A DNA stretch of 64,000 nt. Source: Lacticaseibacillus pabuli. GTDB taxonomy: Bacteria; Bacillota; Bacilli; Lactobacillales; Lactobacillaceae. The stretch spans positions 1,426,001 to 1,490,000 of the forward strand of contig NZ_CP117884.1 of NCBI RefSeq assembly GCF_028736235.1, given 5' to 3'. Below the pieces are notes generated by a model. That model ran no database searches, was not told the DNA's origin, and was given only the letters and a program-made list of their open reading frames with translations. Positions 1-64,000 of the stretch are shown in pieces (the first letter of the stretch is position 1; each line of letters begins with the position of its first letter). The position numbers were made by a program, and so were the translations under genes.

Positions 1-985
1 TGCCCTGACGCTGCATGTTACCCATGAACTGGTCCATCTGCTGCTGAACTTCGGTGTCGATCATGGCATCTGGAATTTGGTCAACAGTGGCGTTATCAAC
101 GGCACCTTTAAGTGCGGCTTCTTCGATTTCGCTGTTTGCCTTGTCAGACTTTTCCTTCTTCAGGTCTTCACGGACCTTCTTCTTCAAGTCGTCGAGGGTG
201 TCAACGTCTTCGTCAACGTCCTTGGCAAATTCGTCGTCAAGCTTAGGGAGTTCCTTAACTTTAACTTCGTGGATGGTCGTAGCAAATTCAGCTTCCTTGC
301 CGGCCAATTCCTTTGCCTGGTAGTCTTCTGGGAAGGTTACCTTAACAGTGACATCTTCTCCGGACTTGTGACCAACGAGTTGGTCTTCAAAGCCAGGAAT
401 GAAGCTGCCAGAGCCAAGTTCGAGGCTGTAGTTCTGAGCAGAACCGCCATCGAATTCCTTGCCATCAACAGTTCCCTTGTAGTCGATAACAACGGTGTCG
501 CCGTTCTTAGCAGCGTCATCGGTAACAACGAGTTCAGCCTGGTTCTGACGCTTTTCCTCGATGTTCTTATCAACGTCAGCAGCGTAAACGCGCTTGTTGA
601 TCTTAGGAACTTCAATCCCCTTGTATTCGCCAAGTTTAACTTCAGGCTTAACGGTTACAGTGGCCTTGATAACCCAGTTCTTACCGGCTTCCATGCTATC
701 GATGTCAATCTTTGGCTGGTCAACGGGTTCGATACCGGCTTCGTTAACAGCTGCTTCATAAGCATCTGGCAACAGGATGTTCAACGCATCTTCGTAGAGA
801 GATTCTTCACCATACATCTTGTTGAAGATTGTACGGCTTACCTTACCCTTACGGAAACCAGGCACGGTAATGTTACCGCGCACACGGGTGAAAGCCTGGT
901 CAAGGCCTTCCTTAATCTGATCCTGATCAATTTCAAAAGTTAGTTCGCCTGTAATGGCGTCCTTTTTGTTCCACTTTGCAGTCAT
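1..985 (-). CDS. tig: Trigger factor (partial, C-terminus beyond window)
   Basis: Ribosome-associated chaperone and peptidyl-prolyl isomerase that meets nascent chains at the tunnel exit. The reading frame is open from ATG at 985 to the window edge, giving about 328 of the usual 430-440 residues. The N-terminal ribosome-binding domain carries the signature GFRKGK in the segment [13 protein letters not shown] (about residues 37-50). An FKBP-type domain follows ([20 protein letters not shown], about residues 155-240), then the start of the helical C-terminal arms. The start is backed by a GGAGGAAAA ribosome binding site just upstream. It has its own promoter and a 5' hairpin (listed separately), and lies downstream of the tuf terminator. 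Confidence 0.96.
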
Positions 986-1009
986 GGTTTTCCTCCGACA
1001 TTGAGTTGT

Positions 1010-1030
1010 CAGTACCGAGATTCGGTACTG
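1010..1030 (-). promoter_or_regulatory. 5'-leader hairpin of tig
   Basis: A perfect 9-bp inverted repeat (CAGTACCGA / TCGGTACTG) with a 3-nt loop lies between the predicted tig transcription start and its ribosome binding site. It would begin roughly 11 nt from the 5' end of the message. No T-run follows, so it is not a terminator. A role in mRNA stability or translation is inferred only. Confidence 0.6.
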
Positions 1031-1047
1031 CTAATGCATACTGTCTC

Positions 1048-1076
1048 ATGATACCCGAAAGCATTGAAAATGTAAA
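1048..1076 (-). promoter_or_regulatory. Sigma-A-type promoter of tig
   Basis: TTTACA (-35) and TATCAT (-10) separated by exactly 17 bp, about 60 bp upstream of the tig start codon and downstream of the tuf terminator. Sequence match only. Confidence 0.65.
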
Positions 1077-1128
1077 TCGAAAACGCCGGTTTGCGGCCAT
1101 TTTCGCCGATGTTTTTCTGTTTAAGACG

Positions 1129-1157
1129 CAAAAAAGCGCCTGCTTACGCAGACGCTT
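1129..1157 (-). terminator. Rho-independent terminator of tuf
   Basis: A 9-bp stem (AGCGTCTGC / GCAGGCGCT with one G-U pair) and a 4-nt loop, followed by a run of T on the minus strand, starting about 10 nt after the tuf stop codon. Confidence 0.85.
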
Positions 1158-1166
1158 TCAGTGTTA

Positions 1167-2357
1167 TTAGTCGAGGATTTCGGTAACAACACCGGCACCG
1201 ACAGTACGGCCACCTTCACGGACGGTGAACTTCGTGCCAAGCTCGATAGCAACAGGTGCAATCAAGTCAACTTCGAAAGTTACACGGTCACCAGGCATAA
1301 CCATTTCAACGCCATCTGGAAGTTCGATGACACCGGTTACGTCAGTCGTGTGGAAGTAGAACTGAGGACGGTAGTTGGAGAAGAATGGCGTGTGACGGCC
1401 ACCTTCATCCTTTGTCAAGATGTAGACTTCACCCTTGAACTTGTTGTGAGTCTGGATGGAACCTGGCTTAGCCAGAACCTGTCCACGCTCAACCTGGTCG
1501 CGGTTAATACCACGAAGCAGGACACCAACGTTATCACCGGCTTCACCAAGGTCAAGCGTCTTACGGAACATTTCCAGACCCGTAACAGTGGACTTGAGCA
1601 CTTCTGGCTTCAAACCGACGATTTCAACTTCATCACCAACGTGGACAGTACCACGGTCGATACGACCGGAAGCAACAGTACCACGACCAGTAATCGTGAA
1701 GACATCTTCAACAGGCATAAGGAAAGGCTTGTCGGTATCACGAACTGGGGTTGGGATGTATTCGTCAACAACGTCCATGAGTTCTTCGATAACCTTAACC
1801 TGTTCTGGATCGCCTTCAAGAGCCTTGAGGGCAGAACCCTTAACAACAGGAATGTCGTCACCAGGGAAATCATATTCGCTGAGCAATTCGCGAACTTCCA
1901 TCTCAACCAAGTCGATGAGTTCGTCATCGTCAACAAGGTCAGTCTTGTTGAGGAAGACAACGATGTAGTTAACACCAACCTGACGGGCAAGCAGAATGTG
2001 CTCACGGGTCTGTGGCATAGGACCATCAGTTGCGGCAACAACGAGAATAGCACCGTCCATCTGAGCAGCACCGGTGATCATGTTCTTGACATAGTCAGCA
2101 TGTCCTGGGGCATCAATATGAGCGTAGTGGCGCTTTTCAGTTTCGTATTCAACGTGGGCCGTGTTGATGGTGATACCACGTTCCTTTTCTTCTGGCGCAG
2201 CATCGATACTAGCAAAGTCGGTAGCCTTTGAAAGCCCCTTGTCAGCAAGTACCTTTGAAATTGCAGCGGTCAGAGTGGTCTTACCGTGGTCAACGTGACC
2301 AATCGTACCAATGTTAACATGTGGCTTGGTGCGGTTGTAGTGTTCTTTTTCAGCCAT
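1167..2357 (-). CDS. tuf: Elongation factor Tu
   Basis: GTPase that delivers aminoacyl-tRNA to the ribosome. The 396-residue protein is full length for the family. It shows the P-loop GHVDHGKT, the switch region [26 protein letters not shown] (G3), and NKTD (G4), then the beta-barrel domains 2 and 3 ending in VVTEILD. The start ATG has GGAGG 11 nt upstream, slightly longer than usual spacing. The gene is monocistronic: a strong promoter and 5' hairpin lie upstream and a terminator lies directly downstream. Confidence 0.99.
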
Positions 2358-2448
2358 GAAAAAACGAACCTCCTGAGTATTTTGTAAGAAACCAGGACAG
2401 TCGTCTATCCCGAGAATTCTTTACGTATTAGTGTACTACATAGTATTC

Positions 2449-2470
2449 AGAAATACAAAGATGTATTTCT
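2449..2470 (-). promoter_or_regulatory. 5'-leader hairpin of tuf
   Basis: A perfect 9-bp stem (AGAAATACA / TGTATTTCT) with a 4-nt loop. It starts roughly 15 nt after the transcription start predicted from the tuf promoter. It has no following T-run. Its position near the 5' end suggests protection of the message, which is inference. Confidence 0.6.
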
Positions 2471-2491
2471 TGGAAAACATTTCCGAAGATG

Positions 2492-2520
2492 ATTATAACG
2501 GGTTTCAAGACCCGTGTAAA
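2492..2520 (-). promoter_or_regulatory. Strong sigma-A-type promoter of tuf
   Basis: TTTACA (-35), 17-bp spacer, consensus TATAAT (-10). The spacer is itself an inverted repeat, CGGGT-6 nt-ACCCG (2499-2514). The predicted leader to the tuf start is about 127 nt. No terminator is visible between the upstream gene and this promoter, so some read-through into tuf is possible. Confidence 0.8.
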
Positions 2521-2560
2521 CCATTGTATCAGTGAAATGCGTGTGTTTTCAAGATTTATT

Positions 2561-3475
2561 TCAAAAACTAAGCTTTGAAAGTTCATCCTGCATCCATGCA
2601 ATCAGTTTTGCATATTTGCTGTTTGGCTCCCCAGCAAGTGCCTTGGCAAATGCTGGGGGATCTTGAATGATTTGAGCCGCAACTGGATATAACAGTCCGA
2701 CCATCACCAGCACCATATCTTCTGGCATATTGCTATGCCCATCCGCGCGCATCGCATCGATGACTGCGCTAGCGGTTGGGTCAGCGAAGACATCCTTCGC
2801 CCACCGCGGATTGTAATGGTACGATTTGCCAAACAAATCAAACGTACAATCGTGGTCCAACTGGTTGTCCCTACCCCACGTAACCAGCGAGGTCCTTGTT
2901 GAGGCAGGTAGATCCTGATCACCCAGCGCCACCAGAACATCGGCCTGTGCTTCAGGACGGGGAATCCGGGGTAAATCGTCTTTCAAAATCGCGGACTGCT
3001 CGTAAATTGGGACAATGGAGATGTGACGCACCCGTTTGCGCGACGCTGCCAGTTCGGTTGCGTGTGTGCTCTGGTACTCCTTAGTGAAATTATCCAGACG
3101 CAAACGGTCAATCTCAGCTTCGCCGGCTTCAAAGGCCTGGTCGATAACCGCCTCTGCGACCTCAAAGTTCGGCATGGCCACGGCGAAATTCATCACCACG
3201 GTGCGGCCATCCTGAGCCTTAAGCAACATCCCCAGATGATCGACAACCACCGCTTCAGCATCCTGCAGCTTGTGCAAATGCATGTCAGCCTTTATGAGCT
3301 TGAGATAAGCACGCCGCACAACTGCCTGACTATCAGGATGAGCCGGCTTGATGCCCAAATATTGTTCAAGCAGTTGGGCCGCCCCCGCATAGTCACCGGC
3401 AGTGTACTTATCATAAGCGTTGGCCCGAATGAGCTTTGGATCAAACGCGTCGTGCATGCTGACAACTTTACCCAT
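2561..3475 (-). CDS. Helical-repeat (TPR-like) protein of unknown function
   Basis: About 304 residues. The N-terminal third (NAYDKYTAGDYAGAAQLLEQYL and the following helix pairs) looks like tetratricopeptide-type helical repeats. The rest is not recognised. There is no signal peptide or membrane segment, so it is probably cytoplasmic. It lies 14 bp downstream of rnjB and is likely co-transcribed with it. The ATG at 3475 is chosen because GGTGA sits 6 nt upstream; an in-frame TTG two codons earlier is possible. A link to RNA metabolism is suggested only by the neighbour. Confidence 0.7.
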   Translation of the reverse strand: MGKVVSMHDAFDPKLIRANAYDKYTAGDYAGAAQLLEQYLGIKPAHPDSQAVVRRAYLKLIKADMHLHKLQDAEAVVVDHLGMLLKAQDGRTVVMNFAVAMPNFEVAEAVIDQAFEAGEAEIDRLRLDNFTKEYQSTHATELAASRKRVRHISIVPIYEQSAILKDDLPRIPRPEAQADVLVALGDQDLPASTRTSLVTWGRDNQLDHDCTFDLFGKSYHYNPRWAKDVFADPTASAVIDAMRADGHSNMPEDMVLVMVGLLYPVAAQIIQDPPAFAKALAGEPNSKYAKLIAWMQDELSKLSF

Positions 3476-3489
3476 AGGCAATCACCAAA

Positions 3490-5172
3490 TTACTGACGCT
3501 TTGCGCTGTTTTGACTAGCTTCCATAATGACGGGCAGAATAACTGGCCGGCGCTTCGTCTGTTCAAACAGGTAACGTGACAAAGAATCACGGACATTTTG
3601 CTTCAAGTGACCCCAGTCGAATTCCTTGTTATCCAAGTCCTTCTGAATCGTCGATGACACGATGTTGCCACATTCCGCAAGCAAATCCTTGCTGGTTTTA
3701 ATGTAGACAAAGCCGCGACTCTGAATCTTTGGCCGCGCCACGATGCGCTTCTTCTTGCGGTCAATCGTGACCACCGCAATCATAATCCCATCTTCTGAGA
3801 GCATCTTACGGTCTCGGAGCACGATGTTACCAATATCACCAACGCCAATCCCGTCAATCATGGTATCGCCACCCTGGACGCTGCCATTGATGGACAAATG
3901 ACCCTTGGTGTAACCAATCACGTCGCCAATCTTAGGAATGAGCATGTGTTGCTCGTCAATCCCAACTTCTGCCGCAATGTGTGAGTGAGCGGCCAGCTGA
4001 CGGAATTCTCCTTCAACTGGTACCACGTACTGTGGGTGCAACATGTTGATCATGAGCTGCAAGTCCGTCTTGGAAGCATGCCCAGAAACGTGCATGTCGT
4101 CGGACACGGTCTTGACATCCCCACCGGCACGGTAAATTAAATCCTTTGTCCGTGCAAGGGTTGTTTCCATCGCATGGGATGGCGTGGAGACGATGTACAC
4201 CAAGTCACCCTCCGTAATGGTGACGGAGCGGTGCCGGGACGTTGCCATCCGTTGCAAGGACTTCAGGGGTTCGCCCATCCGGCCTGTTTCCAGAACAACA
4301 GTCTCTTCTGGGTTCAAATCCTTCATTTCCTTGGCTGTTGCCAGGATTTCAGGGTTAGGCAAACGCAGGTAGTTCATCTTGAGCGCGGTACGCACGATCT
4401 TTTCCAAATCGCGACCGGTCAAGACGACGCGCCGGTTGGTCGCCGCAGCGGCATTCAGCACCTGCTGAACCCGCATGATGTTGCTGGCAACACTGGCCAC
4501 GATAATGCGGCCCGTGTGGTACTGGAAGGCCTCATTAATGCTGTCGGAGATTTCGCGTTCACTCGCCATCTGGTATGGTGACTCAGCGTTAGCGGAATCA
4601 GAGAGCAACGCAATGACCTTCTTCTTGCCAATATCTGCAATCCGGGCGTAATCGGTCTGGTACATCTTGCTGGCACTCTGGTCGAACTTGAAGTCCCCAG
4701 TGTAAACCACTTGGCCAACTGGCGTATCGATGACGATACCCAATGAGCCTGGAATGGAATGGGTGGTCTTAAAGAAGCTGACCGTCACATTGTCAAAGTC
4801 AATGGCAGACTTTTCGTTGATCACGTGGAAGTTATGGAACTTCTTGGTCTTTGGGTGCTGGTTCGTGTACATCTTGGCCAACGCCAAGGTCAACTCGCTA
4901 CCAAAGACAGGCACTTTGTGGTCAGCCAGGAAGTATGGCAAAGCGCCAATCGCATCCGCGTGACCGTGTGTCAGGAAAATACCGACCACTTTGTCGGCAT
5001 TCTCTTCCAAATAATTCATGTCAGGGATGACAACATCAATCCCCATCAAGTCGCTGTCTGGGTACTTCAATCCGAAGTCACAGACAAAAATTTTGTCGTC
5101 AACCTCAATGGCGTACATGTTTTTTCCGCTTTCACGGACGCCACCAAGGATAACTAATTTCAGTTTAGTCAT
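3490..5172 (-). CDS. rnjB: Ribonuclease J2
   Basis: Metallo-beta-lactamase/beta-CASP ribonuclease of 560 residues, paralogue of the rnjA product in this window. The metal motif reads H69-G-H71-A-D73-A74 (HGHADAIGA) where RNase J1 has HGHEDH, so the last histidine is replaced by alanine. The same change is known in J2 proteins of Firmicutes, which act mainly as partners of J1; this is why J2 is assigned. The later beta-CASP motifs (SDSANAE, VSGHAS) are present. The start has a GAGGTGA ribosome binding site. Linkage with rpsO upstream and a helical-repeat gene downstream agrees with the family's usual setting. Confidence 0.95.
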   Translation of the reverse strand: MTKLKLVILGGVRESGKNMYAIEVDDKIFVCDFGLKYPDSDLMGIDVVIPDMNYLEENADKVVGIFLTHGHADAIGALPYFLADHKVPVFGSELTLALAKMYTNQHPKTKKFHNFHVINEKSAIDFDNVTVSFFKTTHSIPGSLGIVIDTPVGQVVYTGDFKFDQSASKMYQTDYARIADIGKKKVIALLSDSANAESPYQMASEREISDSINEAFQYHTGRIIVASVASNIMRVQQVLNAAAATNRRVVLTGRDLEKIVRTALKMNYLRLPNPEILATAKEMKDLNPEETVVLETGRMGEPLKSLQRMATSRHRSVTITEGDLVYIVSTPSHAMETTLARTKDLIYRAGGDVKTVSDDMHVSGHASKTDLQLMINMLHPQYVVPVEGEFRQLAAHSHIAAEVGIDEQHMLIPKIGDVIGYTKGHLSINGSVQGGDTMIDGIGVGDIGNIVLRDRKMLSEDGIMIAVVTIDRKKKRIVARPKIQSRGFVYIKTSKDLLAECGNIVSSTIQKDLDNKEFDWGHLKQNVRDSLSRYLFEQTKRRPVILPVIMEASQNSAKRQ

Positions 5173-5337
5173 TCTTTCACCTCAAAATAATATTCCCCGT
5201 CTTCACGGGACTCGGAACAAATTCACTTATAGATAGTGTACCACAAGCTCGCGCGGGCGCCTATTCGGGTGACTAGATAGGAACAAAAACAGAATTGTGA
5301 ACCAGGGCGAGGCGGTCTCCGATAACGTTTTGACGGC

Positions 5338-5373
5338 ACAAAAAGAGCAATGTCACTAACGCAACATTGCTCC
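5338..5373 (-). terminator. Terminator of rpsO
   Basis: Perfect 9-bp stem GAGCAATGT / ACATTGCTC with a 10-nt loop, followed by TTTTT on the minus strand. It separates rpsO from rnjB. The leader of rnjB (5173-5337) also holds a small CCCGT/ACGGG hairpin at 5193-5208 and an extended -10-like TGGTACACT near 5236-5246. Confidence 0.9.
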
Positions 5374-5415
5374 ATACTGTTTCATCACTTATTAAGTTAA
5401 GCGAAATTGCAGATT

Positions 5416-5685
5416 TTAGTGACGCAGGCCGAGGCTCTGGATCAGGGCACGGTAACGAACAACGTCATTCTTACGCAGGTAGCCAAGAAGGTTACGGCGT
5501 TGACCAATCTTCTTAAGAAGACCAACGTATGAGTGGTGGTCCTTCTTGTGAACGGACAAGTGGTCGTTCAGGGATACGATGTCAGCGGTCAAAACCGCAA
5601 TCTGAACCTCTGGTGAACCAGTGTCGCCGTCGTGACGAGCGTACTTTGCAATAATTTCGTTCTTCTGCTGCTTTGAGATAGCCAT
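5416..5685 (-). CDS. rpsO: 30S ribosomal protein S15
   Basis: 89 residues, full length for S15, a primary binder of 16S rRNA in the small subunit platform. Recognised by the family sequence from [20 protein letters not shown] through [24 protein letters not shown]. The ATG is preceded by AAGGTGG. It is a single-gene unit with a promoter about 95 bp upstream and its own terminator. S15 often represses its own mRNA through leader structure; the roughly 85-nt leader here could serve that role, but no specific element was recognised. Confidence 0.98.
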
Positions 5686-5779
5686 TATGCTATACCACCT
5701 TAAATTAATGTTATTGCCTCAAACTGAGTAGTGTGCCGGTGGAGCGCAAAACTAAGTAAGGGTTCGCAATACAAGAGCT

Positions 5780-5808
5780 AGTTTACATGAGCTTCTGAAA
5801 ACTTGCAA
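5780..5808 (-). promoter_or_regulatory. Promoter of rpsO
   Basis: TTGCAA-17 bp-TAAACT with a TG before the -10 hexamer (extended -10). It fires away from the divergent rpsT promoter, whose -35 begins 30 bp further on. Confidence 0.7.
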
Positions 5809-5837
5809 GCTTAGTTGCAGAAAGAGTCTGAAATCCA

Positions 5838-5866
5838 TTGCCAGATGCCCCATCCTTCTGTATAAT
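5838..5866 (+). promoter_or_regulatory. Promoter of rpsT
   Basis: TTGCCA-17 bp-TATAAT, giving a leader of about 58 nt to the rpsT start codon. The rpsO and rpsT promoters are back to back. Confidence 0.8.
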
Positions 5867-5930
5867 GGCGTATGTTGAAACTTGGCAGTTTGCAACTTAT
5901 TAAAAAACCACCAATTCGGAGGTGAAACAA

Positions 5931-6185
5931 ATGCCACAGATCAAATCCGCCAAGAAGCGTGTTCTTACTCAGGAAGCAGCCCGTCAGCGTAACGCTAAGC
6001 AGCGTAACGCAATGCGCACTGCTGTCAAGAGCTTCAAGACCGCTAAGGAAGCTGATGCCGACAACGCCGCAGACCTTTTCAAGGCTGCTACGCGTGCCAT
6101 CGACATGGCTAAGAGCAAGGGTCTTATCCACAGCAAAAAAGCTGGTCGCGATAAGAGCCGTCTTGCAGCGATTAACAACAAGTAA
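5931..6185 (+). CDS. rpsT: 30S ribosomal protein S20
   Basis: 84 residues ([20 protein letters not shown] and onward), a small basic helical protein that binds the 5' domain of 16S rRNA. The ATG at 5931 is chosen because GGAGGTG lies 8 nt upstream; a start three codons earlier would overlap this site. It is the only plus-strand gene in the first 27 kb and has its own promoter and terminator. Confidence 0.98.
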
Positions 6186-6200
6186 TCGAAAATGCAGTGA

Positions 6201-6227
6201 AGTCCGTCGCTTGCGATGGGCTTTTTT
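6201..6227 (+). terminator. Terminator of rpsT
   Basis: Stem AGTCCGTCG / CGATGGGCT (with G-U pairs) and a CTTG loop followed by six T residues. Confidence 0.8.
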
Positions 6228-6238
6228 GCACCCAAAAT

Positions 6239-6291
6239 AAAATCAGTCATCCGCCCGCGCTGAAGTATCGCGTGGCGAATGGCTGATTTTT
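6239..6291. terminator. Bidirectional terminator between rpsT and holA
   Basis: A long stem, about 15 bp with two G-U wobbles (AATCAGCCATTCGCC / GGCGGATGACTGATT), is flanked by T7 on the plus strand and a T-rich tract on the minus strand. It closes the holA transcript and gives rpsT a second stop. Confidence 0.8.
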
Positions 6292-7326
6292 TTATGCGCG
6301 CTTCTGTTTGCCTGTGTACTGCAAAATAAAAAGTTCAAAGCCAAGCGCTTTATCGAGTGTCCCCCGCTTCATCGCGGCCTCCGTGTTCACGAGGAGCATG
6401 TAGGCGGCATCCAAATCGGCGCGATTGACCCCACCCAATTTGCGCCAAGCGAGCTTAACTCGGTATGGGTGAACCTTGAGATTCGTTGCCGCTGCCCCCT
6501 GCGTATAGCCGCGATTTTTGAAGACATCGAGTTGAATGAGCAACCGAAACTGACCTTCAAGTAGGCTCACAAGTCGGAGCGGTTCCTCCTTCATCAGCAA
6601 CAAATCATGATAGATGCGCAAGGCAGTTTCCGCGTCGCGTTGCAAAATGGCATCCACCAAGTCAAACACAGAATCAGTTAGCTGTTTGGGTACCAAGCGC
6701 TCCACATCATCGCGTGTGATGGTCTTGGATTGCGCGGCATGCAGCAACAGGACCGGCATGGCCGCAACCATCGCGCTGTATTCGGCTTGCGTTCGGCTAA
6801 CCAGTGCATCTAACGCTGGCTCGTCGATACTAACATTGGCTGCGTTAGCCTGTTGCCGAATCACCGCCTTGGATTTAGCCTCGGTCATCGGACTGGCATC
6901 AATCTGTGTGGCCGCCTTCGTAATGGCTTTGACTAACTTCTTGCGGGCATCCAGCTTGGGATAAGGCGCAATAATGACCAAAACCGTTGAGGGAGACGGG
7001 TCCTGCACGTAGGCGAGCAGTTCACCCATGGCTTCTTCCTGCTTGGTCGCACCGCCACTCCCCGTGAGAAACTCAGGGTTCTCAATCACCACTTCGCGGT
7101 AGTCACCAAAAAAAGGTGGCTCGCTGAGTTCCTGTGTGGCGTTAGCTAACGGCGCCTCCTGCATGTCATAGCGGCCGTAATTCATGCTGAGCATGTCATC
7201 CGGAATAATCGACCGTAAGACGCGACGGCTTTCGTTAATGAGGGCGGCTTCGGTACCAAGCACCAAGTACACGGGGCTTGGCTGACCCTTTTTAATGGCT
7301 TGTTTTACTTGCGACAATTCTTGCAT
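6292..7326 (-). CDS. holA: DNA polymerase III subunit delta
   Basis: 344 residues. Delta subunit of the clamp loader, which opens the sliding clamp at primer-template junctions. Family features include the N-terminal SPVYLVLGTEAALINESR, the central AAA+-like fold, and a C-terminal helical domain (LLMKEEPLRLVSLLEGQFRL, then NLKVHPYRVKLAWRKL). The ATG at 7326 is preceded by AGGAGAG; longer in-frame starts run into comEC and are rejected. It follows comEC by 10 bp, the usual comEA-comEC-holA order. Confidence 0.95.
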   Translation of the reverse strand: MQELSQVKQAIKKGQPSPVYLVLGTEAALINESRRVLRSIIPDDMLSMNYGRYDMQEAPLANATQELSEPPFFGDYREVVIENPEFLTGSGGATKQEEAMGELLAYVQDPSPSTVLVIIAPYPKLDARKKLVKAITKAATQIDASPMTEAKSKAVIRQQANAANVSIDEPALDALVSRTQAEYSAMVAAMPVLLLHAAQSKTITRDDVERLVPKQLTDSVFDLVDAILQRDAETALRIYHDLLLMKEEPLRLVSLLEGQFRLLIQLDVFKNRGYTQGAAATNLKVHPYRVKLAWRKLGGVNRADLDAAYMLLVNTEAAMKRGTLDKALGFELFILQYTGKQKRA

Positions 7327-7336
7327 GGCACTCTCC

Positions 7337-9460
7337 TTAGCCTTCATTATACGTGTGCAGCTGGTCATCCTCAAACCAAATCATCCCCACCTGATCCGTG
7401 CGCGTTAGCGGAATCCCGGCCTGACTCAGGGCGCTGATGGTCGTGGTGTTCAGCAACGCCTGAAAATTTTGAACCCCCGGCGTAACAATGGCTTGTTTCG
7501 GGCGCATTTGTGTTAACAAGCGTTTACTTGTCGCGACCGAACTGCCCTGACTGCCTAACTTCAAAATAGCGTAATGACCCGCCAAAAATGGCAAAGCTGA
7601 CTTAACCGTCGTCGCTGAATTAAGAAGAATGCGTTTCTGATTGAGCTTTGCCTCGACCAAAATACTACTGGCTTTGCTAGCAGATACCGCCTGCAAGGTG
7701 ATTTTGGTTTGACCGAACTGCAAGGGCAACTGATTGTTCAGTGTCAGCAGTTGTGCGCCGCTACTGGCTGCCGCTTGTCGCACGAGCACCGGTAATTTGC
7801 TAACGGGTGGCACCACGATCAATCTAGATGGCAGAACATGACTCAGCGCCCCCACGTCGCCCGCATACGGCCGCGACGTTGCACCTAACACAATGGCGTC
7901 CAGCCTCGTGATGCCGCGATAACGCGCGTACGCCGCAATAATGCGCTCCGCTTGCTTCGTCCCCGCCTTGAAGGGACTGCCACCCGTATTCACCAGCACC
8001 GCGTGACCCCGCCACGCCGTTTCAATCAGAGTCGCCTCCCCCTGCGCCATGGCAAATTGTGTTAATCGCGGGTGCGGGCGCCACAGCACCATCGCACAAC
8101 TAAGGGTCAGCGCGAGCAGAAGTGGCCACTTCCGGTGACGCGCTAGCCACTCAAGCGTTGTAAGTGTTAATGCGATTGCCAAGCAGGCGGCAAGGTGACC
8201 CACCGGCAGAAATCCCGGCAGACGCGCCAGCCACATTAACAGCGCATCTAACAGTCTAAGCCCATCATTAAGTGGCAGCGCCAAGGGACACCCCGGCCAA
8301 ACGACCAGTATCAGCAAAAGTGGCATCAGCACCACCTCGAAAATTGGCATCAACAGGTAATTGAAGATAAAGGTTAACAAGTGTAGCCCATAGACGCTGT
8401 ATACAACTGGCGCCGCGCTAACGCATGCCATATCGAAACACTGCCTAAAGTTTTCCTTTTGTTCACTTACTATGAGCACAAAGGTCAGCAGGTAGGTCAT
8501 TTGGCCGCCCAAACCACACAGCAACTGCGGGCGATACAGCAGGTTAACAATCAAGATGACCAGCAAGCAGTCCAAGGTACTCAGTGGCAACTTTAGCTTA
8601 GTCGCGACAACCTGGAGTTCACGCATCAGGATTGCCCTGAGCAAACCCGCACTCATTGGAATCACACACAACACCACCGGTAAGAGCACCAGTAATAAGG
8701 TATCTACGGCTTCCGCCGTCACCCGTATGCGTCGGCCTAACCCGTACAGCATCCCCACTAGTGCGAACACGTGCAGACCTGACACCGAAAACAAGTGTAA
8801 GATGCCCAGTTTACTGAAGGTTTCGCGCATGTCAGCCATGTCAGTATTCATGACACCAAGTAGCAAGGCCTGGGCGTACGCTGCCACCCGATCAGGTAGT
8901 CGGCTGATTCGGCGTACCACTGCCAGACGCAACTGTGCGAACCAGTCCCACAGACTATGGGGCACCCGTTTTTGAATGACGAAATCCCCACTATCAATGG
9001 TGTACGCTTGATGGTTCTGCTGCCAAGCGTAACTGGCGTAGTTGAATTCGCCTAGATTGTGGGCGGCAGCAATGCGTTGCGACTTTGTCCACTGCAACAC
9101 CACGGGATTCGCGAGCGCGCCGATTGTCTTGGCCTGTCCTTTGGTAATGGACACTGCCCCGCTAACAGGAACACCATTGCTCGCCGTTCCGGTATAACTG
9201 GCATAGTCGCCATAAACCCGCCATGACGCCGGCTGAACACGCACCTCACCGCGCGGGCTCACGGGGTGCAATTCCTGATGACGTTCCCGTAAGCCGGAGC
9301 AAATGCCAATCGCAACCATCCCCACCAGCAATACCGGCAATAACTGCCGTCCCTTGAGCAGGCCAACGATTAAACAGCCGAGCCCAATGATGGGATGATG
9401 CAAACACAGTTGCTGACTCCCAATTAACACCAGCGCACCGGCGATTAATCCGCCGGTCAC
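7337..9460 (-). CDS. comEC: ComEC/Rec2 DNA uptake channel with degenerate C-terminal domain
   Basis: Membrane channel for single-stranded DNA entry during transformation. 707 residues: N-terminal membrane helices and an OB-like region (about 60-165), the polytopic Competence domain (about 185-450) with the conserved ILHLFSVSGLHV (220-231), and a C-terminal beta-lactamase-like domain from about 465. In that last domain the usual D-x-GQGD reads FAMAQGEA (468-475) and the usual HxDxDH-type loop reads LGATSRPYAGDVGAL (525-539), so the metal-binding residues appear to be gone. The GTG start overlaps the comEA stop by 4 nt (GTGA). The reading frame is otherwise intact. Confidence 0.93.
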   Translation of the reverse strand: MTGGLIAGALVLIGSQQLCLHHPIIGLGCLIVGLLKGRQLLPVLLVGMVAIGICSGLRERHQELHPVSPRGEVRVQPASWRVYGDYASYTGTASNGVPVSGAVSITKGQAKTIGALANPVVLQWTKSQRIAAAHNLGEFNYASYAWQQNHQAYTIDSGDFVIQKRVPHSLWDWFAQLRLAVVRRISRLPDRVAAYAQALLLGVMNTDMADMRETFSKLGILHLFSVSGLHVFALVGMLYGLGRRIRVTAEAVDTLLLVLLPVVLCVIPMSAGLLRAILMRELQVVATKLKLPLSTLDCLLVILIVNLLYRPQLLCGLGGQMTYLLTFVLIVSEQKENFRQCFDMACVSAAPVVYSVYGLHLLTFIFNYLLMPIFEVVLMPLLLILVVWPGCPLALPLNDGLRLLDALLMWLARLPGFLPVGHLAACLAIALTLTTLEWLARHRKWPLLLALTLSCAMVLWRPHPRLTQFAMAQGEATLIETAWRGHAVLVNTGGSPFKAGTKQAERIIAAYARYRGITRLDAIVLGATSRPYAGDVGALSHVLPSRLIVVPPVSKLPVLVRQAAASSGAQLLTLNNQLPLQFGQTKITLQAVSASKASSILVEAKLNQKRILLNSATTVKSALPFLAGHYAILKLGSQGSSVATSKRLLTQMRPKQAIVTPGVQNFQALLNTTTISALSQAGIPLTRTDQVGMIWFEDDQLHTYNEG

Positions 9461-10140
9461 GGGCCGACTGTGACGTGCGGCTCAATATTGGCAAACATTT
9501 TATCCCCGATGCCGCTCACTTCCTTGAGGTCGGCTACCTTTTTGAAACCGCCATGCTCATCGCGGTAAGCCAGAATATCCTGTGCGCGTTTAGGACCAAC
9601 CCCCGAAATGGTTTGCAACTGGTCCACGGTCGCACTGTTCAAGTTGACTTGCGCACCAGCACCCGCAGTCGCGCTCCCACTCGCTGCTGTGACACCGGCA
9701 CTACCAGCAGTAGCGGTTCCGGCCGCAACAGTCTGACTCGCATTGCTCGCCCCGCGCGTAGGGATCGCCAGATTTTCCTCATCGCGTGCGACCTTCGCCA
9801 GATTCACCGCACCACCATCGGCATCCTTGGTCAAGCCGCCTGCAGCCTGCACCACATCCGCCCACCGTGTCTGACCATCAATGTGGTACAACCCCGGATG
9901 TTTAACCGCCCCAGCAATGTAGACGTAGCCGCCCTTCCCCGAAGAAGTTGCGGCAGAACTCGCCGTTTTCTTTGGTGGCGTCTGCTTGGCCTGGCTCGCC
10001 TGCAATGCCAACCGGTTTTGCTCAGACCGCACCTGGACCGTGTGGTAGCCGTACCAGCCGCCTAGCAAAACAACCGCGCCCGTCCCAATCAGGACGTAAC
10101 GCCAATAATCCTTTAACAGTTCCATCAACCGCGTCATCAT
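9457..10140 (-). CDS. comEA: ComEA DNA receptor
   Basis: Membrane-anchored double-stranded DNA receptor for transformation. About 227 residues: one N-terminal membrane segment (YVLIGTGAVVLLGGWYGY), a SLBB-type domain (GGYVYIAGAVKHPGLYHI), an Ala/Gly/Thr-rich linker, and a C-terminal pair of helix-hairpin-helix motifs (VNLNSATVDQLQTISGVGPK, then LKEVSGIGDKMFANI). The ATG at 10140 is chosen because GGAGG lies 8 nt upstream; an in-frame GTG three codons earlier overlaps this site. First gene of the comEA-comEC-holA unit. Confidence 0.95.
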   Translation of the reverse strand: MMTRLMELLKDYWRYVLIGTGAVVLLGGWYGYHTVQVRSEQNRLALQASQAKQTPPKKTASSAATSSGKGGYVYIAGAVKHPGLYHIDGQTRWADVVQAAGGLTKDADGGAVNLAKVARDEENLAIPTRGASNASQTVAAGTATAGSAGVTAASGSATAGAGAQVNLNSATVDQLQTISGVGPKRAQDILAYRDEHGGFKKVADLKEVSGIGDKMFANIEPHVTVGP

Positions 10141-10160
10141 GTCACGCACCTCCGCTCATA

Positions 10161-10173
10161 GATTAAATTCGCA
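10161..10173 (-). promoter_or_regulatory. Possible competence sigma-factor box upstream of comEA
   Basis: The minus strand reads TGCGAATTTAATC, close to the CIN-box core TACGAATA used by ComX/SigX-type sigma factors in streptococci and lactococci. It lies about 20 nt upstream of the comEA start codon, and the T-run of the ylbL terminator sits just upstream of it. The match is imperfect (TGCGAATT), so this is tentative. Confidence 0.3.
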
Positions 10174-10181
10174 GGGCAGAC

Positions 10182-10221
10182 AAAAATCCCCCCGGCACCA
10201 AAAATTTGGGCCGTGAGGGAT
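10182..10221 (-). terminator. Terminator of the ftsW-pyc-ylbG-rsmD-coaD-ylbL block
   Basis: A GC-rich imperfect stem (ATCCCTCACGGC against GCCGGGGGGAT) followed by TTTTT on the minus strand, just after the ylbL stop. It isolates comEA from upstream transcription. Confidence 0.75.
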
Positions 10222-10232
10222 TGTCATGAGAC

Positions 10233-11288
10233 TTATTTTGCCTGCAGATACTGAATCGCATCTTGCAGCTTACGGACGGGGACAATTTTCATCTTCGTCT
10301 TCATTTTCCGAGCCGCGTTCTTGGCCTCAACATAGTTGTTGATATAGCTCGGATCTTCACGCTTCATCGTCTTGGTTGCGGGGATGTCTGGCGCGAAGAA
10401 AATCGTCGCACCCGCCTTGCTAGCAGCGTAGACCTTCTTATCAATGCCACCGATGGCCCCAATCTTGCCATGATCATCGATTGTGCCAGTGCCCGCAATG
10501 TCACGGCCGGCACGCAAATTAGTGCCGCTCACCTGATCATAAATTTGTAGGGCAAAAATCAGGCCGGCACTGGGGCCACCAATTTCACCGGCGTTAATTT
10601 TAACGTGCGGTTTGCTCTCGACACGGGTATCATCAGTCAACCCAATGCCCAAGCCCGCGCGTTTTAGTCCCTTGATTTGGACTAATTTGCGGGTCACAGA
10701 ATGCGCGTGCTTGCCGCGGAGATAAGTCACCGTGACTTTGGTGTCCACTTTGTGCTTCTTAATCGCATCGATGTAACGCTGGGCCTTCTGGTAATGCTTC
10801 CCGTTGATGGCGGTGATCGTATCGCCCACCTTCAACTTGCCGCGAAAGTCAGAGTTGGCTTGCATTGACATAACGTAAATGCCGCGATAATCAATGTGAA
10901 TTGGCTTGTCGGCTGCTTTGAAGGCCGCCGCAATTGCCGCGTTGCCCGCGCTACGAATGTAGTAATTCTGAATCGTATTGTACTCGCTGGACGTCTGATC
11001 ACCCATCAAGTCCTGCTCACTGACAATATCGCCAAACGGTTGGGATTTCCCCCACAGCAGCATAATCGGACTGGCCGGCCCCGCCACACTCACAGTCATC
11101 AGACGATATTCACCTGCGGCCTTGTCGCGTTTGCCGTCAACCTTAATAAACTTGCTGACACGGTCCGCACCGCCTGGGTACTCAATATAGTAGCGGGTCG
11201 GGAAGAATGCCAGAACTGCCAGGCAAAATACCAACAGCGCGGCAACTAGCCAACCCCAGAAACGTTTGCGGTTAGTCTTTCTTCCCAT
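10233..11288 (-). CDS. ylbL: YlbL/SepM-type PDZ-Lon membrane protease
   Basis: Membrane-anchored extracytoplasmic serine protease of 351 residues. An N-terminal membrane segment (FWGWLVAALLVFCLAVLAFF) is followed by a PDZ domain (GKLKVGDTITAING) and a Lon-type (S16) domain with the catalytic serine in GGPSAGLIFALQIY and the lysine in IGGIDKKVYAAS. The relative SepM matures a competence pheromone in streptococci; here the substrate is unknown. The ATG at 11288 has GGAG 6 nt upstream and overlaps the end of coaD by 17 nt. Confidence 0.92.
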   Translation of the reverse strand: MGRKTNRKRFWGWLVAALLVFCLAVLAFFPTRYYIEYPGGADRVSKFIKVDGKRDKAAGEYRLMTVSVAGPASPIMLLWGKSQPFGDIVSEQDLMGDQTSSEYNTIQNYYIRSAGNAAIAAAFKAADKPIHIDYRGIYVMSMQANSDFRGKLKVGDTITAINGKHYQKAQRYIDAIKKHKVDTKVTVTYLRGKHAHSVTRKLVQIKGLKRAGLGIGLTDDTRVESKPHVKINAGEIGGPSAGLIFALQIYDQVSGTNLRAGRDIAGTGTIDDHGKIGAIGGIDKKVYAASKAGATIFFAPDIPATKTMKREDPSYINNYVEAKNAARKMKTKMKIVPVRKLQDAIQYLQAK

Positions 11289-11775
11289 AGGCATCTCCAA
11301 ACTTTGCTTCGAGTGCCTGAGCGACTGGCCGCGGCACAAATTGGCTGACGTCCCCGCCGAAACTGGCAATTTCTTTCACGATACTGGAAGAAATACCACT
11401 TTCCGTTGCCCGCGCAGGCAACAGCACCGTCTGGATATTTGGACGCAACTTCGCATTGGCCAACGCAATTTCATTTTCGAAGGTGTAATCACTCGCGTTG
11501 CGCAGGCCACGAACGATGAAGCTAGCCCCCAAGCGTTGTGCCAATTCGACGGTCAATTCACTCGCACCCGCCAACACACTGACGTTGTCCAGACCGGCAA
11601 CGACCTCTGTAATCAGTGCCGCGCGTTCATCCGCGCTAAACAGGGCCTGCTTGCTCGTATTCGTCATCACGGTGATAATCACGTGATCGAACATTTTGCT
11701 GGCGCGCTCGACCGTCGCCAGATGCCCGTTCGTAAACGGGTCAAAACTTCCTGGAAAAATAGCTTTTGTAATCAT
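11272..11775 (-). CDS. coaD: Phosphopantetheine adenylyltransferase
   Basis: 167 residues, full length. Catalyses ATP plus 4'-phosphopantetheine to dephospho-CoA in coenzyme A synthesis. Contains the nucleotidyltransferase signature FPGSFDPFTNGHL with the T/HxGH motif and the C-terminal ISSSIVKEIASFGG. A GGGAGG ribosome binding site precedes the ATG. It starts 1 nt after rsmD ends and overlaps ylbL, so the three are translationally linked. Confidence 0.98.
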   Translation of the reverse strand: MITKAIFPGSFDPFTNGHLATVERASKMFDHVIITVMTNTSKQALFSADERAALITEVVAGLDNVSVLAGASELTVELAQRLGASFIVRGLRNASDYTFENEIALANAKLRPNIQTVLLPARATESGISSSIVKEIASFGGDVSQFVPRPVAQALEAKFGDAYGKKD

Positions 11776-11776
11776 G

Positions 11777-12331
11777 CTATGCCTCCCGCCGTAAAATCAA
11801 CACTTGCGCGACTGCATACTCGTGGTGCCGCAAAATTTCATAACCCGCGATTGTGTCGGGGTAATCAACATCCGTGCCAGTTTCAACTAACACAGTGCCA
11901 CCAGGTTTGATCACATTCCCCGCGACAAACGCCGCGAGTTGTTTGATCACATCCTGCTTCGCGTAGGGTGGATCCATCAAAATGAGGTCAAAGGACTGGT
12001 CCGAGGTGCTGAACTTTTTAATTGCGGCCGACACGGGTTCCTTTAGAATCGTGAACTGGTCCTCCGCTTTGGTTAGCCCCACGTTTTCGCGAATGGTTTT
12101 AATCGCCGCGTACGCTGAGTCGACAAGCGTCCCGTGGCCCATCCCGCGCGACACTGCCTCAATGCCCAACGCACCGGTGCCCGCGTATAAATCGAGGACG
12201 TCGCCGCCATCAAAGTAAGGACCAATCATGTTAAACATCGACTCTTTGACCTTATCGGCAGTTGGCCGGGTCCCATTGCCAGGAACCGTTGCTAAGCGTC
12301 TGCCTCTGAATTCACCACTAATAACGCGCAT
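11777..12331 (-). CDS. rsmD: 16S rRNA (guanine966-N2)-methyltransferase
   Basis: 184 residues. SAM-dependent methyltransferase with motif I VLDLYAGTGALGIEAVSRG and catalytic DLILMDPPYA. Modifies G966 of 16S rRNA. The ATG at 12331 (MRVISGEFRGRRL) has AAAGGATG upstream and fits the family's N-terminus; the longer in-frame start is rejected. Confidence 0.95.
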   Translation of the reverse strand: MRVISGEFRGRRLATVPGNGTRPTADKVKESMFNMIGPYFDGGDVLDLYAGTGALGIEAVSRGMGHGTLVDSAYAAIKTIRENVGLTKAEDQFTILKEPVSAAIKKFSTSDQSFDLILMDPPYAKQDVIKQLAAFVAGNVIKPGGTVLVETGTDVDYPDTIAGYEILRHHEYAVAQVLILRREA

Positions 12332-12397
12332 TGTTACATCCTTTCCAAAAAACTTTAGGCCGCGCATCTGCACGGCCCAAAGTGACTCTGTAAACGG

Positions 12398-12652
12398 CTA
12401 ATCTTCCTCGGCCGTTTCTTTTGCGTAACTGGTCTTCAAGTCTGGGCGTGCGGATTCGTCCACTTTACGAACGAAGCGCAAGTGCTCCAGTTTTGACTTC
12501 AACTCCGGCACTGCTTCCTGATCCACGTACATGACCACGTACTTCATGCGTTTGGAGGCGTAATAGATGGTGCCGTAATGACGCAGTTGCTTTAACTGGC
12601 GCATTGAATACAGCCAGACTATCAGCCCACGCCGTTCCCTGATTGCTTCCAT
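12398..12652 (-). CDS. ylbG: YlbG family protein (DUF2129)
   Basis: 84 residues. Recognised as the small YlbG/DUF2129 family by RGLIVWLYSMRQLKQLRHYG and YVVMYVDQE. Cytoplasmic; function unknown. It sits next to rsmD, as in many Firmicutes. The start has GGAAG upstream. The acidic tail SYAKETAEED is likely disordered. Confidence 0.9.
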   Translation of the reverse strand: MEAIRERRGLIVWLYSMRQLKQLRHYGTIYYASKRMKYVVMYVDQEAVPELKSKLEHLRFVRKVDESARPDLKTSYAKETAEED

Positions 12653-12676
12653 GCGCTCACTTCCTTACGATTTCAA

Positions 12677-15600
12677 TTAATGCTCGATTGTTGCCAGCAG
12701 TTCATTGCTCATGACAAGCGCGCCCGCTTCAACGTACACGTTCTTGACCACACCATCAGTCTGGGCGTGAACGGTCGTTTCCATCTTCATCGCTTCGGAG
12801 ACGAATAAGGCATCGCCCTTCTTGACGCGTTGACCCGGTTTGCACATCACTTCCAGCACCCGGCCGGCCATTGGTGCACCGACTTGCAGCGCATTGTCTG
12901 GGTCTGCCAACTGGTGTGCGCCTGAACTGTGTTGACTGGTTGCGTCGCGCAATACAACTTCGCGCCGTTGCCCGTTAACCGTGTAGTACAGGTCGCGCAA
13001 CCCAGTCGCATCTGGTTCGCCGACAACATCTAGTCGAATAATATAAGTTTGACCGTTTGCTACCGTTACGTCAACCTGCTGGCCAACGCGCATCCCCTCA
13101 AAGAAGACCGGCGTTTCCAGATGTGTCACTGGCCCGTAGTCCTTGTGCAACTTGATGTACTTCTTGAAGACATCTGGGTACAGGACGTAGGACAAGATCT
13201 CACGCATTTGTGGCTGCTTAATGCCAGCCGCTTTGAGTTCCTCGCCGAGTGCATCAAAGTCAGCGTCTGGTAGCAAGGAACCAGGACGTTCGGTTAACGG
13301 CTTCTCGCCCTTGAGCACAATCGCCTGGAGCTTCTTCGGGAAGCCAAATGGTGGCTGCCCGATATTGCCCTTGAAGAAGCTAACGACAGATTCTGGGAAG
13401 TCGAGCTTATCGCCGCGATCCATGACGTCCTTTGCGGTCAGATTGTTTTGCAACATGAACAATGCCATGTCGCCGACCACTTTGGAACTAGGTGTTACCT
13501 TAATGATATCGCCAAACAGGTCATTGACTTCGGAATACTTCTTCATCACGACGCCGAAGTCTGTCAGGCCCATGCTCTGCGCCTGCTGCTGCAGGTTGGA
13601 GTACTGACCACCGGGCATTTCAACGTCATAAATCTGCGTGAGTGGCCCGCTAACCTTGTTTCCGAACTGCTCGTAGTACGGCCGAATCTCGCTGAAGTAT
13701 TCGTTCACGTGCTCTGCGGATTCGATGTCCAAGTGCGGCCGCCGCTCGTTGTCACCCATTGCGTGGTACAGGCTCTCCATGCTTGGCTGACTGGTCGTTG
13801 CGGCAAAAGCGGACTGGGCGACATCGACAATATCAACACCCGCCTTGGCAGCGGCAATGTACGTCGCCACCCCAGTTCCGGTCGTGTCGTGTGTGTGCAG
13901 GTGAACGGGAATGGTCACGGCATCCTTAATCGCCGCAATCAAGACACTCGCAGCGCCAGGTGTCAGCAGTGCGGACATATCCTTGATGGCAATCATGTCT
14001 GCACCGGCCTTTTCCAGGGACTTGGCCAGATCGACGTAGTACTTGAGACTGTACTGCGGGTGCGTATCGCTCAGAATGTCACCGGTGTAGCAAATCGTGG
14101 CTTCGGCAATCTTACCGGTTTCCTTAACCGCCTCAATACTTGGGACCAACTGTGGCACCCAGTTGAGGGAGTCAAAAATTCGGAAGACATCAATCCCGGT
14201 CTTAGCTGCTTCACGAATAAATTGCTTGATAACATTATCAGGATAATTCTTGTAACCAACCGCGTTGCTACCACGGAACAACATCTGGAGCAAAGTGTTT
14301 GGCATGGCCTCGCGCATCTTAGCGAGCCGTTCCCACGGGTCTTCGTTCAAGAAACGGTAGGCCACATCGAAGGTCGCCCCACCCCACATCTCTGAGGAGA
14401 ACAGGTTCGGCATGGCCTTTTCAAAATCGGGCGCAATTTTCAGCATATCGTGACTACGCAGCCGCGTCGCAAACAGGCTCTGGTGCGCATCACGGAAGGT
14501 CGTGTCCGTCAGTAGGAGCTCTGGCTGAGCCTGAACCCAGTCGGTCACGGCCTTGGGACCCTTATCGTTAAGTAACTGCACCAGATTCGTGTTGCGCTTT
14601 GGTTCAGCTGTTAGCGCTTTGTATTCCAAAGCTGGGTATACGTGCGGCTTGCGAGGTTCCTTACCCTGGAAACCGTTGACGTTCACATCACTGATGTAAC
14701 TAATCAGCTGGTTGGAACGACTGCCAGGCATGGTGTAGTCAAAGAGCGAAGGCGTCCGGTCGATGAATGACGTCTCGGCCTGGCCGCTCTGGAACACGGG
14801 ATTGCGGATGACACTCTTCAGGAATTCGAGGTTTGTCTTCACACCGACAATCCGGAATTCGTGCAACACACGCTTCATCTTCGCGACAGCTGATGGGAAG
14901 GTCGAGGCAAAGACGCCGACCTTAACTAGCAGGGAGTCGAAGAATGGCGTGACGACAGCGCCAGCGTATGCATTACCAACATCCAGACGGACTCCTAAAC
15001 CACCGGGTGACCGATAAGTCGTAATCGTGCCGGTATCGGGCATAAAGTTGTTCTGAGGGTCTTCGGTAGTGATCCGGCACTGGATTGCGGCGCCGCGGAA
15101 GTGCAGGTTGTCCTGCGTCGGCCAGCCGAGGTCCTTGTGCAGGTCAGCACCGTCAGCGATGCGCAACTGGGCCTGAACAATATCCAGGTCCGTGATGGCT
15201 TCGGTGACAGGATGTTCAACCTGAACACGGGGGTTTACTTCCATGAAGTAGAACTTGTCGCCTTCGACCAAAAACTCAACGGTCCCGGCATTTTCGTAGT
15301 GCATTGCCGCCATGAAGTCACGCGCAGCGTTGCAAATCTTTTCACGTAATTTAATATCGAGGCCAATCGCGGGCGCAACTTCAATAACCTTCTGATTCCG
15401 GCGCTGAACAGAACAGTCACGTTCAAACAAGTGCATGACGTGCCCGTGGGAGTCGCCGACAATCTGAACTTCGATGTGCTTGGCGTGCTCAATGTAGCGT
15501 TCGATGTACATCCGGCCGTCGCCAAAGCTCGTGATGGCTTCGTTACGCGCAAGCGGATAGTCCTTCTCCAGCTGCTCCTGGTCGCGGATAATCCGCATCC

Positions 15601-16099
15601 CCTTGCCGCCGCCACCCATGGCAGACTTCAACATCAGTGGAAAGCCGTGCTTGTCAGCAAAGGCCTGAATCTCGTCAAAATCATCAGTTGGATCTGGCGT
15701 GCCAGGCACAACTTGCAGTCCGTTGGCAACCGCCGCTTCTTTAGCCGCAACTTTGTCCCCGAAGATCTTCAGCAACTCGGTTTGTGGACCAACGAAGGTA
15801 ATCCCCGCTGCACGAACCTTTTCCGCGAACTCCGCATTTTCGCTCAGTAAACCGTAGCCCGGATGAATGGCATCCGCGCCTGTTTGTTTGGCGATACGAA
15901 TAATGTCGTCCATATCCAGATATGCCGCAATTGGTGCCTTCCCTGCGCCGACCTGGTAACTTTCATTCGCCTTAAACCGGTGAATCGACAAGCCATCTTC
16001 CTTGGCGTAAATCCCCACCGTCTTCAGTCCCAACTCTTCACTGGCGCGGAAAATCCGAATGGCAATTTCGCCACGGTTCGCGACTAACACTTTATGCAT
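12677..16099 (-). CDS. pyc: Pyruvate carboxylase
   Basis: Biotin enzyme of 1140 residues making oxaloacetate from pyruvate, bicarbonate and ATP; supplies aspartate and related pathways. Biotin carboxylase domain (about 1-450; GGGGKGMR ATP-grasp loop, EVNPRVQVEH), carboxyltransferase domain (about 530-800; LLLTDTTFRDAHQSL, metal-site HLHTHDTTG) and biotin carrier domain with the biotinylated lysine K1105 in SEAMKMETT. The ATG at 16099 (MHKVLVANRGEIAIRIFR) overlaps the ftsW stop by 8 nt. Full length and intact. Confidence 0.98.
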   Translation of the reverse strand: MHKVLVANRGEIAIRIFRASEELGLKTVGIYAKEDGLSIHRFKANESYQVGAGKAPIAAYLDMDDIIRIAKQTGADAIHPGYGLLSENAEFAEKVRAAGITFVGPQTELLKIFGDKVAAKEAAVANGLQVVPGTPDPTDDFDEIQAFADKHGFPLMLKSAMGGGGKGMRIIRDQEQLEKDYPLARNEAITSFGDGRMYIERYIEHAKHIEVQIVGDSHGHVMHLFERDCSVQRRNQKVIEVAPAIGLDIKLREKICNAARDFMAAMHYENAGTVEFLVEGDKFYFMEVNPRVQVEHPVTEAITDLDIVQAQLRIADGADLHKDLGWPTQDNLHFRGAAIQCRITTEDPQNNFMPDTGTITTYRSPGGLGVRLDVGNAYAGAVVTPFFDSLLVKVGVFASTFPSAVAKMKRVLHEFRIVGVKTNLEFLKSVIRNPVFQSGQAETSFIDRTPSLFDYTMPGSRSNQLISYISDVNVNGFQGKEPRKPHVYPALEYKALTAEPKRNTNLVQLLNDKGPKAVTDWVQAQPELLLTDTTFRDAHQSLFATRLRSHDMLKIAPDFEKAMPNLFSSEMWGGATFDVAYRFLNEDPWERLAKMREAMPNTLLQMLFRGSNAVGYKNYPDNVIKQFIREAAKTGIDVFRIFDSLNWVPQLVPSIEAVKETGKIAEATICYTGDILSDTHPQYSLKYYVDLAKSLEKAGADMIAIKDMSALLTPGAASVLIAAIKDAVTIPVHLHTHDTTGTGVATYIAAAKAGVDIVDVAQSAFAATTSQPSMESLYHAMGDNERRPHLDIESAEHVNEYFSEIRPYYEQFGNKVSGPLTQIYDVEMPGGQYSNLQQQAQSMGLTDFGVVMKKYSEVNDLFGDIIKVTPSSKVVGDMALFMLQNNLTAKDVMDRGDKLDFPESVVSFFKGNIGQPPFGFPKKLQAIVLKGEKPLTERPGSLLPDADFDALGEELKAAGIKQPQMREILSYVLYPDVFKKYIKLHKDYGPVTHLETPVFFEGMRVGQQVDVTVANGQTYIIRLDVVGEPDATGLRDLYYTVNGQRREVVLRDATSQHSSGAHQLADPDNALQVGAPMAGRVLEVMCKPGQRVKKGDALFVSEAMKMETTVHAQTDGVVKNVYVEAGALVMSNELLATIEH

Positions 16100-17324
16100 G
16101 TTTTTCCCCATCCTTTTCAAGAATCCGTTGCCGCTTTTCGCGGGCAGAAACGTTCAACACAATCCCTATTGCGACGGACAGTATCAGGAGACTACTACCA
16201 CCATAAGACACAAACGGCAGCGTCACCCCTGTAATCGGTAGCAGGCCGACCACAGCACCAACATTAAACGTGGTCTGGATCATGATCAGGGTTGCAATCC
16301 CGTACATGAGCAAGGAATGGTACACATCCTTCGCCCGAATGCCAATCATGACAATACGCGCGACGATGAGAATAATTGCACCAACCGTCAGAATTGCACC
16401 CACTACCCCGAGTTCTTCAGTAATCGTCGAGAGAATAAAATCAGTGTAGGGCTCAGGTATGTATCCTGCCTTCATCTGTCCGTTGCCTAATCCAACGCCA
16501 AACAATCCCCCATGGTTGATGGCGTACATCGAATTAACGAGCTGTTTACCCTCATCCTTGGCCATCTTGAACGGATTAACAACCGCCAAGAAACGCCGGC
16601 CTTGATAGGACTTGGCTAACACACCCGGAAGCTTCGTGACCAATAACGTAAACACACTCACTGCAAAGGCGAAGAAAACGCCCAGCCAGCCCATCGCGCC
16701 TTTTGCCGAAAAGCCGCTCGCCATCATCATGATAATCAAGATCATGAATAGGATGGCAAAGCCCCCGGTATCAGGCTCTAGTAGGACTAACAGTAAAATG
16801 GCAGTCAAGAGAATGAACGGGCCAAATGTTGCCCCAATCGTTCGAAAGTAGCTGGGCATGGGGCCAAGTATGTTATGCGTCACACCCACGGAACTAATGT
16901 AGCGCTGCCGCATACTCATGATATCGGCCATGTACAAAATGACCACGAGTTTAGCGAGTTCCCCTGGCTGCAAGTGAAATGGTCCCAGCGGAATCCAGGC
17001 ACTCGCCCCGTTTGCTGAGAACTCGGGGTTTATTTTCCCCAGCACCAAGACAAACATAAGCAGAAAAATTGTGAGTCCCAGGAATCCATAGAGGAACCAT
17101 TTTTTGCGCCACAGATTGCGATTAGAAAACATCGCCAAAAACGCTAACGCGATGCCGATAATCACAAAGGTCAATTGTTTAACAAGGTAACTCGTCGCCG
17201 CCTGTCTGTACTGCACCGTTACCCAAGAGTAACTTGCGTCGAAAACCATCACCACACTGAACACGCAAAGCGCGAGGTACGGGATCAGGATGAGATAGTC
17301 CATATGTCTTAATTTCCAGGCCAC
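16092..17324 (-). CDS. ftsW: FtsW/RodA-type SEDS glycosyltransferase
   Basis: Polytopic membrane protein of 410 residues with about 10 helices, polymerising lipid II at the septum. Signatures: HLQPGELAKLVVILYMA, GGLFGVGLGNGQMKAGYIPE, TITEELGVVGA, and GVTLPFVSYGGSSLL. A GTG start at 17324 is chosen because it includes the KLRHMDYLILIPYL typical of the family and has AAAGG upstream. Placement beside pyc is the usual FtsW setting in Bacilli, which favours FtsW over RodA. Confidence 0.93.
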   Translation of the reverse strand: MAWKLRHMDYLILIPYLALCVFSVVMVFDASYSWVTVQYRQAATSYLVKQLTFVIIGIALAFLAMFSNRNLWRKKWFLYGFLGLTIFLLMFVLVLGKINPEFSANGASAWIPLGPFHLQPGELAKLVVILYMADIMSMRQRYISSVGVTHNILGPMPSYFRTIGATFGPFILLTAILLLVLLEPDTGGFAILFMILIIMMMASGFSAKGAMGWLGVFFAFAVSVFTLLVTKLPGVLAKSYQGRRFLAVVNPFKMAKDEGKQLVNSMYAINHGGLFGVGLGNGQMKAGYIPEPYTDFILSTITEELGVVGAILTVGAIILIVARIVMIGIRAKDVYHSLLMYGIATLIMIQTTFNVGAVVGLLPITGVTLPFVSYGGSSLLILSVAIGIVLNVSAREKRQRILEKDGEKHA

Positions 17325-17357
17325 AACAATCGCCCTTTCATCATCTATAATTACTCA

Positions 17358-17386
17358 AATTATAGCATAGCAAGCGTACGCAAATG
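17358..17386 (-). promoter_or_regulatory. Promoter of the ftsW-pyc operon
   Basis: Consensus TATAAT preceded by TGC (extended -10, TGCTATAAT at 17358-17366). The -35 is weak (CCATTT at 17 bp). It lies between the surface protein terminator and ftsW. Confidence 0.55.
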
Positions 17387-17448
17387 GCTGAATTGGGTGT
17401 TGTGTTGGAATTTAAAGAAAAACGCGGTGATTACTTTTTGGGCACAAC

Positions 17449-17479
17449 AAAAGGACCTTCTCGATTGTGAGAAGATCCC
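17449..17479 (-). terminator. Terminator of the surface protein gene
   Basis: 10-bp stem GGATCTTCTC / GAGAAGGTCC (one G-U), 6-nt loop, then TTTTGTTG on the minus strand. Confidence 0.85.
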
Positions 17480-17493
17480 TCAGTTAGTCGCTG

Positions 17494-20400
17494 CTAGTTC
17501 TTACGACGATTTGGTAATAATGCACCGAGACCAGTGAGCGCCAACATGACCAGTCCGAACAGGCCGGTCTTGCTTGCATCCCCATCACCAGTCTGTGGCA
17601 ATGTCGCCTGGCGTCCGTTCTGACCATTCCGGAATGCATTTGATCCGGACTGGGTTTGGGCACTCGCACTACCAGCGGCCACGTTCGTGGATGCTTGCCC
17701 ATTTTGGCTACCTTCAGCATTGAAGGTGTTTGGCAGGCCACCATGACCATCATTCGAGTTGTGGTCAACATTTTGACTGTGACTATTGGCCACGCCGCTG
17801 CCTTGGTGCGTTCCGTTATCGACACCGCCAAACGTTGAAGGTAGGTCGGTATTAGGAATGGTGTCGGTGTTTGTACCGGTATTGGTATTGGTATTGGTGT
17901 TTGTAACGTTATTCGTATTCGAATTGGTGTTCGGATTAGTATCATTACCCGCACCTGTGCCGTTTCCTGGGTTTGTGCCACCATTGTTGCCAGTGCCATT
18001 TCCACCAGTGATTGGATTCCGAGTGTAGATGACGGTGACCTTCACCGGTGCATCGTCTAGAACAATCAGCTTAGGAACCGTCGTCATATTCGGCGTCGCG
18101 CCAGATACAACTGGTACAGTAACAGGTTGGAACGAGGTGGGATTCCAAGCAATATGCTTGGAATCTGGTCCATTACCCGTCAGTGTCGCTGGCTGGTCAT
18201 AATCCTTAAGCGGTTGACCGTTAACGTCTGTTGGAATACTGCCATCTGAATACTGGTAGTGAATCGTCCGCTTAATCACCTTACTGAAGTGAATTGGCGG
18301 GGTACTCATTTCTTCCACGTATCCATAGTGAAAGTAAATGACTTCAGGTGTCTTGCTGCCATAGTCTGGCGTGACACTTGCACCATTTTTATCCATCTCC
18401 AGCAAGTAATAACGATTGATTGGTCCACTGGGATTCGTGATTGTCGCAGGTGCCGAATAATTCGTTGTAGTACCCGTTGGCGCAGATTTTCCCGTCGTGG
18501 CAGACTGAATCTCTTGCCCAGAGTCAGAGTCACCCAGTACATACTTAATGGTGACTGGGACCGTGTCACGGGTGTATTTGAAGGTATATGACGAATTAAC
18601 ATCTTTGACCGTGTATTTTTGATCCGTTGAATCAGGCGTGTAACCTTCGACTGTCGCAGCAGTTAGCGAGTACTCCGACCCAACCAATACGCCAAATGTT
18701 TTTGCAGGGACGAGCGCTACATTGTTTTGGTCCACATAGTTAACGGTCAACTGCGCGGCGTCAGGTGTGAAAAAGAGATTGATTGGTTGCGCTGATGCTG
18801 TCGTAAACGTGTATGAACTTGGATTTTGGGCACTTGCTGTATAGCCGGCGAGTGTGTTATACGAGCTCAGGTCAATGGCACTCCCCACCATTCCGCTAAT
18901 CGATATTGGGTCTTGAATCTTTGCATTGGTAAGTGAGTTGATAAAGTAAACATTAGCCGCAACAGCCTGAGGGTCATAAAAGAAGTCGTAAGAGGTCGTT
19001 CCTGGTGTAAGCGTGAGTGAAACCGTTGCATCACCGTGTACTTTGTACCCCGTGACAATCGGCGCATACAAGGTTATTGTCGATCCTGGATCAGCAACAA
19101 CGTCTTTCGCTATGCTAACAGGCTTGCGATTGGCATCATTTGTGAGGTAATTAATGGTAATGTGCTGTTGCGCTGCTGAAGTGCGCGTTGGTAACTGGGT
19201 CGTTTTTGCACCTAGCACGTCAGTACCATTCATTGCATAGTTAAAGGCAGTCGCATTCGCCGTTAAACCAGCAGGCGCGTTAGCATCAATAGCTACTGGG
19301 ATAATGACTTGCTGCGGTTTTCCCTTTTCGACGTTGTTAGCAGTGATTAATATGCTCTTCACCTTTGAGTAGTCAGTTTGAGTATCTGCAAATTGAGCCA
19401 ATTGTTCAGCGGTCAATGCAGAACCGTCCGTGCCCTTCACGTTGTTTAGGCTGTATTGAACACGGTAATTAGCTGGAACCGAGATTTGACCTTGGAGGTT
19501 AAGTGAGTAATCTGCTCCATCTTCACTCTTAGGTAAGTCAATCAAACCTGTGTACTGTTGCAGGTTAGAATCACCGCCGTTACCAACATAGACTCGAATC
19601 GAACCCGTTGTGGCTCCGGTCGTTGGGTAGAACGTTGCAACACCGGTAGACCCGTCACCCTCGACATACTGTTGATCATCGCCGGCCTTGATTCTGGTGT
19701 CGAGTGTCACCGACGTTGCAACGGAAATTGGCCACTGTTCGCCACCAGTAAGAGTAGGCTTATTTCTGGTAATTTCCGAATAGGCTTCTGTATAGCCAGC
19801 CTGTTGCAATTGATCCGCAATTTCGCCATAACCCAAATCACGAATATCCTGCAGGGTCCAGGTTTTCCAACCGTTTGTATCCAGCTGATTGTTCTTAATA
19901 CCGATAAACATTGGAGCCACTGAGGCGTCAGGAATGGCAATTTTCGTTAAAGGCGTCACGTCATCGTTGATTCGTGCGTTGATTGAACCATCATTAACCG
20001 TAACCGCCGCTACAGAATTATATTTAAGATTAGCTGAAGTCGTTACAGGCGTTCCAGCGGGAATGACAATACGAACATAATTCTGATTTCCATCCCGGAT
20101 AGCGGTAGAATTTGCATTAAACTTGGAGTTGGAAACGTAAGTTGTGTCATTAGGAATCGGCAAGTACATAACCGCCTGATCATCTAACATGTTATAAGTG
20201 GGAATGCTACGGTTATCAAATGGGTAGTAACTCACAGTCGCATCTGTAGTCACCGTATTTACTGAAGGTGTTTGCCCCTTGGCAGTAGCAATGTCACCAG
20301 GATGAAAGTACTGACTGTGATTAGCAATTGAATCCAAATGTGGGTTTGTGAACCCCGTCAACAAATGACTTGAGGTCAGGGTCACGTGATAGTCAATCGT

Positions 20401-22302
20401 AGATGGTGCACTCACGCCATCATTGATATTAACTGGTATGGTCACCTTTGTAGGCTGAGAAACAGCGTTATTTACCGTCAACATTGGTGTCACGGCAGTT
20501 GTCCCAAATGTGCCGTTCACGAGTTTGTTGTATGTCACCTTGTAACTCGCAACGGTGTTGACGTTTGCAGGCACCCAAACATAGTTTCCGGATGAATCTG
20601 GTAGCATGCCCGTCGTCGAAGTCGTCGCAATCTGGTTTCCGTCTTGGTCAAACGCGGTAACGGTGGCTGCCTCCCCCATTACGAGAGCGTTACTTGGGAT
20701 AGTCAACCTGATACCCGTGGTCGCTGTCCCAGTAGGTACGCCAAAAGTAAATTCAGGTGAAATCAAGTCATTGGTGTTTGAAATGATATTCAATGGGTCA
20801 GAAGTCATGAAATTAAATTGATTAACATCCGTCGGGCCAATAAATACGGTATCTGACTTCGTGCCATACACTAATGGATTGGTATTATCTGCGGCCACAT
20901 TAACGGAGAACTTTGGGAAGGTTGCAGTACTGTCACCAAATTTAGTTGAAATGGTTGCTGTTGCTGCCTGCGCAGCGGTCTGCTGTCCTGTCGCTGTGCC
21001 TGTCATTTTACCAACGAACCAAGCAAAATCAGGTGGTGTCACCACAGCATCTCCAGCAACTTGGCTCTTATCAAGCGCAATAACCACATCGCCGCCAACT
21101 CCATTTTGAGAAATAGTCCAACTCTTAGGATTGTAGGTAGCATTTTGTTGAATCATCTGGAGGCTAGCTGCTGCATTTAATTGATAGCCTGCAGGAACAG
21201 GTATATTAAAACTGTAACTGTTAAGGTTGGACGGTGCTAGGTTCTCCATGTGAAACACGTAAATAGAGGATTCAAAATCCTGATTTTGTTGAACATTTTT
21301 TGGATTATCCTTACTTGCAAATACATTTAAAGTCGGTGAGCCCTTTTGTAGATCAGCAACCTTGTAGCTGGCAGTAACCGGCATTGTAACCTCATTTACA
21401 GATGCATTTTGAGCGTCACTCACTGCTACTGTGACGTTACCCTGTTGAACAGCACCAGGTTGTGTAGGTGTGACAGCTTGCATGTGAACATCAAAATTAA
21501 CTAGTGTAGGCAAATTTGCGTTTGCGGTATAACTCACCGCTGTCTTATCGGCATTCATCGTCATTGTGGTGTTTTGAATGGGAACTGTTGAAAAAATACG
21601 CATAAAGTCTGGGACAGAAACAGTCACAACATTCCCAGCAACAACATTATTCGCAGAGACCTTAATTGTTGCGTCGTTTTTGCTCCCATCATCGGGGTTT
21701 GGTGAAGTAATGCCCTGATAGCTTTGTGTCAGGCTACTCTGCCCATCAATTGTTGCCGTAGCTGTTCCAGCCGGCTTTGCAGGGTCCGGGGTTGGCTCCG
21801 GGCTTGGCGCAGGCACAGGCTCTGGGGCTGGCCTTACCTCAGCTAATGATGACGTCTTAAATTTAGTGGGCTGAGAAACGGTCTCTTGTTGGCCATTTGT
21901 AGTTGTCTTAGCGGCGCCTTCAGTGGCCGATGCGTCTGCCGATGCACTGCTAGAAATTGCGGCAGATGGAGATTGCTCCTTGGTGGACTTAGAAGAATCA
22001 GTTTGTGGATTTGAAGAAGTTGAAGGTTCTGAAGTCCCAGGCTGATTGTCTTCGTCGGCCTTAGAATCATCCACAGTATTACCCTGCTGGGAATTCGAGG
22101 CCGCAGAAGATTGTTTCTGATTTACCAGGGCGGACTGATCTGGCGCGTCATTCGTATCCGCCGCCACGGTTTGTGACCGCATTAAACCCACACCAAAAAT
22201 TGCAGTCGTGATGCCCGCAACCATCCAGCCTTTGTTAGTTTTGTACATTTTGAAATGCGTTTTTAAGGTATTTTCGGAGTTCACTAGCTTATTATTTTTC
22301 AT
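17494..22302 (-). CDS. LPXTG-anchored MucBP-type surface adhesin with KxYKxGKxW signal
   Basis: 1602-residue cell-wall protein. Residues 18-26 (KMYKTNKGW) match the KxYKxGKxW signal peptide motif with N for G, followed by a hydrophobic stretch and probable cleavage near VAADT. A Ser/Thr/Gln-rich segment (50-160) and a Pro-rich hinge (RPAPEPVPAPSPEPTP) lead to a large beta-rich region. MucBP-like repeats (ITINYLTNDANRK, LTVNYVDQNNVAL, VTIKYVLGD, RTIHYQYSDG) precede an Asn/Thr/Gly-rich stalk. The sorting signal is LPQTG at 1568, then a membrane helix and RRKN. Two LPxTF sequences (LPSTF near 1487, LPNTF near 1523) lie in the stalk. Likely mucus or glycan binding; the ligand is unknown. Its own terminator flanks it; it looks monocistronic. 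Confidence 0.93.
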   Translation of the reverse strand: MKNNKLVNSENTLKTHFKMYKTNKGWMVAGITTAIFGVGLMRSQTVAADTNDAPDQSALVNQKQSSAASNSQQGNTVDDSKADEDNQPGTSEPSTSSNPQTDSSKSTKEQSPSAAISSSASADASATEGAAKTTTNGQQETVSQPTKFKTSSLAEVRPAPEPVPAPSPEPTPDPAKPAGTATATIDGQSSLTQSYQGITSPNPDDGSKNDATIKVSANNVVAGNVVTVSVPDFMRIFSTVPIQNTTMTMNADKTAVSYTANANLPTLVNFDVHMQAVTPTQPGAVQQGNVTVAVSDAQNASVNEVTMPVTASYKVADLQKGSPTLNVFASKDNPKNVQQNQDFESSIYVFHMENLAPSNLNSYSFNIPVPAGYQLNAAASLQMIQQNATYNPKSWTISQNGVGGDVVIALDKSQVAGDAVVTPPDFAWFVGKMTGTATGQQTAAQAATATISTKFGDSTATFPKFSVNVAADNTNPLVYGTKSDTVFIGPTDVNQFNFMTSDPLNIISNTNDLISPEFTFGVPTGTATTGIRLTIPSNALVMGEAATVTAFDQDGNQIATTSTTGMLPDSSGNYVWVPANVNTVASYKVTYNKLVNGTFGTTAVTPMLTVNNAVSQPTKVTIPVNINDGVSAPSTIDYHVTLTSSHLLTGFTNPHLDSIANHSQYFHPGDIATAKGQTPSVNTVTTDATVSYYPFDNRSIPTYNMLDDQAVMYLPIPNDTTYVSNSKFNANSTAIRDGNQNYVRIVIPAGTPVTTSANLKYNSVAAVTVNDGSINARINDDVTPLTKIAIPDASVAPMFIGIKNNQLDTNGWKTWTLQDIRDLGYGEIADQLQQAGYTEAYSEITRNKPTLTGGEQWPISVATSVTLDTRIKAGDDQQYVEGDGSTGVATFYPTTGATTGSIRVYVGNGGDSNLQQYTGLIDLPKSEDGADYSLNLQGQISVPANYRVQYSLNNVKGTDGSALTAEQLAQFADTQTDYSKVKSILITANNVEKGKPQQVIIPVAIDANAPAGLTANATAFNYAMNGTDVLGAKTTQLPTRTSAAQQHITINYLTNDANRKPVSIAKDVVADPGSTITLYAPIVTGYKVHGDATVSLTLTPGTTSYDFFYDPQAVAANVYFINSLTNAKIQDPISISGMVGSAIDLSSYNTLAGYTASAQNPSSYTFTTASAQPINLFFTPDAAQLTVNYVDQNNVALVPAKTFGVLVGSEYSLTAATVEGYTPDSTDQKYTVKDVNSSYTFKYTRDTVPVTIKYVLGDSDSGQEIQSATTGKSAPTGTTTNYSAPATITNPSGPINRYYLLEMDKNGASVTPDYGSKTPEVIYFHYGYVEEMSTPPIHFSKVIKRTIHYQYSDGSIPTDVNGQPLKDYDQPATLTGNGPDSKHIAWNPTSFQPVTVPVVSGATPNMTTVPKLIVLDDAPVKVTVIYTRNPITGGNGTGNNGGTNPGNGTGAGNDTNPNTNSNTNNVTNTNTNTNTGTNTDTIPNTDLPSTFGGVDNGTHQGSGVANSHSQNVDHNSNDGHGGLPNTFNAEGSQNGQASTNVAAGSASAQTQSGSNAFRNGQNGRQATLPQTGDGDASKTGLFGLVMLALTGLGALLPNRRKN

Positions 22303-22405
22303 TTTTTGGTCTCTCCGTTCATTTGTTTTGACTTTTACTTACAGGTTAATAGTATTCCTTTTTATTTTGAACGTGGGTGCAGTAAGCATTCACTATTTTT
22401 TCGAT

Positions 22406-22433
22406 TTAGCAATCATTGATAAATTTTTGCTAA
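22406..22433. promoter_or_regulatory. Inverted repeat upstream of the surface protein gene
   Basis: TTAGCAA-14 nt-TTGCTAA lies about 105 bp upstream of the surface protein start, in a 150-bp AT-rich leader without a clear sigma-A promoter. It could be an operator or a short mRNA hairpin; no known regulator site was matched. Confidence 0.3.
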
Positions 22434-22459
22434 TCCTTAATTACTATATATGTCTACTC

Positions 22460-22495
22460 AAAAAGGCCCGATTCCCGTTTAAAGGAATCGAGCCC
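22460..22495 (-). terminator. Terminator of the DUF2252 gene
   Basis: Stem GGCTCGATTCC / GGAATCGGGCC with an 8-nt loop, then TTTTT on the minus strand. Confidence 0.85.
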
Positions 22496-22515
22496 ATTCA
22501 AATGGACCAATTAGC

Positions 22516-23886
22516 CTAGCGCCCATACTTATTAACAAACGCCGCATAATCATCCTCAACCTGGTGCAAATAATTCTTGCACCAAGCCTGAATCGTCGCG
22601 TCGAAGCTCTTATTCATGTACCCGCAAGCCATTGCGTCAATGGGTGTTTGCGCGTGTGCCAGTGCCAGCAAAAAGCTGCAGGTACCTGTATACACTTGGA
22701 ACTGCTGCCAATTGAGCTGCTCGACCTTGACACTTTCCTTCATATCCCGGAACTGACGGACGTAGAAGCTCTTCTTGCCAACGCTAAACCAGCCCAGGAA
22801 TGGGTCAGAGGCCTTTTGCAAAATCTGCTGGGCCGCGATGATGCGCCGGCCGGAATTACGTTCCTTTTCAAGCGTGACAACCAGCGCATTTGGGCCGAGT
22901 TCACGCCGCCGTGGCAGTGCTTCCTTGATTTGCAAGACCAGGTGCGTGTTGTCCATCCCCGTCAGCAGAATCAAGTAGCAAGATGTCCCAAAAGAACCAA
23001 TCCCAACACTGTGACGAATGATGTCCGTGATGTGGTACTGGCTCAACAACAGTGCCGTGTCAGAGCGCGTCGTTTTCAGATAGGAAATGAAGCCGAGTTT
23101 CAACTTGTCCTCAACTTCTGTTGGCACGTGTACGGAACTCGGCGCATTATCCTTAAAGCGCAGGTTACCCTCATCCGTTGTTTCAGTAAACTTGCGAACC
23201 ACAGACTCGTTATCACGCTTGCTGGCCTTGGCCACAATCTTGTTCAGGATTTCCGCATTTTCTTCAACAGGTAGCTTATCGATGAGTTCACTGACTTTGG
23301 TACTGAAGAAGAAACGGTCCAAGGCACCCTTCTTAAACGCCGTCTTCGTGGTCTTGCGGTAGATCCGGACCAGGTTGCTGGCGAGCTCATCCATCTCTTT
23401 TTCATCAAAGTGCGACTGCGAGCCCAGGAGATAGGTACTGGTAACCAAACGCTTCAAATCAAACTCGAAGGAATTAGGTGCCGCCTCGTCAAAATCGTTC
23501 AAATCAAACAAGAGATTGCGCTCTGGTGACGCGTAGAACCCAAAGTTTTGCAGGTGCGCATCCCCGTCTGCCAATACCCGAATCCCAGATTGGGCTTCGT
23601 GGCTCAAATCATAGGCCATCAGTTCAGCGGTGCCACGGAAAAACGCAGCGGGCGTGGCGAGCATCTTGCTGTGGCGCAATGGCACGAGCTCCGCGATTAA
23701 ATGTGATTCCGTCTTATCAATGATTTTTACCGGGTCACGCTGGATGACTGGACGCCGGCCAAGGTTGGTAATCGGTACCTGGCTACGAAGTGCACGGCCC
23801 CGCTCCTGCAAGAGCTCAACCGCGTTTTTCGTGCTGATTTCGGCAGGCGTTTCAATTTGATCTAATAATTGTTTTTCATCTGACAT
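22516..23886 (-). CDS. DUF2252 family protein
   Basis: 456 residues, recognised as DUF2252. It contains FFRGTAELMAYDL, then GDAHLQNFGFYASPERNLLF and DLNDFDEA. The GDxHxxN...DFD pattern resembles the catalytic and metal-binding loops of aminoglycoside-phosphotransferase/kinase-like folds, so a phosphotransferase role is possible but unproven. No signal or membrane segment. The ATG has GAGGA upstream. Monocistronic, with its own promoter and terminator. Function unknown. Confidence 0.85.
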   Translation of the reverse strand: MSDEKQLLDQIETPAEISTKNAVELLQERGRALRSQVPITNLGRRPVIQRDPVKIIDKTESHLIAELVPLRHSKMLATPAAFFRGTAELMAYDLSHEAQSGIRVLADGDAHLQNFGFYASPERNLLFDLNDFDEAAPNSFEFDLKRLVTSTYLLGSQSHFDEKEMDELASNLVRIYRKTTKTAFKKGALDRFFFSTKVSELIDKLPVEENAEILNKIVAKASKRDNESVVRKFTETTDEGNLRFKDNAPSSVHVPTEVEDKLKLGFISYLKTTRSDTALLLSQYHITDIIRHSVGIGSFGTSCYLILLTGMDNTHLVLQIKEALPRRRELGPNALVVTLEKERNSGRRIIAAQQILQKASDPFLGWFSVGKKSFYVRQFRDMKESVKVEQLNWQQFQVYTGTCSFLLALAHAQTPIDAMACGYMNKSFDATIQAWCKNYLHQVEDDYAAFVNKYGR

Positions 23887-23916
23887 TTTTAAATCCTCAG
23901 TAGTTATTTTTCTTCT

Positions 23917-23945
23917 AACTTAAGGCAAATCTGCAAAAAGTGCAA
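23917..23945 (-). promoter_or_regulatory. Promoter of the DUF2252 gene
   Basis: TTGCAC-17 bp-TAAGTT, about 30 bp upstream of the start codon. Confidence 0.5.
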
Positions 23946-24017
23946 TGCTAGCCCGCACCCTTTGTTACAATCTCGCCAAAAGCTTACAGATTGACAAGCA
24001 CCAATCCACTTCACGGC

Positions 24018-24056
24018 AAAAAAATAACCTGACCCCCAAAAGGAATCAGGTTATTT
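24018..24056 (-). terminator. Terminator of typA
   Basis: Long stem AAATAACCTGATTCC / GGGGTCAGGTTATTT with a 5-nt loop followed by a T-run on the minus strand. Confidence 0.9.
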
Positions 24057-24086
24057 CTTAGCACTCGTGAAAACTTAACTCACGAA

Positions 24087-25931
24087 TTACTTGTTTGAAG
24101 CCTGCTTGCGACGCTTGTCAGCCTTCGTCCGTTCGCCAGTGTTCAGAATCTTCTTGCGGAGACGGATGCTTTCAGGTGTTACTTCACAGTATTCGTCTTC
24201 GTTCAGGAATTCAATCGCACTTTCGAGGGTCAGTTCCTTAGGCGTCTTGATAGCCGCCGCATGGTCCTTACCTGAAGCACGGGTGTTCGTCAGGTTCTTA
24301 CCCTTCGTAACGTTGACAGCAATGTCAGCTTCACGAGAGTTCTGACCAACGATCATCCCTTCGTAAACTTCGGTCCCGGCGTCGATGAACAAGGTCCCAC
24401 GATCTTCAACACTCTGCAGTGAGTAGGTTGTGGCGTTCCCAGCGTTGATGGATACCAAAGCACCCTGAGTACGGCCTGGTTCCCAGTTCTTAACAACTGG
24501 TGCGTACTTTTCGAAGGTGTGGTTCATGATCCCGTAACCACCAGTAGCGGAAAGGAATTCGGTTGAGTAACCGATCAAACCACGTGAAGGAACGAGGAAG
24601 GTCAAACGCGTCTGGCCGTTACCTTCGTTTTCCATGTTCTGCATTTCACCCTTACGTTGTGCCATGGCATCGATAACGGTACCAGTGTACTTTTCAGGGG
24701 TATCAATTTGAACTTCTTCAAATGGTTCGCACATCACACCGTCAATCTCACGGTAGATAACCTGTGGACGGCCAAGCATCAATTCGAAGCCGTCACGACG
24801 CATTTCTTCGACCAGGATGGACAAGTGCAGTTCACCACGACCGGAAACTTCCCACATACCAGCCTTGTCAGTATCCTCAACACGGAGGGAGACATCAGTC
24901 TGGAGCTGGGACTTGAGGCGTTCCTCAAGCTTACGAGCGGTAACGTTCTTACCTTCGCGGCCTGCAAATGGGCTGTCGTTGGCAACGAACATCATCTGCA
25001 ACGTAGGTGGGTCGATACGCAGGATAGGCAATGCTTCCTGGTGGTCACGCGCAGTCACAGTTTCACCGACGTAGATGTCTTCCATACCAGCAACGGCAAT
25101 CAGATCACCGGCTTCAGCGGACTGGATTTCAACACGGTTCAAACCGAGGAAACCAAACAGCTTGGTGACACGGAAATCCTTGGTCGACCCGTCAAGCTTC
25201 ATAACGGTAACAGAATCACCGATCTTAATCTTGCCACGGAAGACACGGCCAATACCGATACGGCCAACGTAATCGTTGTAGTCAAGCATCGCAACTTGGA
25301 ACTGCAAAGGTTCGTCAGAGTTATCGATAGGTGCAGGAATGGTCTTCAGAATGGTGTCGAACAGAGGGTCCATCGTGTGCTTCTGGGTGGACAGGTCTGG
25401 GTCCATGCTGGAAGTACCATTGATTGCAGATGCGTAAACGATAGGGAATTCGAGCTGATCATCATCAGCACCGAGTTCGATGAAGAGTTCGAGCACTTCA
25501 TCAACAACTTCGTCAGGACGTGCACCTGGACGGTCAATCTTGTTAATAACAACGATTGGGGTCAAGTGCTGCTCAAGAGCCTTCTTGAGAACGAAACGAG
25601 TCTGTGGCATGGTACCTTCAAAGGCATCAACAACCAGCAGAACACCGTCAACCATCTTCATGATACGTTCAACTTCACCACCGAAGTCAGCGTGTCCTGG
25701 GGTATCCAGGATGTTAATGGTCTTGTCCTTGTACTTAACGGCCGTGTTCTTACTAAGGATAGTAATCCCACGTTCCTTTTCAATCGGGTTTGTGTCCATG
25801 GCCCGGTCAGCAATTTCAGTGTGCTGGTCCAGGGTCGATGACTGCTTCAGCATTTCGTTAACAAGCGTGGTCTTCCCGTGGTCAACATGGGCAATGATCG
25901 CAATGTTACGAATATCGTCGCGAGTTTTCAA
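24087..25931 (-). CDS. typA: Ribosome-binding GTPase TypA/BipA
   Basis: 614 residues, typical length. EF-G-like GTPase involved in ribosome assembly and stress growth. Contains the P-loop AHVDHGKT, ERGITILSKN (switch I), DTPGHADFGGEV, NKID, and the BipA C-terminal domain (GRGELHLSILVEEMRRDGFE, YEGMIVGQNSR). The TTG at 25931 is chosen because GGAAGG is 6 nt upstream and translation then begins at MKTRDDIRNIAII, the family N-terminus; upstream in-frame codons have no ribosome binding site. Confidence 0.97.
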   Translation of the reverse strand: MKTRDDIRNIAIIAHVDHGKTTLVNEMLKQSSTLDQHTEIADRAMDTNPIEKERGITILSKNTAVKYKDKTINILDTPGHADFGGEVERIMKMVDGVLLVVDAFEGTMPQTRFVLKKALEQHLTPIVVINKIDRPGARPDEVVDEVLELFIELGADDDQLEFPIVYASAINGTSSMDPDLSTQKHTMDPLFDTILKTIPAPIDNSDEPLQFQVAMLDYNDYVGRIGIGRVFRGKIKIGDSVTVMKLDGSTKDFRVTKLFGFLGLNRVEIQSAEAGDLIAVAGMEDIYVGETVTARDHQEALPILRIDPPTLQMMFVANDSPFAGREGKNVTARKLEERLKSQLQTDVSLRVEDTDKAGMWEVSGRGELHLSILVEEMRRDGFELMLGRPQVIYREIDGVMCEPFEEVQIDTPEKYTGTVIDAMAQRKGEMQNMENEGNGQTRLTFLVPSRGLIGYSTEFLSATGGYGIMNHTFEKYAPVVKNWEPGRTQGALVSINAGNATTYSLQSVEDRGTLFIDAGTEVYEGMIVGQNSREADIAVNVTKGKNLTNTRASGKDHAAAIKTPKELTLESAIEFLNEDEYCEVTPESIRLRKKILNTGERTKADKRRKQASNK

Positions 25932-26011
25932 TGGTAGCCTTCCTCTCAGCTTTTCATAAATTTTGGTAATATCGATTGTGCCAGGCGTAGATACCCAACA
26001 TACAATCACAC

Positions 26012-26020
26012 AGTATAGCA
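26012..26020 (-). promoter_or_regulatory. Extended -10 promoter upstream of typA
   Basis: TGCTATACT (extended -10) with no good -35 element, about 80 bp upstream of the typA TTG start. Confidence 0.4.
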
Positions 26021-26076
26021 CAGTATCCGCAAAAAGAGCGGCTTACTGAAAATGATTCCGCCTTCATCCAGCGAAA

Positions 26077-26367
26077 TTATTCATAATGCTTCATCTCAAC
26101 ACGAATGCGGCGTTCGTCGCTTTCGCGTGCCTGCTTAACGGCCCGGTAAAACGAGTAACCACTCTGTTCCTTGAACATGCGGTCGTAACGCTTTTCAGTA
26201 CCGGTATCAGGCACAACTTGCTTGAAGCCCGCGTAGGCCGCGAGCAAGTTGTCACGATTTGTCCCACCCTCGTAGGCATCCTCGACGAGTTCATAGAACG
26301 TGACGGCTTGCACCATTTCGTCCTTCGTCCAGTCCATATCAAGGGGGTATTCATAGTTCGGTTTCAT
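26077..26367 (-). CDS. UPF0223 family protein (YktA-like)
   Basis: 96 residues. MKPNYEYPLDMDWTKDEMVQ followed by FYELVEDAYEGG and SGYSFYRAVKQAR matches the small helical UPF0223 family. Function unknown; cytoplasmic. The start has CGGAGGA upstream. Adjacent to typA, which it may be transcribed with. Confidence 0.88.
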   Translation of the reverse strand: MKPNYEYPLDMDWTKDEMVQAVTFYELVEDAYEGGTNRDNLLAAYAGFKQVVPDTGTEKRYDRMFKEQSGYSFYRAVKQARESDERRIRVEMKHYE

Positions 26368-26395
26368 TAATATCCTCCGTTATCGATTCGTCCCA

Positions 26396-26428
26396 TCAAA
26401 AAAGCCGGTGTCTTGGAAGACGCCGGCT
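26396..26428 (-). terminator. Terminator of the M-box-controlled gene
   Basis: Stem AGCCGGCGTCTT / AAGACACCGGCT and a short loop, then TTTTTTG on the minus strand. Confidence 0.88.
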
Positions 26429-26455
26429 GCTTAATTCGGGTCTTATTCATTAGAT

Positions 26456-27217
26456 TCACGAGGCGGGCACCTGGTTGTAACGGAACTCGTTTACGGCATT
26501 TAAGAGCCATAATCGAGTGTCCATTTTTGCTACCATGCCACCGTTCCGTGCTTCTTCATGTGGTGCGTCGTCAGTAGCCTGAACAACTGGCTTCTTGGCG
26601 AGCATCGTTAGCCGTGCGATTGGTGCGCTGACCATAACAGCTGCAATGAATGCGTGCAGTGCTGCAACGACCAGACGTGCGATGGAAACCATCCGGACGT
26701 CTGCGCAAAGCAGACGTGCGAACCAACGCGCATCCCCATTTGCGGTCACAGTAACCAATGCATCATTAGCGGCGGTCATGCCAGCAACGACACCATCAGG
26801 GCTCATCTTAGCCAAGCCGTCACGTACTGGGACAAAGTCTTCGCTGTCGCCATCGACAGGTAGCACATCACCCGCGCGGACCACGAGACTGTCACCAATG
26901 GCAAGGTCCTGCGCGTTAACCACGCGGTAGAGCCCGTCACGGATTACCGTGGCACGGGTGTCAGTTTGATCAAGCTTAACGGCTAGTCTGTTCATGAAGA
27001 ATGCAAAAGCGGCGGTGCCTACCAAACCAGCCGTCAGGACGACTGCTGCAACAATTACGTTAATCAGAAGGGACATCATGGTTAGTCCGGTCGTCGCAAC
27101 GCCAAATGGCAGCAGAAATCTAACGATTGGCAGACGCGTGCTCACGCGTACGTTCAGCTCACGCTGACGCGTAACCTCGAGACGATCGAGGCCACTGCTC
27201 TTAATCATCATCATCAT
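26456..27217 (-). CDS. Truncated P-type-ATPase-like membrane protein under M-box control
   Basis: 253 residues. Two predicted membrane helices (33-76), a soluble segment (about 88-165) resembling the actuator domain of P-type ATPases (LAIGDSLVVRAGDVLPVDGD, then ANGDARWFARLL), and a third hydrophobic segment (178-198). The TGES loop of the actuator is absent, and there is no DKTG phosphorylation domain, nucleotide-binding domain or further helices, so it cannot be a pump by itself. The frame is intact with AGGAGGA upstream and four ATG codons in tandem, so it looks maintained. The M-box upstream suggests a Mg2+-starvation role: an mgtA remnant, a partner or regulator of a transporter, or a new small protein type. 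Confidence 0.7.
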   Translation of the reverse strand: MMMMIKSSGLDRLEVTRQRELNVRVSTRLPIVRFLLPFGVATTGLTMMSLLINVIVAAVVLTAGLVGTAAFAFFMNRLAVKLDQTDTRATVIRDGLYRVVNAQDLAIGDSLVVRAGDVLPVDGDSEDFVPVRDGLAKMSPDGVVAGMTAANDALVTVTANGDARWFARLLCADVRMVSIARLVVAALHAFIAAVMVSAPIARLTMLAKKPVVQATDDAPHEEARNGGMVAKMDTRLWLLNAVNEFRYNQVPAS

Positions 27218-27220
27218 ATT

Positions 27221-27243
27221 TCCTCCTATATAAAACCGGAGGA
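27221..27243 (-). promoter_or_regulatory. Ribosome-binding-site hairpin of the truncated ATPase gene
   Basis: The minus strand carries TCCTCC, an 11-nt loop, then GGAGGA, which is the Shine-Dalgarno sequence of the next gene. The 6-bp arms are perfectly complementary, so the site can be hidden. This hairpin abuts the long leader stem (27244-27308), with no base between them. A translational switch is inferred. Confidence 0.55.
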
Positions 27244-27308
27244 GTGACGTTGCCGTGAACGTATTTACTTCACGGCGCCACGCATTAAGTGAGGCGGTAC
27301 AACGTCAC
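27244..27308 (-). promoter_or_regulatory. Nested hairpin overlapping the leader ORF stop
   Basis: Outer arms CAACGTCAC (27244-27252) and GTGACGTTG (27300-27308) are perfectly complementary. An inner perfect 8-bp stem (GCCGTGAA / TTCACGGC, arms 27269-27276 and 27252-27259) holds the leader ORF stop codon in its 9-nt loop; it shares base 27252 with the outer arm, so the two stems compete for one base. A ribosome translating the leader would open both stems. Confidence 0.6.
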
Positions 27309-27360
27309 TACTTCCGGGATCGGCGTTGTCCGTACTATTACCAGGCTTTTCAAGTGTCAT
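27265..27360 (-). CDS. 31-codon leader ORF between the M-box and truncated ATPase gene
   Basis: Encodes a 31-residue peptide starting MTLEKPGNSTDNADPGSS and ending MRGAVK, with acidic residues and proline at EKP, DNADPG and VVPP. AAAGGGGGTGG, 8 nt before the ATG, is a very strong ribosome binding site. It lies after the M-box terminator, so it is transcribed only on read-through. Its stop falls inside a hairpin loop. Enterobacterial MgtL-type leader peptides also combine acidic residues and prolines upstream of Mg2+ transport genes; the parallel is inference. A longer in-frame ORF through the riboswitch is not credible. Confidence 0.55.
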   Translation of the reverse strand: MTLEKPGNSTDNADPGSSDVVPPHLMRGAVK

Positions 27361-27392
27361 TGTATCCACCCCCTTTAAGGCGTTTTTCGCAT

Positions 27393-27590
27393 AAAAAATG
27401 CACACCGACCGGGCGTGCACCTGAGCATCCCAATCGTTTAGCTTTAGCACTATACGCCTAGGACCATGTCCAGCTACGTTAGAAAGAGCCTTATCGGCAA
27501 TTCCAGTTGACTCAATTGGCATCTCTCGATGTTTCTGAGCAGTAGCGTTGTACGTATAGGAGCCTCACCTAACGGAAAGCACCTTCTTCA
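27393..27590 (-). promoter_or_regulatory. M-box (ykoK) magnesium riboswitch with terminator
   Basis: The minus strand carries the hallmark TTAGGTGAGGCTCCTATAC (27554-27572) and CCTAGGCGTATAG (27446-27458) of the M-box, a Mg2+-sensing RNA. It ends in an intrinsic terminator (27393-27420: GTGCACGCC / GGTGTGCA stem, then TTTTTT). High Mg2+ should favour termination and low Mg2+ read-through into the leader ORF and truncated ATPase gene. Assignment rests on conserved sequence; covariance scoring was not run. Confidence 0.88.
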
Positions 27591-27604
27591 ATTTGTCAAC
27601 TACT

Positions 27605-27633
27605 ATTCTAACCTGACACGCCCGGGTAGTCAA
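27605..27633 (-). promoter_or_regulatory. Promoter of the M-box transcript
   Basis: TTGACT-17 bp-TAGAAT, placing transcription start about 10 nt before the riboswitch. Confidence 0.75.
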
Positions 27634-27702
27634 GTCACCTGTGTTCCCTCTGATAAAGTGTGCTAGACTATTTACAGACAATTAATGCTGGAGGTAACAC
27701 AC

Positions 27703-28257
27703 GTGTTTTTAATGAAAGATATCGTCCGTGACCCAAATCCGGTTTTGCGGGCAACAGCCAAACAATTGACATTTCCCCTCTCTGACCAGCAAAAGCAGCT
27801 GGCACATGATCTGATGGAATACCTGGTCATCAGTCAGGATGAAGAAGAAAACAAGAAGTACAAGCTGCGTCCCGGTGTCGGTCTTGCCGCACCGCAAGTT
27901 GGTGAGAGCGTCGCAATGACAGCGGTGCTCATTCCAGATGACGACGGCGAGATTTTCATGAAGGAAGTTCTCGTTAACCCACGCATCATCAGTCACTCCG
28001 TTCAAAACGTTGCGCTGACTGAAGGCGAAGGTTGCCTGTCCGTTGATGACGAGCACCCTGGCTATGTCATTCGTCACGACCGTGCCACCATCCAGTACCA
28101 GACACTCGACGGCGAGAAGAAAAAGATTCGCCTGAAGAACTACCCGGCCATTGTATGCCAGCACGAAATTGACCATTTGAACGGGATTCTCTTCTACGAT
28201 CACATCGATACGAAGCACCCATTTGAAATGGACGAAAACGGCGTGTTGATCGGCTAA
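27703..28257 (+). CDS. def: Peptide deformylase
   Basis: 184 residues. Iron-type metalloenzyme that removes the formyl group from new proteins. All three motifs are present: [16 protein letters not shown] (metal cysteine) and QHEIDHLNG (two metal histidines and the catalytic glutamate). The insert in the N-terminal half marks the longer Gram-positive type. The GTG at 27703 is chosen because GGAGG lies 8 nt upstream and it gives the family N-terminus [10 protein letters not shown]. It diverges from the M-box transcript and has its own terminator. Confidence 0.97.
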
Positions 28258-28272
28258 TCACACCAAATAATT

Positions 28273-28308
28273 AGGGCCGCATGACTGAAAATGTCGTGCG
28301 GCTCTTTC
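28273..28308 (+). terminator. Terminator of def
   Basis: 10-bp stem GCCGCATGAC / GTCGTGCGGC with a short loop and CTTTC tail. It may also serve the converging gene on the minus strand. Confidence 0.7.
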
Positions 28309-28314
28309 GTCTTG

Positions 28315-28734
28315 TTACCCATTATGGTAACGAATGCGTTTTAAGTCATCCAAGTATTCTTGCGTTTCCTTATTCTTCAGTAGCGCCACTTCGAAGTGAT
28401 TGCTCCCATCGCGCTGCCAGTAATCGGACAGAACGGCCTTGCCGTCGCTGACGCGCGTAATGGTCGCCGCTAGTTCAGCCTGCTTCGGTAATTTGCTAGT
28501 GGTTTCAAACCCCACGAGCGCGACCTTGCGTCCCCAGACCTTGCCGACTGGCTGGCCTTGCGGAACGGGTGTAATACTCAAGTTGTCGCAAGCAGAAGTG
28601 ACGTAAGAATCTGCCTCAAGCAACCACATTTGCGTCCGCGTTTTGGCCTGCTGACTGCGCACGGCCAAGTATACGCCCAGCGCAACCCCGATGATAATCA
28701 CGGCAATAATGATGACGATTTGCCAAATAGCCAT
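28315..28734 (-). CDS. Membrane-anchored protein of unknown function
   Basis: 139 residues. One N-terminal membrane helix (IWQIVIIIAVIIIGVALGVYLAV), then a soluble domain not recognised, with VGKVWGRKVALVGFETTSK and DYWQRDGSNHFEVALLKNKE. Strong AAGGGGG ribosome binding site. Divergent from rpoY-rnjA and convergent with def. No function can be assigned. Confidence 0.75.
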   Translation of the reverse strand: MAIWQIVIIIAVIIIGVALGVYLAVRSQQAKTRTQMWLLEADSYVTSACDNLSITPVPQGQPVGKVWGRKVALVGFETTSKLPKQAELAATITRVSDGKAVLSDYWQRDGSNHFEVALLKNKETQEYLDDLKRIRYHNG

Positions 28735-28913
28735 TTACACAGCCCCCTTCTATATAACTATTATGCCACACTCGGGCCCGCAACATTAGCCAATTGACGC
28801 CGCCTATGATAAACTGTTGGTAACGTTTGGCGATGAGCCAACAATGTGCGGGTTAAAAACCAAGACTAATCCCAGGATGTGGGGTTACTTTTGTGTATTC
28901 GAAAGGAGAAACA

Positions 28914-29126
28914 ATGATTTACAAAGTACTTTACCAACCTAACAAGACCGAGAACCCTGTCCGCGAGCGGACCTTATCCCTGTACCTCGAGGCAAAGTCC
29001 TCAGTTGATGCACGTGCGATTGTTGAAAAGAACACGGACTTTAACATTGAATTGATTCAGGAGTTGACTGGCGACTTTCTTGAATACGAAAAGAAGTCCC
29101 CTGACTTCAAGATCGCGGAGTTCTAA
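28914..29126 (+). CDS. rpoY: RNA polymerase epsilon subunit
   Basis: 70 residues, full length for the DUF1447/RpoY family, a small subunit of Firmicute RNA polymerase. Sequence [20 protein letters not shown] followed by a conserved acidic core. The ATG at 28914 has AAAGGAG upstream. It sits immediately upstream of rnjA with 1 nt between them, which is the standard arrangement and implies co-translation. The 28816-28900 leader holds a TAATCCC/GGGGTTA hairpin followed by TTTTG, a weak attenuator candidate. Confidence 0.95.
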
Positions 29127-29127
29127 T

Positions 29128-30810
29128 ATGAAGCTCGACATTAAGAAAAACGAAGTCGCTGCGTTCGCTGTCGGCGGACTCGGCGAAATCGGGAAGAACA
29201 TGTACGCCGTGCAGTACCAGGACGAAATCATCGTCATGGATGCCGGCATCAAGTTCCCCGAAGATGATTTGCTTGGGATTGATTACGTCATTTCTGACTA
29301 CTCATACCTCAAGCAGCACGCAGACATGGTTAAGGCCCTTGTAATCACCCACGGCCACGAAGACCATATCGGTGGGATTCCTTACTTTTTGAAGGAACTG
29401 CCTACCGTGCCAGTTTATGCCCCACCTTTAGCTGCTGCCTTGATCCGTGGCAAGCTCGAGGAACACGGCATTCTGCGCGAAACTGAATTGCATGAAATCG
29501 GTGAAGACGATGTGCTGAAGTTCGACAAGATTACCGTCGACTTCTTCCGCACGACCCACAGTATCCCAGATACCCTGGGGATTGCGGTCCACACGCCAGT
29601 TGGTGTCATCGTCGAAACTGGTGACTTCAAGTTTGACCTCACCCCAGTCGGTAACCAGCCTGCCCCTAACCTGCAGCGGATGGCAAAACTTGGCTCCGAG
29701 GGTGTCCTCTTGCTCATGTCTGACTCGACGAACGCGGAAATTCCGAACTTCACCAAGTCCGAACGCTTCGTCGGCCATTCCATCCGCCATATTTTTGAGG
29801 GCATCGAAGGGCGCATCATCTTTGCCACCTTTGCCTCCAACATCTCCCGGATTGCGCAAGCCACCGAAGTTGCCATGAAGAACGGCCGCAAGATTGCGGT
29901 CTTCGGCCGGTCCATGGAAACTGCGATTGTGAACGGCCGTGAGCTCGGTTACCTGAACATTCCTGACGACGTCCTGGTCGACGCGCATGACCTCAACCAT
30001 CTGCCTGCAGACAAGGTCATGATTCTGTGTACCGGTTCGCAAGGTGAACCAATGGCTGCCCTTTCGCGCATTGCCAACGGGACTCACCGTCAGATCAGCA
30101 TTCAGCCTGGTGACACCGTGGTCTTCTCCAGTAACCCAATTCCTGGTAACACGACCAGCGTTAATGCCGTGATTAACCAGCTTGAGGCTGCCGGCGCGGA
30201 TGTCATTCACGGTAAAATCAACAACATTCACACATCTGGTCATGGTGGCCAGGAAGAAGAAAAGTTGATGCTACGCCTGATCAAGCCTAAGTTCTTCATG
30301 GCTTGCCATGGTGAATACCGGATGCAGAAGCTGCACACCGAACTTGCTCAGCAATGTGACGTGCCAGCCGAAAATTGCTTCATCATGGAAAATGGTGATG
30401 TCCTTGCGATGACTGAGAACTCAGCCCGTCGCGCGGGTCACTTCCCTGCCAGCGATGTTTACATTGACGGTAGTGGTATTGGTGACATCGGCAACGCGGT
30501 TATCCGTGATCGCCGGATGCTCTCTGAAGAAGGTCTGGTTGTCGTCGTTGCGACAATCAACATGCAGAAGCACACGGTTTTGGCAGGTCCCGACTTGCTC
30601 TCCCGTGGTTTCGTCTACATGCGTGAATCTGGCGAACTGATTAACCAGGCGCAGCGCCGCGTTTACCGGACCATCAAGCAGACGTTCACCAACAACGAAA
30701 AGGTTTCTGAAGCTATGCTCAAGGATGCCATTTCTGACAGTCTGAGCGATTTCTTGTTCGACCGGACGGAACGTAAGCCAATCATCATTCCAATGTTGAT
30801 TACTTTATAA
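29128..30810 (+). CDS. rnjA: Ribonuclease J1
   Basis: 560 residues. Metallo-beta-lactamase/beta-CASP enzyme with 5'-3' exonuclease and endonuclease activity, central to mRNA decay and rRNA maturation. The catalytic motif is complete (H75-G-H77-E-D79-H80, THGHEDHIGGIPYF), unlike the rnjB product. The beta-CASP region shows SDSTNAE and HTSGHGG, and the C-terminal domain ends DRTERKPIIIPMLI. The ATG at 29128 begins MKLDIKKNEV; GGAG lies within the end of rpoY. Confidence 0.97.
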   Translation: MKLDIKKNEVAAFAVGGLGEIGKNMYAVQYQDEIIVMDAGIKFPEDDLLGIDYVISDYSYLKQHADMVKALVITHGHEDHIGGIPYFLKELPTVPVYAPPLAAALIRGKLEEHGILRETELHEIGEDDVLKFDKITVDFFRTTHSIPDTLGIAVHTPVGVIVETGDFKFDLTPVGNQPAPNLQRMAKLGSEGVLLLMSDSTNAEIPNFTKSERFVGHSIRHIFEGIEGRIIFATFASNISRIAQATEVAMKNGRKIAVFGRSMETAIVNGRELGYLNIPDDVLVDAHDLNHLPADKVMILCTGSQGEPMAALSRIANGTHRQISIQPGDTVVFSSNPIPGNTTSVNAVINQLEAAGADVIHGKINNIHTSGHGGQEEEKLMLRLIKPKFFMACHGEYRMQKLHTELAQQCDVPAENCFIMENGDVLAMTENSARRAGHFPASDVYIDGSGIGDIGNAVIRDRRMLSEEGLVVVVATINMQKHTVLAGPDLLSRGFVYMRESGELINQAQRRVYRTIKQTFTNNEKVSEAMLKDAISDSLSDFLFDRTERKPIIIPMLITL

Positions 30811-30820
30811 TTGCAAATTA

Positions 30821-30858
30821 AATGCGCTAACCATCGCAATGACGGTTAGCGCATTTTT
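30821..30858. terminator. Terminator between rnjA and the epimerase gene
   Basis: Perfect 12-bp stem AATGCGCTAACC / GGTTAGCGCATT followed by TTTTTG on the plus strand. It is also T-rich on the minus strand, so it likely stops the converging epimerase transcript too. Confidence 0.9.
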
Positions 30859-30874
30859 GTATGCATTCATTTAC

Positions 30875-31912
30875 TCAATCAAACATCAATACTGGACCAT
30901 CTGTCGCAAGACCAGGCTGCGCATCCGCCACCATAAAGATGGGATCCAGATCGACAAAGTGCACGTTCGGGTGTGCCGCCGCAAACGCAACCGCGGCCCT
31001 TAAGCTAGTGCTGGGTTCGATCATCGCCCCCACCATGCAGGGCACATGGCGCGCTGCGCACGCGGCGTTGATTTTGGTTGCTTCGGACAAGCCACCCGTC
31101 TTCATCAATTTGATGTTCACGTAGTCCGCGGCGTGTTGTGCCAAGATATTCAGCGCATCCGCATAGGAAAAGACCGATTCGTCCGCCATGATGGGCAACA
31201 GGTGCATTGCGGTCAACGCGCGCATGCCCGCCACGTCATTTGCCGCGACTGGTTGCTCGACGAACTCGATGGGCAAGTGCGTTGCTGCCAAGGCACGCAA
31301 TGCCTCGGCAGCCTCAGCCACGGTCCACGCTTGGTTGGCGTCGAGCCGCAACTGATGACCTGGACCGAGTGCATCCGCAATCATCTGGATGCGCTGCAAA
31401 TCGTCATCTAGGTATCCGCCACCGACCTTAATCTTGACGGCGCGAAACCCCTGTGCCGCAATCTGCTTGGCCTCCGCAATCATTTCTGGTAAGGGATGGA
31501 TGCTGATGGTCATATCACTTTCAACACGGGCCTGACGCGCACCCAGTAGCGTTGGCAAGTCCACACCGAAACTCTGGGCCCGCAAGTCATACAGTGCTAG
31601 TTCAATCGCGGCTTTCGCTGGGCCATTGCCGGTAATGAGGCCCTGAACCCGCGCCAGCAACGCCGTCCAGTCGTTCAAATCCGCACCAATCAGCGTCGGG
31701 GTCAGTTCCTGCAAGATTGCCTCGAGTGATGCCATGGTGTCCCCCGTGACGACCTCGTTTGGCGTTCCGGAACCGACGCCAACCAATCCGTTTTCGAGTG
31801 TGATGGTCACCCGCACACTGCTAGCACGTGTGACGACGTGACGCGATGTTCGAAACGGCACCCGCAATGGTAATTCCTGCGTTGAAACACTGACTTTATC
31901 GATGAGACTCAT
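30875..31912 (-). CDS. Dipeptide epimerase (L-Ala-D/L-Glu epimerase type)
   Basis: 345 residues, enolase superfamily (muconate-lactonizing subgroup). Shows the catalytic lysine pair FRAVKIKVGGG, the metal-ligand carboxylates in LRLDANQAW, EFVEQPV and MADESVF, and the second catalytic lysine in VNIKLMKTGGLS. Likely epimerises L-Ala-Glu-type dipeptides from peptidoglycan recycling; the exact substrate cannot be fixed by reading. The ATG at 31912 (MSLIDKVSVSTQELPL) is chosen for family fit, with a weak GAGTGA upstream; an in-frame start further up is less likely. A weak promoter is expected in the 60 bp after the next terminator. Confidence 0.9.
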   Translation of the reverse strand: MSLIDKVSVSTQELPLRVPFRTSRHVVTRASSVRVTITLENGLVGVGSGTPNEVVTGDTMASLEAILQELTPTLIGADLNDWTALLARVQGLITGNGPAKAAIELALYDLRAQSFGVDLPTLLGARQARVESDMTISIHPLPEMIAEAKQIAAQGFRAVKIKVGGGYLDDDLQRIQMIADALGPGHQLRLDANQAWTVAEAAEALRALAATHLPIEFVEQPVAANDVAGMRALTAMHLLPIMADESVFSYADALNILAQHAADYVNIKLMKTGGLSEATKINAACAARHVPCMVGAMIEPSTSLRAAVAFAAAHPNVHFVDLDPIFMVADAQPGLATDGPVLMFD

Positions 31913-31973
31913 GATGTCACTCGCTTTCTGGACGATTAATTGCTGCACTTCACCACCGATTGTACCGCAAAGC

Positions 31974-32031
31974 AAAACCGGTAGCGTCAGAATTAATTGA
32001 TTCGCTCAATTCGTTCTGCGCTACCGGTTTC
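31974..32031 (-). terminator. Terminator of the phosphatase-TPR-recD2-GNAT operon
   Basis: Long stem AAACCGGTAGCG.AGAA / TTCTGACGCTACCGGTTT with an internal A-T rich loop, then TTTTGC on the minus strand, directly after the GNAT stop. Confidence 0.85.
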
Positions 32032-32042
32032 GGCGGTCATAT

Positions 32043-33254
32043 TTAGAAGTAATCAGAGAAGTAAGGCTCCTCCATCGGGATAATCGTTTCCAGGTTGCGA
32101 ATTGCCTTAGAATCAGCCTTGATACGCTCAATTTTGCGCAAGTATGACGGCCGCCGATAGCTCATCAGCATGGTCGTCAAAGTCTGAATGTCGAGCTCAA
32201 CTGCCGGACCGAGTGGATCGTGTGAAATCTCTAGTTCACCATTCTCAACCCATTGCACTCCGAAGACGCCGTCATTCCAGGAAGCCATTGGGTCATGGAC
32301 CACAAAGTGGAACGGCTTGCCGCCCTCTTCAAACGGGTACTGGCGCAGAAATTCGAACACGTCGACAATTCGGGCCATAAAGTACGGCTTAATCGTCTGC
32401 TTGATGTCCCCATCGTCAATCAGGAAGTGCAAAGGTTCATCCTTGTAGATGTTCCCCCGTACACGTTCCACCATCGAAAAGTGCGCTGCCACAAAGTTCC
32501 AAAGGGCCTTGCGTGCTTCTTGGGTGATGTAAATCATTTCCTTGATGTGGAAGACTTCATTGGCAATCCAGTACAAAACGTAACCCTGGGGGACGTCGTT
32601 TTCGTCATACCAGACACCAGCGATGCGTTCCTCTTCGTTTTCCCAGCGCCAGTATTCATCCCAGTTGAGTTGGTTACGCAGCATCGCGCCGTGCGTCTGT
32701 GCGGCAAAGCGGTTGTAGGTATTAATGACATCCTCGTCATCAATCTCCAAACGCTCCACGTGCCCGGGCATGTTCACCTGCTTGGGCAGCTGCGTATCCT
32801 TGAGCTCGAAGGTCAGGTGGTCAGAGATGATCTCCCAGCCCTTCTTGCGGTAAAACGGGATGGAGTACGGGTACAGGTAGGAAATCCACTGCCGGTTGTC
32901 CCGCATCTTTTGCAGACCACGGGTAATCAGGTCGTGCATGAGCCCATGTCCAGAGTACTCCGGATAAGTTCCGACACCCGTCAGACCAGCCATCTTGTAC
33001 GGCACGCCGTGGATGTTCACCCGACATGGGTAAATGGCAAGCGAGCTCACCAGTTCGTCGTCGTGGAACCAGCCAATGACATCAGCTTTCTCCAAAACGG
33101 GCCGCTTGTCGAGCTCCAGTTCGCCCTCCTCGTAGCCAGACTCTTCAACTTCCTTGGCCGTCACCTGAAAAACGTAACTCAACAGGTCATTAAATTGTTC
33201 AAGATAATCCGTTGTCACCGGTCTTATCTGTAATTCGTCGCGTATGTCTGCCAT
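32043..33254 (-). CDS. Eis-like GNAT acetyltransferase
   Basis: 403 residues. An N-terminal GNAT domain has the acetyl-CoA-binding segment GVGTYPEYSGHGLMHDLI (V-x-P-x-x-R/S-x-x-G form). A second GNAT-like and a C-terminal SCP2-like domain follow, as in Eis-family N-acetyltransferases. In mycobacteria Eis acetylates aminoglycosides; the substrate here is unknown. AAGGAGTC precedes the ATG. Only 9 bp separate it from recD2, so it is the last gene of that operon. Confidence 0.85.
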   Translation of the reverse strand: MADIRDELQIRPVTTDYLEQFNDLLSYVFQVTAKEVEESGYEEGELELDKRPVLEKADVIGWFHDDELVSSLAIYPCRVNIHGVPYKMAGLTGVGTYPEYSGHGLMHDLITRGLQKMRDNRQWISYLYPYSIPFYRKKGWEIISDHLTFELKDTQLPKQVNMPGHVERLEIDDEDVINTYNRFAAQTHGAMLRNQLNWDEYWRWENEEERIAGVWYDENDVPQGYVLYWIANEVFHIKEMIYITQEARKALWNFVAAHFSMVERVRGNIYKDEPLHFLIDDGDIKQTIKPYFMARIVDVFEFLRQYPFEEGGKPFHFVVHDPMASWNDGVFGVQWVENGELEISHDPLGPAVELDIQTLTTMLMSYRRPSYLRKIERIKADSKAIRNLETIIPMEEPYFSDYF

Positions 33255-33263
33255 GTTGACTCC

Positions 33264-35735
33264 TTATTCTTTGTGTTCAAAATCGGCTGGTTTCACACCA
33301 TGCATGCCTATTAATGGATCAATCGTACCGCGAATCACCATGTCCTCAGTCAGGATGGTGTCCGCGGGCTCTTCGCCGGCAGTGTCGGGCGCAACAGCAG
33401 CGGTTGCCGGTTCTGCAACAGGTTCGCTAACCTGTACCGGTGCCGGCTGCGAGACTGCGGGTGTCGCAGCAGGTTGCTGTTCGGCATCCCCAGCTGGTTC
33501 CTCAATCGAGAACGCACTGCACAAGCGCTTCTTCAGCCCCGTATTCCGGTTAGCGGCCAGTGTCTGTACCGCCAGCTCAAACGCGGCGGGTTCACCAATC
33601 ATAATCAAGAACTGTTTGGCCCGCGTTACCGCCGTGTAGACCAGATTTCGTTTCAACATCCGCCGGCTCTGCATTGTGAGCGGCAAAATGACCATGTCGA
33701 ACTCGCTCCCCTGGGCCTTATGGATGCTGGTTGCGTATGCTAGCGTAATTTTACCCCATTCGCTACGGGGATAGCTAATTTCATTGTCATCAAAAGTGAT
33801 GGTCAGACTGTCGTTTTTACCCTTCTCGTCCTTATCAATCCCGGTCACAATCCCAATTTCTCCGTTGAAAACATTCTTGTCCGGATTGTTCACCAGCTGC
33901 AAAACCTTATCGCCGATGCGGTACTTATATTGCCCGCCATCGACCTCTTTGCGCTTGCCCGTATCGTTCGGGTTGAACACGTTCTGCACAACCGGATTGA
34001 GATTATCCACGCCAGCGTCACCACGGTACATGGGTGCGAGCACCTGCACGCCCAGCGGATCAAACTCACGCCGCGCCGCCGCAGAAACGACCTGCATCAC
34101 CGCCCGCGGGACCTGCGCTGGCGGACAAGCAATAAAGCTGCGGTCTGCGTGTTTCTTCAGTAAATCTGCCGGCAACTTGCCCTCGTTAATCGCGTGGGCC
34201 AACTGGACAATCGTGGAATCCGTGTCCTGGCGGTGAATATGCGTCAGCTCAACGGATGGCAGCGCGCCACTCGCCAACATGTCCGCGAAGACTTGACCAG
34301 GCCCAACGGATGGCAGTTGGTCCTTATCCCCAACGAAAATGACGGTCATCCCCGGCTGCACCGAGTTGAGCAGAATCTTCATCAGGTAGGTGTCGACCAT
34401 CGACATTTCATCAATAATCAGCAGGCCATCTGGTAGGTCGCGGGCCTCATAGTCCGTTTGGTCAACGCCCAGTCCGAGCAGGCGGTGAATCGTGCTGGCG
34501 GGCAAGTTAGTTGTTTCCGTCATGCGTTTGGCCGCACGACCAGTTGGCGCCGCAAGCATGATGGGAAACATCTCATCCGACTTGTAATTGTTAGGATCCA
34601 TGTCGATTTGGTTCAACTCAGCATAGGACTGTACGACCGCATTAATAATGGTTGTTTTCCCTGTCCCAGGGCCACCCGTCAGGAGAAAGATGCGGTGGGA
34701 CAAAGCCCCGTGAATTGCAGCTAGCTGCGTTTCATCGTAGTCAATTTCCAGCCGTTTCTCGACGCCGTGGATGGTTTTATCAATCCGTTCATCGCCATAG
34801 TCCGGTGCACTGCCTTCGTCCAGCAAGCCACTGAGTTGACTGGCAATCTGCCACTCCGCTTGATACAACGTCTGGGTGTAGATGTTACCGTCTTCTAGCA
34901 CCAATTTATGGTCGGCGACTTGCGACTGCAACACCTTCAGCATCGCTTCGTCGCCAGTATATTGCTGGGCGTGGTCGCCAAGAAGTGACCGCACCTGCCC
35001 AAACGCGGTTTTCGCTTCAACAAAGGTGTCACCCTCGCTGTCGGCGGCCGTATTCAAGACACTCGATAACGCGCCACCTAAACGCTGCGGCGCATCCTTA
35101 GCAAAGCCAAGTTGTTGTGCAATCCCATCCGCGGTACGAAAACCGACGCCATCGATATCCTCCACGAGCTGGTATGGATTCGTTTTGATGATGTCGAGGC
35201 TGTCCTCGCGATATTGCGCGTAGATTTTGGCCGCCAGGTTACCGGACAGGCCAAAGCCGTTCAACCCAATCACGACTTGCTCCATCCCCCGGTTTTCCTT
35301 GAGGGAGGCCACCAGGGTCGCTGCCTTTTCGCCGCGGACCCCGCAGTCATCCAGCACGTGGGGGTCAGCCAGTATGTCATCGACGGCATTCAGGCCCAAT
35401 CCGTCCACGATTCGCTCGGCGGTTTTCTTACCAATCCCTGGGAATCGTTCTGACGCCAAATAAGCGACCAACCCGTCGCGACTGGTTGGTTGCTCACTCT
35501 TATACGTGGCGGCCTGAAACTGTTTGCCGTATTTGGGGTGGTCGACCAACGTGCCAGTGAAACTGTAGGAGTCGCCTTCCGTGATATCACCAAAACTGCC
35601 CTTCACGACAATCTCGTCTTCGCCCCACTTCAGGGTCGTCGCCTTAATCTTAATCAGCAGGATTTTGAATAAATTGCTGGGGTTACTAAAGAAGATACTC
35701 TCGACCTTCCCAGTAACGCTCTCCGCATCATTCAT
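33264..35735 (-). CDS. recD2: RecD2-type SF1 DNA helicase
   Basis: 823 residues. RecBCD-independent RecD2 helicase, 5'-3', in DNA repair and replication. N-terminal OB/helix-hairpin-helix region (ERFPGIGKKTAERIVDGLGL), Walker A LTGGPGTGKTTI, Walker B IIDEMSMVD, and the C-terminal motif VI region TSIHKAQGSEFDMVI. A Pro/Ala/Glu-rich tail of about 75 residues follows the helicase core. The ATG at 35735 overlaps the TPR gene stop by 8 nt. Confidence 0.95.
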   Translation of the reverse strand: MNDAESVTGKVESIFFSNPSNLFKILLIKIKATTLKWGEDEIVVKGSFGDITEGDSYSFTGTLVDHPKYGKQFQAATYKSEQPTSRDGLVAYLASERFPGIGKKTAERIVDGLGLNAVDDILADPHVLDDCGVRGEKAATLVASLKENRGMEQVVIGLNGFGLSGNLAAKIYAQYREDSLDIIKTNPYQLVEDIDGVGFRTADGIAQQLGFAKDAPQRLGGALSSVLNTAADSEGDTFVEAKTAFGQVRSLLGDHAQQYTGDEAMLKVLQSQVADHKLVLEDGNIYTQTLYQAEWQIASQLSGLLDEGSAPDYGDERIDKTIHGVEKRLEIDYDETQLAAIHGALSHRIFLLTGGPGTGKTTIINAVVQSYAELNQIDMDPNNYKSDEMFPIMLAAPTGRAAKRMTETTNLPASTIHRLLGLGVDQTDYEARDLPDGLLIIDEMSMVDTYLMKILLNSVQPGMTVIFVGDKDQLPSVGPGQVFADMLASGALPSVELTHIHRQDTDSTIVQLAHAINEGKLPADLLKKHADRSFIACPPAQVPRAVMQVVSAAARREFDPLGVQVLAPMYRGDAGVDNLNPVVQNVFNPNDTGKRKEVDGGQYKYRIGDKVLQLVNNPDKNVFNGEIGIVTGIDKDEKGKNDSLTITFDDNEISYPRSEWGKITLAYATSIHKAQGSEFDMVILPLTMQSRRMLKRNLVYTAVTRAKQFLIMIGEPAAFELAVQTLAANRNTGLKKRLCSAFSIEEPAGDAEQQPAATPAVSQPAPVQVSEPVAEPATAAVAPDTAGEEPADTILTEDMVIRGTIDPLIGMHGVKPADFEHKE

Positions 35736-36405
35736 CCTGATCACCCTTGTCCTTCTGCTTGGCCTGACCGCCTAGGAACTGTGCCAATTCACGCGTGCGC
35801 GCGTAGTCGGCCGGTGTTGCGTCCTTGGCTTGGTCAAGGTAATCGCTAGCGCGTGGGTCTTCCAGCGCCGCCAGCACCATGCCGTACGTCAACAGAACTT
35901 GCTTATTGCCCGCGTCAACGAGCGGCTGCAAGATTGTTTTCGCCTGTGTTGGCGCACCGTTGCTCAGCATCAAGCTTGCGACCAGCACCGCCGCATCGGC
36001 AGCCTTGGGATTCAATTCACTCGCCGTCAGCGCATAAGGCAGAGCGTGCAACTGATCCCCCAGACTGCGATAGGACAGCGCAATCATGTAGTTAGCATCC
36101 CCACGTAAATCGGCCGCTGTGTCAGGTCCTGTCAGTGGCTGCAGGCGCATCAGAACAGTCTTGAAGTCGCCTTGCTGGTAAGCAGACAACCCCCAGGTGT
36201 AGCGCAACTCGGCGTTTTCGCCAAATAAACCGAACGCCTTCATGACGAGCGCATCGGCTTGATCATAAGCTTTCACTGCCAGAAGCATGGTCGCCAGCAT
36301 CCCATATAGATCGGCCCGTTTTGGTGCCGCATCAATGGCATGAACCGCCATGCTAATTGCCTTTTGCTTATCTCCGTGATTAAACTCGTCAATAATGTCC
36401 TGCAT
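35728..36405 (-). CDS. Tetratricopeptide-repeat protein
   Basis: 225 residues made of paired helices typical of TPR arrays (ADLYGMLATMLLAVKAYDQADALV, then YTWGLSAYQQGDFKTVLMRL and further units). Lysine/aspartate-rich C-terminus. No signal or membrane segment; a protein-interaction role is likely, partner unknown. The ATG at 36405 has AGGTGA 5 nt upstream. It overlaps recD2, and the two are conserved neighbours in lactobacilli. Confidence 0.85.
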   Translation of the reverse strand: MQDIIDEFNHGDKQKAISMAVHAIDAAPKRADLYGMLATMLLAVKAYDQADALVMKAFGLFGENAELRYTWGLSAYQQGDFKTVLMRLQPLTGPDTAADLRGDANYMIALSYRSLGDQLHALPYALTASELNPKAADAAVLVASLMLSNGAPTQAKTILQPLVDAGNKQVLLTYGMVLAALEDPRASDYLDQAKDATPADYARTRELAQFLGGQAKQKDKGDQDE

Positions 36406-36414
36406 GTCACTCAC

Positions 36415-37083
36415 CTAAATTGTGTCCGTCGCACTCCGCTTGCCTGGCAAAAAGTGCGTATCGTTCCACTTGACCAAATGATAGGGCAAGCGGTCCTCGT
36501 TCATCTCCAGCACGGTCAGGCTACTGTTCGTCAGCCCGCCGTCCTTGCGTAAATCCGCAATTGGCGTGCCAACGAGGTGCTGAATTAGGGCGGCCAATGA
36601 CGCGCCGTGCCCAATCATCAATATATTTGCTTCGCCGCTGTAATCGCCGGCGACCACCTCGCGTACTGGTGGCACCATCCGTTCTAGTAGCTGCGGGAAA
36701 CTTTCGCCGTGCAGCCGACGGGGATCGTAATCGGCCGGTGCGTGGCGGAATGCATACAATTCATCGGGAAACTTTTTCTCGACAGCAGTGAAGGTCTGAC
36801 CCTCCATCAGGCCCAGGTTAAACTCGCGCAGAGCGGGCATCACCGTCAGAGGGACCTTCTGTTGCAATTCACCCAGTAGTGTCAGCGCCGTGGTCCGCGT
36901 GCGTTTAAGTGGGCTAACGTAGGCATGACTAAAGCGAAGTCCCTTCTCATTTAGGTACTTTGCCAATGCCGCAATCTGGACATAGCTCTCTGGCAACAAT
37001 GGTGAATCGCCAGCTGCCCCCTGATAGCGTCCTTCCAGATTCCATTCCGTTTTCCCGTGTCGTACAAAATATAAACGTGTCAC
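36415..37083 (-). CDS. Histidine phosphatase family protein (phosphoglycerate-mutase-like)
   Basis: 222 residues. Contains the RHG motif YFVRHGKTEWN with the phospho-accepting histidine, the catalytic acid in LREFNLGLMEG, and the second histidine in MIGHGASLAALI. This branch includes cofactor-independent-like phosphatases acting on small phosphoesters; the substrate is unknown. A GTG start at 37083 is chosen because GGGAGG lies 7 nt upstream; the ATG five codons earlier overlaps that site. First gene of the operon. Confidence 0.88.
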   Translation of the reverse strand: MTRLYFVRHGKTEWNLEGRYQGAAGDSPLLPESYVQIAALAKYLNEKGLRFSHAYVSPLKRTRTTALTLLGELQQKVPLTVMPALREFNLGLMEGQTFTAVEKKFPDELYAFRHAPADYDPRRLHGESFPQLLERMVPPVREVVAGDYSGEANILMIGHGASLAALIQHLVGTPIADLRKDGGLTNSSLTVLEMNEDRLPYHLVKWNDTHFLPGKRSATDTI

Positions 37084-37111
37084 GCTCGCGCCTCCCATAG
37101 ATATACCTACA

Positions 37112-37139
37112 ATTATCTCATGATGAGGTATAAAAACAA
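37112..37139 (-). promoter_or_regulatory. Promoter of the phosphatase-TPR-recD2-GNAT operon
   Basis: TTGTTT-16 bp-GATAAT, about 30 bp upstream of the first GTG start. Moderate match. Confidence 0.45.
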
Positions 37140-37197
37140 GGCTGAAAACGCCTAGCGACCGCCTTTTTCATGTAATCGCTGTCAAAAAATATTGTGA

Positions 37198-37238
37198 TCA
37201 AAAAAGCACCCCCACCCGTCATCACGAGTGAAGATGCC
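37198..37238 (-). terminator. Terminator of the cation P-type ATPase gene
   Basis: Stem built from GCATC...CACTCGT / ACGGGTG...GGGTGC, then TTTTTT on the minus strand. Confidence 0.75.
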
Positions 37239-37259
37239 CAAAAGCTATTTTTCCTGAAA

Positions 37260-39989
37260 TTAGTGAAGCTGACTCTTGGCAGTGGCCGAATGAATCAAGG
37301 CCAAGCGTGTGAACTTAACCGCTTCGGTAATAATCAGCACAACCAGTCCGGCAAGTGTCGGCACAATCCAGCCGATGAAGAAACCAACGGGGGTTGTGTG
37401 GAAAATGTCGTTCATGAACGGCAGGTAGATGATGCCGCATTGCAGTATCAGCAAAATACCAATAATCACAAACGCCATCCGGTTCTGGAAGAAGTACTTC
37501 GAGATAACAGGATGACTGTTACGCAGATTGAACAGGTAGAAAATCTTGCCAAAGATCACAATCTGCAGGGTCACGGTACTACCAACGACATTGCTAAAGC
37601 CGTGACCCACCATCATGTCGTAAACGAAGATACCCAATCCGGCAATCAGAACCGCGACATAGGCGATTTCAACCCCATGCCATTTGGTCAAGATACCCTC
37701 ATGAATGTTCCGCGGCCCACGCGTCATAATGCCGGATTCAGGTGGTTCAAAGATGAACGCAAACTGAATCGTCAGCGCGGAAACCATGTTAATCCAGAGC
37801 AGTTGTGTTGGGAACAATGGCAGTTCCTGACGCAGGGCAATACTCATAACGACCACGAGTCCTTCAGCAAAACTCGTTGGCAGGAGGTAACGAATGGTCT
37901 TACGAATGTTGTCGAAGACGTGACGGCCTTCACGCACAGATTCGAGAATCGTGGTGAAGTTGTCATCGGCAAGGACCATGTCGGCCGCACTCTTGGCAAC
38001 CTCGGTCCCTTTAATCCCCATGGCAACCCCGATATCGGCTTGCTTTAAGGCCGGCGCATCGTTGACCCCGTCCCCAGTCATGGAAACGACGTGTCCGACA
38101 CGCTGCTGGGACTGCACGATGCGCAGCTTATCGCCAGGCGTCGTGCGCGCAAAGACGGTGTAGCGGTCAATCACCTTGTCCAGTTCATCGTCGCTCATTG
38201 CTTCGAGTTCTGGCCCCGTGATGGCCTCAATGTCTTCGCCCAAGTTCAATTGCTTGGCAATCGCACTTGCGGTCCGCGGATCATCCCCGGTAATCATCTT
38301 GACCTTCACCCCAGCAATCCGGAGTTCGGAGACCGCGGTCGCGACTTCAGGGCGAGGCGGGTCAATGATCCCGACCAAACCGCAAATCGTCAGGCCATCC
38401 CCAATGGCATCCTGATCAATTTCAGTGGTGCCCTCTGGAACGGGCTGGTAACCCAAGGCCACGACACGTTTCCCTGCGCTGGCAAGGTGCGCCACGGTCT
38501 TCTCAATGCCGGCACCATCCGCACGGCCGCCGTGGTCTTCAATCAGCTTGACCAAAGTCTGCGGCGCACCCTTCACTTCCAGCACGGTCTTGCCATCAAC
38601 CTCGGCAAGACGTGCGGAGTAACGGAAGGCGGAGTCAAATGGCAACGAGTCAATTTCGTGGACATCGGCGTCCTGCCCGTTCAGCTTGTGGTACAGCGCC
38701 GTCAACGCACCGTCAGTTGGCTCACCAGTGAGGACCCAGCGGCCGTCTTCTTCGTGGAACTCGGCATCTGACGTTTCACCGGCAATCCGCACGAGCCACT
38801 TCAGCTCGGGCACTTGTTGCCAGTCGAGTTTCGTGCCATTAGCGTCAAGCACGTCCCCATCGTCTTCATAACCGACGCCACTCACGGTGTAAAGCTTACC
38901 GCCAGCTGCGATATCGGTAACGGTCATTTCGTTTTTGGTTAGCGTCCCGGTCTTATCAGTGTTAACAATGTCCACAGCACCCAGGGTTTCAACGGCAGGG
39001 AGCGTCTTAACAATGGCGTTCTTCTGCGTGAGTTTCCGGGTCCCCATGGCCAGGACCACCGACGTGCTGGCCGGCAACCCTTCAGGCATGGAGCCCACGA
39101 CCATGGTAACCACGGCAATGGTCAAGGTCGGCAGGCTGTATACCTTGGTAATCATCCCAACGACAAAGAGCAGAACGGCAACGGCAATAATCGCAATGGA
39201 CAACTGGAGCCCCAGCTTGTTCAAGTTGCGGATCAGTGGCGTTGGCTTAGCCTTGATTTCCCCAACAGAGCTGGAAATTTGACCAATTTCGGTGTTAACC
39301 CCAGTGGCAACGACAATCCCGATCCCGGAACCAGTCGTCACGGCGGTTGACGCAAACGCCATGTTGGTGCGTTCAGCCAGTGGCACTTTGGCTTGGGCTA
39401 ATGGATCTTCCGTTTTTTCAACGGAATTCGTTTCCCCAGTCAGGACAGATTCCTGAATACTGAGGTTGTCTGCGGAGATGAGGCGCATGTCGGCGGGAAC
39501 AGAGTCCCCTGCTTCCAGCTGCACGACATCGCCCGGCACGAGTTCACGGGAGTCAAGCTCCAGCTTCGCGCCGCCGCGAAAGACATAGTTGTTCGCAACG
39601 AGCAATTCTGAGATCTTCGCGAGGGCGTTGTCGGCAGATTCCTCTTGGAAGTAGCCGATAAACGCATTCGCAATGATTACCAAGCCGATTACGGCCGAGT
39701 CAGAGTAATGGTGCATGAAGAAGGTCAAAATCGCGGCTGCAGCCAAGATATAGTTAATGCTGTCATTAAATTGACGCAAGAAGCGCAGTATCTTGGACTG
39801 CTTTTTCGCCTTAATTTCGTTTGACCCATACTGCGCGCGGCGCTTTTTAGCCTCCGCCGCGGTGAGCCCATCTTCAGTATCAGTACCTAGCTTTTTCGCT
39901 AGTTCCGCCTCATTTAGCTGCCATATTTCAGGTGTGCTTGGCGTATGTTCACCGTCCGGTTTTCCGGACTTCGACTCAGAAGAGTCCAT
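37260..39989 (-). CDS. Cation-transporting P-type ATPase (P2 type)
   Basis: 909 residues. Complete P-type pump: cation-ATPase N domain (IWQLNEAELAKKLGTDTEDGLT), actuator TGET in VLTGETNSVEK, phosphorylation DKTGTLTKNEMTV, hinge MTGDGVNDAPALKQADIGVA, and a C-terminal block of membrane helices. This layout matches Ca2+/Mn2+-type P2 ATPases; the ion cannot be named from sequence alone. No clear ribosome binding site at the usual distance (AAGGA is more than 12 nt from the ATG). It has its own promoter and terminator. Confidence 0.93.
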   Translation of the reverse strand: MDSSESKSGKPDGEHTPSTPEIWQLNEAELAKKLGTDTEDGLTAAEAKKRRAQYGSNEIKAKKQSKILRFLRQFNDSINYILAAAAILTFFMHHYSDSAVIGLVIIANAFIGYFQEESADNALAKISELLVANNYVFRGGAKLELDSRELVPGDVVQLEAGDSVPADMRLISADNLSIQESVLTGETNSVEKTEDPLAQAKVPLAERTNMAFASTAVTTGSGIGIVVATGVNTEIGQISSSVGEIKAKPTPLIRNLNKLGLQLSIAIIAVAVLLFVVGMITKVYSLPTLTIAVVTMVVGSMPEGLPASTSVVLAMGTRKLTQKNAIVKTLPAVETLGAVDIVNTDKTGTLTKNEMTVTDIAAGGKLYTVSGVGYEDDGDVLDANGTKLDWQQVPELKWLVRIAGETSDAEFHEEDGRWVLTGEPTDGALTALYHKLNGQDADVHEIDSLPFDSAFRYSARLAEVDGKTVLEVKGAPQTLVKLIEDHGGRADGAGIEKTVAHLASAGKRVVALGYQPVPEGTTEIDQDAIGDGLTICGLVGIIDPPRPEVATAVSELRIAGVKVKMITGDDPRTASAIAKQLNLGEDIEAITGPELEAMSDDELDKVIDRYTVFARTTPGDKLRIVQSQQRVGHVVSMTGDGVNDAPALKQADIGVAMGIKGTEVAKSAADMVLADDNFTTILESVREGRHVFDNIRKTIRYLLPTSFAEGLVVVMSIALRQELPLFPTQLLWINMVSALTIQFAFIFEPPESGIMTRGPRNIHEGILTKWHGVEIAYVAVLIAGLGIFVYDMMVGHGFSNVVGSTVTLQIVIFGKIFYLFNLRNSHPVISKYFFQNRMAFVIIGILLILQCGIIYLPFMNDIFHTTPVGFFIGWIVPTLAGLVVLIITEAVKFTRLALIHSATAKSQLH

Positions 39990-40018
39990 CGAATCACATT
40001 CTTTCCTTGTTTAATTTA

Positions 40019-40032
40019 GGGTGATAACACCC
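40019..40032 (-). promoter_or_regulatory. 5'-leader hairpin of the P-type ATPase gene
   Basis: GGGTG-TTAT-CACCC, a 5-bp stem with a tetraloop, about 13 nt from the predicted transcription start and 30 nt from the start codon. Confidence 0.5.
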
Positions 40033-40051
40033 GTTAACATTAGTTTAGCAT

Positions 40052-40081
40052 ATTATATATTGTTAGCATCATCTTTTACAA
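40052..40081 (-). promoter_or_regulatory. Promoter of the P-type ATPase gene
   Basis: TTGTAA-18 bp-TATAAT. The region is AT-rich with repeated GCTAA motifs on either side of the -10. Confidence 0.6.
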
Positions 40082-40104
40082 GCCATTTGTAGGGTGTCTA
40101 TATG

Positions 40105-40480
40105 CCGGCAAGAGGTGGGGTTGGATGCTCCAGGGGGATGTGGGTTGTGGTGCGACGCTTCGGCCAATTCGGAAGTACACCGAATTGGCCTCTCGCTAAC
40201 TTTTGAGCCGAAAACCACGTCTCAAAAGTTCCGTTGTTGTAAGCTCGCAAGCGGCAGTTTACTTGGGAGGACCGGCAAGCGGCGGGGTTGGATGTTCCAG
40301 GGGGATGTGGGTCGTGGTGCGACGCTTCGGCCAATTCGGAAGTACGCCGAAGTGGCCTCTCGCTAACTTTTGAGCCGAAAACCACGTCTCAAAAGTTCCG
40401 TTGTTGTAAGCCCGCAAGCGGGCAACAACAATTTCACCACCACCCACATCCCCCTTCCACATCCAACCCCACCACTTGCC
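40105..40480 (+). repeat. Cloverleaf intergenic element E1 with tandem duplication
   Basis: Two head-to-tail copies of about 150 bp (40105-40253 and 40272-40421, period 167 bp, about 94 percent alike) followed by a terminal arm. The outer ends (40107-40152 and 40435-40480) are complementary over 46 bp with few mismatches. Inside, in order: GACGCTTC, hairpin GGCCAATTCGG/CCGAATTGGCC, TCTCGCTAA, hairpin CTTTTGAG/CTCAAAAG, TTCCG, a GCCCG/CGGGC hairpin, and TTTCACC. Short ORFs across it are repeat translations, not genes. No transposase is nearby. Confidence 0.8.
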
Positions 40481-40837
40481 TAGCTGCCACCCATTATTTA
40501 GGAACAAGGGCTAGTGACCAAACCAACTGCCTTCCAAGTTAGGAAAGCCCAACAGCGCTCACCTATTCCCATACTGTATCAATCCCGGGCAACTACCAAT
40601 ATGATCCTCATCAGCTGGTGTTTTACCTCCCAATAATGAACAACACAGACTATTCTCCGTCCATGACTCTGCCCGGAATAATACGACCACAGTCATGAGC
40701 AGTCATTGAAAGGCTCAAGATGTCAGCCGCCATCCTCCTGAGTGGACACGTGCCATCCCTGATCACCAATTGTCTGAGAGACTGGGTTACGTTTCACCAT
40801 ATAAGAAATGTATTGTTTCAACAAACGTGCAAATATA
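40481..40837. other. Non-coding stretch between two inverted cloverleaf elements
   Basis: About 357 bp without a credible gene. On the minus strand, short open segments are broken by stops. It contains a long-range complement CCGGGCA / TGCCCGG and a TTGTT/AACAA hairpin near 40811-40825. It lacks the signatures of RNase P RNA, tmRNA, T-box or Mn2+ riboswitches. It could be a decayed gene or an unannotated structured RNA. Confidence 0.4.
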
Positions 40838-41047
40838 GGTGAACTGGGGCGGGCTGGGGTGCGGAGGAAAATAGAGGTTGTGGTGAAAGTTCCGTTAGTC
40901 AGCTTGCTGGCTTACGGAACGGGAAATTGATAGACTTGGTGGTTTTCCAAGGCTATCAATTTAGCGAGAAGAGGGGCGGAGCCCCTCTGAAGCGTCCCCA
41001 CCACAAGCCTCTATTTTCCGGAGCATCCCAGCCCGCCCCAGTTCACC
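40838..41047 (-). repeat. Cloverleaf intergenic element E2
   Basis: About 210 bp with 48-bp imperfect inverted ends (40838-40885 and 40999-41047). Read on the minus strand it follows the same order as E1: GACGCTTC, hairpin AGAGGGGC/GCCCCTCT, TCTCGCTAA, hairpin AATTGATAG/CTATCAATT, hairpin GTTCCGT/ACGGAAC, TTTCACC. The arms differ in sequence from E1 but still pair, while the junction motifs are the same. Confidence 0.8.
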
Positions 41048-41054
41048 GGCCCCA

Positions 41055-41085
41055 CAAAAAGACGCCCAGGTCTCCCCGAGCGTCC
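41055..41085 (-). terminator. Terminator of mnmA
   Basis: 10-bp stem GACGCTCGGG / CCTGGGCGTC (G-U pairs), GAGA loop, then TTTTTG on the minus strand. Confidence 0.82.
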
Positions 41086-41095
41086 CAAAGCAAAT

Positions 41096-42235
<1,140 letters not shown>

Positions 42236-42287
42236 TCAATTAGATTCTAAAATAACCGATTTGAAGGTCGGAATTCCAGTAACTACT

Positions 42288-42315
42288 AGTATATCAACCT
42301 ATTCGAAATTTTCAA
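42288..42315 (-). promoter_or_regulatory. Promoter of mnmA
   Basis: TTGAAA-16 bp-TATACT with TG one base before the -10 (TGATATACT), about 70 bp upstream of the GTG start. Confidence 0.6.
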
Positions 42316-42337
42316 TACTTTGCAAAAGTAAGTGCGG

Positions 42338-42366
42338 TTGGCAAAATCAGGAATCTGTCTTAAACT
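42338..42366 (+). promoter_or_regulatory. Promoter of the tetR-type gene
   Basis: TTGGCA-17 bp-TAAACT, about 33 bp upstream of the start codon. Confidence 0.6.
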
Positions 42367-42398
42367 TTTGATATCGTAACAGGAAGCGAGTGAATGCA

Positions 42399-42995
42399 AT
42401 GAGCTCAAAGTCGACGAAGACGCAGTTAGCAGAAACATTAAAAGACATGATGCGCACCCAAGATTTAGACCACATTACAATAGAAGAATTAACAAATCGC
42501 GCGGGTGTCACCCGCAATACCTTCTATTACCATTTCAACGATATCTACGCCCTACTCACCTGGGTTTTTGATCAAGAGATTGGTAGTCCCATGCGTCGCC
42601 ACGCGCAATTCGACGAGTGGCAGTCGGCGTATCGCCTCCTATTGACCTACATCACCGACAACCGTGACTTCTGCATTGCCAGCTTCCACTCCGTTGGTCG
42701 TGACTTACTGGAACAAGTCCTCTACAAGTTTGCGTTCCAACTCACGACCAGCGTGGTGGATGACGTTGATGACAATTTGCCCAAGCAACTCCGCGATGAT
42801 ATCGGCGACTTCTTTGGCCTCGCCATCGTTGCCCAGGTCACCTTCTGGCTGCGCAATGGCATGCAAGAGTCCCAGGACCGGTTAGTTCAACGGGCAGACA
42901 TCATGCTGCGCGGGTCGATTAAGAATGCCGTGAAGAACGGACGCGATGTTTATGGGTACTACGAGGTTGATCCGCACAAGTCAGATTGTGATTAA
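42399..42995 (+). CDS. TetR/AcrR family transcriptional regulator
   Basis: 198 residues from ATG 42399. N-terminal helix-turn-helix: LDHITIEELTNRAGVTRNTF followed by YYHFNDIYALL. The C-terminal ligand domain resembles the DhaS-like TetR subgroup. It precedes a 43-aa peptide and oleate hydratase on the same strand, separated by a terminator, so it may control them in response to a fatty acid; this is inference. An in-frame GTG at 42390 is an alternative start. GAGTGA precedes the chosen ATG by 5 nt. Confidence 0.88.
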   Translation: MSSKSTKTQLAETLKDMMRTQDLDHITIEELTNRAGVTRNTFYYHFNDIYALLTWVFDQEIGSPMRRHAQFDEWQSAYRLLLTYITDNRDFCIASFHSVGRDLLEQVLYKFAFQLTTSVVDDVDDNLPKQLRDDIGDFFGLAIVAQVTFWLRNGMQESQDRLVQRADIMLRGSIKNAVKNGRDVYGYYEVDPHKSDCD

Positions 42996-43013
42996 TGTCG
43001 CAAATTATGTAAT

Positions 43014-43047
43014 TTTGGGCAAAGTTTCCGTTTTGCCCATTTTTTTG
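43014..43047 (+). terminator. Terminator of the tetR-type gene
   Basis: Stem TTGGGCAAA / TTTTGCCCA (one mismatch) with a 6-nt loop, then seven T residues. A weak promoter (TTGTAT-17 bp-TAGACA) overlaps the T-run and could serve the next two genes. Confidence 0.8.
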
Positions 43048-43108
43048 TATGCCCCCACGACCTAAACTAGACAATGTAAGATGAAAGCGCAAACAAGGAG
43101 GCATCAAC

Positions 43109-43240
43109 ATGAAAAAGCATATGGCATTGATTCTCACCCTTGGTACAGCCCTCGCCGGTTTCGCATTTTTAGCTAACCGTCTGGACCTTTTCCACGATGA
43201 AGAAGAAGATTACGTGAAGTACGACACAAGCAATCGCTAA
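43109..43240 (+). CDS. 43-aa membrane peptide upstream of oleate hydratase
   Basis: Short ORF beginning MKKHMALILTLGTALAGFAF, with one hydrophobic segment (about 5-22) and an acidic tail with DEEEDY. AAGGAGG lies 8 nt before the ATG, a very strong ribosome binding site. It stops 17 nt before the oleate hydratase ATG, so the two are almost surely co-transcribed. It is too short for routine gene calling. The N-terminus could be a membrane anchor or a short signal sequence. No family recognised. Confidence 0.7.
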   Translation: MKKHMALILTLGTALAGFAFLANRLDLFHDEEEDYVKYDTSNR

Positions 43241-43257
43241 GGTGAGGAGGACGTAAC

Positions 43258-44952
43258 ATGAGAAAGAACAAAGCAATTATGATTGGTGCCGGCCTGTCCA
43301 ACATGGCCGCTGCGGTTTACCTGATTCAAGAGGGCAAGTGGGACGGTTCCCAGATTACCTTCTACTCCATCGATGATCACGGCAGCAATGATGGTTCTAC
43401 CGGCCGTGAACAAGCGGATGAATACTGGATGAAGAATCACCCTGTTGAGAACACAAAGGGCTACTTGGCTCGTGGTGGCCGAATGCTTAACTACCGGACC
43501 TACGTTGACCTGATGGACCTGCTCGACCGGGTTCCTTCCGTTACCGAACCAGGCCTGACCGCTGCGCAAGACACCCGCGAATTTGATGCCGCGCACCCAA
43601 CCTTTGACAAGGCTCGCCTGCTCGAAGGTGGCAAGGGCATTCTGAACGCCGGCAAGCTGGGCTTTGACAACAAAGACCGGATGCTACTGACAAAGCTCAT
43701 TCTGATGCCTGACGAAGAAGAAGAGAAGCTCGACAATGTTTCCATCGCCGACTACTTCAAGGACGACCCACACATGTTCCAGACCAACTTCTGGTACATG
43801 TGGGAAACGACCTTCGCCTTCCGCACCAAGAGCTCTGCACAGGAACTGCGGCGTTACATGCACATGATGCTTTACGAATTCACACAGATTGAACACTTGG
43901 TCGGCGTTAACCGGACCCGTTACAACCAGTACGAATCCATCATGCTGCCACTGATCAACTACTTGAAGGAACAAGGCGTCAAGATTGTTCTCAACCGTCG
44001 TGTCACCGACTGGGATTTCAAGGACAGCGAGCTTACCGATGAGATTACTGTAACCGGCCTGCACATGACCAACGTGGACACTGGCGAAGAAGAGCACGTC
44101 GATGTTGATGACGACACAGCCGTCATCTTCACCAACGGCTCCATCACCGACTCCTCCACGCAGGGCGACTGGACACACGCCGCACCTGAAAACATGGACT
44201 ACGGTGCCGCTGCTGGTCTGTGGAAGAAGGCCGCTGAGCACTTCTACAACGTCGGCAATCCAGACAAGTTCTTCGCCGACCGTGACGCCAGTGAATGGCT
44301 GAGTTTCACCCTCACCACGAAGAACCACCTGTTGCTTAATGAAATCACTCGGATTACCACACAGGTTCCTGGTAATGCGCTGAACAGCTTCCTGTCCACG
44401 ACACCAATCACGCCACTCGGTCAGAAGGATGTCAACATGTCCATCGTTGTGCACCACCAGCCTCACTTCACCACCCAGAAGCCTAACGAAGCCGTCATTT
44501 GGGGTTACTTCCTCTACCCACGGCGTCGCGGTGAATTCGTGCAGAAACCATACATCGAGATGAATGGTGAAGAGATGCTCGAAGAACTTCTTGGCCAGCT
44601 GAGCAAGGTTGACCCTGGCCCAGTGAACATCATGGACAAGAAGGATGAAATCATGGACTCCGTGATTAACAACATCCCTGTTTACATGCCATACGCCTCC
44701 GCACTGTTCAACAACCGCGCCAAGACCGACCGTCCTGAAGTCATTCCAGACCACTCAACCAACCTCGCCTTCACCGGTGAGTTCGTTGAGCAGCCATTCC
44801 AGATGATCTTCACCGAACAGTCCGCAACCCGTTCCGGCGAGATTGCGGCTTACCACTTCGCTGGTGTGCCAATGACACGTCTGGTTGAGACCCCTCGTTA
44901 CGATAAGGACATCCCAACGCTGATGCGGGCAACCAAGAAGATGTTCGAATAA
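43258..44952 (+). CDS. ohyA: Oleate hydratase (myosin-cross-reactive antigen family)
   Basis: 564 residues. FAD enzyme that adds water to cis-9 double bonds of oleic and linoleic acid, giving 10-hydroxy fatty acids; a fatty-acid detoxification step in lactobacilli. N-terminal dinucleotide site MIGAGLSNMAAAVYLI, the STGREQADEYWMKNHPVENT segment, the FTNGSITDSSTQGDW loop, and full family length. GAGGAGG precedes the ATG. Preceded by the 43-aa peptide and a TetR-type gene; followed by a strong terminator. Confidence 0.96.
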   Translation: MRKNKAIMIGAGLSNMAAAVYLIQEGKWDGSQITFYSIDDHGSNDGSTGREQADEYWMKNHPVENTKGYLARGGRMLNYRTYVDLMDLLDRVPSVTEPGLTAAQDTREFDAAHPTFDKARLLEGGKGILNAGKLGFDNKDRMLLTKLILMPDEEEEKLDNVSIADYFKDDPHMFQTNFWYMWETTFAFRTKSSAQELRRYMHMMLYEFTQIEHLVGVNRTRYNQYESIMLPLINYLKEQGVKIVLNRRVTDWDFKDSELTDEITVTGLHMTNVDTGEEEHVDVDDDTAVIFTNGSITDSSTQGDWTHAAPENMDYGAAAGLWKKAAEHFYNVGNPDKFFADRDASEWLSFTLTTKNHLLLNEITRITTQVPGNALNSFLSTTPITPLGQKDVNMSIVVHHQPHFTTQKPNEAVIWGYFLYPRRRGEFVQKPYIEMNGEEMLEELLGQLSKVDPGPVNIMDKKDEIMDSVINNIPVYMPYASALFNNRAKTDRPEVIPDHSTNLAFTGEFVEQPFQMIFTEQSATRSGEIAAYHFAGVPMTRLVETPRYDKDIPTLMRATKKMFE

Positions 44953-44972
44953 TTGAATCCGGCAACCGTTTG

Positions 44973-45004
44973 GCAGGTCTCCCATTTGGGGGACCTGCTT
45001 TTTG
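44973..45004 (+). terminator. Terminator of oleate hydratase gene
   Basis: 11-bp stem GCAGGTCTCCC / GGGGGACCTGC with a 4-nt loop, then TTTTTG. Confidence 0.88.
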
Positions 45005-45016
45005 CTACCTAGATGG

Positions 45017-45140
45017 TAACGGGGGCTGGTGCTGGGGCGTGGGCGGCTCCGCGGGAGTTCGGCTGGAACGTGCTCGGCCGCTCACACCTCGGCAGTGCTC
45101 GCAAGCGAGCACTACAGACGCTGCCGCTAATTAGATTGTG
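45017..45140. repeat. Possible degenerate cloverleaf element E3
   Basis: GC-rich stretch with a perfect hairpin AGTGCTCGC/GCGAGCACT near 45092-45111 and small GTTC/GAAC and CTCCGCGGGAG hairpins. It holds GACGCTGCCGCTAA, which resembles the joined GACGCTTC and CTCGCTAA motifs of E1 and E2. No matching right end was found. Short ORFs across it are not credible. Confidence 0.35.
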
Positions 45141-45210
45141 AAGAAGCTGATTACACAATTGCAGACGGAACTGGCCAATCGGGATAGCAGTACAAGTCCG
45201 CAATGATACA

Positions 45211-45262
45211 AAAATACGCCGTCACAAATTTGAATGATTTCAAATTTGTGACGGCGTATTTT
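45211..45262. terminator. Long perfect palindromic terminator
   Basis: Two 23-24 bp arms (45211-45233 and 45239-45262) that are perfectly complementary with a 5-nt loop and T-rich flanks on both strands. It follows the minus-strand membrane protein gene and faces the oleate hydratase unit. Confidence 0.88.
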
Positions 45263-45263
45263 G

Positions 45264-45641
45264 CTAGGCCTTTACAACGTGTTGCCGCAGTTGCGTGTTG
45301 AATTGGTCGATTAGCCGATTGACCAGCGTTGCATCGGGATAGAATCGATGCACATTCGGCCTGGTATTTGCCCAGTCCTGTTCTGAGTACTTGGGTGCCA
45401 GCTCGTTTAACTTGGCCGGACCATACCCAAGTTGATTGGCTAGTTGCCACATTTTGGCTACTTGTGCCTGACTTTGGCGCGTTTGATAGATATCTACCGC
45501 AAATATTAGGAGTAAAAGACCACCATTGGCCAAGAAATTCGTCGTGCTGTCGGTAATGACCCACTTTGTAACCGGAACAACGACGAAAACATCTAGACAT
45601 ACAATCAGTAACTCGAGACTTATCTTTTGGTTTCTACTCAA
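45264..45641 (-). CDS. Small membrane protein of unknown function
   Basis: 125 residues. Two N-terminal membrane helices (LELLIVCLDVFVVVPVTKWV and FLANGGLLLLIFAVDIY), then a charged soluble tail (RPNVHRFYPDATLVNRL). TTG start at 45641 with GGAGG 8 nt upstream. An extended -10 TGTTATAAT lies about 80 bp upstream (45724-45732). No family recognised. Confidence 0.72.
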   Translation of the reverse strand: MSRNQKISLELLIVCLDVFVVVPVTKWVITDSTTNFLANGGLLLLIFAVDIYQTRQSQAQVAKMWQLANQLGYGPAKLNELAPKYSEQDWANTRPNVHRFYPDATLVNRLIDQFNTQLRQHVVKA

Positions 45642-45746
45642 ATTTAGTCCTCCAAAATGTTACCAACTTACTCACCGCAATAACAGGCAACCCAACCCGC
45701 GTGCATTTGATTACAATAATCGTATTATAACACATTGATGGCAAAT

Positions 45747-46358
45747 CTACGCGCGCTTATGCTTCCGTCGCCACACCACAATCAGTGCCACGAAAGCAAT
45801 CACCAACACAATCAAACTCACATAGGCATAACGGTCAATAATGCCTGCCACGTGTGGCCACGCGTGACCGGCGGCTCTGCCGAGATAGATCAACACGATA
45901 TTCCAAATCAACGTCCCCGCCGCTGACAACGCTGTGAACTTGCCCACATTCATGCGGCTCATCCCCGCTGGAATCGAAATTAGACTCCGCACAATCGGCA
46001 CGAAGCGGCAAATGAAAACCGCGATACTCCCCCGCCGGTTGAACCACGCCTCCGTCTTCGCCAGGTCATCTGGCTTAAACCGCAGCACACGGCCAACCCA
46101 GCCGTTGAGCAGCCGCGCCATGCGCTCTGGCGTCAGGAGCCGGCCAACCCAGTACAGAATGAGCGCCCCCAGCACCGAGCCCAACGTCGCGGCGATGATT
46201 GCGCCAATTGGATTCATAGTCGTGTGCTTAGTCGCAAAGCCCGCAAAACTGAGGACAATTTCGGATGGAATCGGTGGAAATACATTTTCAAGCGTGATGA
46301 GCAGGAACACGGCCAAGTAGCCGTATCGCTCAATGGTGTTGATGATAATGTCTTGCAT
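45747..46358 (-). CDS. DedA family membrane protein
   Basis: 203 residues, polytopic. Family signatures: ENVFPPIPSEIVLSFAGF near the N-terminus and CRFVPIVRSLISIPAGMSRM in the middle. DedA proteins act in membrane lipid recycling (undecaprenyl phosphate or phospholipid translocation) and envelope stability; the exact lipid is unknown here. AAGGAGA precedes the ATG. Confidence 0.9.
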   Translation of the reverse strand: MQDIIINTIERYGYLAVFLLITLENVFPPIPSEIVLSFAGFATKHTTMNPIGAIIAATLGSVLGALILYWVGRLLTPERMARLLNGWVGRVLRFKPDDLAKTEAWFNRRGSIAVFICRFVPIVRSLISIPAGMSRMNVGKFTALSAAGTLIWNIVLIYLGRAAGHAWPHVAGIIDRYAYVSLIVLVIAFVALIVVWRRKHKRA

Positions 46359-46374
46359 CGTTTCTCCTTACACA

Positions 46375-46405
46375 AATGGCGGCCGGATTGGCGGTCGCCA
46401 TTGTT
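46375..46405 (-). terminator. Weak terminator between DUF1831 gene and dedA-type gene
   Basis: Stem AATGGCGACCG / CCGGCCGCCATT followed by a short TTTG. Partial termination is likely. Confidence 0.5.
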
Positions 46406-46425
46406 TGAGTAATTGCTTGCAGGTC

Positions 46426-46767
46426 TTAATTTTGTTCGATAACCTGCCGCTCGATTAAGTTATCGAGAACATAGTTGTATTGCACAACGTTTTCAGCTGT
46501 CTGATCCGTCTTGAAGATATCCACGGCCCGCAAGCCATTGGATGTCGTCACGGCGATGGACAACTTCTTGAGGTCCTTATCAACCTGAATGCGTAACTTC
46601 AACGCACTGTTGTAGGGACTGTTTGGGTCCAGTGCACGTTCGAGCTGGAAGTTTCCGTTCTTCGTTTTCACAAAGCCCGTGTCCATGAGCGTGTACCGTT
46701 TGATCTGAGGGCTCACCTTGTAACTGTGTGGTGCGCCGACTGCCTGGGCAGTTTCTGCTAAAGCCAT
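46426..46767 (-). CDS. DUF1831 family protein
   Basis: 113 residues (MALAETAQAVGAPHSYKVSP and onward). Recognised as the lactobacillus DUF1831 family, typically found next to a cysteine desulfurase, as here. Possibly linked to sulfur transfer; function unproven. ATG at 46767 with GAGGAG upstream; a longer in-frame start overlaps that site. Confidence 0.85.
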   Translation of the reverse strand: MALAETAQAVGAPHSYKVSPQIKRYTLMDTGFVKTKNGNFQLERALDPNSPYNSALKLRIQVDKDLKKLSIAVTTSNGLRAVDIFKTDQTAENVVQYNYVLDNLIERQVIEQN

Positions 46768-46842
46768 AATCCCACTCCTCACTTACTGATAGATTAATAG
46801 TATCACATCAGACGGAAAGCGTCGTCATGTCTTACTTAATTA

Positions 46843-48006
46843 TTAAGCATTCACTGCGCGTGCGAGCAATCGCTTGGCAATCTTGATCAAAGCCGCCGCA
46901 AACGCGTCCACCTGATCCTGCGTGGTGTAGCTACCAAACGAAATCCGGATGGACTCCGCCAAACGCGGAGAATCAGCGCCATACATTGCGGTCAGAACGT
47001 GGGATGGTTCCAGGCTGCCGGCGGTACATGCTGACCCACCCGAGATGGCAAAACCTGCCAAGTCAAGGTTCGTCTGCAAGGCGTAAGTCGATACACCGGG
47101 CAGGTCGATGTTCAGGACATGCTGCAACCGTTCGTGCTCAAGGTTCCCATTGATGTGGTAAGTGACACCTGCATCATCCAAGGCACCTGTAATTCGCTTG
47201 GCGAAACCAGCGTACCGTTCCTGCAAGGCCTGCTTGGCTGCGATATCAATTCGAGCAACCGCAGTTCCAAAGCCCGCGATACCAGGAATGTTTTCGGTAC
47301 CGGCACGCCGCTTGGTCTCCTGCTCACCGCCGCGCAGGAAGGGTTCAAAATGAACGTCCTCGTCGCGGTAAAGCAGCCCGACACCCTTGGGTCCGTTTAG
47401 CTTGTGGGCGGAAGCAGATAACATGTCGATGCCCAGTGCTTCAGGGTTAATGTCAATCAGCCCAAAAGCCTGCGTCGCATCCACGTGGAAATATGCTTGG
47501 TGGTCGCGCAAACGCTCGCCAATTTCCTGAATCGGCATCACGCTGCCGACCTCATTATTCCCGTACATAATCGAAACCAGGATGGTCTCGTCGTCCAGCG
47601 CCGCATCAAAGTCAGCGAGGCTAATCTCCCCGTTTTCATCAACGGGCAGGTAAGTCACCTGAAAACCCTGCTTCTCGAGCGCACGCATCGGATTCAGCAC
47701 GGACAGATGTTCAATTGCCGTGGTGATGATGTGCTTGCCTTCGCCGCTGCGAGCAGCCGCTGTCTGCATGATGGCCGTGTTGTTACTTTCAGTCGCGCCA
47801 CCCGTGAAGACAATCGTGGCTGGTTTGACGTGCAACGCCGTGGCGATTTGCTGCCGTGCGTTGTCCAACACGGTGTGGGCGGTCCGGCCAAAGAAATGGG
47901 TCGAGCTGGCGTTACCAAAATCGTTCTGCATTTGGTCCGTCATCGTCTTGATAACCTCTGGGGCCATCGGGGTCGTTGCGGCGTTGTCCAAATAAATGTG
48001 CTCCAA
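46843..48006 (-). CDS. Cysteine desulfurase (NifS/IscS-type)
   Basis: 387 residues. PLP enzyme that takes sulfur from cysteine for tRNA thiolation or Fe-S assembly. MEHIYLDNAATTPMAPEV, the PLP lysine in SASAHKLNGPKGVG, the histidine in TAIEHLSVL, and the catalytic cysteine in SGGSACTAGSLEPSHV. TTG start at 48006 with GGAAG 8 nt upstream. Sits between mtnN and the DUF1831 gene. In many lactobacilli mnmA is the next gene; here it is 5 kb away. Confidence 0.94.
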   Translation of the reverse strand: MEHIYLDNAATTPMAPEVIKTMTDQMQNDFGNASSTHFFGRTAHTVLDNARQQIATALHVKPATIVFTGGATESNNTAIMQTAAARSGEGKHIITTAIEHLSVLNPMRALEKQGFQVTYLPVDENGEISLADFDAALDDETILVSIMYGNNEVGSVMPIQEIGERLRDHQAYFHVDATQAFGLIDINPEALGIDMLSASAHKLNGPKGVGLLYRDEDVHFEPFLRGGEQETKRRAGTENIPGIAGFGTAVARIDIAAKQALQERYAGFAKRITGALDDAGVTYHINGNLEHERLQHVLNIDLPGVSTYALQTNLDLAGFAISGGSACTAGSLEPSHVLTAMYGADSPRLAESIRISFGSYTTQDQVDAFAAALIKIAKRLLARAVNA

Positions 48007-48024
48007 GTGTCTTGCTTCCTTTCT

Positions 48025-48720
48025 TTAGGCAGCAATCTCCTTGAGAAATTCAAGGAACATTGCCGCACTGCGCTTGCCGGCGTCGATGATAAAGTCATCG
48101 AAGCTGACACTAGCATTCTCATCACCAACATCACTCATGGCGCGAATGACAACAAATGGCATGCCAAATTGGGTACATACTTGCCCAATAGCGGCGCCTT
48201 CCATTTCACTAGCAAGGGCGTCTGGGTAAATCTGCTTAATCTTGGCAATTTGGTCAGCACTGGCAACGAACTGGTCACCGGTGGCAATCAAGCCCACGTG
48301 AGTTGTGAGGTCTGTCTTTTCTGCAGCTTGCTTGATGAGTTGAACGTACTTTTCGTCAGCCTTGAAAATCTGCGGACGCTGAGGGAGTTGGCCTGGCAGG
48401 TAACCAAATGCCGTCGAGTCAACATCGTGGTAAGCGACGCCGGAACTGATAACCACATCGCCAACCTTCAGGCCATCACCGATACCACCGGCGCTACCCG
48501 TGTTGATCACGAGGTCTGGGTGGTAGGTATCGATCAGCAGAGCCGTGTTCATCCCCGCCTGCACTTTACCAATGCCACATTCAACCAGTGAAACTTCCTG
48601 GCCGTTAATCGTGCCATCGTAGAACTTTTGGCCCGCAATCGTCACGGATTTTTGATTATCCAGGACCGCAAGCAGTTCACGGATTTCTTCTTCCATTGCA
48701 CACACAACGCCGATTTTCAT
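48025..48720 (-). CDS. mtnN: 5'-methylthioadenosine/S-adenosylhomocysteine nucleosidase
   Basis: 231 residues, full length. Hydrolyses MTA and SAH to adenine and the thio-sugar, feeding methyl-cycle detoxification and the LuxS route. MKIGVVCAMEEEIRELL, NTGSAGGIG, the substrate glutamates in ASEMEGAAIGQ, and RAMSDVGDENA with the catalytic aspartate. GGAGGA precedes the ATG. Confidence 0.97.
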   Translation of the reverse strand: MKIGVVCAMEEEIRELLAVLDNQKSVTIAGQKFYDGTINGQEVSLVECGIGKVQAGMNTALLIDTYHPDLVINTGSAGGIGDGLKVGDVVISSGVAYHDVDSTAFGYLPGQLPQRPQIFKADEKYVQLIKQAAEKTDLTTHVGLIATGDQFVASADQIAKIKQIYPDALASEMEGAAIGQVCTQFGMPFVVIRAMSDVGDENASVSFDDFIIDAGKRSAAMFLEFLKEIAA

Positions 48721-48747
48721 TAACTAAATCCTCCTAAAATATACTGG

Positions 48748-49008
48748 TTACAGGAACCACAACACGAACATGACGATGACAATCAGCACAATAGTAATGC
48801 CAATCGCCCAATTCAACTTCTGCTTCAGCCCGGTCACCTTGCGATAATCTGTTTCGTCAAAACGTTGAATCTTTTCCGGATGCTTGGTCTCCTCGCTGCG
48901 CGCGTATTCACGCTCAACGGCAACGCGTTTTTCGTCACGTTGCTTGGCATCCTTTTCCTGATTGGCACGCTGTTCCCGTGCTTCTTTTCTGGTCATCGGT
49001 TCTGCCAT
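48748..49008 (-). CDS. Small C-terminally anchored membrane protein
   Basis: 86 residues. A highly charged N-terminal part (TRKEAREQRANQEKDAKQRD) is followed by one membrane helix at the very C-terminus (WAIGITIVLIVIVMFVLWFL), a tail-anchored layout. GAGGTGA precedes the ATG. First gene of the mtnN-desulfurase-DUF1831 unit. No function assigned. Confidence 0.75.
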   Translation of the reverse strand: MAEPMTRKEAREQRANQEKDAKQRDEKRVAVEREYARSEETKHPEKIQRFDETDYRKVTGLKQKLNWAIGITIVLIVIVMFVLWFL

Positions 49009-49042
49009 GTTGCTTCACCTCACTTATCTAAAGTCACTAAAC

Positions 49043-49071
49043 ATTGTACCGGTTCCCGGCTCATCTGGCAA
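49043..49071 (-). promoter_or_regulatory. Promoter of the mtnN-desulfurase operon
   Basis: TTGCCA-17 bp-TACAAT, about 35 bp upstream of the first start codon. Divergent from an extended -10 (TGCTAAACT at 49132-49140) that may serve xpaC. Confidence 0.7.
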
Positions 49072-49232
49072 AAGGATTCCATATTTTCCCACAATCTCAT
49101 ACCTTGGCCTGATACCGCGCTCATGCGCCTATGCTAAACTAAATCCAGATAGTTCATAGAGGCGGCTATGCAGAGCGCCAGCAACGCAATCACGTTGCAC
49201 GTTCCCCGCACATTTTTCAGGAGGCCTTGGCC

Positions 49233-50150
49233 ATGAGTAAACAAGCTAAAAAATTCAATCCAAATATTAAATGGTGGAAAATTATTATGTGGGCGTTTAT
49301 GGGCTTCACGTTCACCATTTCCGGAACGGGTAACTTTATCATCTCCGAAATCGGTGGCCTGATTGCCGGTGTCATCCGCTTTGGCGGCGAATGGGAACGC
49401 ACCCAGCACCGCGAGCGCCACGGCGAAGCGCCACGCAAGTATCATGAATGGCAAACCGTCATGCTCGCCTTTATTGGGATGAGTCTGGCATTAGCCTCAC
49501 TTGGGGCACTGGGCGTCAACATCGGTGATGGCACAGCCGGTGTGACCATCATTGGCTTAGCAGTACCCCTCATTGCCGGCGTGTTCGCACTGCTCAACTA
49601 CTTGTGGCAGATGCGGCCCGCAACTGAAGAAGTCCCTGACATTAACAAGCCGATGAGCAAGCGTCTGGAAAAGCACTACCAGGAAAGTGGCCTGTCCGAA
49701 AGCGACGTCAACGTGTTCCGCGAAACGATGGCCAGTGCCAGCAAGTCCATTCATCAGCTGGAAAACAACGTGCAAGGTGCGCCTGAGCTCCAGGACATCC
49801 TTGCCGAGAGCGATACCATGAACGTCATTCACGGCTACTTCCGCGCAATTGTGGACCAGCCGCAACGAATGAACGAAGCTTCCCCCTTCCTATATGAGCA
49901 ACTGCCAAACCTGGCGGACCTCACCCGCCGCTACGCCATCATTCAACGGCACCAGGTTAAGACCGAAGATACGTACTTGGTTCTGAGCCAAGCAAAAGAT
50001 ACGCTTGAGAAGCTGTGTAAAAAGATTCAAAATGAGTATACAGACTTCGTTAAGCGTGATCTCGAAGACCTGGATACCACCGTTGAGCTAACCAAGCGCC
50101 AGCTCGACAGTGAGACCAAAGAGCCAAGTGAAAAGGATGAAACCAAATGA
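49233..50150 (+). CDS. XpaC-like protein (5-bromo-4-chloroindolyl phosphate hydrolysis family)
   Basis: 305 residues. Three to four membrane helices in the N-terminal third, then a charged helical domain. Pairing with a telA-type gene is the standard XpaC-TelA arrangement. The family name comes from an old screen and does not prove a phosphatase. ATG at 49233 with CAGGAGG 8 nt upstream; the in-frame TTG two codons earlier overlaps the site. Overlaps telA by 4 nt. Confidence 0.85.
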
Positions 50151-51370
50151 GCGAATCAAACGAGAATAAGGACCCACAAACAGATTTAACCGCGGACCTG
50201 CTGTCTGACCCCTTTGCGCAAATGAACGCAGCACCCGTCGCAAAGGCCGCCGATGCCCCCGCAACGACAGGCACCGAAGATTTGCAGAAGATGAGTGCCG
50301 CAGATCAAGAGGCCGCCAAGAGTTTGGCAGACAAGATTGACCCGCTCGACCAGACCGCCGTACTGAACTACGGCGCTAACGCCCAGCAGAAGCTCTCAGC
50401 TTTCTCGCAGAACATGTTGAACAAGGTTTCCAGCCAAGACACTGGTGCAGTCGGGGACGCCCTGACGAGCCTCATGACGCGTCTGAACGAAACGAACCCT
50501 GACGAGTTGCGGCCTGAAAACAGCAACCTGATTTCCCGCATGTTCGGTAAGGTTAAGCGCAGCATCTTTGAAATCACAGCGAAGTACCAGAAAATCGGTG
50601 CTCAGATTGACACGATTGCCGTCCACTTGGATAAGGAAAAGAACGGATTGATTTCCGACAACAAGATGCTCGACGATTTGTACGACCAGAACAAGGCCTA
50701 CTTTAACGCCCTGAACGTGTACATTGCGGCGGCCAAGCTCAAGCAGGAAGAACTGAATACCAAGACCATTCCGGATGCCCGGGCCAAAGCGGATGCGAGT
50801 GGTGACCAGATGGACGTCCAGACCGTCAATGATCTCACGCAGTTTGCGACCCGCCTCGACAAGCGCACTTATGACCTCCAGCTGGCGCGCCAGATTACCC
50901 TGCAGCAGGCCCCTCAGATTCGTTTGATTCAAAATACGAACCAGGCCCTCGCCGAGAAGATCCAGGCCTCCGTCAACACGGCCATCCCATTGTGGAAGAA
51001 CCAGGTGGCCATCGCGCTCACCCTACTTCGCCAAAAGGAAGCCGTTACCGCGCAGCGTGAGGTCTCTGAAACCACCAACGACCTGCTCAAGAAGAACAGT
51101 TCAATGTTGAAGATTTCCAGCATTGAAACCGCTAAGGAAAACGAGCGTGGTGTGGTTGATATCGAGACCCTGTCGCAGACGCAAAACGACCTGATTGACA
51201 CATTGAAGGAAACCCTCGAGATTCAGCAGGACGGTCGCACCAAGCGCCGCGAAGCCGAAAAGGAACTGTCTGGCATGGAAGACGAGCTCAAGAACAAGTT
51301 GCTCGAGTACACCAGCGGCGACATGAACGGCACCGATGCGCAGCCGAAGCCGCGCAAGGAAACCCACTAA
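50147..51370 (+). CDS. telA: TelA/YaaN family toxic-anion-resistance-like protein
   Basis: 407 residues. Helical, soluble TelA family ([40 protein letters not shown]). Relatives are linked to tellurite and cell-envelope stress resistance. Starts on an ATGA overlap with the XpaC-like gene, so both are co-translated. A strong terminator follows. Confidence 0.9.
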
Positions 51371-51376
51371 CTCAAT

Positions 51377-51420
51377 AAATAAGCGTAATCAGCAATGCAC
51401 AGCTGATTACGCTTATTTTT
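51377..51420. terminator. Bidirectional terminator between telA and the MFS gene
   Basis: 15-bp stem ATAAGCGTAATCAGC / GCTGATTACGCTTAT with a T5 tail on the plus strand and a T-rich tract on the minus strand. Confidence 0.9.
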
Positions 51421-51430
51421 ATGGCTTTTG

Positions 51431-52882
51431 TTAACGATTCAAATCAGCGTTCTGCGTCTTGCCCCGCATCTTCAGCATCCGCCAAGCCGTTAGTGCAATG
51501 GCAATTAAACACATCACGGTCGCAACCGCAAAGGCCACGTGCATCCCGTAAATGAACCACTCCGGATGGGCGTTGATGTAAGTGGTGACCTTGTGCCCTG
51601 CTGCATGACTCATGGACGAGAACAGTACGGTCGTCGAGGCGGAAATGCCGACCACCATCCCGAGCTCACGGGCAAAAGCATTGAGCCCACCAGCAATTCC
51701 CAAATCTTTGGGTTCAACGGCACTCATCACAATCGAGTTGTTAGGTGATTGAAAAGTCCCGTTCCCAAATCCGACGAGCGCCAGCAGAAACATCATCCAC
51801 GCGATGGGTGCGTTCAGTGACAGCATCGTGTAGCCCAACTGACTAATGCCAATCAGCAGCAGGCCAATTAGGGTTAACAAGTATGGCCCCTTCCGATCCG
51901 CAATCGAACCGGAAATCGGTGCCACGACCACTTGAACGATCGGGAAAATCATGAGGACATAACCTGCGTGATTGGTCGCAAGATGGCGGGCGTTCTCTAA
52001 GTAAAACGGTGCAATCACGTTGAAGAAGAAGTTGGTGACGAAAATCATGAACGCTGCGAGCAAACTGATGGTGAACTCTGCGTTTTTGAACAGTTTGAAT
52101 TCCACCAGAGGATGGGCAACCCGCCGCTCGATTTGAACGAAAATCAGAAAAGCAATGATGGCCAACGCGAACGCTCCCAGGATTACCGGGTGCGTAAAGC
52201 CAACGTCCTGACCGACAAAGATACCGCCGAACAAGGCCACAATCGTCACCGCAAACGTGATGGCACCCGCATAGTCTAGGGATACCTTCTGCACCGGCAA
52301 ATCCTTGGGCAAAACCGCGTAGCCTAGAATCATCGTGGCAATCCCAATTGGCACGTTAATCCAGAAAATATAGCCCCAACTCATGTGTGCGAGGATCACC
52401 CCACCCAGGCCTGGTCCGGCAATCGCACCAACTGCCACGAAGGAACCAATCATGCCCAGCGCACGGCCACGCTCCTTCAGTGGAAAAATTTCGGTGATAA
52501 TCCCGTTACTGGTCGCCATGGTCATCGCCGCCCCCAAAGCTTGTACTGCGCGGGCCGCTAGTAGCATGGCAAAGCTCTTGTTGAAGCCCGCAAACAAGCT
52601 CCCGATGATGAACAAGATGGTGCCAAGTTTAAAGATACGAATCTTGCCGATAATATCACCGAGCTTGCCGAACAGCAGTAGCAGCGCACAAATGACAATC
52701 AGGTAGATGGACACCACCCACTCTGCTTGGTTCATGGGGATGTGCAGGTCCGCACTCATGACTGGCAACGCGATGTTCACAATGGAACCGTCCAGCGTCG
52801 ACATAATGATCACGATGCCGACCGCTGCTAAAATGTACCAGCGATGTTTTTGGACCGCTGGGTTATCTTGATATGAAAGCAT
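51431..52882 (-). CDS. MFS drug exporter, DHA2-type
   Basis: 483 residues with about 14 membrane helices. Motifs: LDGSIVNIALPVM in helix 1 and GKLGDIIGKIRIF in the first loop (motif A), and AGPGLGGVIL in helix 5 (motif C), typical of proton-driven multidrug exporters. The substrate cannot be told from sequence. GGAGGAA precedes the ATG. The upstream intergenic region (52883-53213) holds the ileS terminator and a large palindrome and no visible gene. Confidence 0.9.
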   Translation of the reverse strand: MLSYQDNPAVQKHRWYILAAVGIVIIMSTLDGSIVNIALPVMSADLHIPMNQAEWVVSIYLIVICALLLLFGKLGDIIGKIRIFKLGTILFIIGSLFAGFNKSFAMLLAARAVQALGAAMTMATSNGIITEIFPLKERGRALGMIGSFVAVGAIAGPGLGGVILAHMSWGYIFWINVPIGIATMILGYAVLPKDLPVQKVSLDYAGAITFAVTIVALFGGIFVGQDVGFTHPVILGAFALAIIAFLIFVQIERRVAHPLVEFKLFKNAEFTISLLAAFMIFVTNFFFNVIAPFYLENARHLATNHAGYVLMIFPIVQVVVAPISGSIADRKGPYLLTLIGLLLIGISQLGYTMLSLNAPIAWMMFLLALVGFGNGTFQSPNNSIVMSAVEPKDLGIAGGLNAFARELGMVVGISASTTVLFSSMSHAAGHKVTTYINAHPEWFIYGMHVAFAVATVMCLIAIALTAWRMLKMRGKTQNADLNR

Positions 52883-53013
52883 TTGAATTCCTCCAATAGT
52901 GGTGACGGGTGCGTTGATAAGGCGCGAAATTGGCCGCGGGTCCTCCCCTGGTGGATGGCTGGGGGACGTGGGTTAAGGGATTAAGTTCAAAAGATTAGGG
53001 GCATGGAGGTCAT

Positions 53014-53131
53014 AAAATGCTCGCGCATTTAATGACTGCATTTCGCTAAGTTCGCATCCGCCAGTAAACCTTCGGACTCCGCTTCGCGAAGCCGAAGATT
53101 AACTGGCGGATAGCTCACTAAGCGAAATTGC
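53014..53131. repeat. Large imperfect palindrome (possible cloverleaf relative E4)
   Basis: Hairpin AAATGC-TCGC-GCATTT (53014-53029), then long arms from GCATTTCGCTAA through ATCCGCCAGT and CCTTCGG to matching CCGAAG, ACTGGCGGAT and AAGCGAAATTGC. The GGATG- and GGGGGA-rich stretch upstream (near 52951-52975) recalls the left arm of E1. The relation is suggestive, not certain. Confidence 0.45.
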
Positions 53132-53160
53132 AAAAAACGCCCCCACACGTGAGGACGTTA
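53131..53160 (-). terminator. Terminator of ileS
   Basis: 11-bp stem AACGTCCTCAC / GTGGGGGCGTT (G-U pairs) with a very short loop and TTTTTT on the minus strand. Confidence 0.85.
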
Positions 53161-53213
53161 TCCGTGCCGGCTCTCACCAGCTAATCTATCTACTTGTTAA
53201 AAGGATAGCAGGA

Positions 53214-56006
53214 TTACTTCTTGCTTTCAAGACCGGCGTCAACAGCTTCTGGGAAGTTAGCACGCACAATCTTCGCACAACGCGCACAGAGCATTGGGAA
53301 CTTTGCATCTGAACCCACGTCCGTTGTCGTCATCCGGCAACGTTCGCAGACATCCCCTGCCGCATGTTCAACCAGCACCGCACCATCCGCAAAGGTGACT
53401 GCACCTTCAGGAACCGCCGCACCCACTTCAGCCAACTTGTAGCCTGAAGTGATCAGCAACTGCATGATGTTAGCGTTCAAGCCGTTCAGGAGGTCAGCCA
53501 ATTCGGCCGTTGGGTAAACGGTCACGGTGGCCTCCATGGACTTCCCAATCACCTTCGCATCACGTGCTTCTTCGAGCGCCTTCTGGACTTCGGAACGGAA
53601 GTCCATGAACTTGCCCCATTCAGCGCGCAGCTTGTCAGCGCCAGCTAGTTCCTGCGCTTTAGGCATTTCTGCCAAGTACGCAAACTGTTCTTCCTGGTGC
53701 AAATATGGCCAAATTTCTTCAGCCGTATGTGGCAAGATTGGCAGCAGCAGCTTCGTCAGGTCGAGCAGAATCTCGAACATCACTGTCTGCATGCGCCGAC
53801 GCTTGATGTCGTCCTCAGCCTCGATGTACAGAACATCCTTTGAGAAGTCGAGGTAGAAGGCCGACAAGTCGTTTACGAGGAAGCTCGTCACCGTCTTATC
53901 AACAGTCGCAAAGTCATATGCTTCGTAGGCTGCCAATGACTGCTTCAGGACATCGTTCAAACGCACGAGCATGTACTGGTCCACACTACCAAGGTCGTCG
54001 TAAGCCACAGCGTCCTTCTTCACATCGAAGTCGGTCGTGTTAGCCAGCATGAACCGCATCGTGTTACGAATCTTCCGGTAAGCATCGGAAGTCTGTTTGA
54101 AGTTGTCCATGGACACGCGCACATCAGAGGATGAGTCAACGGTCGCAACCCAGAGCCGGATGATTTCGGCACCGAACTGCTTCTCCACGGTATCAGGCAC
54201 GATGACGTTCCCCAGTGACTTGCTCATCTTCTGGCCTTTGCTGTCGAGGGTGAACCCCTGTGACAGGATCCCACGGTATGGGGCTTGGCCCGTTGCGGCA
54301 ACAGAGGTGATCAGTGAGCTGTTGAACCAGCCACGGTATTGGTCGGAGCCTTCGAGGTAAAGGTCAGCCGGGAAGCTGAGTTCAGGACGTGCGGCCAGTA
54401 CCGCCTGGTGTGATGAACCAGAGTCGAACCAAACATCCATGATGTCGGTTTCCTTCGTGAATTCACCATGAGGGCTGTGTTCGTTAGTGTAACCATCTGG
54501 CAGGAGGTCCTTGGCGTCGCGTTCGAACCAAACGTTGGACCCGTACTGCTCAAAGAGGTCGGCGACGTGATCAATCGTGGCCTTTTCAAGGATAGGCGTC
54601 TTGTCTTCAGCGTAGAAGATAGGCAGTGGTACACCCCAGGCCCGCTGACGGGAGATAACCCAGTCACCGCGGTCCTTGATCATGTTGTAGAGACGCGTCT
54701 TACCCCAGCTAGGCTTGAAGTTGACCTTTTCAATCTGGTCAAGAATCTGCTGGCGGAAAGCGTCAACGGATGCAAACCACTGCGTCGTTGCCCGGAAGAC
54801 AACTGGCTTCTTGGTCCGCCAGTCGTGTGGGTAGCTATGCGTCAGAGGAACGAGCTTGAGCAGCGCGTTCTTTTCCTTCAGCGCATCCATCACGGTGTTG
54901 TTGGCCTTTTCGTAAAACTGGCCTTCAAAACCAGGGGCGTTATCGTTCATAATCCCGTGTTCATCGAGTACAGAAACGACTGGCAAGCCGTACTTCACAC
55001 CGGCATTGTAGTCATCTTCACCATGTCCAGGAGCAGTGTGGACAAGGCCAGTCCCTGAATCGAGCGTCACGTAATTTGCATTGATGACCAGGCTATCACG
55101 ACCATACAGCGGGTGGGCTGCAACCATGCGTTCCATATCCTTACCCGTAAAGGTCTTCAGAACCTTGGTATCTTGCCAACCGAGCTCTTCACTCACCTGC
55201 GTTAGCATGTCCTCGGCAACAACGAACTTGCGGTCACCTACCTGGACTTCTGCGTAATTGAACTTAGGGTTAACTGCAATCCCTTGGTTCGCAGGAATGG
55301 TCCAAGGCGTGGTCGTCCAAATGACAAATTCGGCATCTGGATCGACAATGCCCTTGCCGTCCTTAACAGGGAAAGCAACGTAAATGGATGGGGACACAAC
55401 GTCTTTGTATTCCACTTCGGCTTCAGCCAGCGTGGATTCGGAGCTCCATGACCAGTAGACTGGCTTGAGGCCGTGGTAGATGTAGCCCTTTTCTGCCATC
55501 TTGCCAAACGTCCGGATTTCATCAGCTTCGTATTCCTTCTGCAAGGTAATGTACGGGTGATCCCAATCACCAGCAACACCCAAGCGCTTGAAGTCAATGC
55601 GCTGCTTGTCGATTTCCTTCAGTGCAAAGTCGCGGCACATCTTGCGGTATTCGACCATGTCCATCTCTTTACGGTGAACACCCTTCTTAGCAAGCTGCTG
55701 CTCAATTGGCAGACCATGTGTATCCCAGCCAGGTACGTATGGTGAGTAAAAGCCGTTCATCGACTTGTAACGAACGATAATGTCCTTACTAATCTTGTTG
55801 AGCGCGTGGCCCATGTGAATGTTCCCGTTCGCAAATGGGGGGCCATCATGGAGAATGAAGCTTGGTTTGCCTTCATTCAATTTCTGACGCTGTTGGTACA
55901 CGTGGTTTTCATCCCAAGCCTTTTGCCACTTTGGCTCGCGCGTTGGCAAACCAGCGCGCATTGGGAAATCGGTTTTTGCAAGGTTGAGCGTTTCTTTGAC
56001 CTTCAC
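53214..56006 (-). CDS. ileS: Isoleucyl-tRNA synthetase
   Basis: 930 residues, class I enzyme with editing domain. HIGH-type motif HMGHALN near residue 65, KMSKS near 600 in [12 protein letters not shown], editing domain with the [13 protein letters not shown] segment, and a C-terminal zinc site CERC...CARC near the end. The start is preceded by a ribosome binding site within GAAAGAGGTAG. A T-box leader lies directly upstream. Confidence 0.98.
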
Positions 56007-56048
56007 AATGACTACCTCTTTCTGTGTGTTGTATTATTTCCGAACGAA

Positions 56049-56276
56049 CAAAAATAGCCCGCCCTATATACTAGGACGAGCTACCGTGGTACCACCTAAT
56101 TTCAGGGACTTTTTAATCCCCCTCATAGGCGCGTTAACGGACACCAACCGGCCAACTCTATGTATCGAGCTGGTGCTCAGAACTGATATCAACGGTACAT
56201 TCAATCCCGGACTTCCACCAGACTCCAGGTCGCTGTTTCGAATTGCTGCCGTTAACGCGTGTTCTTCATCGGATTA
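56049..56276 (-). promoter_or_regulatory. T-box riboswitch leader of ileS
   Basis: Contains the T-box sequence AGGTGGTACCACG (56085-56097), a terminator stem AGCTCGTCCTA / TAGGGCGGGCT with TTTTTG (56049-56082), and a stem I base CGCGTTAACGG / CCGTTAACGCG. Uncharged tRNA-Ile should favour read-through. An ATC lies inside the stem I region, but the specifier loop was not placed with certainty. It starts right after the divIVA stop, with no separate promoter visible in the gap. Confidence 0.92.
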
Positions 56277-56277
56277 C

Positions 56278-56979
56278 TTATTTACTCATTGGTCCATCAG
56301 GGAACACAATCTCTGTGACGCCCTGATCTGTGGGTTCTGGGCCCTGTGGTGCAGTTTCGGATGAAACATTTGCACCTGAGTCTGAGTTTAATGAATCTGC
56401 CCCTTCGCTGTCAAGGGGTGACTGCGAATTCTGCGCATTACTTTCGCTATCACTCGCACTGTTACTGGTCTTCTCGGCTTCATCGCGCTTCCCCAAAACT
56501 TCGGTCCAGGCATTACTCTGGACTGCTTCGAGTTCAGCTGACAACAGTGCAGCCAAATGCTCGCGGAAATCACGGGCATTCTTCTTGAGGTCCTCTGTCT
56601 GAATGGCAAGTTGACGAGACTGTTCACTGGCATCGGACAAAATCCGGTTGCTCTTCTCGCTGGCATCAGACAGCAGCTTCTCGGCGTTGTCTTCCGCATC
56701 CTTTTGCACCTTCGCGGCGTCTTCTTCAGACTGCTGCTTCAGCTTGTCAGCGGCTTCCTGAGCGACAAGGATTGCTTGGTTCATGGCATTCTTCATACCC
56801 TCGTATTCCTGCGCCTTATCTTCGGAAGCCTTGAGCTTCTTCTTGGTGTCTTCAAGTTCGTTCAACGTGGATTCGTAATCGGCGATAATCTGGTCCAGAA
56901 AGTCATTCACCTGATCTTGGTCGAAACCGCGCATCTTCACCGTGAAACTTTTATCTCGAATATCCATTGGACTTAACAT
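56278..56979 (-). CDS. divIVA: DivIVA septum-site protein
   Basis: 233 residues. N-terminal membrane-binding domain (MLSPMDIRDKSFTVKMRGFD and DQDQVNDFLDQI) followed by a coiled coil (about 35-140). The C-terminal Ser/Asp/Asn-rich tail (SASDSESNAQNSQSPLD) is probably disordered. Recruits division and wall proteins to poles and septum. ATG at 56979 with GAGGAGG 7 nt upstream; the ATG two codons earlier would place the site too close. Confidence 0.95.
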   Translation of the reverse strand: MLSPMDIRDKSFTVKMRGFDQDQVNDFLDQIIADYESTLNELEDTKKKLKASEDKAQEYEGMKNAMNQAILVAQEAADKLKQQSEEDAAKVQKDAEDNAEKLLSDASEKSNRILSDASEQSRQLAIQTEDLKKNARDFREHLAALLSAELEAVQSNAWTEVLGKRDEAEKTSNSASDSESNAQNSQSPLDSEGADSLNSDSGANVSSETAPQGPEPTDQGVTEIVFPDGPMSK

Positions 56980-57030
56980 TGCCATTCCTCCTCATGTACT
57001 GCTCGCTGTTGCGGGCGTCTAATACTGAAG

Positions 57031-57816
57031 TTACTTGGTACTTTTGCGATCAATATACTCAGTTGCCAGCCGCCACTTATCCTTGGTGGTTACCCCCAGC
57101 ATGGTATCAATCTTAATGCGACCGTAGCCGCGGACGGAAATTTGGTCACCGACGCCAACCGCCACATCACTGCGGTCGTCCTCACGCCAGTTCAACTGGA
57201 CCATGCGGCCTTGAACTAACTCACGCGCCTGGGCCCGCGAGAGTTTGAACACTCCCGCGACCACGGCATCAAGCCGCATGCCATTCACGATGATTTCACG
57301 CGCCTGCCATGGCTGCACCACAGCTAGCGGACGTGTCGCCTCCGCCAACTCAATGCGCTTATTTCCAACCCGCGTCAGGTTCAAACGAATGAAATCACGC
57401 ATCTCCCCGGTAGTTGCAAACTGCCAAACGCCATCCCCGCCGACAATGTCGCCGAGGACCTCACGTTTAATGCCACTGTTCATCAGCGCGCCGAGCACAT
57501 CACTATGCTTTAATGCACCAAAACGTTCTGGATAGTGAAACTCCAGAACGCTAATGTCATAGTCGGTCGCTTGCGGCTGAAAGTAATCGGGATACAGGAG
57601 CCCACGCGCACGTTCACTGCCGGTGAAGCCACCAGCAAAGCTGTAGCCAACGCCTGCACGAGCCGCGGCGGTTTCCATAATCAACTGACTCCGTGGATCC
57701 AGGAAGTCAGTCAACACGGGCCGGTATTCCATGCTAGCCGTTTCAGCTAATTGGCCAAAGCGTGCCAGTGTCTCCCGCTCATCCCCTGCAATCTGATGAT
57801 ATGCCCCAGTACTCAT
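57031..57816 (-). CDS. ylmH: YlmH family RNA-binding protein
   Basis: 261 residues. Central ylmH-type domain (about 25-170) and a C-terminal S4 RNA-binding domain (MRLDAVVAGVFKLSRAQARELVQGRMVQLN). Members bind RNA or ribosomes and act in rescue of stalled ribosomes; the detailed role here is unknown. Overlaps yggT by 4 nt (ATGA). Confidence 0.93.
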   Translation of the reverse strand: MSTGAYHQIAGDERETLARFGQLAETASMEYRPVLTDFLDPRSQLIMETAAARAGVGYSFAGGFTGSERARGLLYPDYFQPQATDYDISVLEFHYPERFGALKHSDVLGALMNSGIKREVLGDIVGGDGVWQFATTGEMRDFIRLNLTRVGNKRIELAEATRPLAVVQPWQAREIIVNGMRLDAVVAGVFKLSRAQARELVQGRMVQLNWREDDRSDVAVGVGDQISVRGYGRIKIDTMLGVTTKDKWRLATEYIDRKSTK

Positions 57817-58100
57817 AGCATAGTCGCCAAACGGAGCAGGATGCGCATGATGATTTGTTCAACGAGGCCAAGCAAAACTAAGAGGATGGCTGGTGAAAAA
57901 TCAATGCCGAACGCTGCGGGAATCAGCCGCCGGATTGGCCGGTATAGAGGCTCGGTCATCCGCACTGTGAATTCCTTAAGCCGCGCAAGTTGCGGCAATG
58001 GGAGCCAGCTCAGAATGATATCGACAAAGACAATCGCCGTGTAGATTCTGAACGCCCAGATCACTAAATAGTACAAGATTGTAATGATTTCGTTAGCCAT
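57813..58100 (-). CDS. yggT: YggT family membrane protein
   Basis: 95 residues. Two membrane regions and the family core FVDIILSWLPLPQLARLKEF then YRPIRRLIPAAFGIDFSPAI. Found in the ftsZ cluster of most Firmicutes; function poorly known. AAGGGTGA precedes the ATG. Confidence 0.92.
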   Translation of the reverse strand: MANEIITILYYLVIWAFRIYTAIVFVDIILSWLPLPQLARLKEFTVRMTEPLYRPIRRLIPAAFGIDFSPAILLVLLGLVEQIIMRILLRLATML

Positions 58101-58110
58101 TCAGTCACCC

Positions 58111-58608
58111 TTAGTTAATTGCGTCGATGTCCAAATCATCCTGCAACTTGCTGGCAAGCGCACCGCTCACCTGGAAGTTGGCTGGGGTGACCAAGAAAAT
58201 GCGGTCACCGACACGCTTGATTTCGCCGTTAATCGCGAAGACAACACCCGTGAGAAAATCCACGATCCGGCGTGCATCGTCGCTCTCCAGATGTGTGAAG
58301 TTCACGAGAACTGCAGTGTTCTCGAGTAAATTGCGGCCCACTTCCTTCGCATCGGAATAGATGCGGGGTTCGTAGATCTCAATCTTGGCGCCTTGCTTTG
58401 CTGGCTTGGACATCGAAACGACGTTGTTGGCGTGGAAATCCGCCTGACCGGCAGACTGCTGAGGTGCGGCTGGCCGCGTGTACGACTGCTGCGTGCTTTG
58501 TGTCTGCTGATTGTCAGTGGCGGTTTGTTCGTCTGGGTAATCCGCGTCGGCATCGTCATCGATATCAAATAGATGCTGGAACTTATCGCCTATTTTGCCA
58601 AATGCCAT
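58111..58608 (-). CDS. sepF: SepF cell division protein
   Basis: 165 residues. N-terminal membrane-binding helix (MAFGKIGDKFQHLF), a Gln/Thr-rich linker, and the C-terminal FtsZ-binding domain (KIEIYEPRIYSDAKEVGRNL, then IFLVTPANFQVSG). Bundles FtsZ at the septum. ATG at 58608 with GGAGG 8 nt upstream. Confidence 0.94.
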   Translation of the reverse strand: MAFGKIGDKFQHLFDIDDDADADYPDEQTATDNQQTQSTQQSYTRPAAPQQSAGQADFHANNVVSMSKPAKQGAKIEIYEPRIYSDAKEVGRNLLENTAVLVNFTHLESDDARRIVDFLTGVVFAINGEIKRVGDRIFLVTPANFQVSGALASKLQDDLDIDAIN

Positions 58609-58646
58609 ACCTAACACCTCCAGAAAATGATGTGTCGATGAATCAA

Positions 58647-59900
58647 TTACTCGTTGTCATTCCCACGACGGCGCTTGAAGAATGGTGGCTGGTCGTCATC
58701 ACTCTGCTGGGATTCCTTTGGCTGGCTTTCGAAGATGTCAAATTCGGTCTTCTTAACGTCACTAAAGTTATCGTCCTGCTTCTCGTCGCTATCATCGCGC
58801 TGGGCACGGTCATTAGGTGCCTGACGCATATCCCAGTCGATGAATGGGTCGTCGCTAGCCTTCTTGTTGTCCTGGCTTGCCTGGCGTTGGTTGTCCTGCG
58901 CGTGGGTGTGCCGGCCTGCAGCGCGGCTGTTGCTGGCTGCGGGTTCGGAATCAAGACCGGTTGCGATTACGGTAACGACAACTTCATCGCCAAGGTCTTC
59001 GTTAATTGAAGTCCCGAAGATGATGTTCACGTCGTTAGTTGCCGCCTGGGTTACGATGGAAGAAGCATCCTGTGCTTCAAACAAGGAAAGATCTGGGCCA
59101 CCGGTGATGTTAAGCAGCACCTGCTTGGCACCGTCGATCGCAACTTCGAGCAGTGGTGAGGAAATGGCCTTCTTGGTTGCTTCGATTGTCCGGTTTTCAC
59201 CAGTTGCAGAGCCAATCCCCATGAGGGCGCTCCCCTGGTTAGCCATGACAGTCTTAACATCCGCAAAGTCCAGGTTGACGTAACCAGGGCTGGTAATCAG
59301 ATCGGAAATACCCTGGACACCTTGACGCAGCACGTTGTCGGCTGCCTTGAAGGCTTCGAGCATTGGGGTCTTCTTGTCCACGATTTCAAGCAGGCGGTTG
59401 TTAGCGATGATAACAAGCGTATCAACGTGCTGCTTGAGTTCTGAAATGCCGCTGGTGGCGTTCTTAGCGCGCTTAGGGCCTTCGAACGTAAATGGCTTGG
59501 TGACAACGCCGACGGTCAATGCACCGGCGTCCTTGGCAATCTTAGCCACGATAGGTGCGGCACCGGTCCCGGTACCACCGCCCATCCCGCAGGTGACAAA
59601 AATCATATCTGCGCCCTGCAAGGCTTCAGCGATTGCTTCTTCGCTTTCCTCAGCGGCCTTTTGCCCAACCTCTGGGGTCGAACCGGCACCGAGGCCACGG
59701 GTCAATTTAGGTCCAAGCTGGATTTTGGTTTCAGCCTTGGAGCTAGCGAGTGCCTGAACATCAGTGTTGGCCACGATGAACTCAACACCCTTGACGTCTT
59801 CGTCAATCATGCGGTTGACCGCGTTGCCACCAGCACCGCCGACACCGATGACCTTGATTACGGCGCCGTTATCTTTTTGGTTATCAAGTGAAAATTCCAT
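58647..59900 (-). CDS. ftsZ: FtsZ tubulin-like GTPase
   Basis: 417 residues. Forms the Z-ring. GTP-binding [15 protein letters not shown] and the tubulin signature [13 protein letters not shown], the T7 loop [11 protein letters not shown], and a Gln/Asp-rich linker ending in the conserved C-terminal peptide before [16 protein letters not shown] precedes the ATG. Confidence 0.98.
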
Positions 59901-59929
59901 TACTTTATTCCTCCTAATGCGGGGTAAAT

Positions 59930-61279
59930 TTATTCAAAGAAGGTTCCGAAAAGCTTCTTAAAGATGGACTGCTTAGGTTTGCCTGAGTCGTCCTCGCTCT
60001 TCGTTGGTGCGGCTGGTTGCTCGCTACGCTCAGCAGGCTGCGGCTGGGAATCTGCTGCGGCTTGCTGCACTGGCGCCGCCGTCTGTTGTGAACTCGTGCC
60101 CTTTGGCAGGTTCACTGGCGTGTTCAGTGCTGAGCTGACAAGGATGTCAACATCTGTCATTGAAGCAGCATCGTTAATCAATGCAAGCGCGAGCGTAAAT
60201 GCCGGGTGCCGCAGTCCCACTTCGTTAGGAATGAACACCTTCACATCACGACCAAAGATATCGCTAGCAAGCTGGGCAACACCCGGAAGTGCTGCGTCGC
60301 CGCCGGTCACGACAATCCCACCTGGCAGATCAAGTGCATTGACCTGCTTCAGTGACTTGTCGAGACGCTCAAAAATCTGCGTCAAACGGGCCTCGATGAT
60401 TTCTGACAAATACTTCTCAGAAATTGTCGCTGGGTTCTGCTTGCCGACCACCGTCACGGGGAAGGTTTGTTCCTCACTGGCAGCCAGTGAATCCGCATTC
60501 CCATACTCCCGCTTCAGACGCTCTGCATCCGCAAAACTCGTGTTGAGCACGACGGAAATATCGTGGGTAATCAAATCCCCACCCTCGAGATCTTCCGTGG
60601 TGAACTTCAGCTTGTGATCGTGAATGACCGCAGCGGTACTCTGACCGCCACCGAGATCAACGACAATCGTGCCAAAGTCCTGCTCACCATCAGACAAGAC
60701 ATATTTGCCAAGTGCCTGTGGGTCGGTGATAAACGCAGCGACCTTGTAGCCGGCCTTCTCGACCGTCCGTGTAATGTTATGAACAACGGTCTTTGGGCTC
60801 GTAAATAACAGGCCCTTCATCTCCAAACGGACACCAATCATGCCGCGTGGATCCTTAATGCCGTCAAAGCCGTCAACGATAAATTCGTCGGGGCTGATGC
60901 TTAACACTTCGCGTTCTGGCGGCAAGTTACGTGTTAATGCGGTTGCCGCAACACGTTGCACGTCTTCATCCGTGATTTCCTTACTCGTCTCAGCGACGGT
61001 AATCATGCCAGAGACCTGCTCAATTTGCAGCATGCTGGCTGGAACACCAACCACCACCCGTTCAATTGAAATGCTTGCCTTACGCGCGGCCTGCTCAAGT
61101 GCGGCTTTAACCGTCGCTGCGGCCTTGTCGATATCAACGATAACACCACGCGATAACCCATCTGCGCGCTGACTGCCAACACCAATAACATGCATTTGAC
61201 CCGCGGAAACTTCCGCGGCGATTGCTTTAATTGAGGTAGTCCCGATATCAAGACCGACATATATGTCCTGACTTCCCAT
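59930..61279 (-). CDS. ftsA: FtsA actin-like division protein
   Basis: 449 residues. Anchors FtsZ to the membrane. Actin-fold motifs: [18 protein letters not shown] (phosphate 1), [15 protein letters not shown] (phosphate 2), [14 protein letters not shown] (adenosine). A Gln/Pro/Ala-rich linker leads to a C-terminal amphipathic helix ([12 protein letters not shown]) for membrane binding. AGGAGGG precedes the ATG. Confidence 0.97.
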
Positions 61280-61339
61280 GCTCTGGACCCTCCTTCTGGT
61301 ATTTTTATAAAGTTATTTATTTACATTCGTACAATTCTG

Positions 61340-61348
61340 AGTTTACCA
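61340..61348 (-). promoter_or_regulatory. Extended -10 promoter upstream of ftsA
   Basis: TGGTAAACT in the 119-bp gap between divIB and ftsA, without a clear -35. The wider gap than elsewhere in the cluster supports an internal promoter. Confidence 0.35.
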
Positions 61349-61398
61349 CAATGTTTCACAAAAACGAACGTCAACCACGGCATTCGCTGTATGTTTAG

Positions 61399-62232
61399 TC
61401 ACTTTGTCTTATTAGGGGTGTAAAACGCGCCAACTTCGAGGTCAACGGTCCCCGTCCCCTTGATCTGAGCAACCATGCTTGGATAATATTTAATCTTCTT
61501 AAGTATCGTCCGCTGGTCGGCCACAATCCGGTTGCCATCGTTCATGGCGATTGTAATTTGATAAGGGTTTCCCCCGCCCCGACTCAGCACGACTTCTGAA
61601 ACATCCCGGCTGATTGCTGGTGGAAACTGATCGAGCAGTTTCGAAATCTGACGTAGTGCCCGACCGCGGCCAAAACCGGTGAAGACGGGCATGCCAAGCT
61701 TCGGCGTCTCACTGGCGCCTGTCAGGACCTTCCCCGTACTCATGATGAGGTGGTAGCCCTTCTTGTCATGGTAATAACCGCTCGCCTTGTACTCCGTAAC
61801 CGTCAGACTCACATCGCGCATTCGGTGAATACGCAATTTGACGGTCTTAATTTCCGGAAACTTGCTGGCGACCCGATGTTCAACTTTACCCTCATGTAGT
61901 GCCAGACCCGGAATGAGTACTTTGTCATCCAGCTTGCTGGTATCAATGATGGCCTGGTTGGTCGTGAGCTCACTACCATGCACCGTGACCTCACGCACCT
62001 TAGAGAGCGGCGTCGCCATGTAGATGGCAAACAGCCCAACGATGATGAATGGCGGCAGAATCACGCCGAGGCCACGCCATGTGCGCCCCCAACGAACCTT
62101 CTGCACCGCAGGCATATTCTTTTGTAGTTCAGCCGGCCCGTTCTCCACGCCGTTGCGTTTGCTGTGCAACTGCTTGCTATACGGACTAAAGTCAAAAGAT
62201 TGGTGCGGCTTGTCGTCATCCTGTTTGCTCAT
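61399..62232 (-). CDS. divIB: DivIB/FtsQ division protein
   Basis: 277 residues. Charged cytoplasmic N-terminus (about 1-52), one membrane helix (GLGVILPPFIIVGLFAIYMA), then a POTRA domain (LSKVREVTVHGSELTTNQAI) and beta domain. Scaffold of the FtsL-DivIC complex. It starts 2 nt after murG ends, so they are co-translated. Confidence 0.94.
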   Translation of the reverse strand: MSKQDDDKPHQSFDFSPYSKQLHSKRNGVENGPAELQKNMPAVQKVRWGRTWRGLGVILPPFIIVGLFAIYMATPLSKVREVTVHGSELTTNQAIIDTSKLDDKVLIPGLALHEGKVEHRVASKFPEIKTVKLRIHRMRDVSLTVTEYKASGYYHDKKGYHLIMSTGKVLTGASETPKLGMPVFTGFGRGRALRQISKLLDQFPPAISRDVSEVVLSRGGGNPYQITIAMNDGNRIVADQRTILKKIKYYPSMVAQIKGTGTVDLEVGAFYTPNKTK

Positions 62233-62234
62233 CG

Positions 62235-63335
62235 CTATGCTCCTTTCATCGCCTCGTCCATCACCCGAATCAGCTGATCCGTGGCATCCGGAACGCCAAG
62301 GCGCTTGGAATCATCAGCCATCTTGGCCAATTTCTGCTCATCGTTCATGAGTTCATTCACGGTGGACGTAAACTTGGTGCTCAACTCATCCTCGGTCACC
62401 ACGATCGCCGCCCCACTCCGCTCGAGGCTCTTGGCGTTCATGTATTGGTGATTGTGCGTAACGTTGGGACTAGGCACCAGGACAGCCGGTAAGCCTAGCG
62501 CCGTCATTTCTGCCAAACTGGTGGCCCCGGAGCGGCTGACCAGCAATGACACATCTGGCAAGACGAGCTCCATGTGGTCAATATACGGCACAATGGCAAC
62601 GTTGCTTGGCAATTTACCAGCGTCTGCCACAACAGAATCGTAGTGGCGCCGACCAGTTGCGAAGAGGACTTGATAGTCACCCGCCGCAAAGGTTGGCAGG
62701 CTTGCCAGAACCGCACTGTTTAAGCGCGGTGCACCACGCGAGCCCCCGAAGATTAAGAGGGTGCGCGTCTTAGGGTCAAGACCAAAGTCGCTCAAGCGGT
62801 CGTTGGGCTCTAAACCAGCAACTTGCTGCGCCCGCGGGTTACCCGTAAGCACCACTTTTTTCGCTGGAAAGGCCGACTTGACGTCTTCAAAACTGACAGC
62901 AACCTTATCGACGTAATGGGACAAGAACTTGTTCGTGACCCCAGCAATCGAGTTGGATTCGTGAATAACCGTTGGAATGTGCATTTTGGCTGCGGCGTAC
63001 AGCGCAGCCCCGGCAACATAGCCCCCGGTCCCCACGACAACGTCTGGTTTGAATTCCGCAATGATTTCGCGGGCGCGACGCACGGCGCTCAAGAACAAGC
63101 GAACCGTGTGCACGTTTTTTCTGATCCCAGCGAAGTTCAGCTTGCGGGAAAAGCCTTGAATATCAATCGTCTTGAACGCAACGTCGTGGTCTGGCACAAT
63201 CCGCGCTTCGAGACCGTGTTCAGTCCCAACGTAGAGTGCGGCGTCCAGCATGTCGCGTTCCTTGAGTCGGTCGAGCAGAGCCAGTGCAGGGTAAATGTGG
63301 CCACCAGTCCCACCACCGGAGACTAAAACTCGCAT
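62235..63335 (-). CDS. murG: MurG N-acetylglucosaminyltransferase
   Basis: 366 residues. Adds GlcNAc to lipid I to make lipid II. MRVLVSGGGTGGHIYPALAL at the N-terminus, and the acceptor/donor motifs HESNSIAGVTNK, IFGGSRGAPRLN, and SRSGATSLAEMTALGLPAVLVP. The ATG follows the murD stop directly; the ribosome binding site AGGAGGATAAG lies within murD. Confidence 0.98.
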   Translation of the reverse strand: MRVLVSGGGTGGHIYPALALLDRLKERDMLDAALYVGTEHGLEARIVPDHDVAFKTIDIQGFSRKLNFAGIRKNVHTVRLFLSAVRRAREIIAEFKPDVVVGTGGYVAGAALYAAAKMHIPTVIHESNSIAGVTNKFLSHYVDKVAVSFEDVKSAFPAKKVVLTGNPRAQQVAGLEPNDRLSDFGLDPKTRTLLIFGGSRGAPRLNSAVLASLPTFAAGDYQVLFATGRRHYDSVVADAGKLPSNVAIVPYIDHMELVLPDVSLLVSRSGATSLAEMTALGLPAVLVPSPNVTHNHQYMNAKSLERSGAAIVVTEDELSTKFTSTVNELMNDEQKLAKMADDSKRLGVPDATDQLIRVMDEAMKGA

Positions 63336-64000
63336 CTACTTATCCTCCTGTGGCAACTGATCGACGAGGTTGATGAACAAATCACCACGCTCCTCGAAGG
63401 TGTGGAACTGGTCCCAGCTTGCGGCGGCAGGTGAAAGAAGCACCACATCGCCGGGTTCGGAGAAGGCGTAGGCAGCAGGAACCGCATCGTTCAAAGTGTC
63501 AACGCGCTTGATGTCCTTGATGCCAGCGTCCTTGGCGACTTGCACCATGAGTGGCGCCGTCTCGCCGTACGTAACCAGGGCCTTAGTGTGGGCCTTCAGC
63601 AATGGAATCAGGTCATCCATCGACAAGTGCCGGTCCAAACCACCACAAATGAGAACTTCTGGCTGCTTGAAGGCACCAATCGCAACACTGGCCGCTTCTA
63701 CGTTTGTGGCCTTGCTGTCGTTGTAGAACCGACGACCGTTCAACGTCTTCACGTACTGGATGCGGTGCCGAACACCCGTAAAGGTCCGTAGCACGTGCGT
63801 AATGGCCGCATCGTTCACACCGTATAGCTTGGCAACGGCAATGGCGGCCAGCGCGTTCTCGATGTTGTGTGCACCAGGAATCTGCATCTCGTCAGCAGCC
63901 ATAATCTTCTGGCCGTCCCAGGCGAGCTGACCGTCGATCAGGCTAGCACGCGCACCGGCTGCGCCCTTGCGGCTAAACGGAATAATTTGAGCCTTGCTCC
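63336..64000 (-). CDS. murD: MurD UDP-N-acetylmuramoylalanine-D-glutamate ligase (partial, N-terminus beyond window)
   Basis: C-terminal about 221 residues of the usual 450. It joins D-Glu to UDP-MurNAc-L-Ala. Visible: IPGAHNIENALAAIAVAKL, the RIQYVKTLNGRRFYNDSKAT lid region with the catalytic lysine of the Mur ligases, ICGGLDRHLSMDDL, and the C-terminal VVLLSPAAASWDQFHTFEER. The frame is open to the window edge, and the next base upstream is still coding. Confidence 0.97.
   Translation of the reverse strand, partial: SKAQIIPFSRKGAAGARASLIDGQLAWDGQKIMAADEMQIPGAHNIENALAAIAVAKLYGVNDAAITHVLRTFTGVRHRIQYVKTLNGRRFYNDSKATNVEAASVAIGAFKQPEVLICGGLDRHLSMDDLIPLLKAHTKALVTYGETAPLMVQVAKDAGIKDIKRVDTLNDAVPAAYAFSEPGDVVLLSPAAASWDQFHTFEERGDLFINLVDQLPQEDK

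Follow-up and report, generated by a model that had tools for sequence, protein, structure and literature searches.

A putative stacked control leader, combining an M-box riboswitch with a leader-peptide attenuator, 5′ of an incomplete MgtA half protein in Lacticaseibacillus

Can one small membrane protein of a Gram-positive bacterium stand under two layers of control, one on transcription and one on translation, and could both of them answer to Mg2+? This question is raised by a locus of Lacticaseibacillus pabuli, located in a stretch of 64,000 nucleotides (contig NZ_CP117884.1, positions 1,426,001 to 1,490,000) which was analysed as a whole and is referred to here as the window. A sequence-only reading of the locus had proposed a stacked unit, in which transcription is set by Mg2+ through an M-box riboswitch and translation by whether a ribosome is moving through a leader open reading frame (ORF). 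Here, we follow up this proposal by covariance model searches, folding computations and comparison with related genomes. The best explanation, and in our judgement a probable one, is a stacked Mg2+-responsive 5′ leader consisting of the M-box and a four-segment translational attenuator.

All parts of the control unit and its target gene lie on the minus strand of the window. The parts noted earlier, namely promoter, M-box with terminator, leader ORF, hairpins and an ORF of 253 aa, could all be located in the sequence, and the features are as follows.

27605..27633, minus strand: promoter, with TTGACT (27633-27628), a 17-bp spacer and TAGAAT (27610-27605), read from the sequence as a consensus match only

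27422..27583, minus strand: M-box Mg2+ riboswitch aptamer (RF00380), 123.3 bits against a gathering threshold of 44, E 3.8e-27, full model 1-169

about 27393..27420, minus strand: intrinsic terminator hairpin with T6/U-run, the expression platform of the M-box, from sequence and fold

27358..27374, minus strand: segment 1, leader ribosome binding site (RBS) and start codon, pairing with segment 2 (duplex −19.6 kcal/mol, bulged A)

27265..27360, minus strand: leader ORF of 31 codons plus TAA, MTLEKPGNSTDNADPGSSDVVPPHLMRGAVK, with similar leaders in 29 of 30 genus genomes

27319..27330, minus strand: acidic motif D11-N-A-D14, proposed pause or drop-off site, two or more residues of this four-residue stretch being acidic in all 29 leaders

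27291..27318, minus strand: segment 2, made up of the Shine-Dalgarno mimic CCCGGAAG and of GTGACGTTGTACCGCC, located within the leader ORF and able to pair with segment 1 or 3

27236..27252, minus strand: segment 3, CAACGTCACTCCTCCGG, holding the anti-Shine-Dalgarno and pairing with segment 2 (−28.3 kcal/mol) or segment 4 (−11.3 kcal/mol)

27215..27227, minus strand: segment 4, AGGAGG Shine-Dalgarno and ATG of the MgtA-derived gene

26456..27217, minus strand: membrane protein of 253 aa, an N-terminal half of MgtA lacking the TGES loop and the P/N domains (pseudo-MgtA)

26398..26428, minus strand: probable intrinsic terminator 3′ of the gene, a GC-rich inverted repeat and T-run seen in the sequence, unscored

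The identity of the M-box, for which a covariance model score had been set beforehand as the test, is settled by a value far over the cut-off, and a hairpin followed by T6 stands directly 3′ of the aptamer, in the place of the intrinsic-terminator expression platform of RF00380. It is the sole Rfam match at the gathering threshold across the window, and the genome-wide covariance search detected no second M-box in the L. pabuli genome. The leader ORF has the RBS AAAGGGGG, and the hairpin TCCTCC (27243-27238):GGAGGA (27226-27221) over the next RBS is present in the computed minimum-energy structure. Given the probable terminator 3′ of the gene, the transcript is likely monocistronic. Elsewhere in the window, the minus strand carries an ORF of 1602 aa (17494-22302), repeat-rich and with LPQTGDGD near its C-terminus, apparently a sortase-anchored surface protein.

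The genus sample comprised 30 Lacticaseibacillus genomes, and the leader analyses took in 29 leaders. Exactly one M-box over the cut-off was found in 26 of the 30 genomes, each with a leader ORF and the same kind of gene on its 3′ side. The leader was located in 29 genomes, three of them M-box-free; the sole exception is an 85% complete genome (G003), in which it was not located. For the M-box-free genomes G012, G017 and G019, the genome search gave no M-box and none was found near the leader even at E up to 10, by which a hidden M-box near the leader is ruled out. All three retain leader ORF, pairings and gene, the last of these being broken in G019, and their leaders sit behind sigma-70-like promoters, as read by eye. 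They are taken here as putative natural deletions of the first layer. Both layers of the proposed unit are therefore found together in 26 of 30 genomes, but the leader layer also stands without an M-box. Because leader, pairings and gene recur across the genus, the layout can be judged to be above chance level. The conservation in relatives on which the sequence-only reading had staked its case is found for the leader start and the pairings, the arms of which coevolve (see below); a stop codon is always present, at a variable position of 27 to 33 codons.

What this leader would control is an MgtA-derived protein. Against PF00122, the 253-aa protein matches only the start of the A-domain (residues 85-123) with 26.7 bits, just under the cut-off of 28.1. 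Its sequence contains neither TGES nor DKTGT, which we take to be the A-domain motif and the P-domain phosphorylation site, respectively, of MgtA (P-type ATPase IIIB, TIGR01524). By eye, its SGL start and A-domain residues resemble MgtA-like ORFs, and the genus members share SGL near the start, the A-domain residues and a FRYNQDPVS-like tail. A Foldseek search with the predicted model returned P-type ATPases (best 6zhh with E 1.3e-8; MgtA 8uy9 with E 4.9e-6); with a mean pLDDT of 68.3 and a pTM of 0.47 the model is weak, and any fold finer than ‘P-type ATPase N-terminal part’ was set aside. A search of 5.8 billion proteins, by a method limited to relatives sharing short exact words, gave 2 matches only.

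The protein had earlier been regarded as a truncated P-type ATPase; rather than a one-off truncation, it is a genus-wide family with relatives in other genera. A random truncation is ruled out: across the genus there are relatives of about this length whose frames are open and whose C-terminal tail is conserved, and they show purifying selection. The gene might nevertheless be a decaying mgtA remnant and its control region a relic of no consequence, a reading that draws on an identity of only 21-38% to the reference sequence for most genus members (74% for one relative), on the broken ORF of G019 and on dN/dS values of 0.14-0.34 in 11 close genus pairs, above the 0.02-0.06 of def in the six pairs with a value. 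These same dN/dS values speak against decay, as do the ORF being intact in 28 of 29 cases, the conserved SGL start and tail, and a leader that changes even less than the gene in close pairs. We consider decay the least probable of the alternatives weighed here, and the protein is best described as an incomplete MgtA half that is apparently under purifying selection. In G019 (L089), leader and hairpins are kept and the half-protein ORF is split into pieces of 44 and 205 aa.

A match to TIGR01524 over the cut-off was found in 5 of the 30 genus genomes; the L. pabuli genome has none, its best match reaching 426.4 against 610.75 bits. A role as partner or inhibitor of MgtA as the only function is consequently not favoured. 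Our guess is that the half protein may be a Mg2+-stress membrane regulator. On the minus strand of the window (37776-39929), about 10 kb from the M-box, there is also a gene for a P-type ATPase, its open frame spanning 916 aa, which scores below the MgtA cut-off.

Minimum-energy folds of the 26 M-box leaders mostly consist of two hairpins: 1:2, in which leader RBS and start pair with the VxVPPL codons around a bulged A, and 3:4, in which the anti-Shine-Dalgarno pairs with the Shine-Dalgarno, often including the start codon; the folds of G011 and G028 are without 1:2. The cost of opening the target Shine-Dalgarno was computed by removing RNA from the 5′ end, mimicking masking by a ribosome, so that the RNA behind the ribosome is treated as absent and pseudoknots and kinetics are ignored. 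Computed in this way, the opening cost in the window is 6.6 kcal/mol with no ribosome, about 0.6 kcal/mol (range 0.1-1.0) with the ribosome early in the leader and 7.2 kcal/mol (range 5.5-7.7) with the ribosome late. The RBS is free while the leading edge of the ribosome stands before about codon 16 and closed again beyond it, and such an OFF-ON-OFF course is seen in most of the 22 leaders listed, out of 26. The proposal that the leader ribosome sets translation is thus supported by computation, with the refinement that its position decides.

The mean switch amplitude over 29 leaders was 4.55 kcal/mol, compared with 0.69 kcal/mol for synonymous recodings and −0.45 kcal/mol for codon shuffles. 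With 20 peptide-keeping recoded versions per leader, the real amplitude was unmatched by any of them in 19 of 29 leaders and equalled by at least one in the other 10, up to 11 of 20 versions doing as well as the real leader in G009; codon shuffles never reached it in 28 of 29. Weak amplitudes were obtained for G011 (0.7), G021 (1.3) and G026 (1.8), and G021 is nearly open without a ribosome (opening cost 1.4). That the leader RNA fits a four-segment translational attenuator, with 1:2 and 3:4 opposed to 2:3, is well supported.

The same computations bear on plain coupling, in which ribosomes finishing the leader melt the hairpin or re-initiate and full leader translation is the ON state. Such coupling would suit a leader lying directly 5′ of the gene, with 50 nt from leader stop to gene start in the window. 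Across the genomes, however, this distance is anywhere between 33 and 131 nt. In addition, the RBS is computed closed once the leading edge has come to about codon 17, and it stays so past the stop until the masking reaches the anti-RBS region. We hold plain coupling to be improbable.

Support for the pairings of the four-segment attenuator comes from exchanging arms between genomes. Within-genome duplexes had mean energies of −20.2 for 1:2, −31.0 for 2:3 and −16.7 for 3:4, against means of −16.9, −25.5 and −14.7 with exchanged arms, and 0 of 5000 permutations reached the real value in any of the three, the sequences being related and the tests hence not independent. Taken genome by genome, an arm frequently finds a better partner elsewhere than in its own genome; the 3:4 arm of the window ranks 27 of 29 by row and 2 by column, and the 2:3 arm of G004 ranks 29 of 29 by row. 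Arm exchange was used for 2:3 and 3:4 because the MAFFT alignment looks unreliable past the 3′ end of the leader. Helix 1:2 was counted on the alignment for 10 of the 14 pairs seen in G001, four end or poorly pairing or aligned ones having been dropped beforehand: 90.7% of cells are paired and the covariation score is 0.275, neither of which was reached by any of 500 shuffles. The numbers of doubly changed pairs and of pair types are unexceptional, being equalled or exceeded in 101 and 176 of the 500 shuffles, respectively. On average across the genus, the segment arms can be said to coevolve.

The peptide itself is also conserved. In a motif alignment anchored at the second D of D-x-x-D, the first D is kept in 28 of 29 leaders, with the codons GAC (18) and GAT (10), and at least two acidic residues lie within the four-residue motif stretch in every leader. 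Since both Asp codons are in use at the first D, the constraint here would act on the peptide. The codons after the motif are near-frozen (CCC 28 of 28, GGA 25 of 25, AGG 20 and AGA 4), and because the Pro and Gly codons are fixed despite synonymous options, this constraint would act on the RNA, as expected of a Shine-Dalgarno mimic that pairs with the anti-Shine-Dalgarno. Constraints on peptide and RNA thus seem to stand side by side in the leader. Between G002 and G023, the leader shows no difference over 30 codons, with a dS of 2.1 for the neighbouring gene, and pooling of the leader over 11 pairs gave a pS of 0.074 and a pN of 0.028.

Since the peptide motif is conserved throughout the genus and to some extent in other genera, it might be argued that the leader peptide is a functional small protein and the hairpins are incidental; such a role has been suggested for Rv1805A of M. 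tuberculosis (PMC12810186). Incidental hairpins would not explain that synonymous recoding abolishes the switch on average, that the arms coevolve, or that no synonymous alternatives are used for the Pro and Gly codons after the motif, and the C-termini of the leaders differ in length and sequence. A purely functional peptide is therefore very improbable.

Another possibility retains the four-segment attenuator and assigns it a signal other than Mg2+ at acidic residues, be it ribosome pausing at the prolines of VPP, the activity of EF-P or tRNA charging. VPP or a close variant recurs in many leaders of the genus, with P at +8 in 28 of 29 leaders and at +9 in 24 of 29. PP is replaced by LP in five leaders and by SP in one, though, and the leaders inspected in the groups g11, g12, g14 and g25 from other genera are without PP. 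Moreover, a ribosome held at VPP in the window (codons 22-23) would have its leading edge at about codon 27, where the RBS is computed closed, and a proline stall as the ON signal is not favoured. We regard this signal as unlikely, while granting it some weight.

The acidic motif is the stronger candidate, given where it lies relative to the switch. The register analysis started from 45 leaders, 29 of the genus and 16 from five other genera, and dropped g25_L092 (open-to-closed step below 1.5 kcal/mol), leaving 44; it assumes a footprint of 15 nt from the P-site codon. At the switch step, the A site is at most one codon from an acidic residue in 41 of the 44 leaders, many of which are close relatives and so not 44 independent cases, against 17.7 expected at random positions. 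The three exceptions are G006, g14_L060 and g21_L104. In g14, acidic residues fall at codons 2-3 in each of the four leaders, three of which also have their step there; the g11 and g21 leaders have one acidic residue only. The closeness of an acidic residue to the switch point is suggestive.

Beyond the genus, M-boxes were found in 87 of 251 genomes of the family Lactobacillaceae that were searched, and 30 plus 17 further stretches from these loci were inspected. Such leader ORFs precede MgtA-derived half proteins in g11, g12 and g25, a full-length (878 aa) MgtA-like ORF in g21, and an MgtA-like ORF that extends past the stretch examined in g14 and g30. Of these, g11, g12 and g21 show a clear OFF-ON-OFF course, with different sequences, and g25 and g14 a weak or irregular one. 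In the loci inspected from g5, g9, g10 and g37, no such leader was found between M-box and MgtA-like ORF. One g25 genome (G053) has both a full-length MgtA-like ORF and a half protein linked to M-boxes (L090 and L085).

Two further kinds of loci were observed in this survey. In g15/g20 (L096-L099 and L105), an M-box is joined to a leader ORF with a DPG[AS] motif, and at least about 0.6 kb 3′ of the leader are without a same-strand ORF of at least 90 aa in the stretches read; an M-box-controlled noncoding RNA or a distant target is possible. In g37 (L093, genome G208), a leaderless M-box stands 5′ of an MgtA N-terminal half of 332 aa, which ends just past the TM4 region, before the phosphorylation site, and has a degenerate TGE loop.

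Computation and comparison support the aptamer, the leader, mutually exclusive pairings, their coevolution and an acidic motif near the switch point. From these elements the following mechanism can be proposed. In the first layer, high Mg2+ would cause the M-box to end transcription. On transcripts that read through, the leader ORF would drive the attenuator as second layer. With no ribosome, both ribosome binding sites would be masked, that of the leader by 1:2 and that of the MgtA-derived gene by 3:4 (OFF). Once a ribosome starts on the leader, it would melt 1:2; as long as it stays within the first ~11 codons, or drops off there, 2:3 could form and free the target RBS (ON). Once past the acidic D-x-x-D, it would cover segment 2, and 3:4 would re-form (OFF). 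The most likely sensor would be translation that is slowed or aborted at the acidic motif when ribosomes are without Mg2+, in line with what is reported for Salmonella mgtQ and E. coli mgtL, and therefore both layers would open at low Mg2+. We infer that the RNAs behave in this way in cells, with the acidic motif as sensor and Mg2+ as signal. Mg2+ sensing by the leader is the best inference from precedent and position, its chances being about evenly balanced.

A broader proposal falls slightly short of an even chance. Lactobacilli would possess a ribosome-based Mg2+ sensor, in which abortion at an acidic peptide at low Mg2+ opens translation of mgtA or of the half protein; it would have arisen independently of enterobacterial mgtL and mgtQ, be stacked on an M-box in most species and act alone where the M-box was lost. 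Retained by most of the genus in the absence of a recognisable MgtA, the half protein would represent a novel type of membrane protein for Mg2+ stress. If true, ribosomal Mg2+ sensing, described in enterobacteria, would also exist in Gram-positives and could stack with, or replace, a Mg2+ riboswitch. The three M-box-free genomes make the contribution of each layer directly testable, and a conserved, catalytically incomplete MgtA half protein is pointed to as a genus-wide M-box target.

Several known systems share features with this leader. In the translational attenuators of ermC and cat, which respond to antibiotics, stalling of a ribosome in the leader uncovers the RBS that follows; the four-segment logic is alike, whereas no drug link is seen here. 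The M-box (ykoK leader, RF00380) is matched by an aptamer over the cut-off and an intrinsic terminator 5′ of an MgtA-derived gene, but here a second switch, the leader-peptide one, follows on its 3′ side. The M. tuberculosis pe20 leader likewise has an M-box, a conserved small ORF (rv1805A) and alternative anti-Shine-Dalgarno pairings; in that case, it is the M-box that reportedly governs how the upstream ORF is translated, together with Rho, whereas here the upstream ORF is proposed as sensor for the downstream gene (PMC12810186). An M-box joined to a leader-peptide switch in lactobacilli was not found described in a literature search judged from titles and the starts of abstracts.

Closer likenesses are found among enterobacterial leader peptides. 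E. coli mgtL is a short leader ORF with early acidic residues and prolines, 5′ of the mgtA gene, in which low Mg2+ favours ribosome drop-off at EPDP (PMC11282234). In contrast to the present leader, where computation places the effect at the RBS and transcription is left to the M-box, mgtL acts via Rho-dependent transcription termination, and the spacing of EPDP is unlike D-x-x-D. The closest mechanism is Salmonella mgtQ, a short ORF (8 codons) of a PhoP-controlled operon, which lies between mgtC and mgtB and controls translation of the latter; its acidic codons are needed, and ribosome destabilisation or translation abort is proposed to free the RBS (PMC8092293). Both systems oppose 1:2 and 3:4 to 2:3, with the RBS of a Mg2+-transporter gene in 3:4 (here by computation), and in both the switch point is near acidic codons, placed in our case, with the conserved D-x-x-D, where a halted ribosome leaves 2:3 free (41 of 44 leaders in register; motif in 29 of 29). 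They differ in host, mgtQ being from a Gram-negative, in length, with 8 codons against 27-33, and in target, mgtB against an MgtA N-terminal half; in addition, the Lacticaseibacillus ORF belongs to a 5′ leader and follows an M-box. No homology is claimed; by analogy, the two would work alike in different phyla, with different lengths and on different targets.
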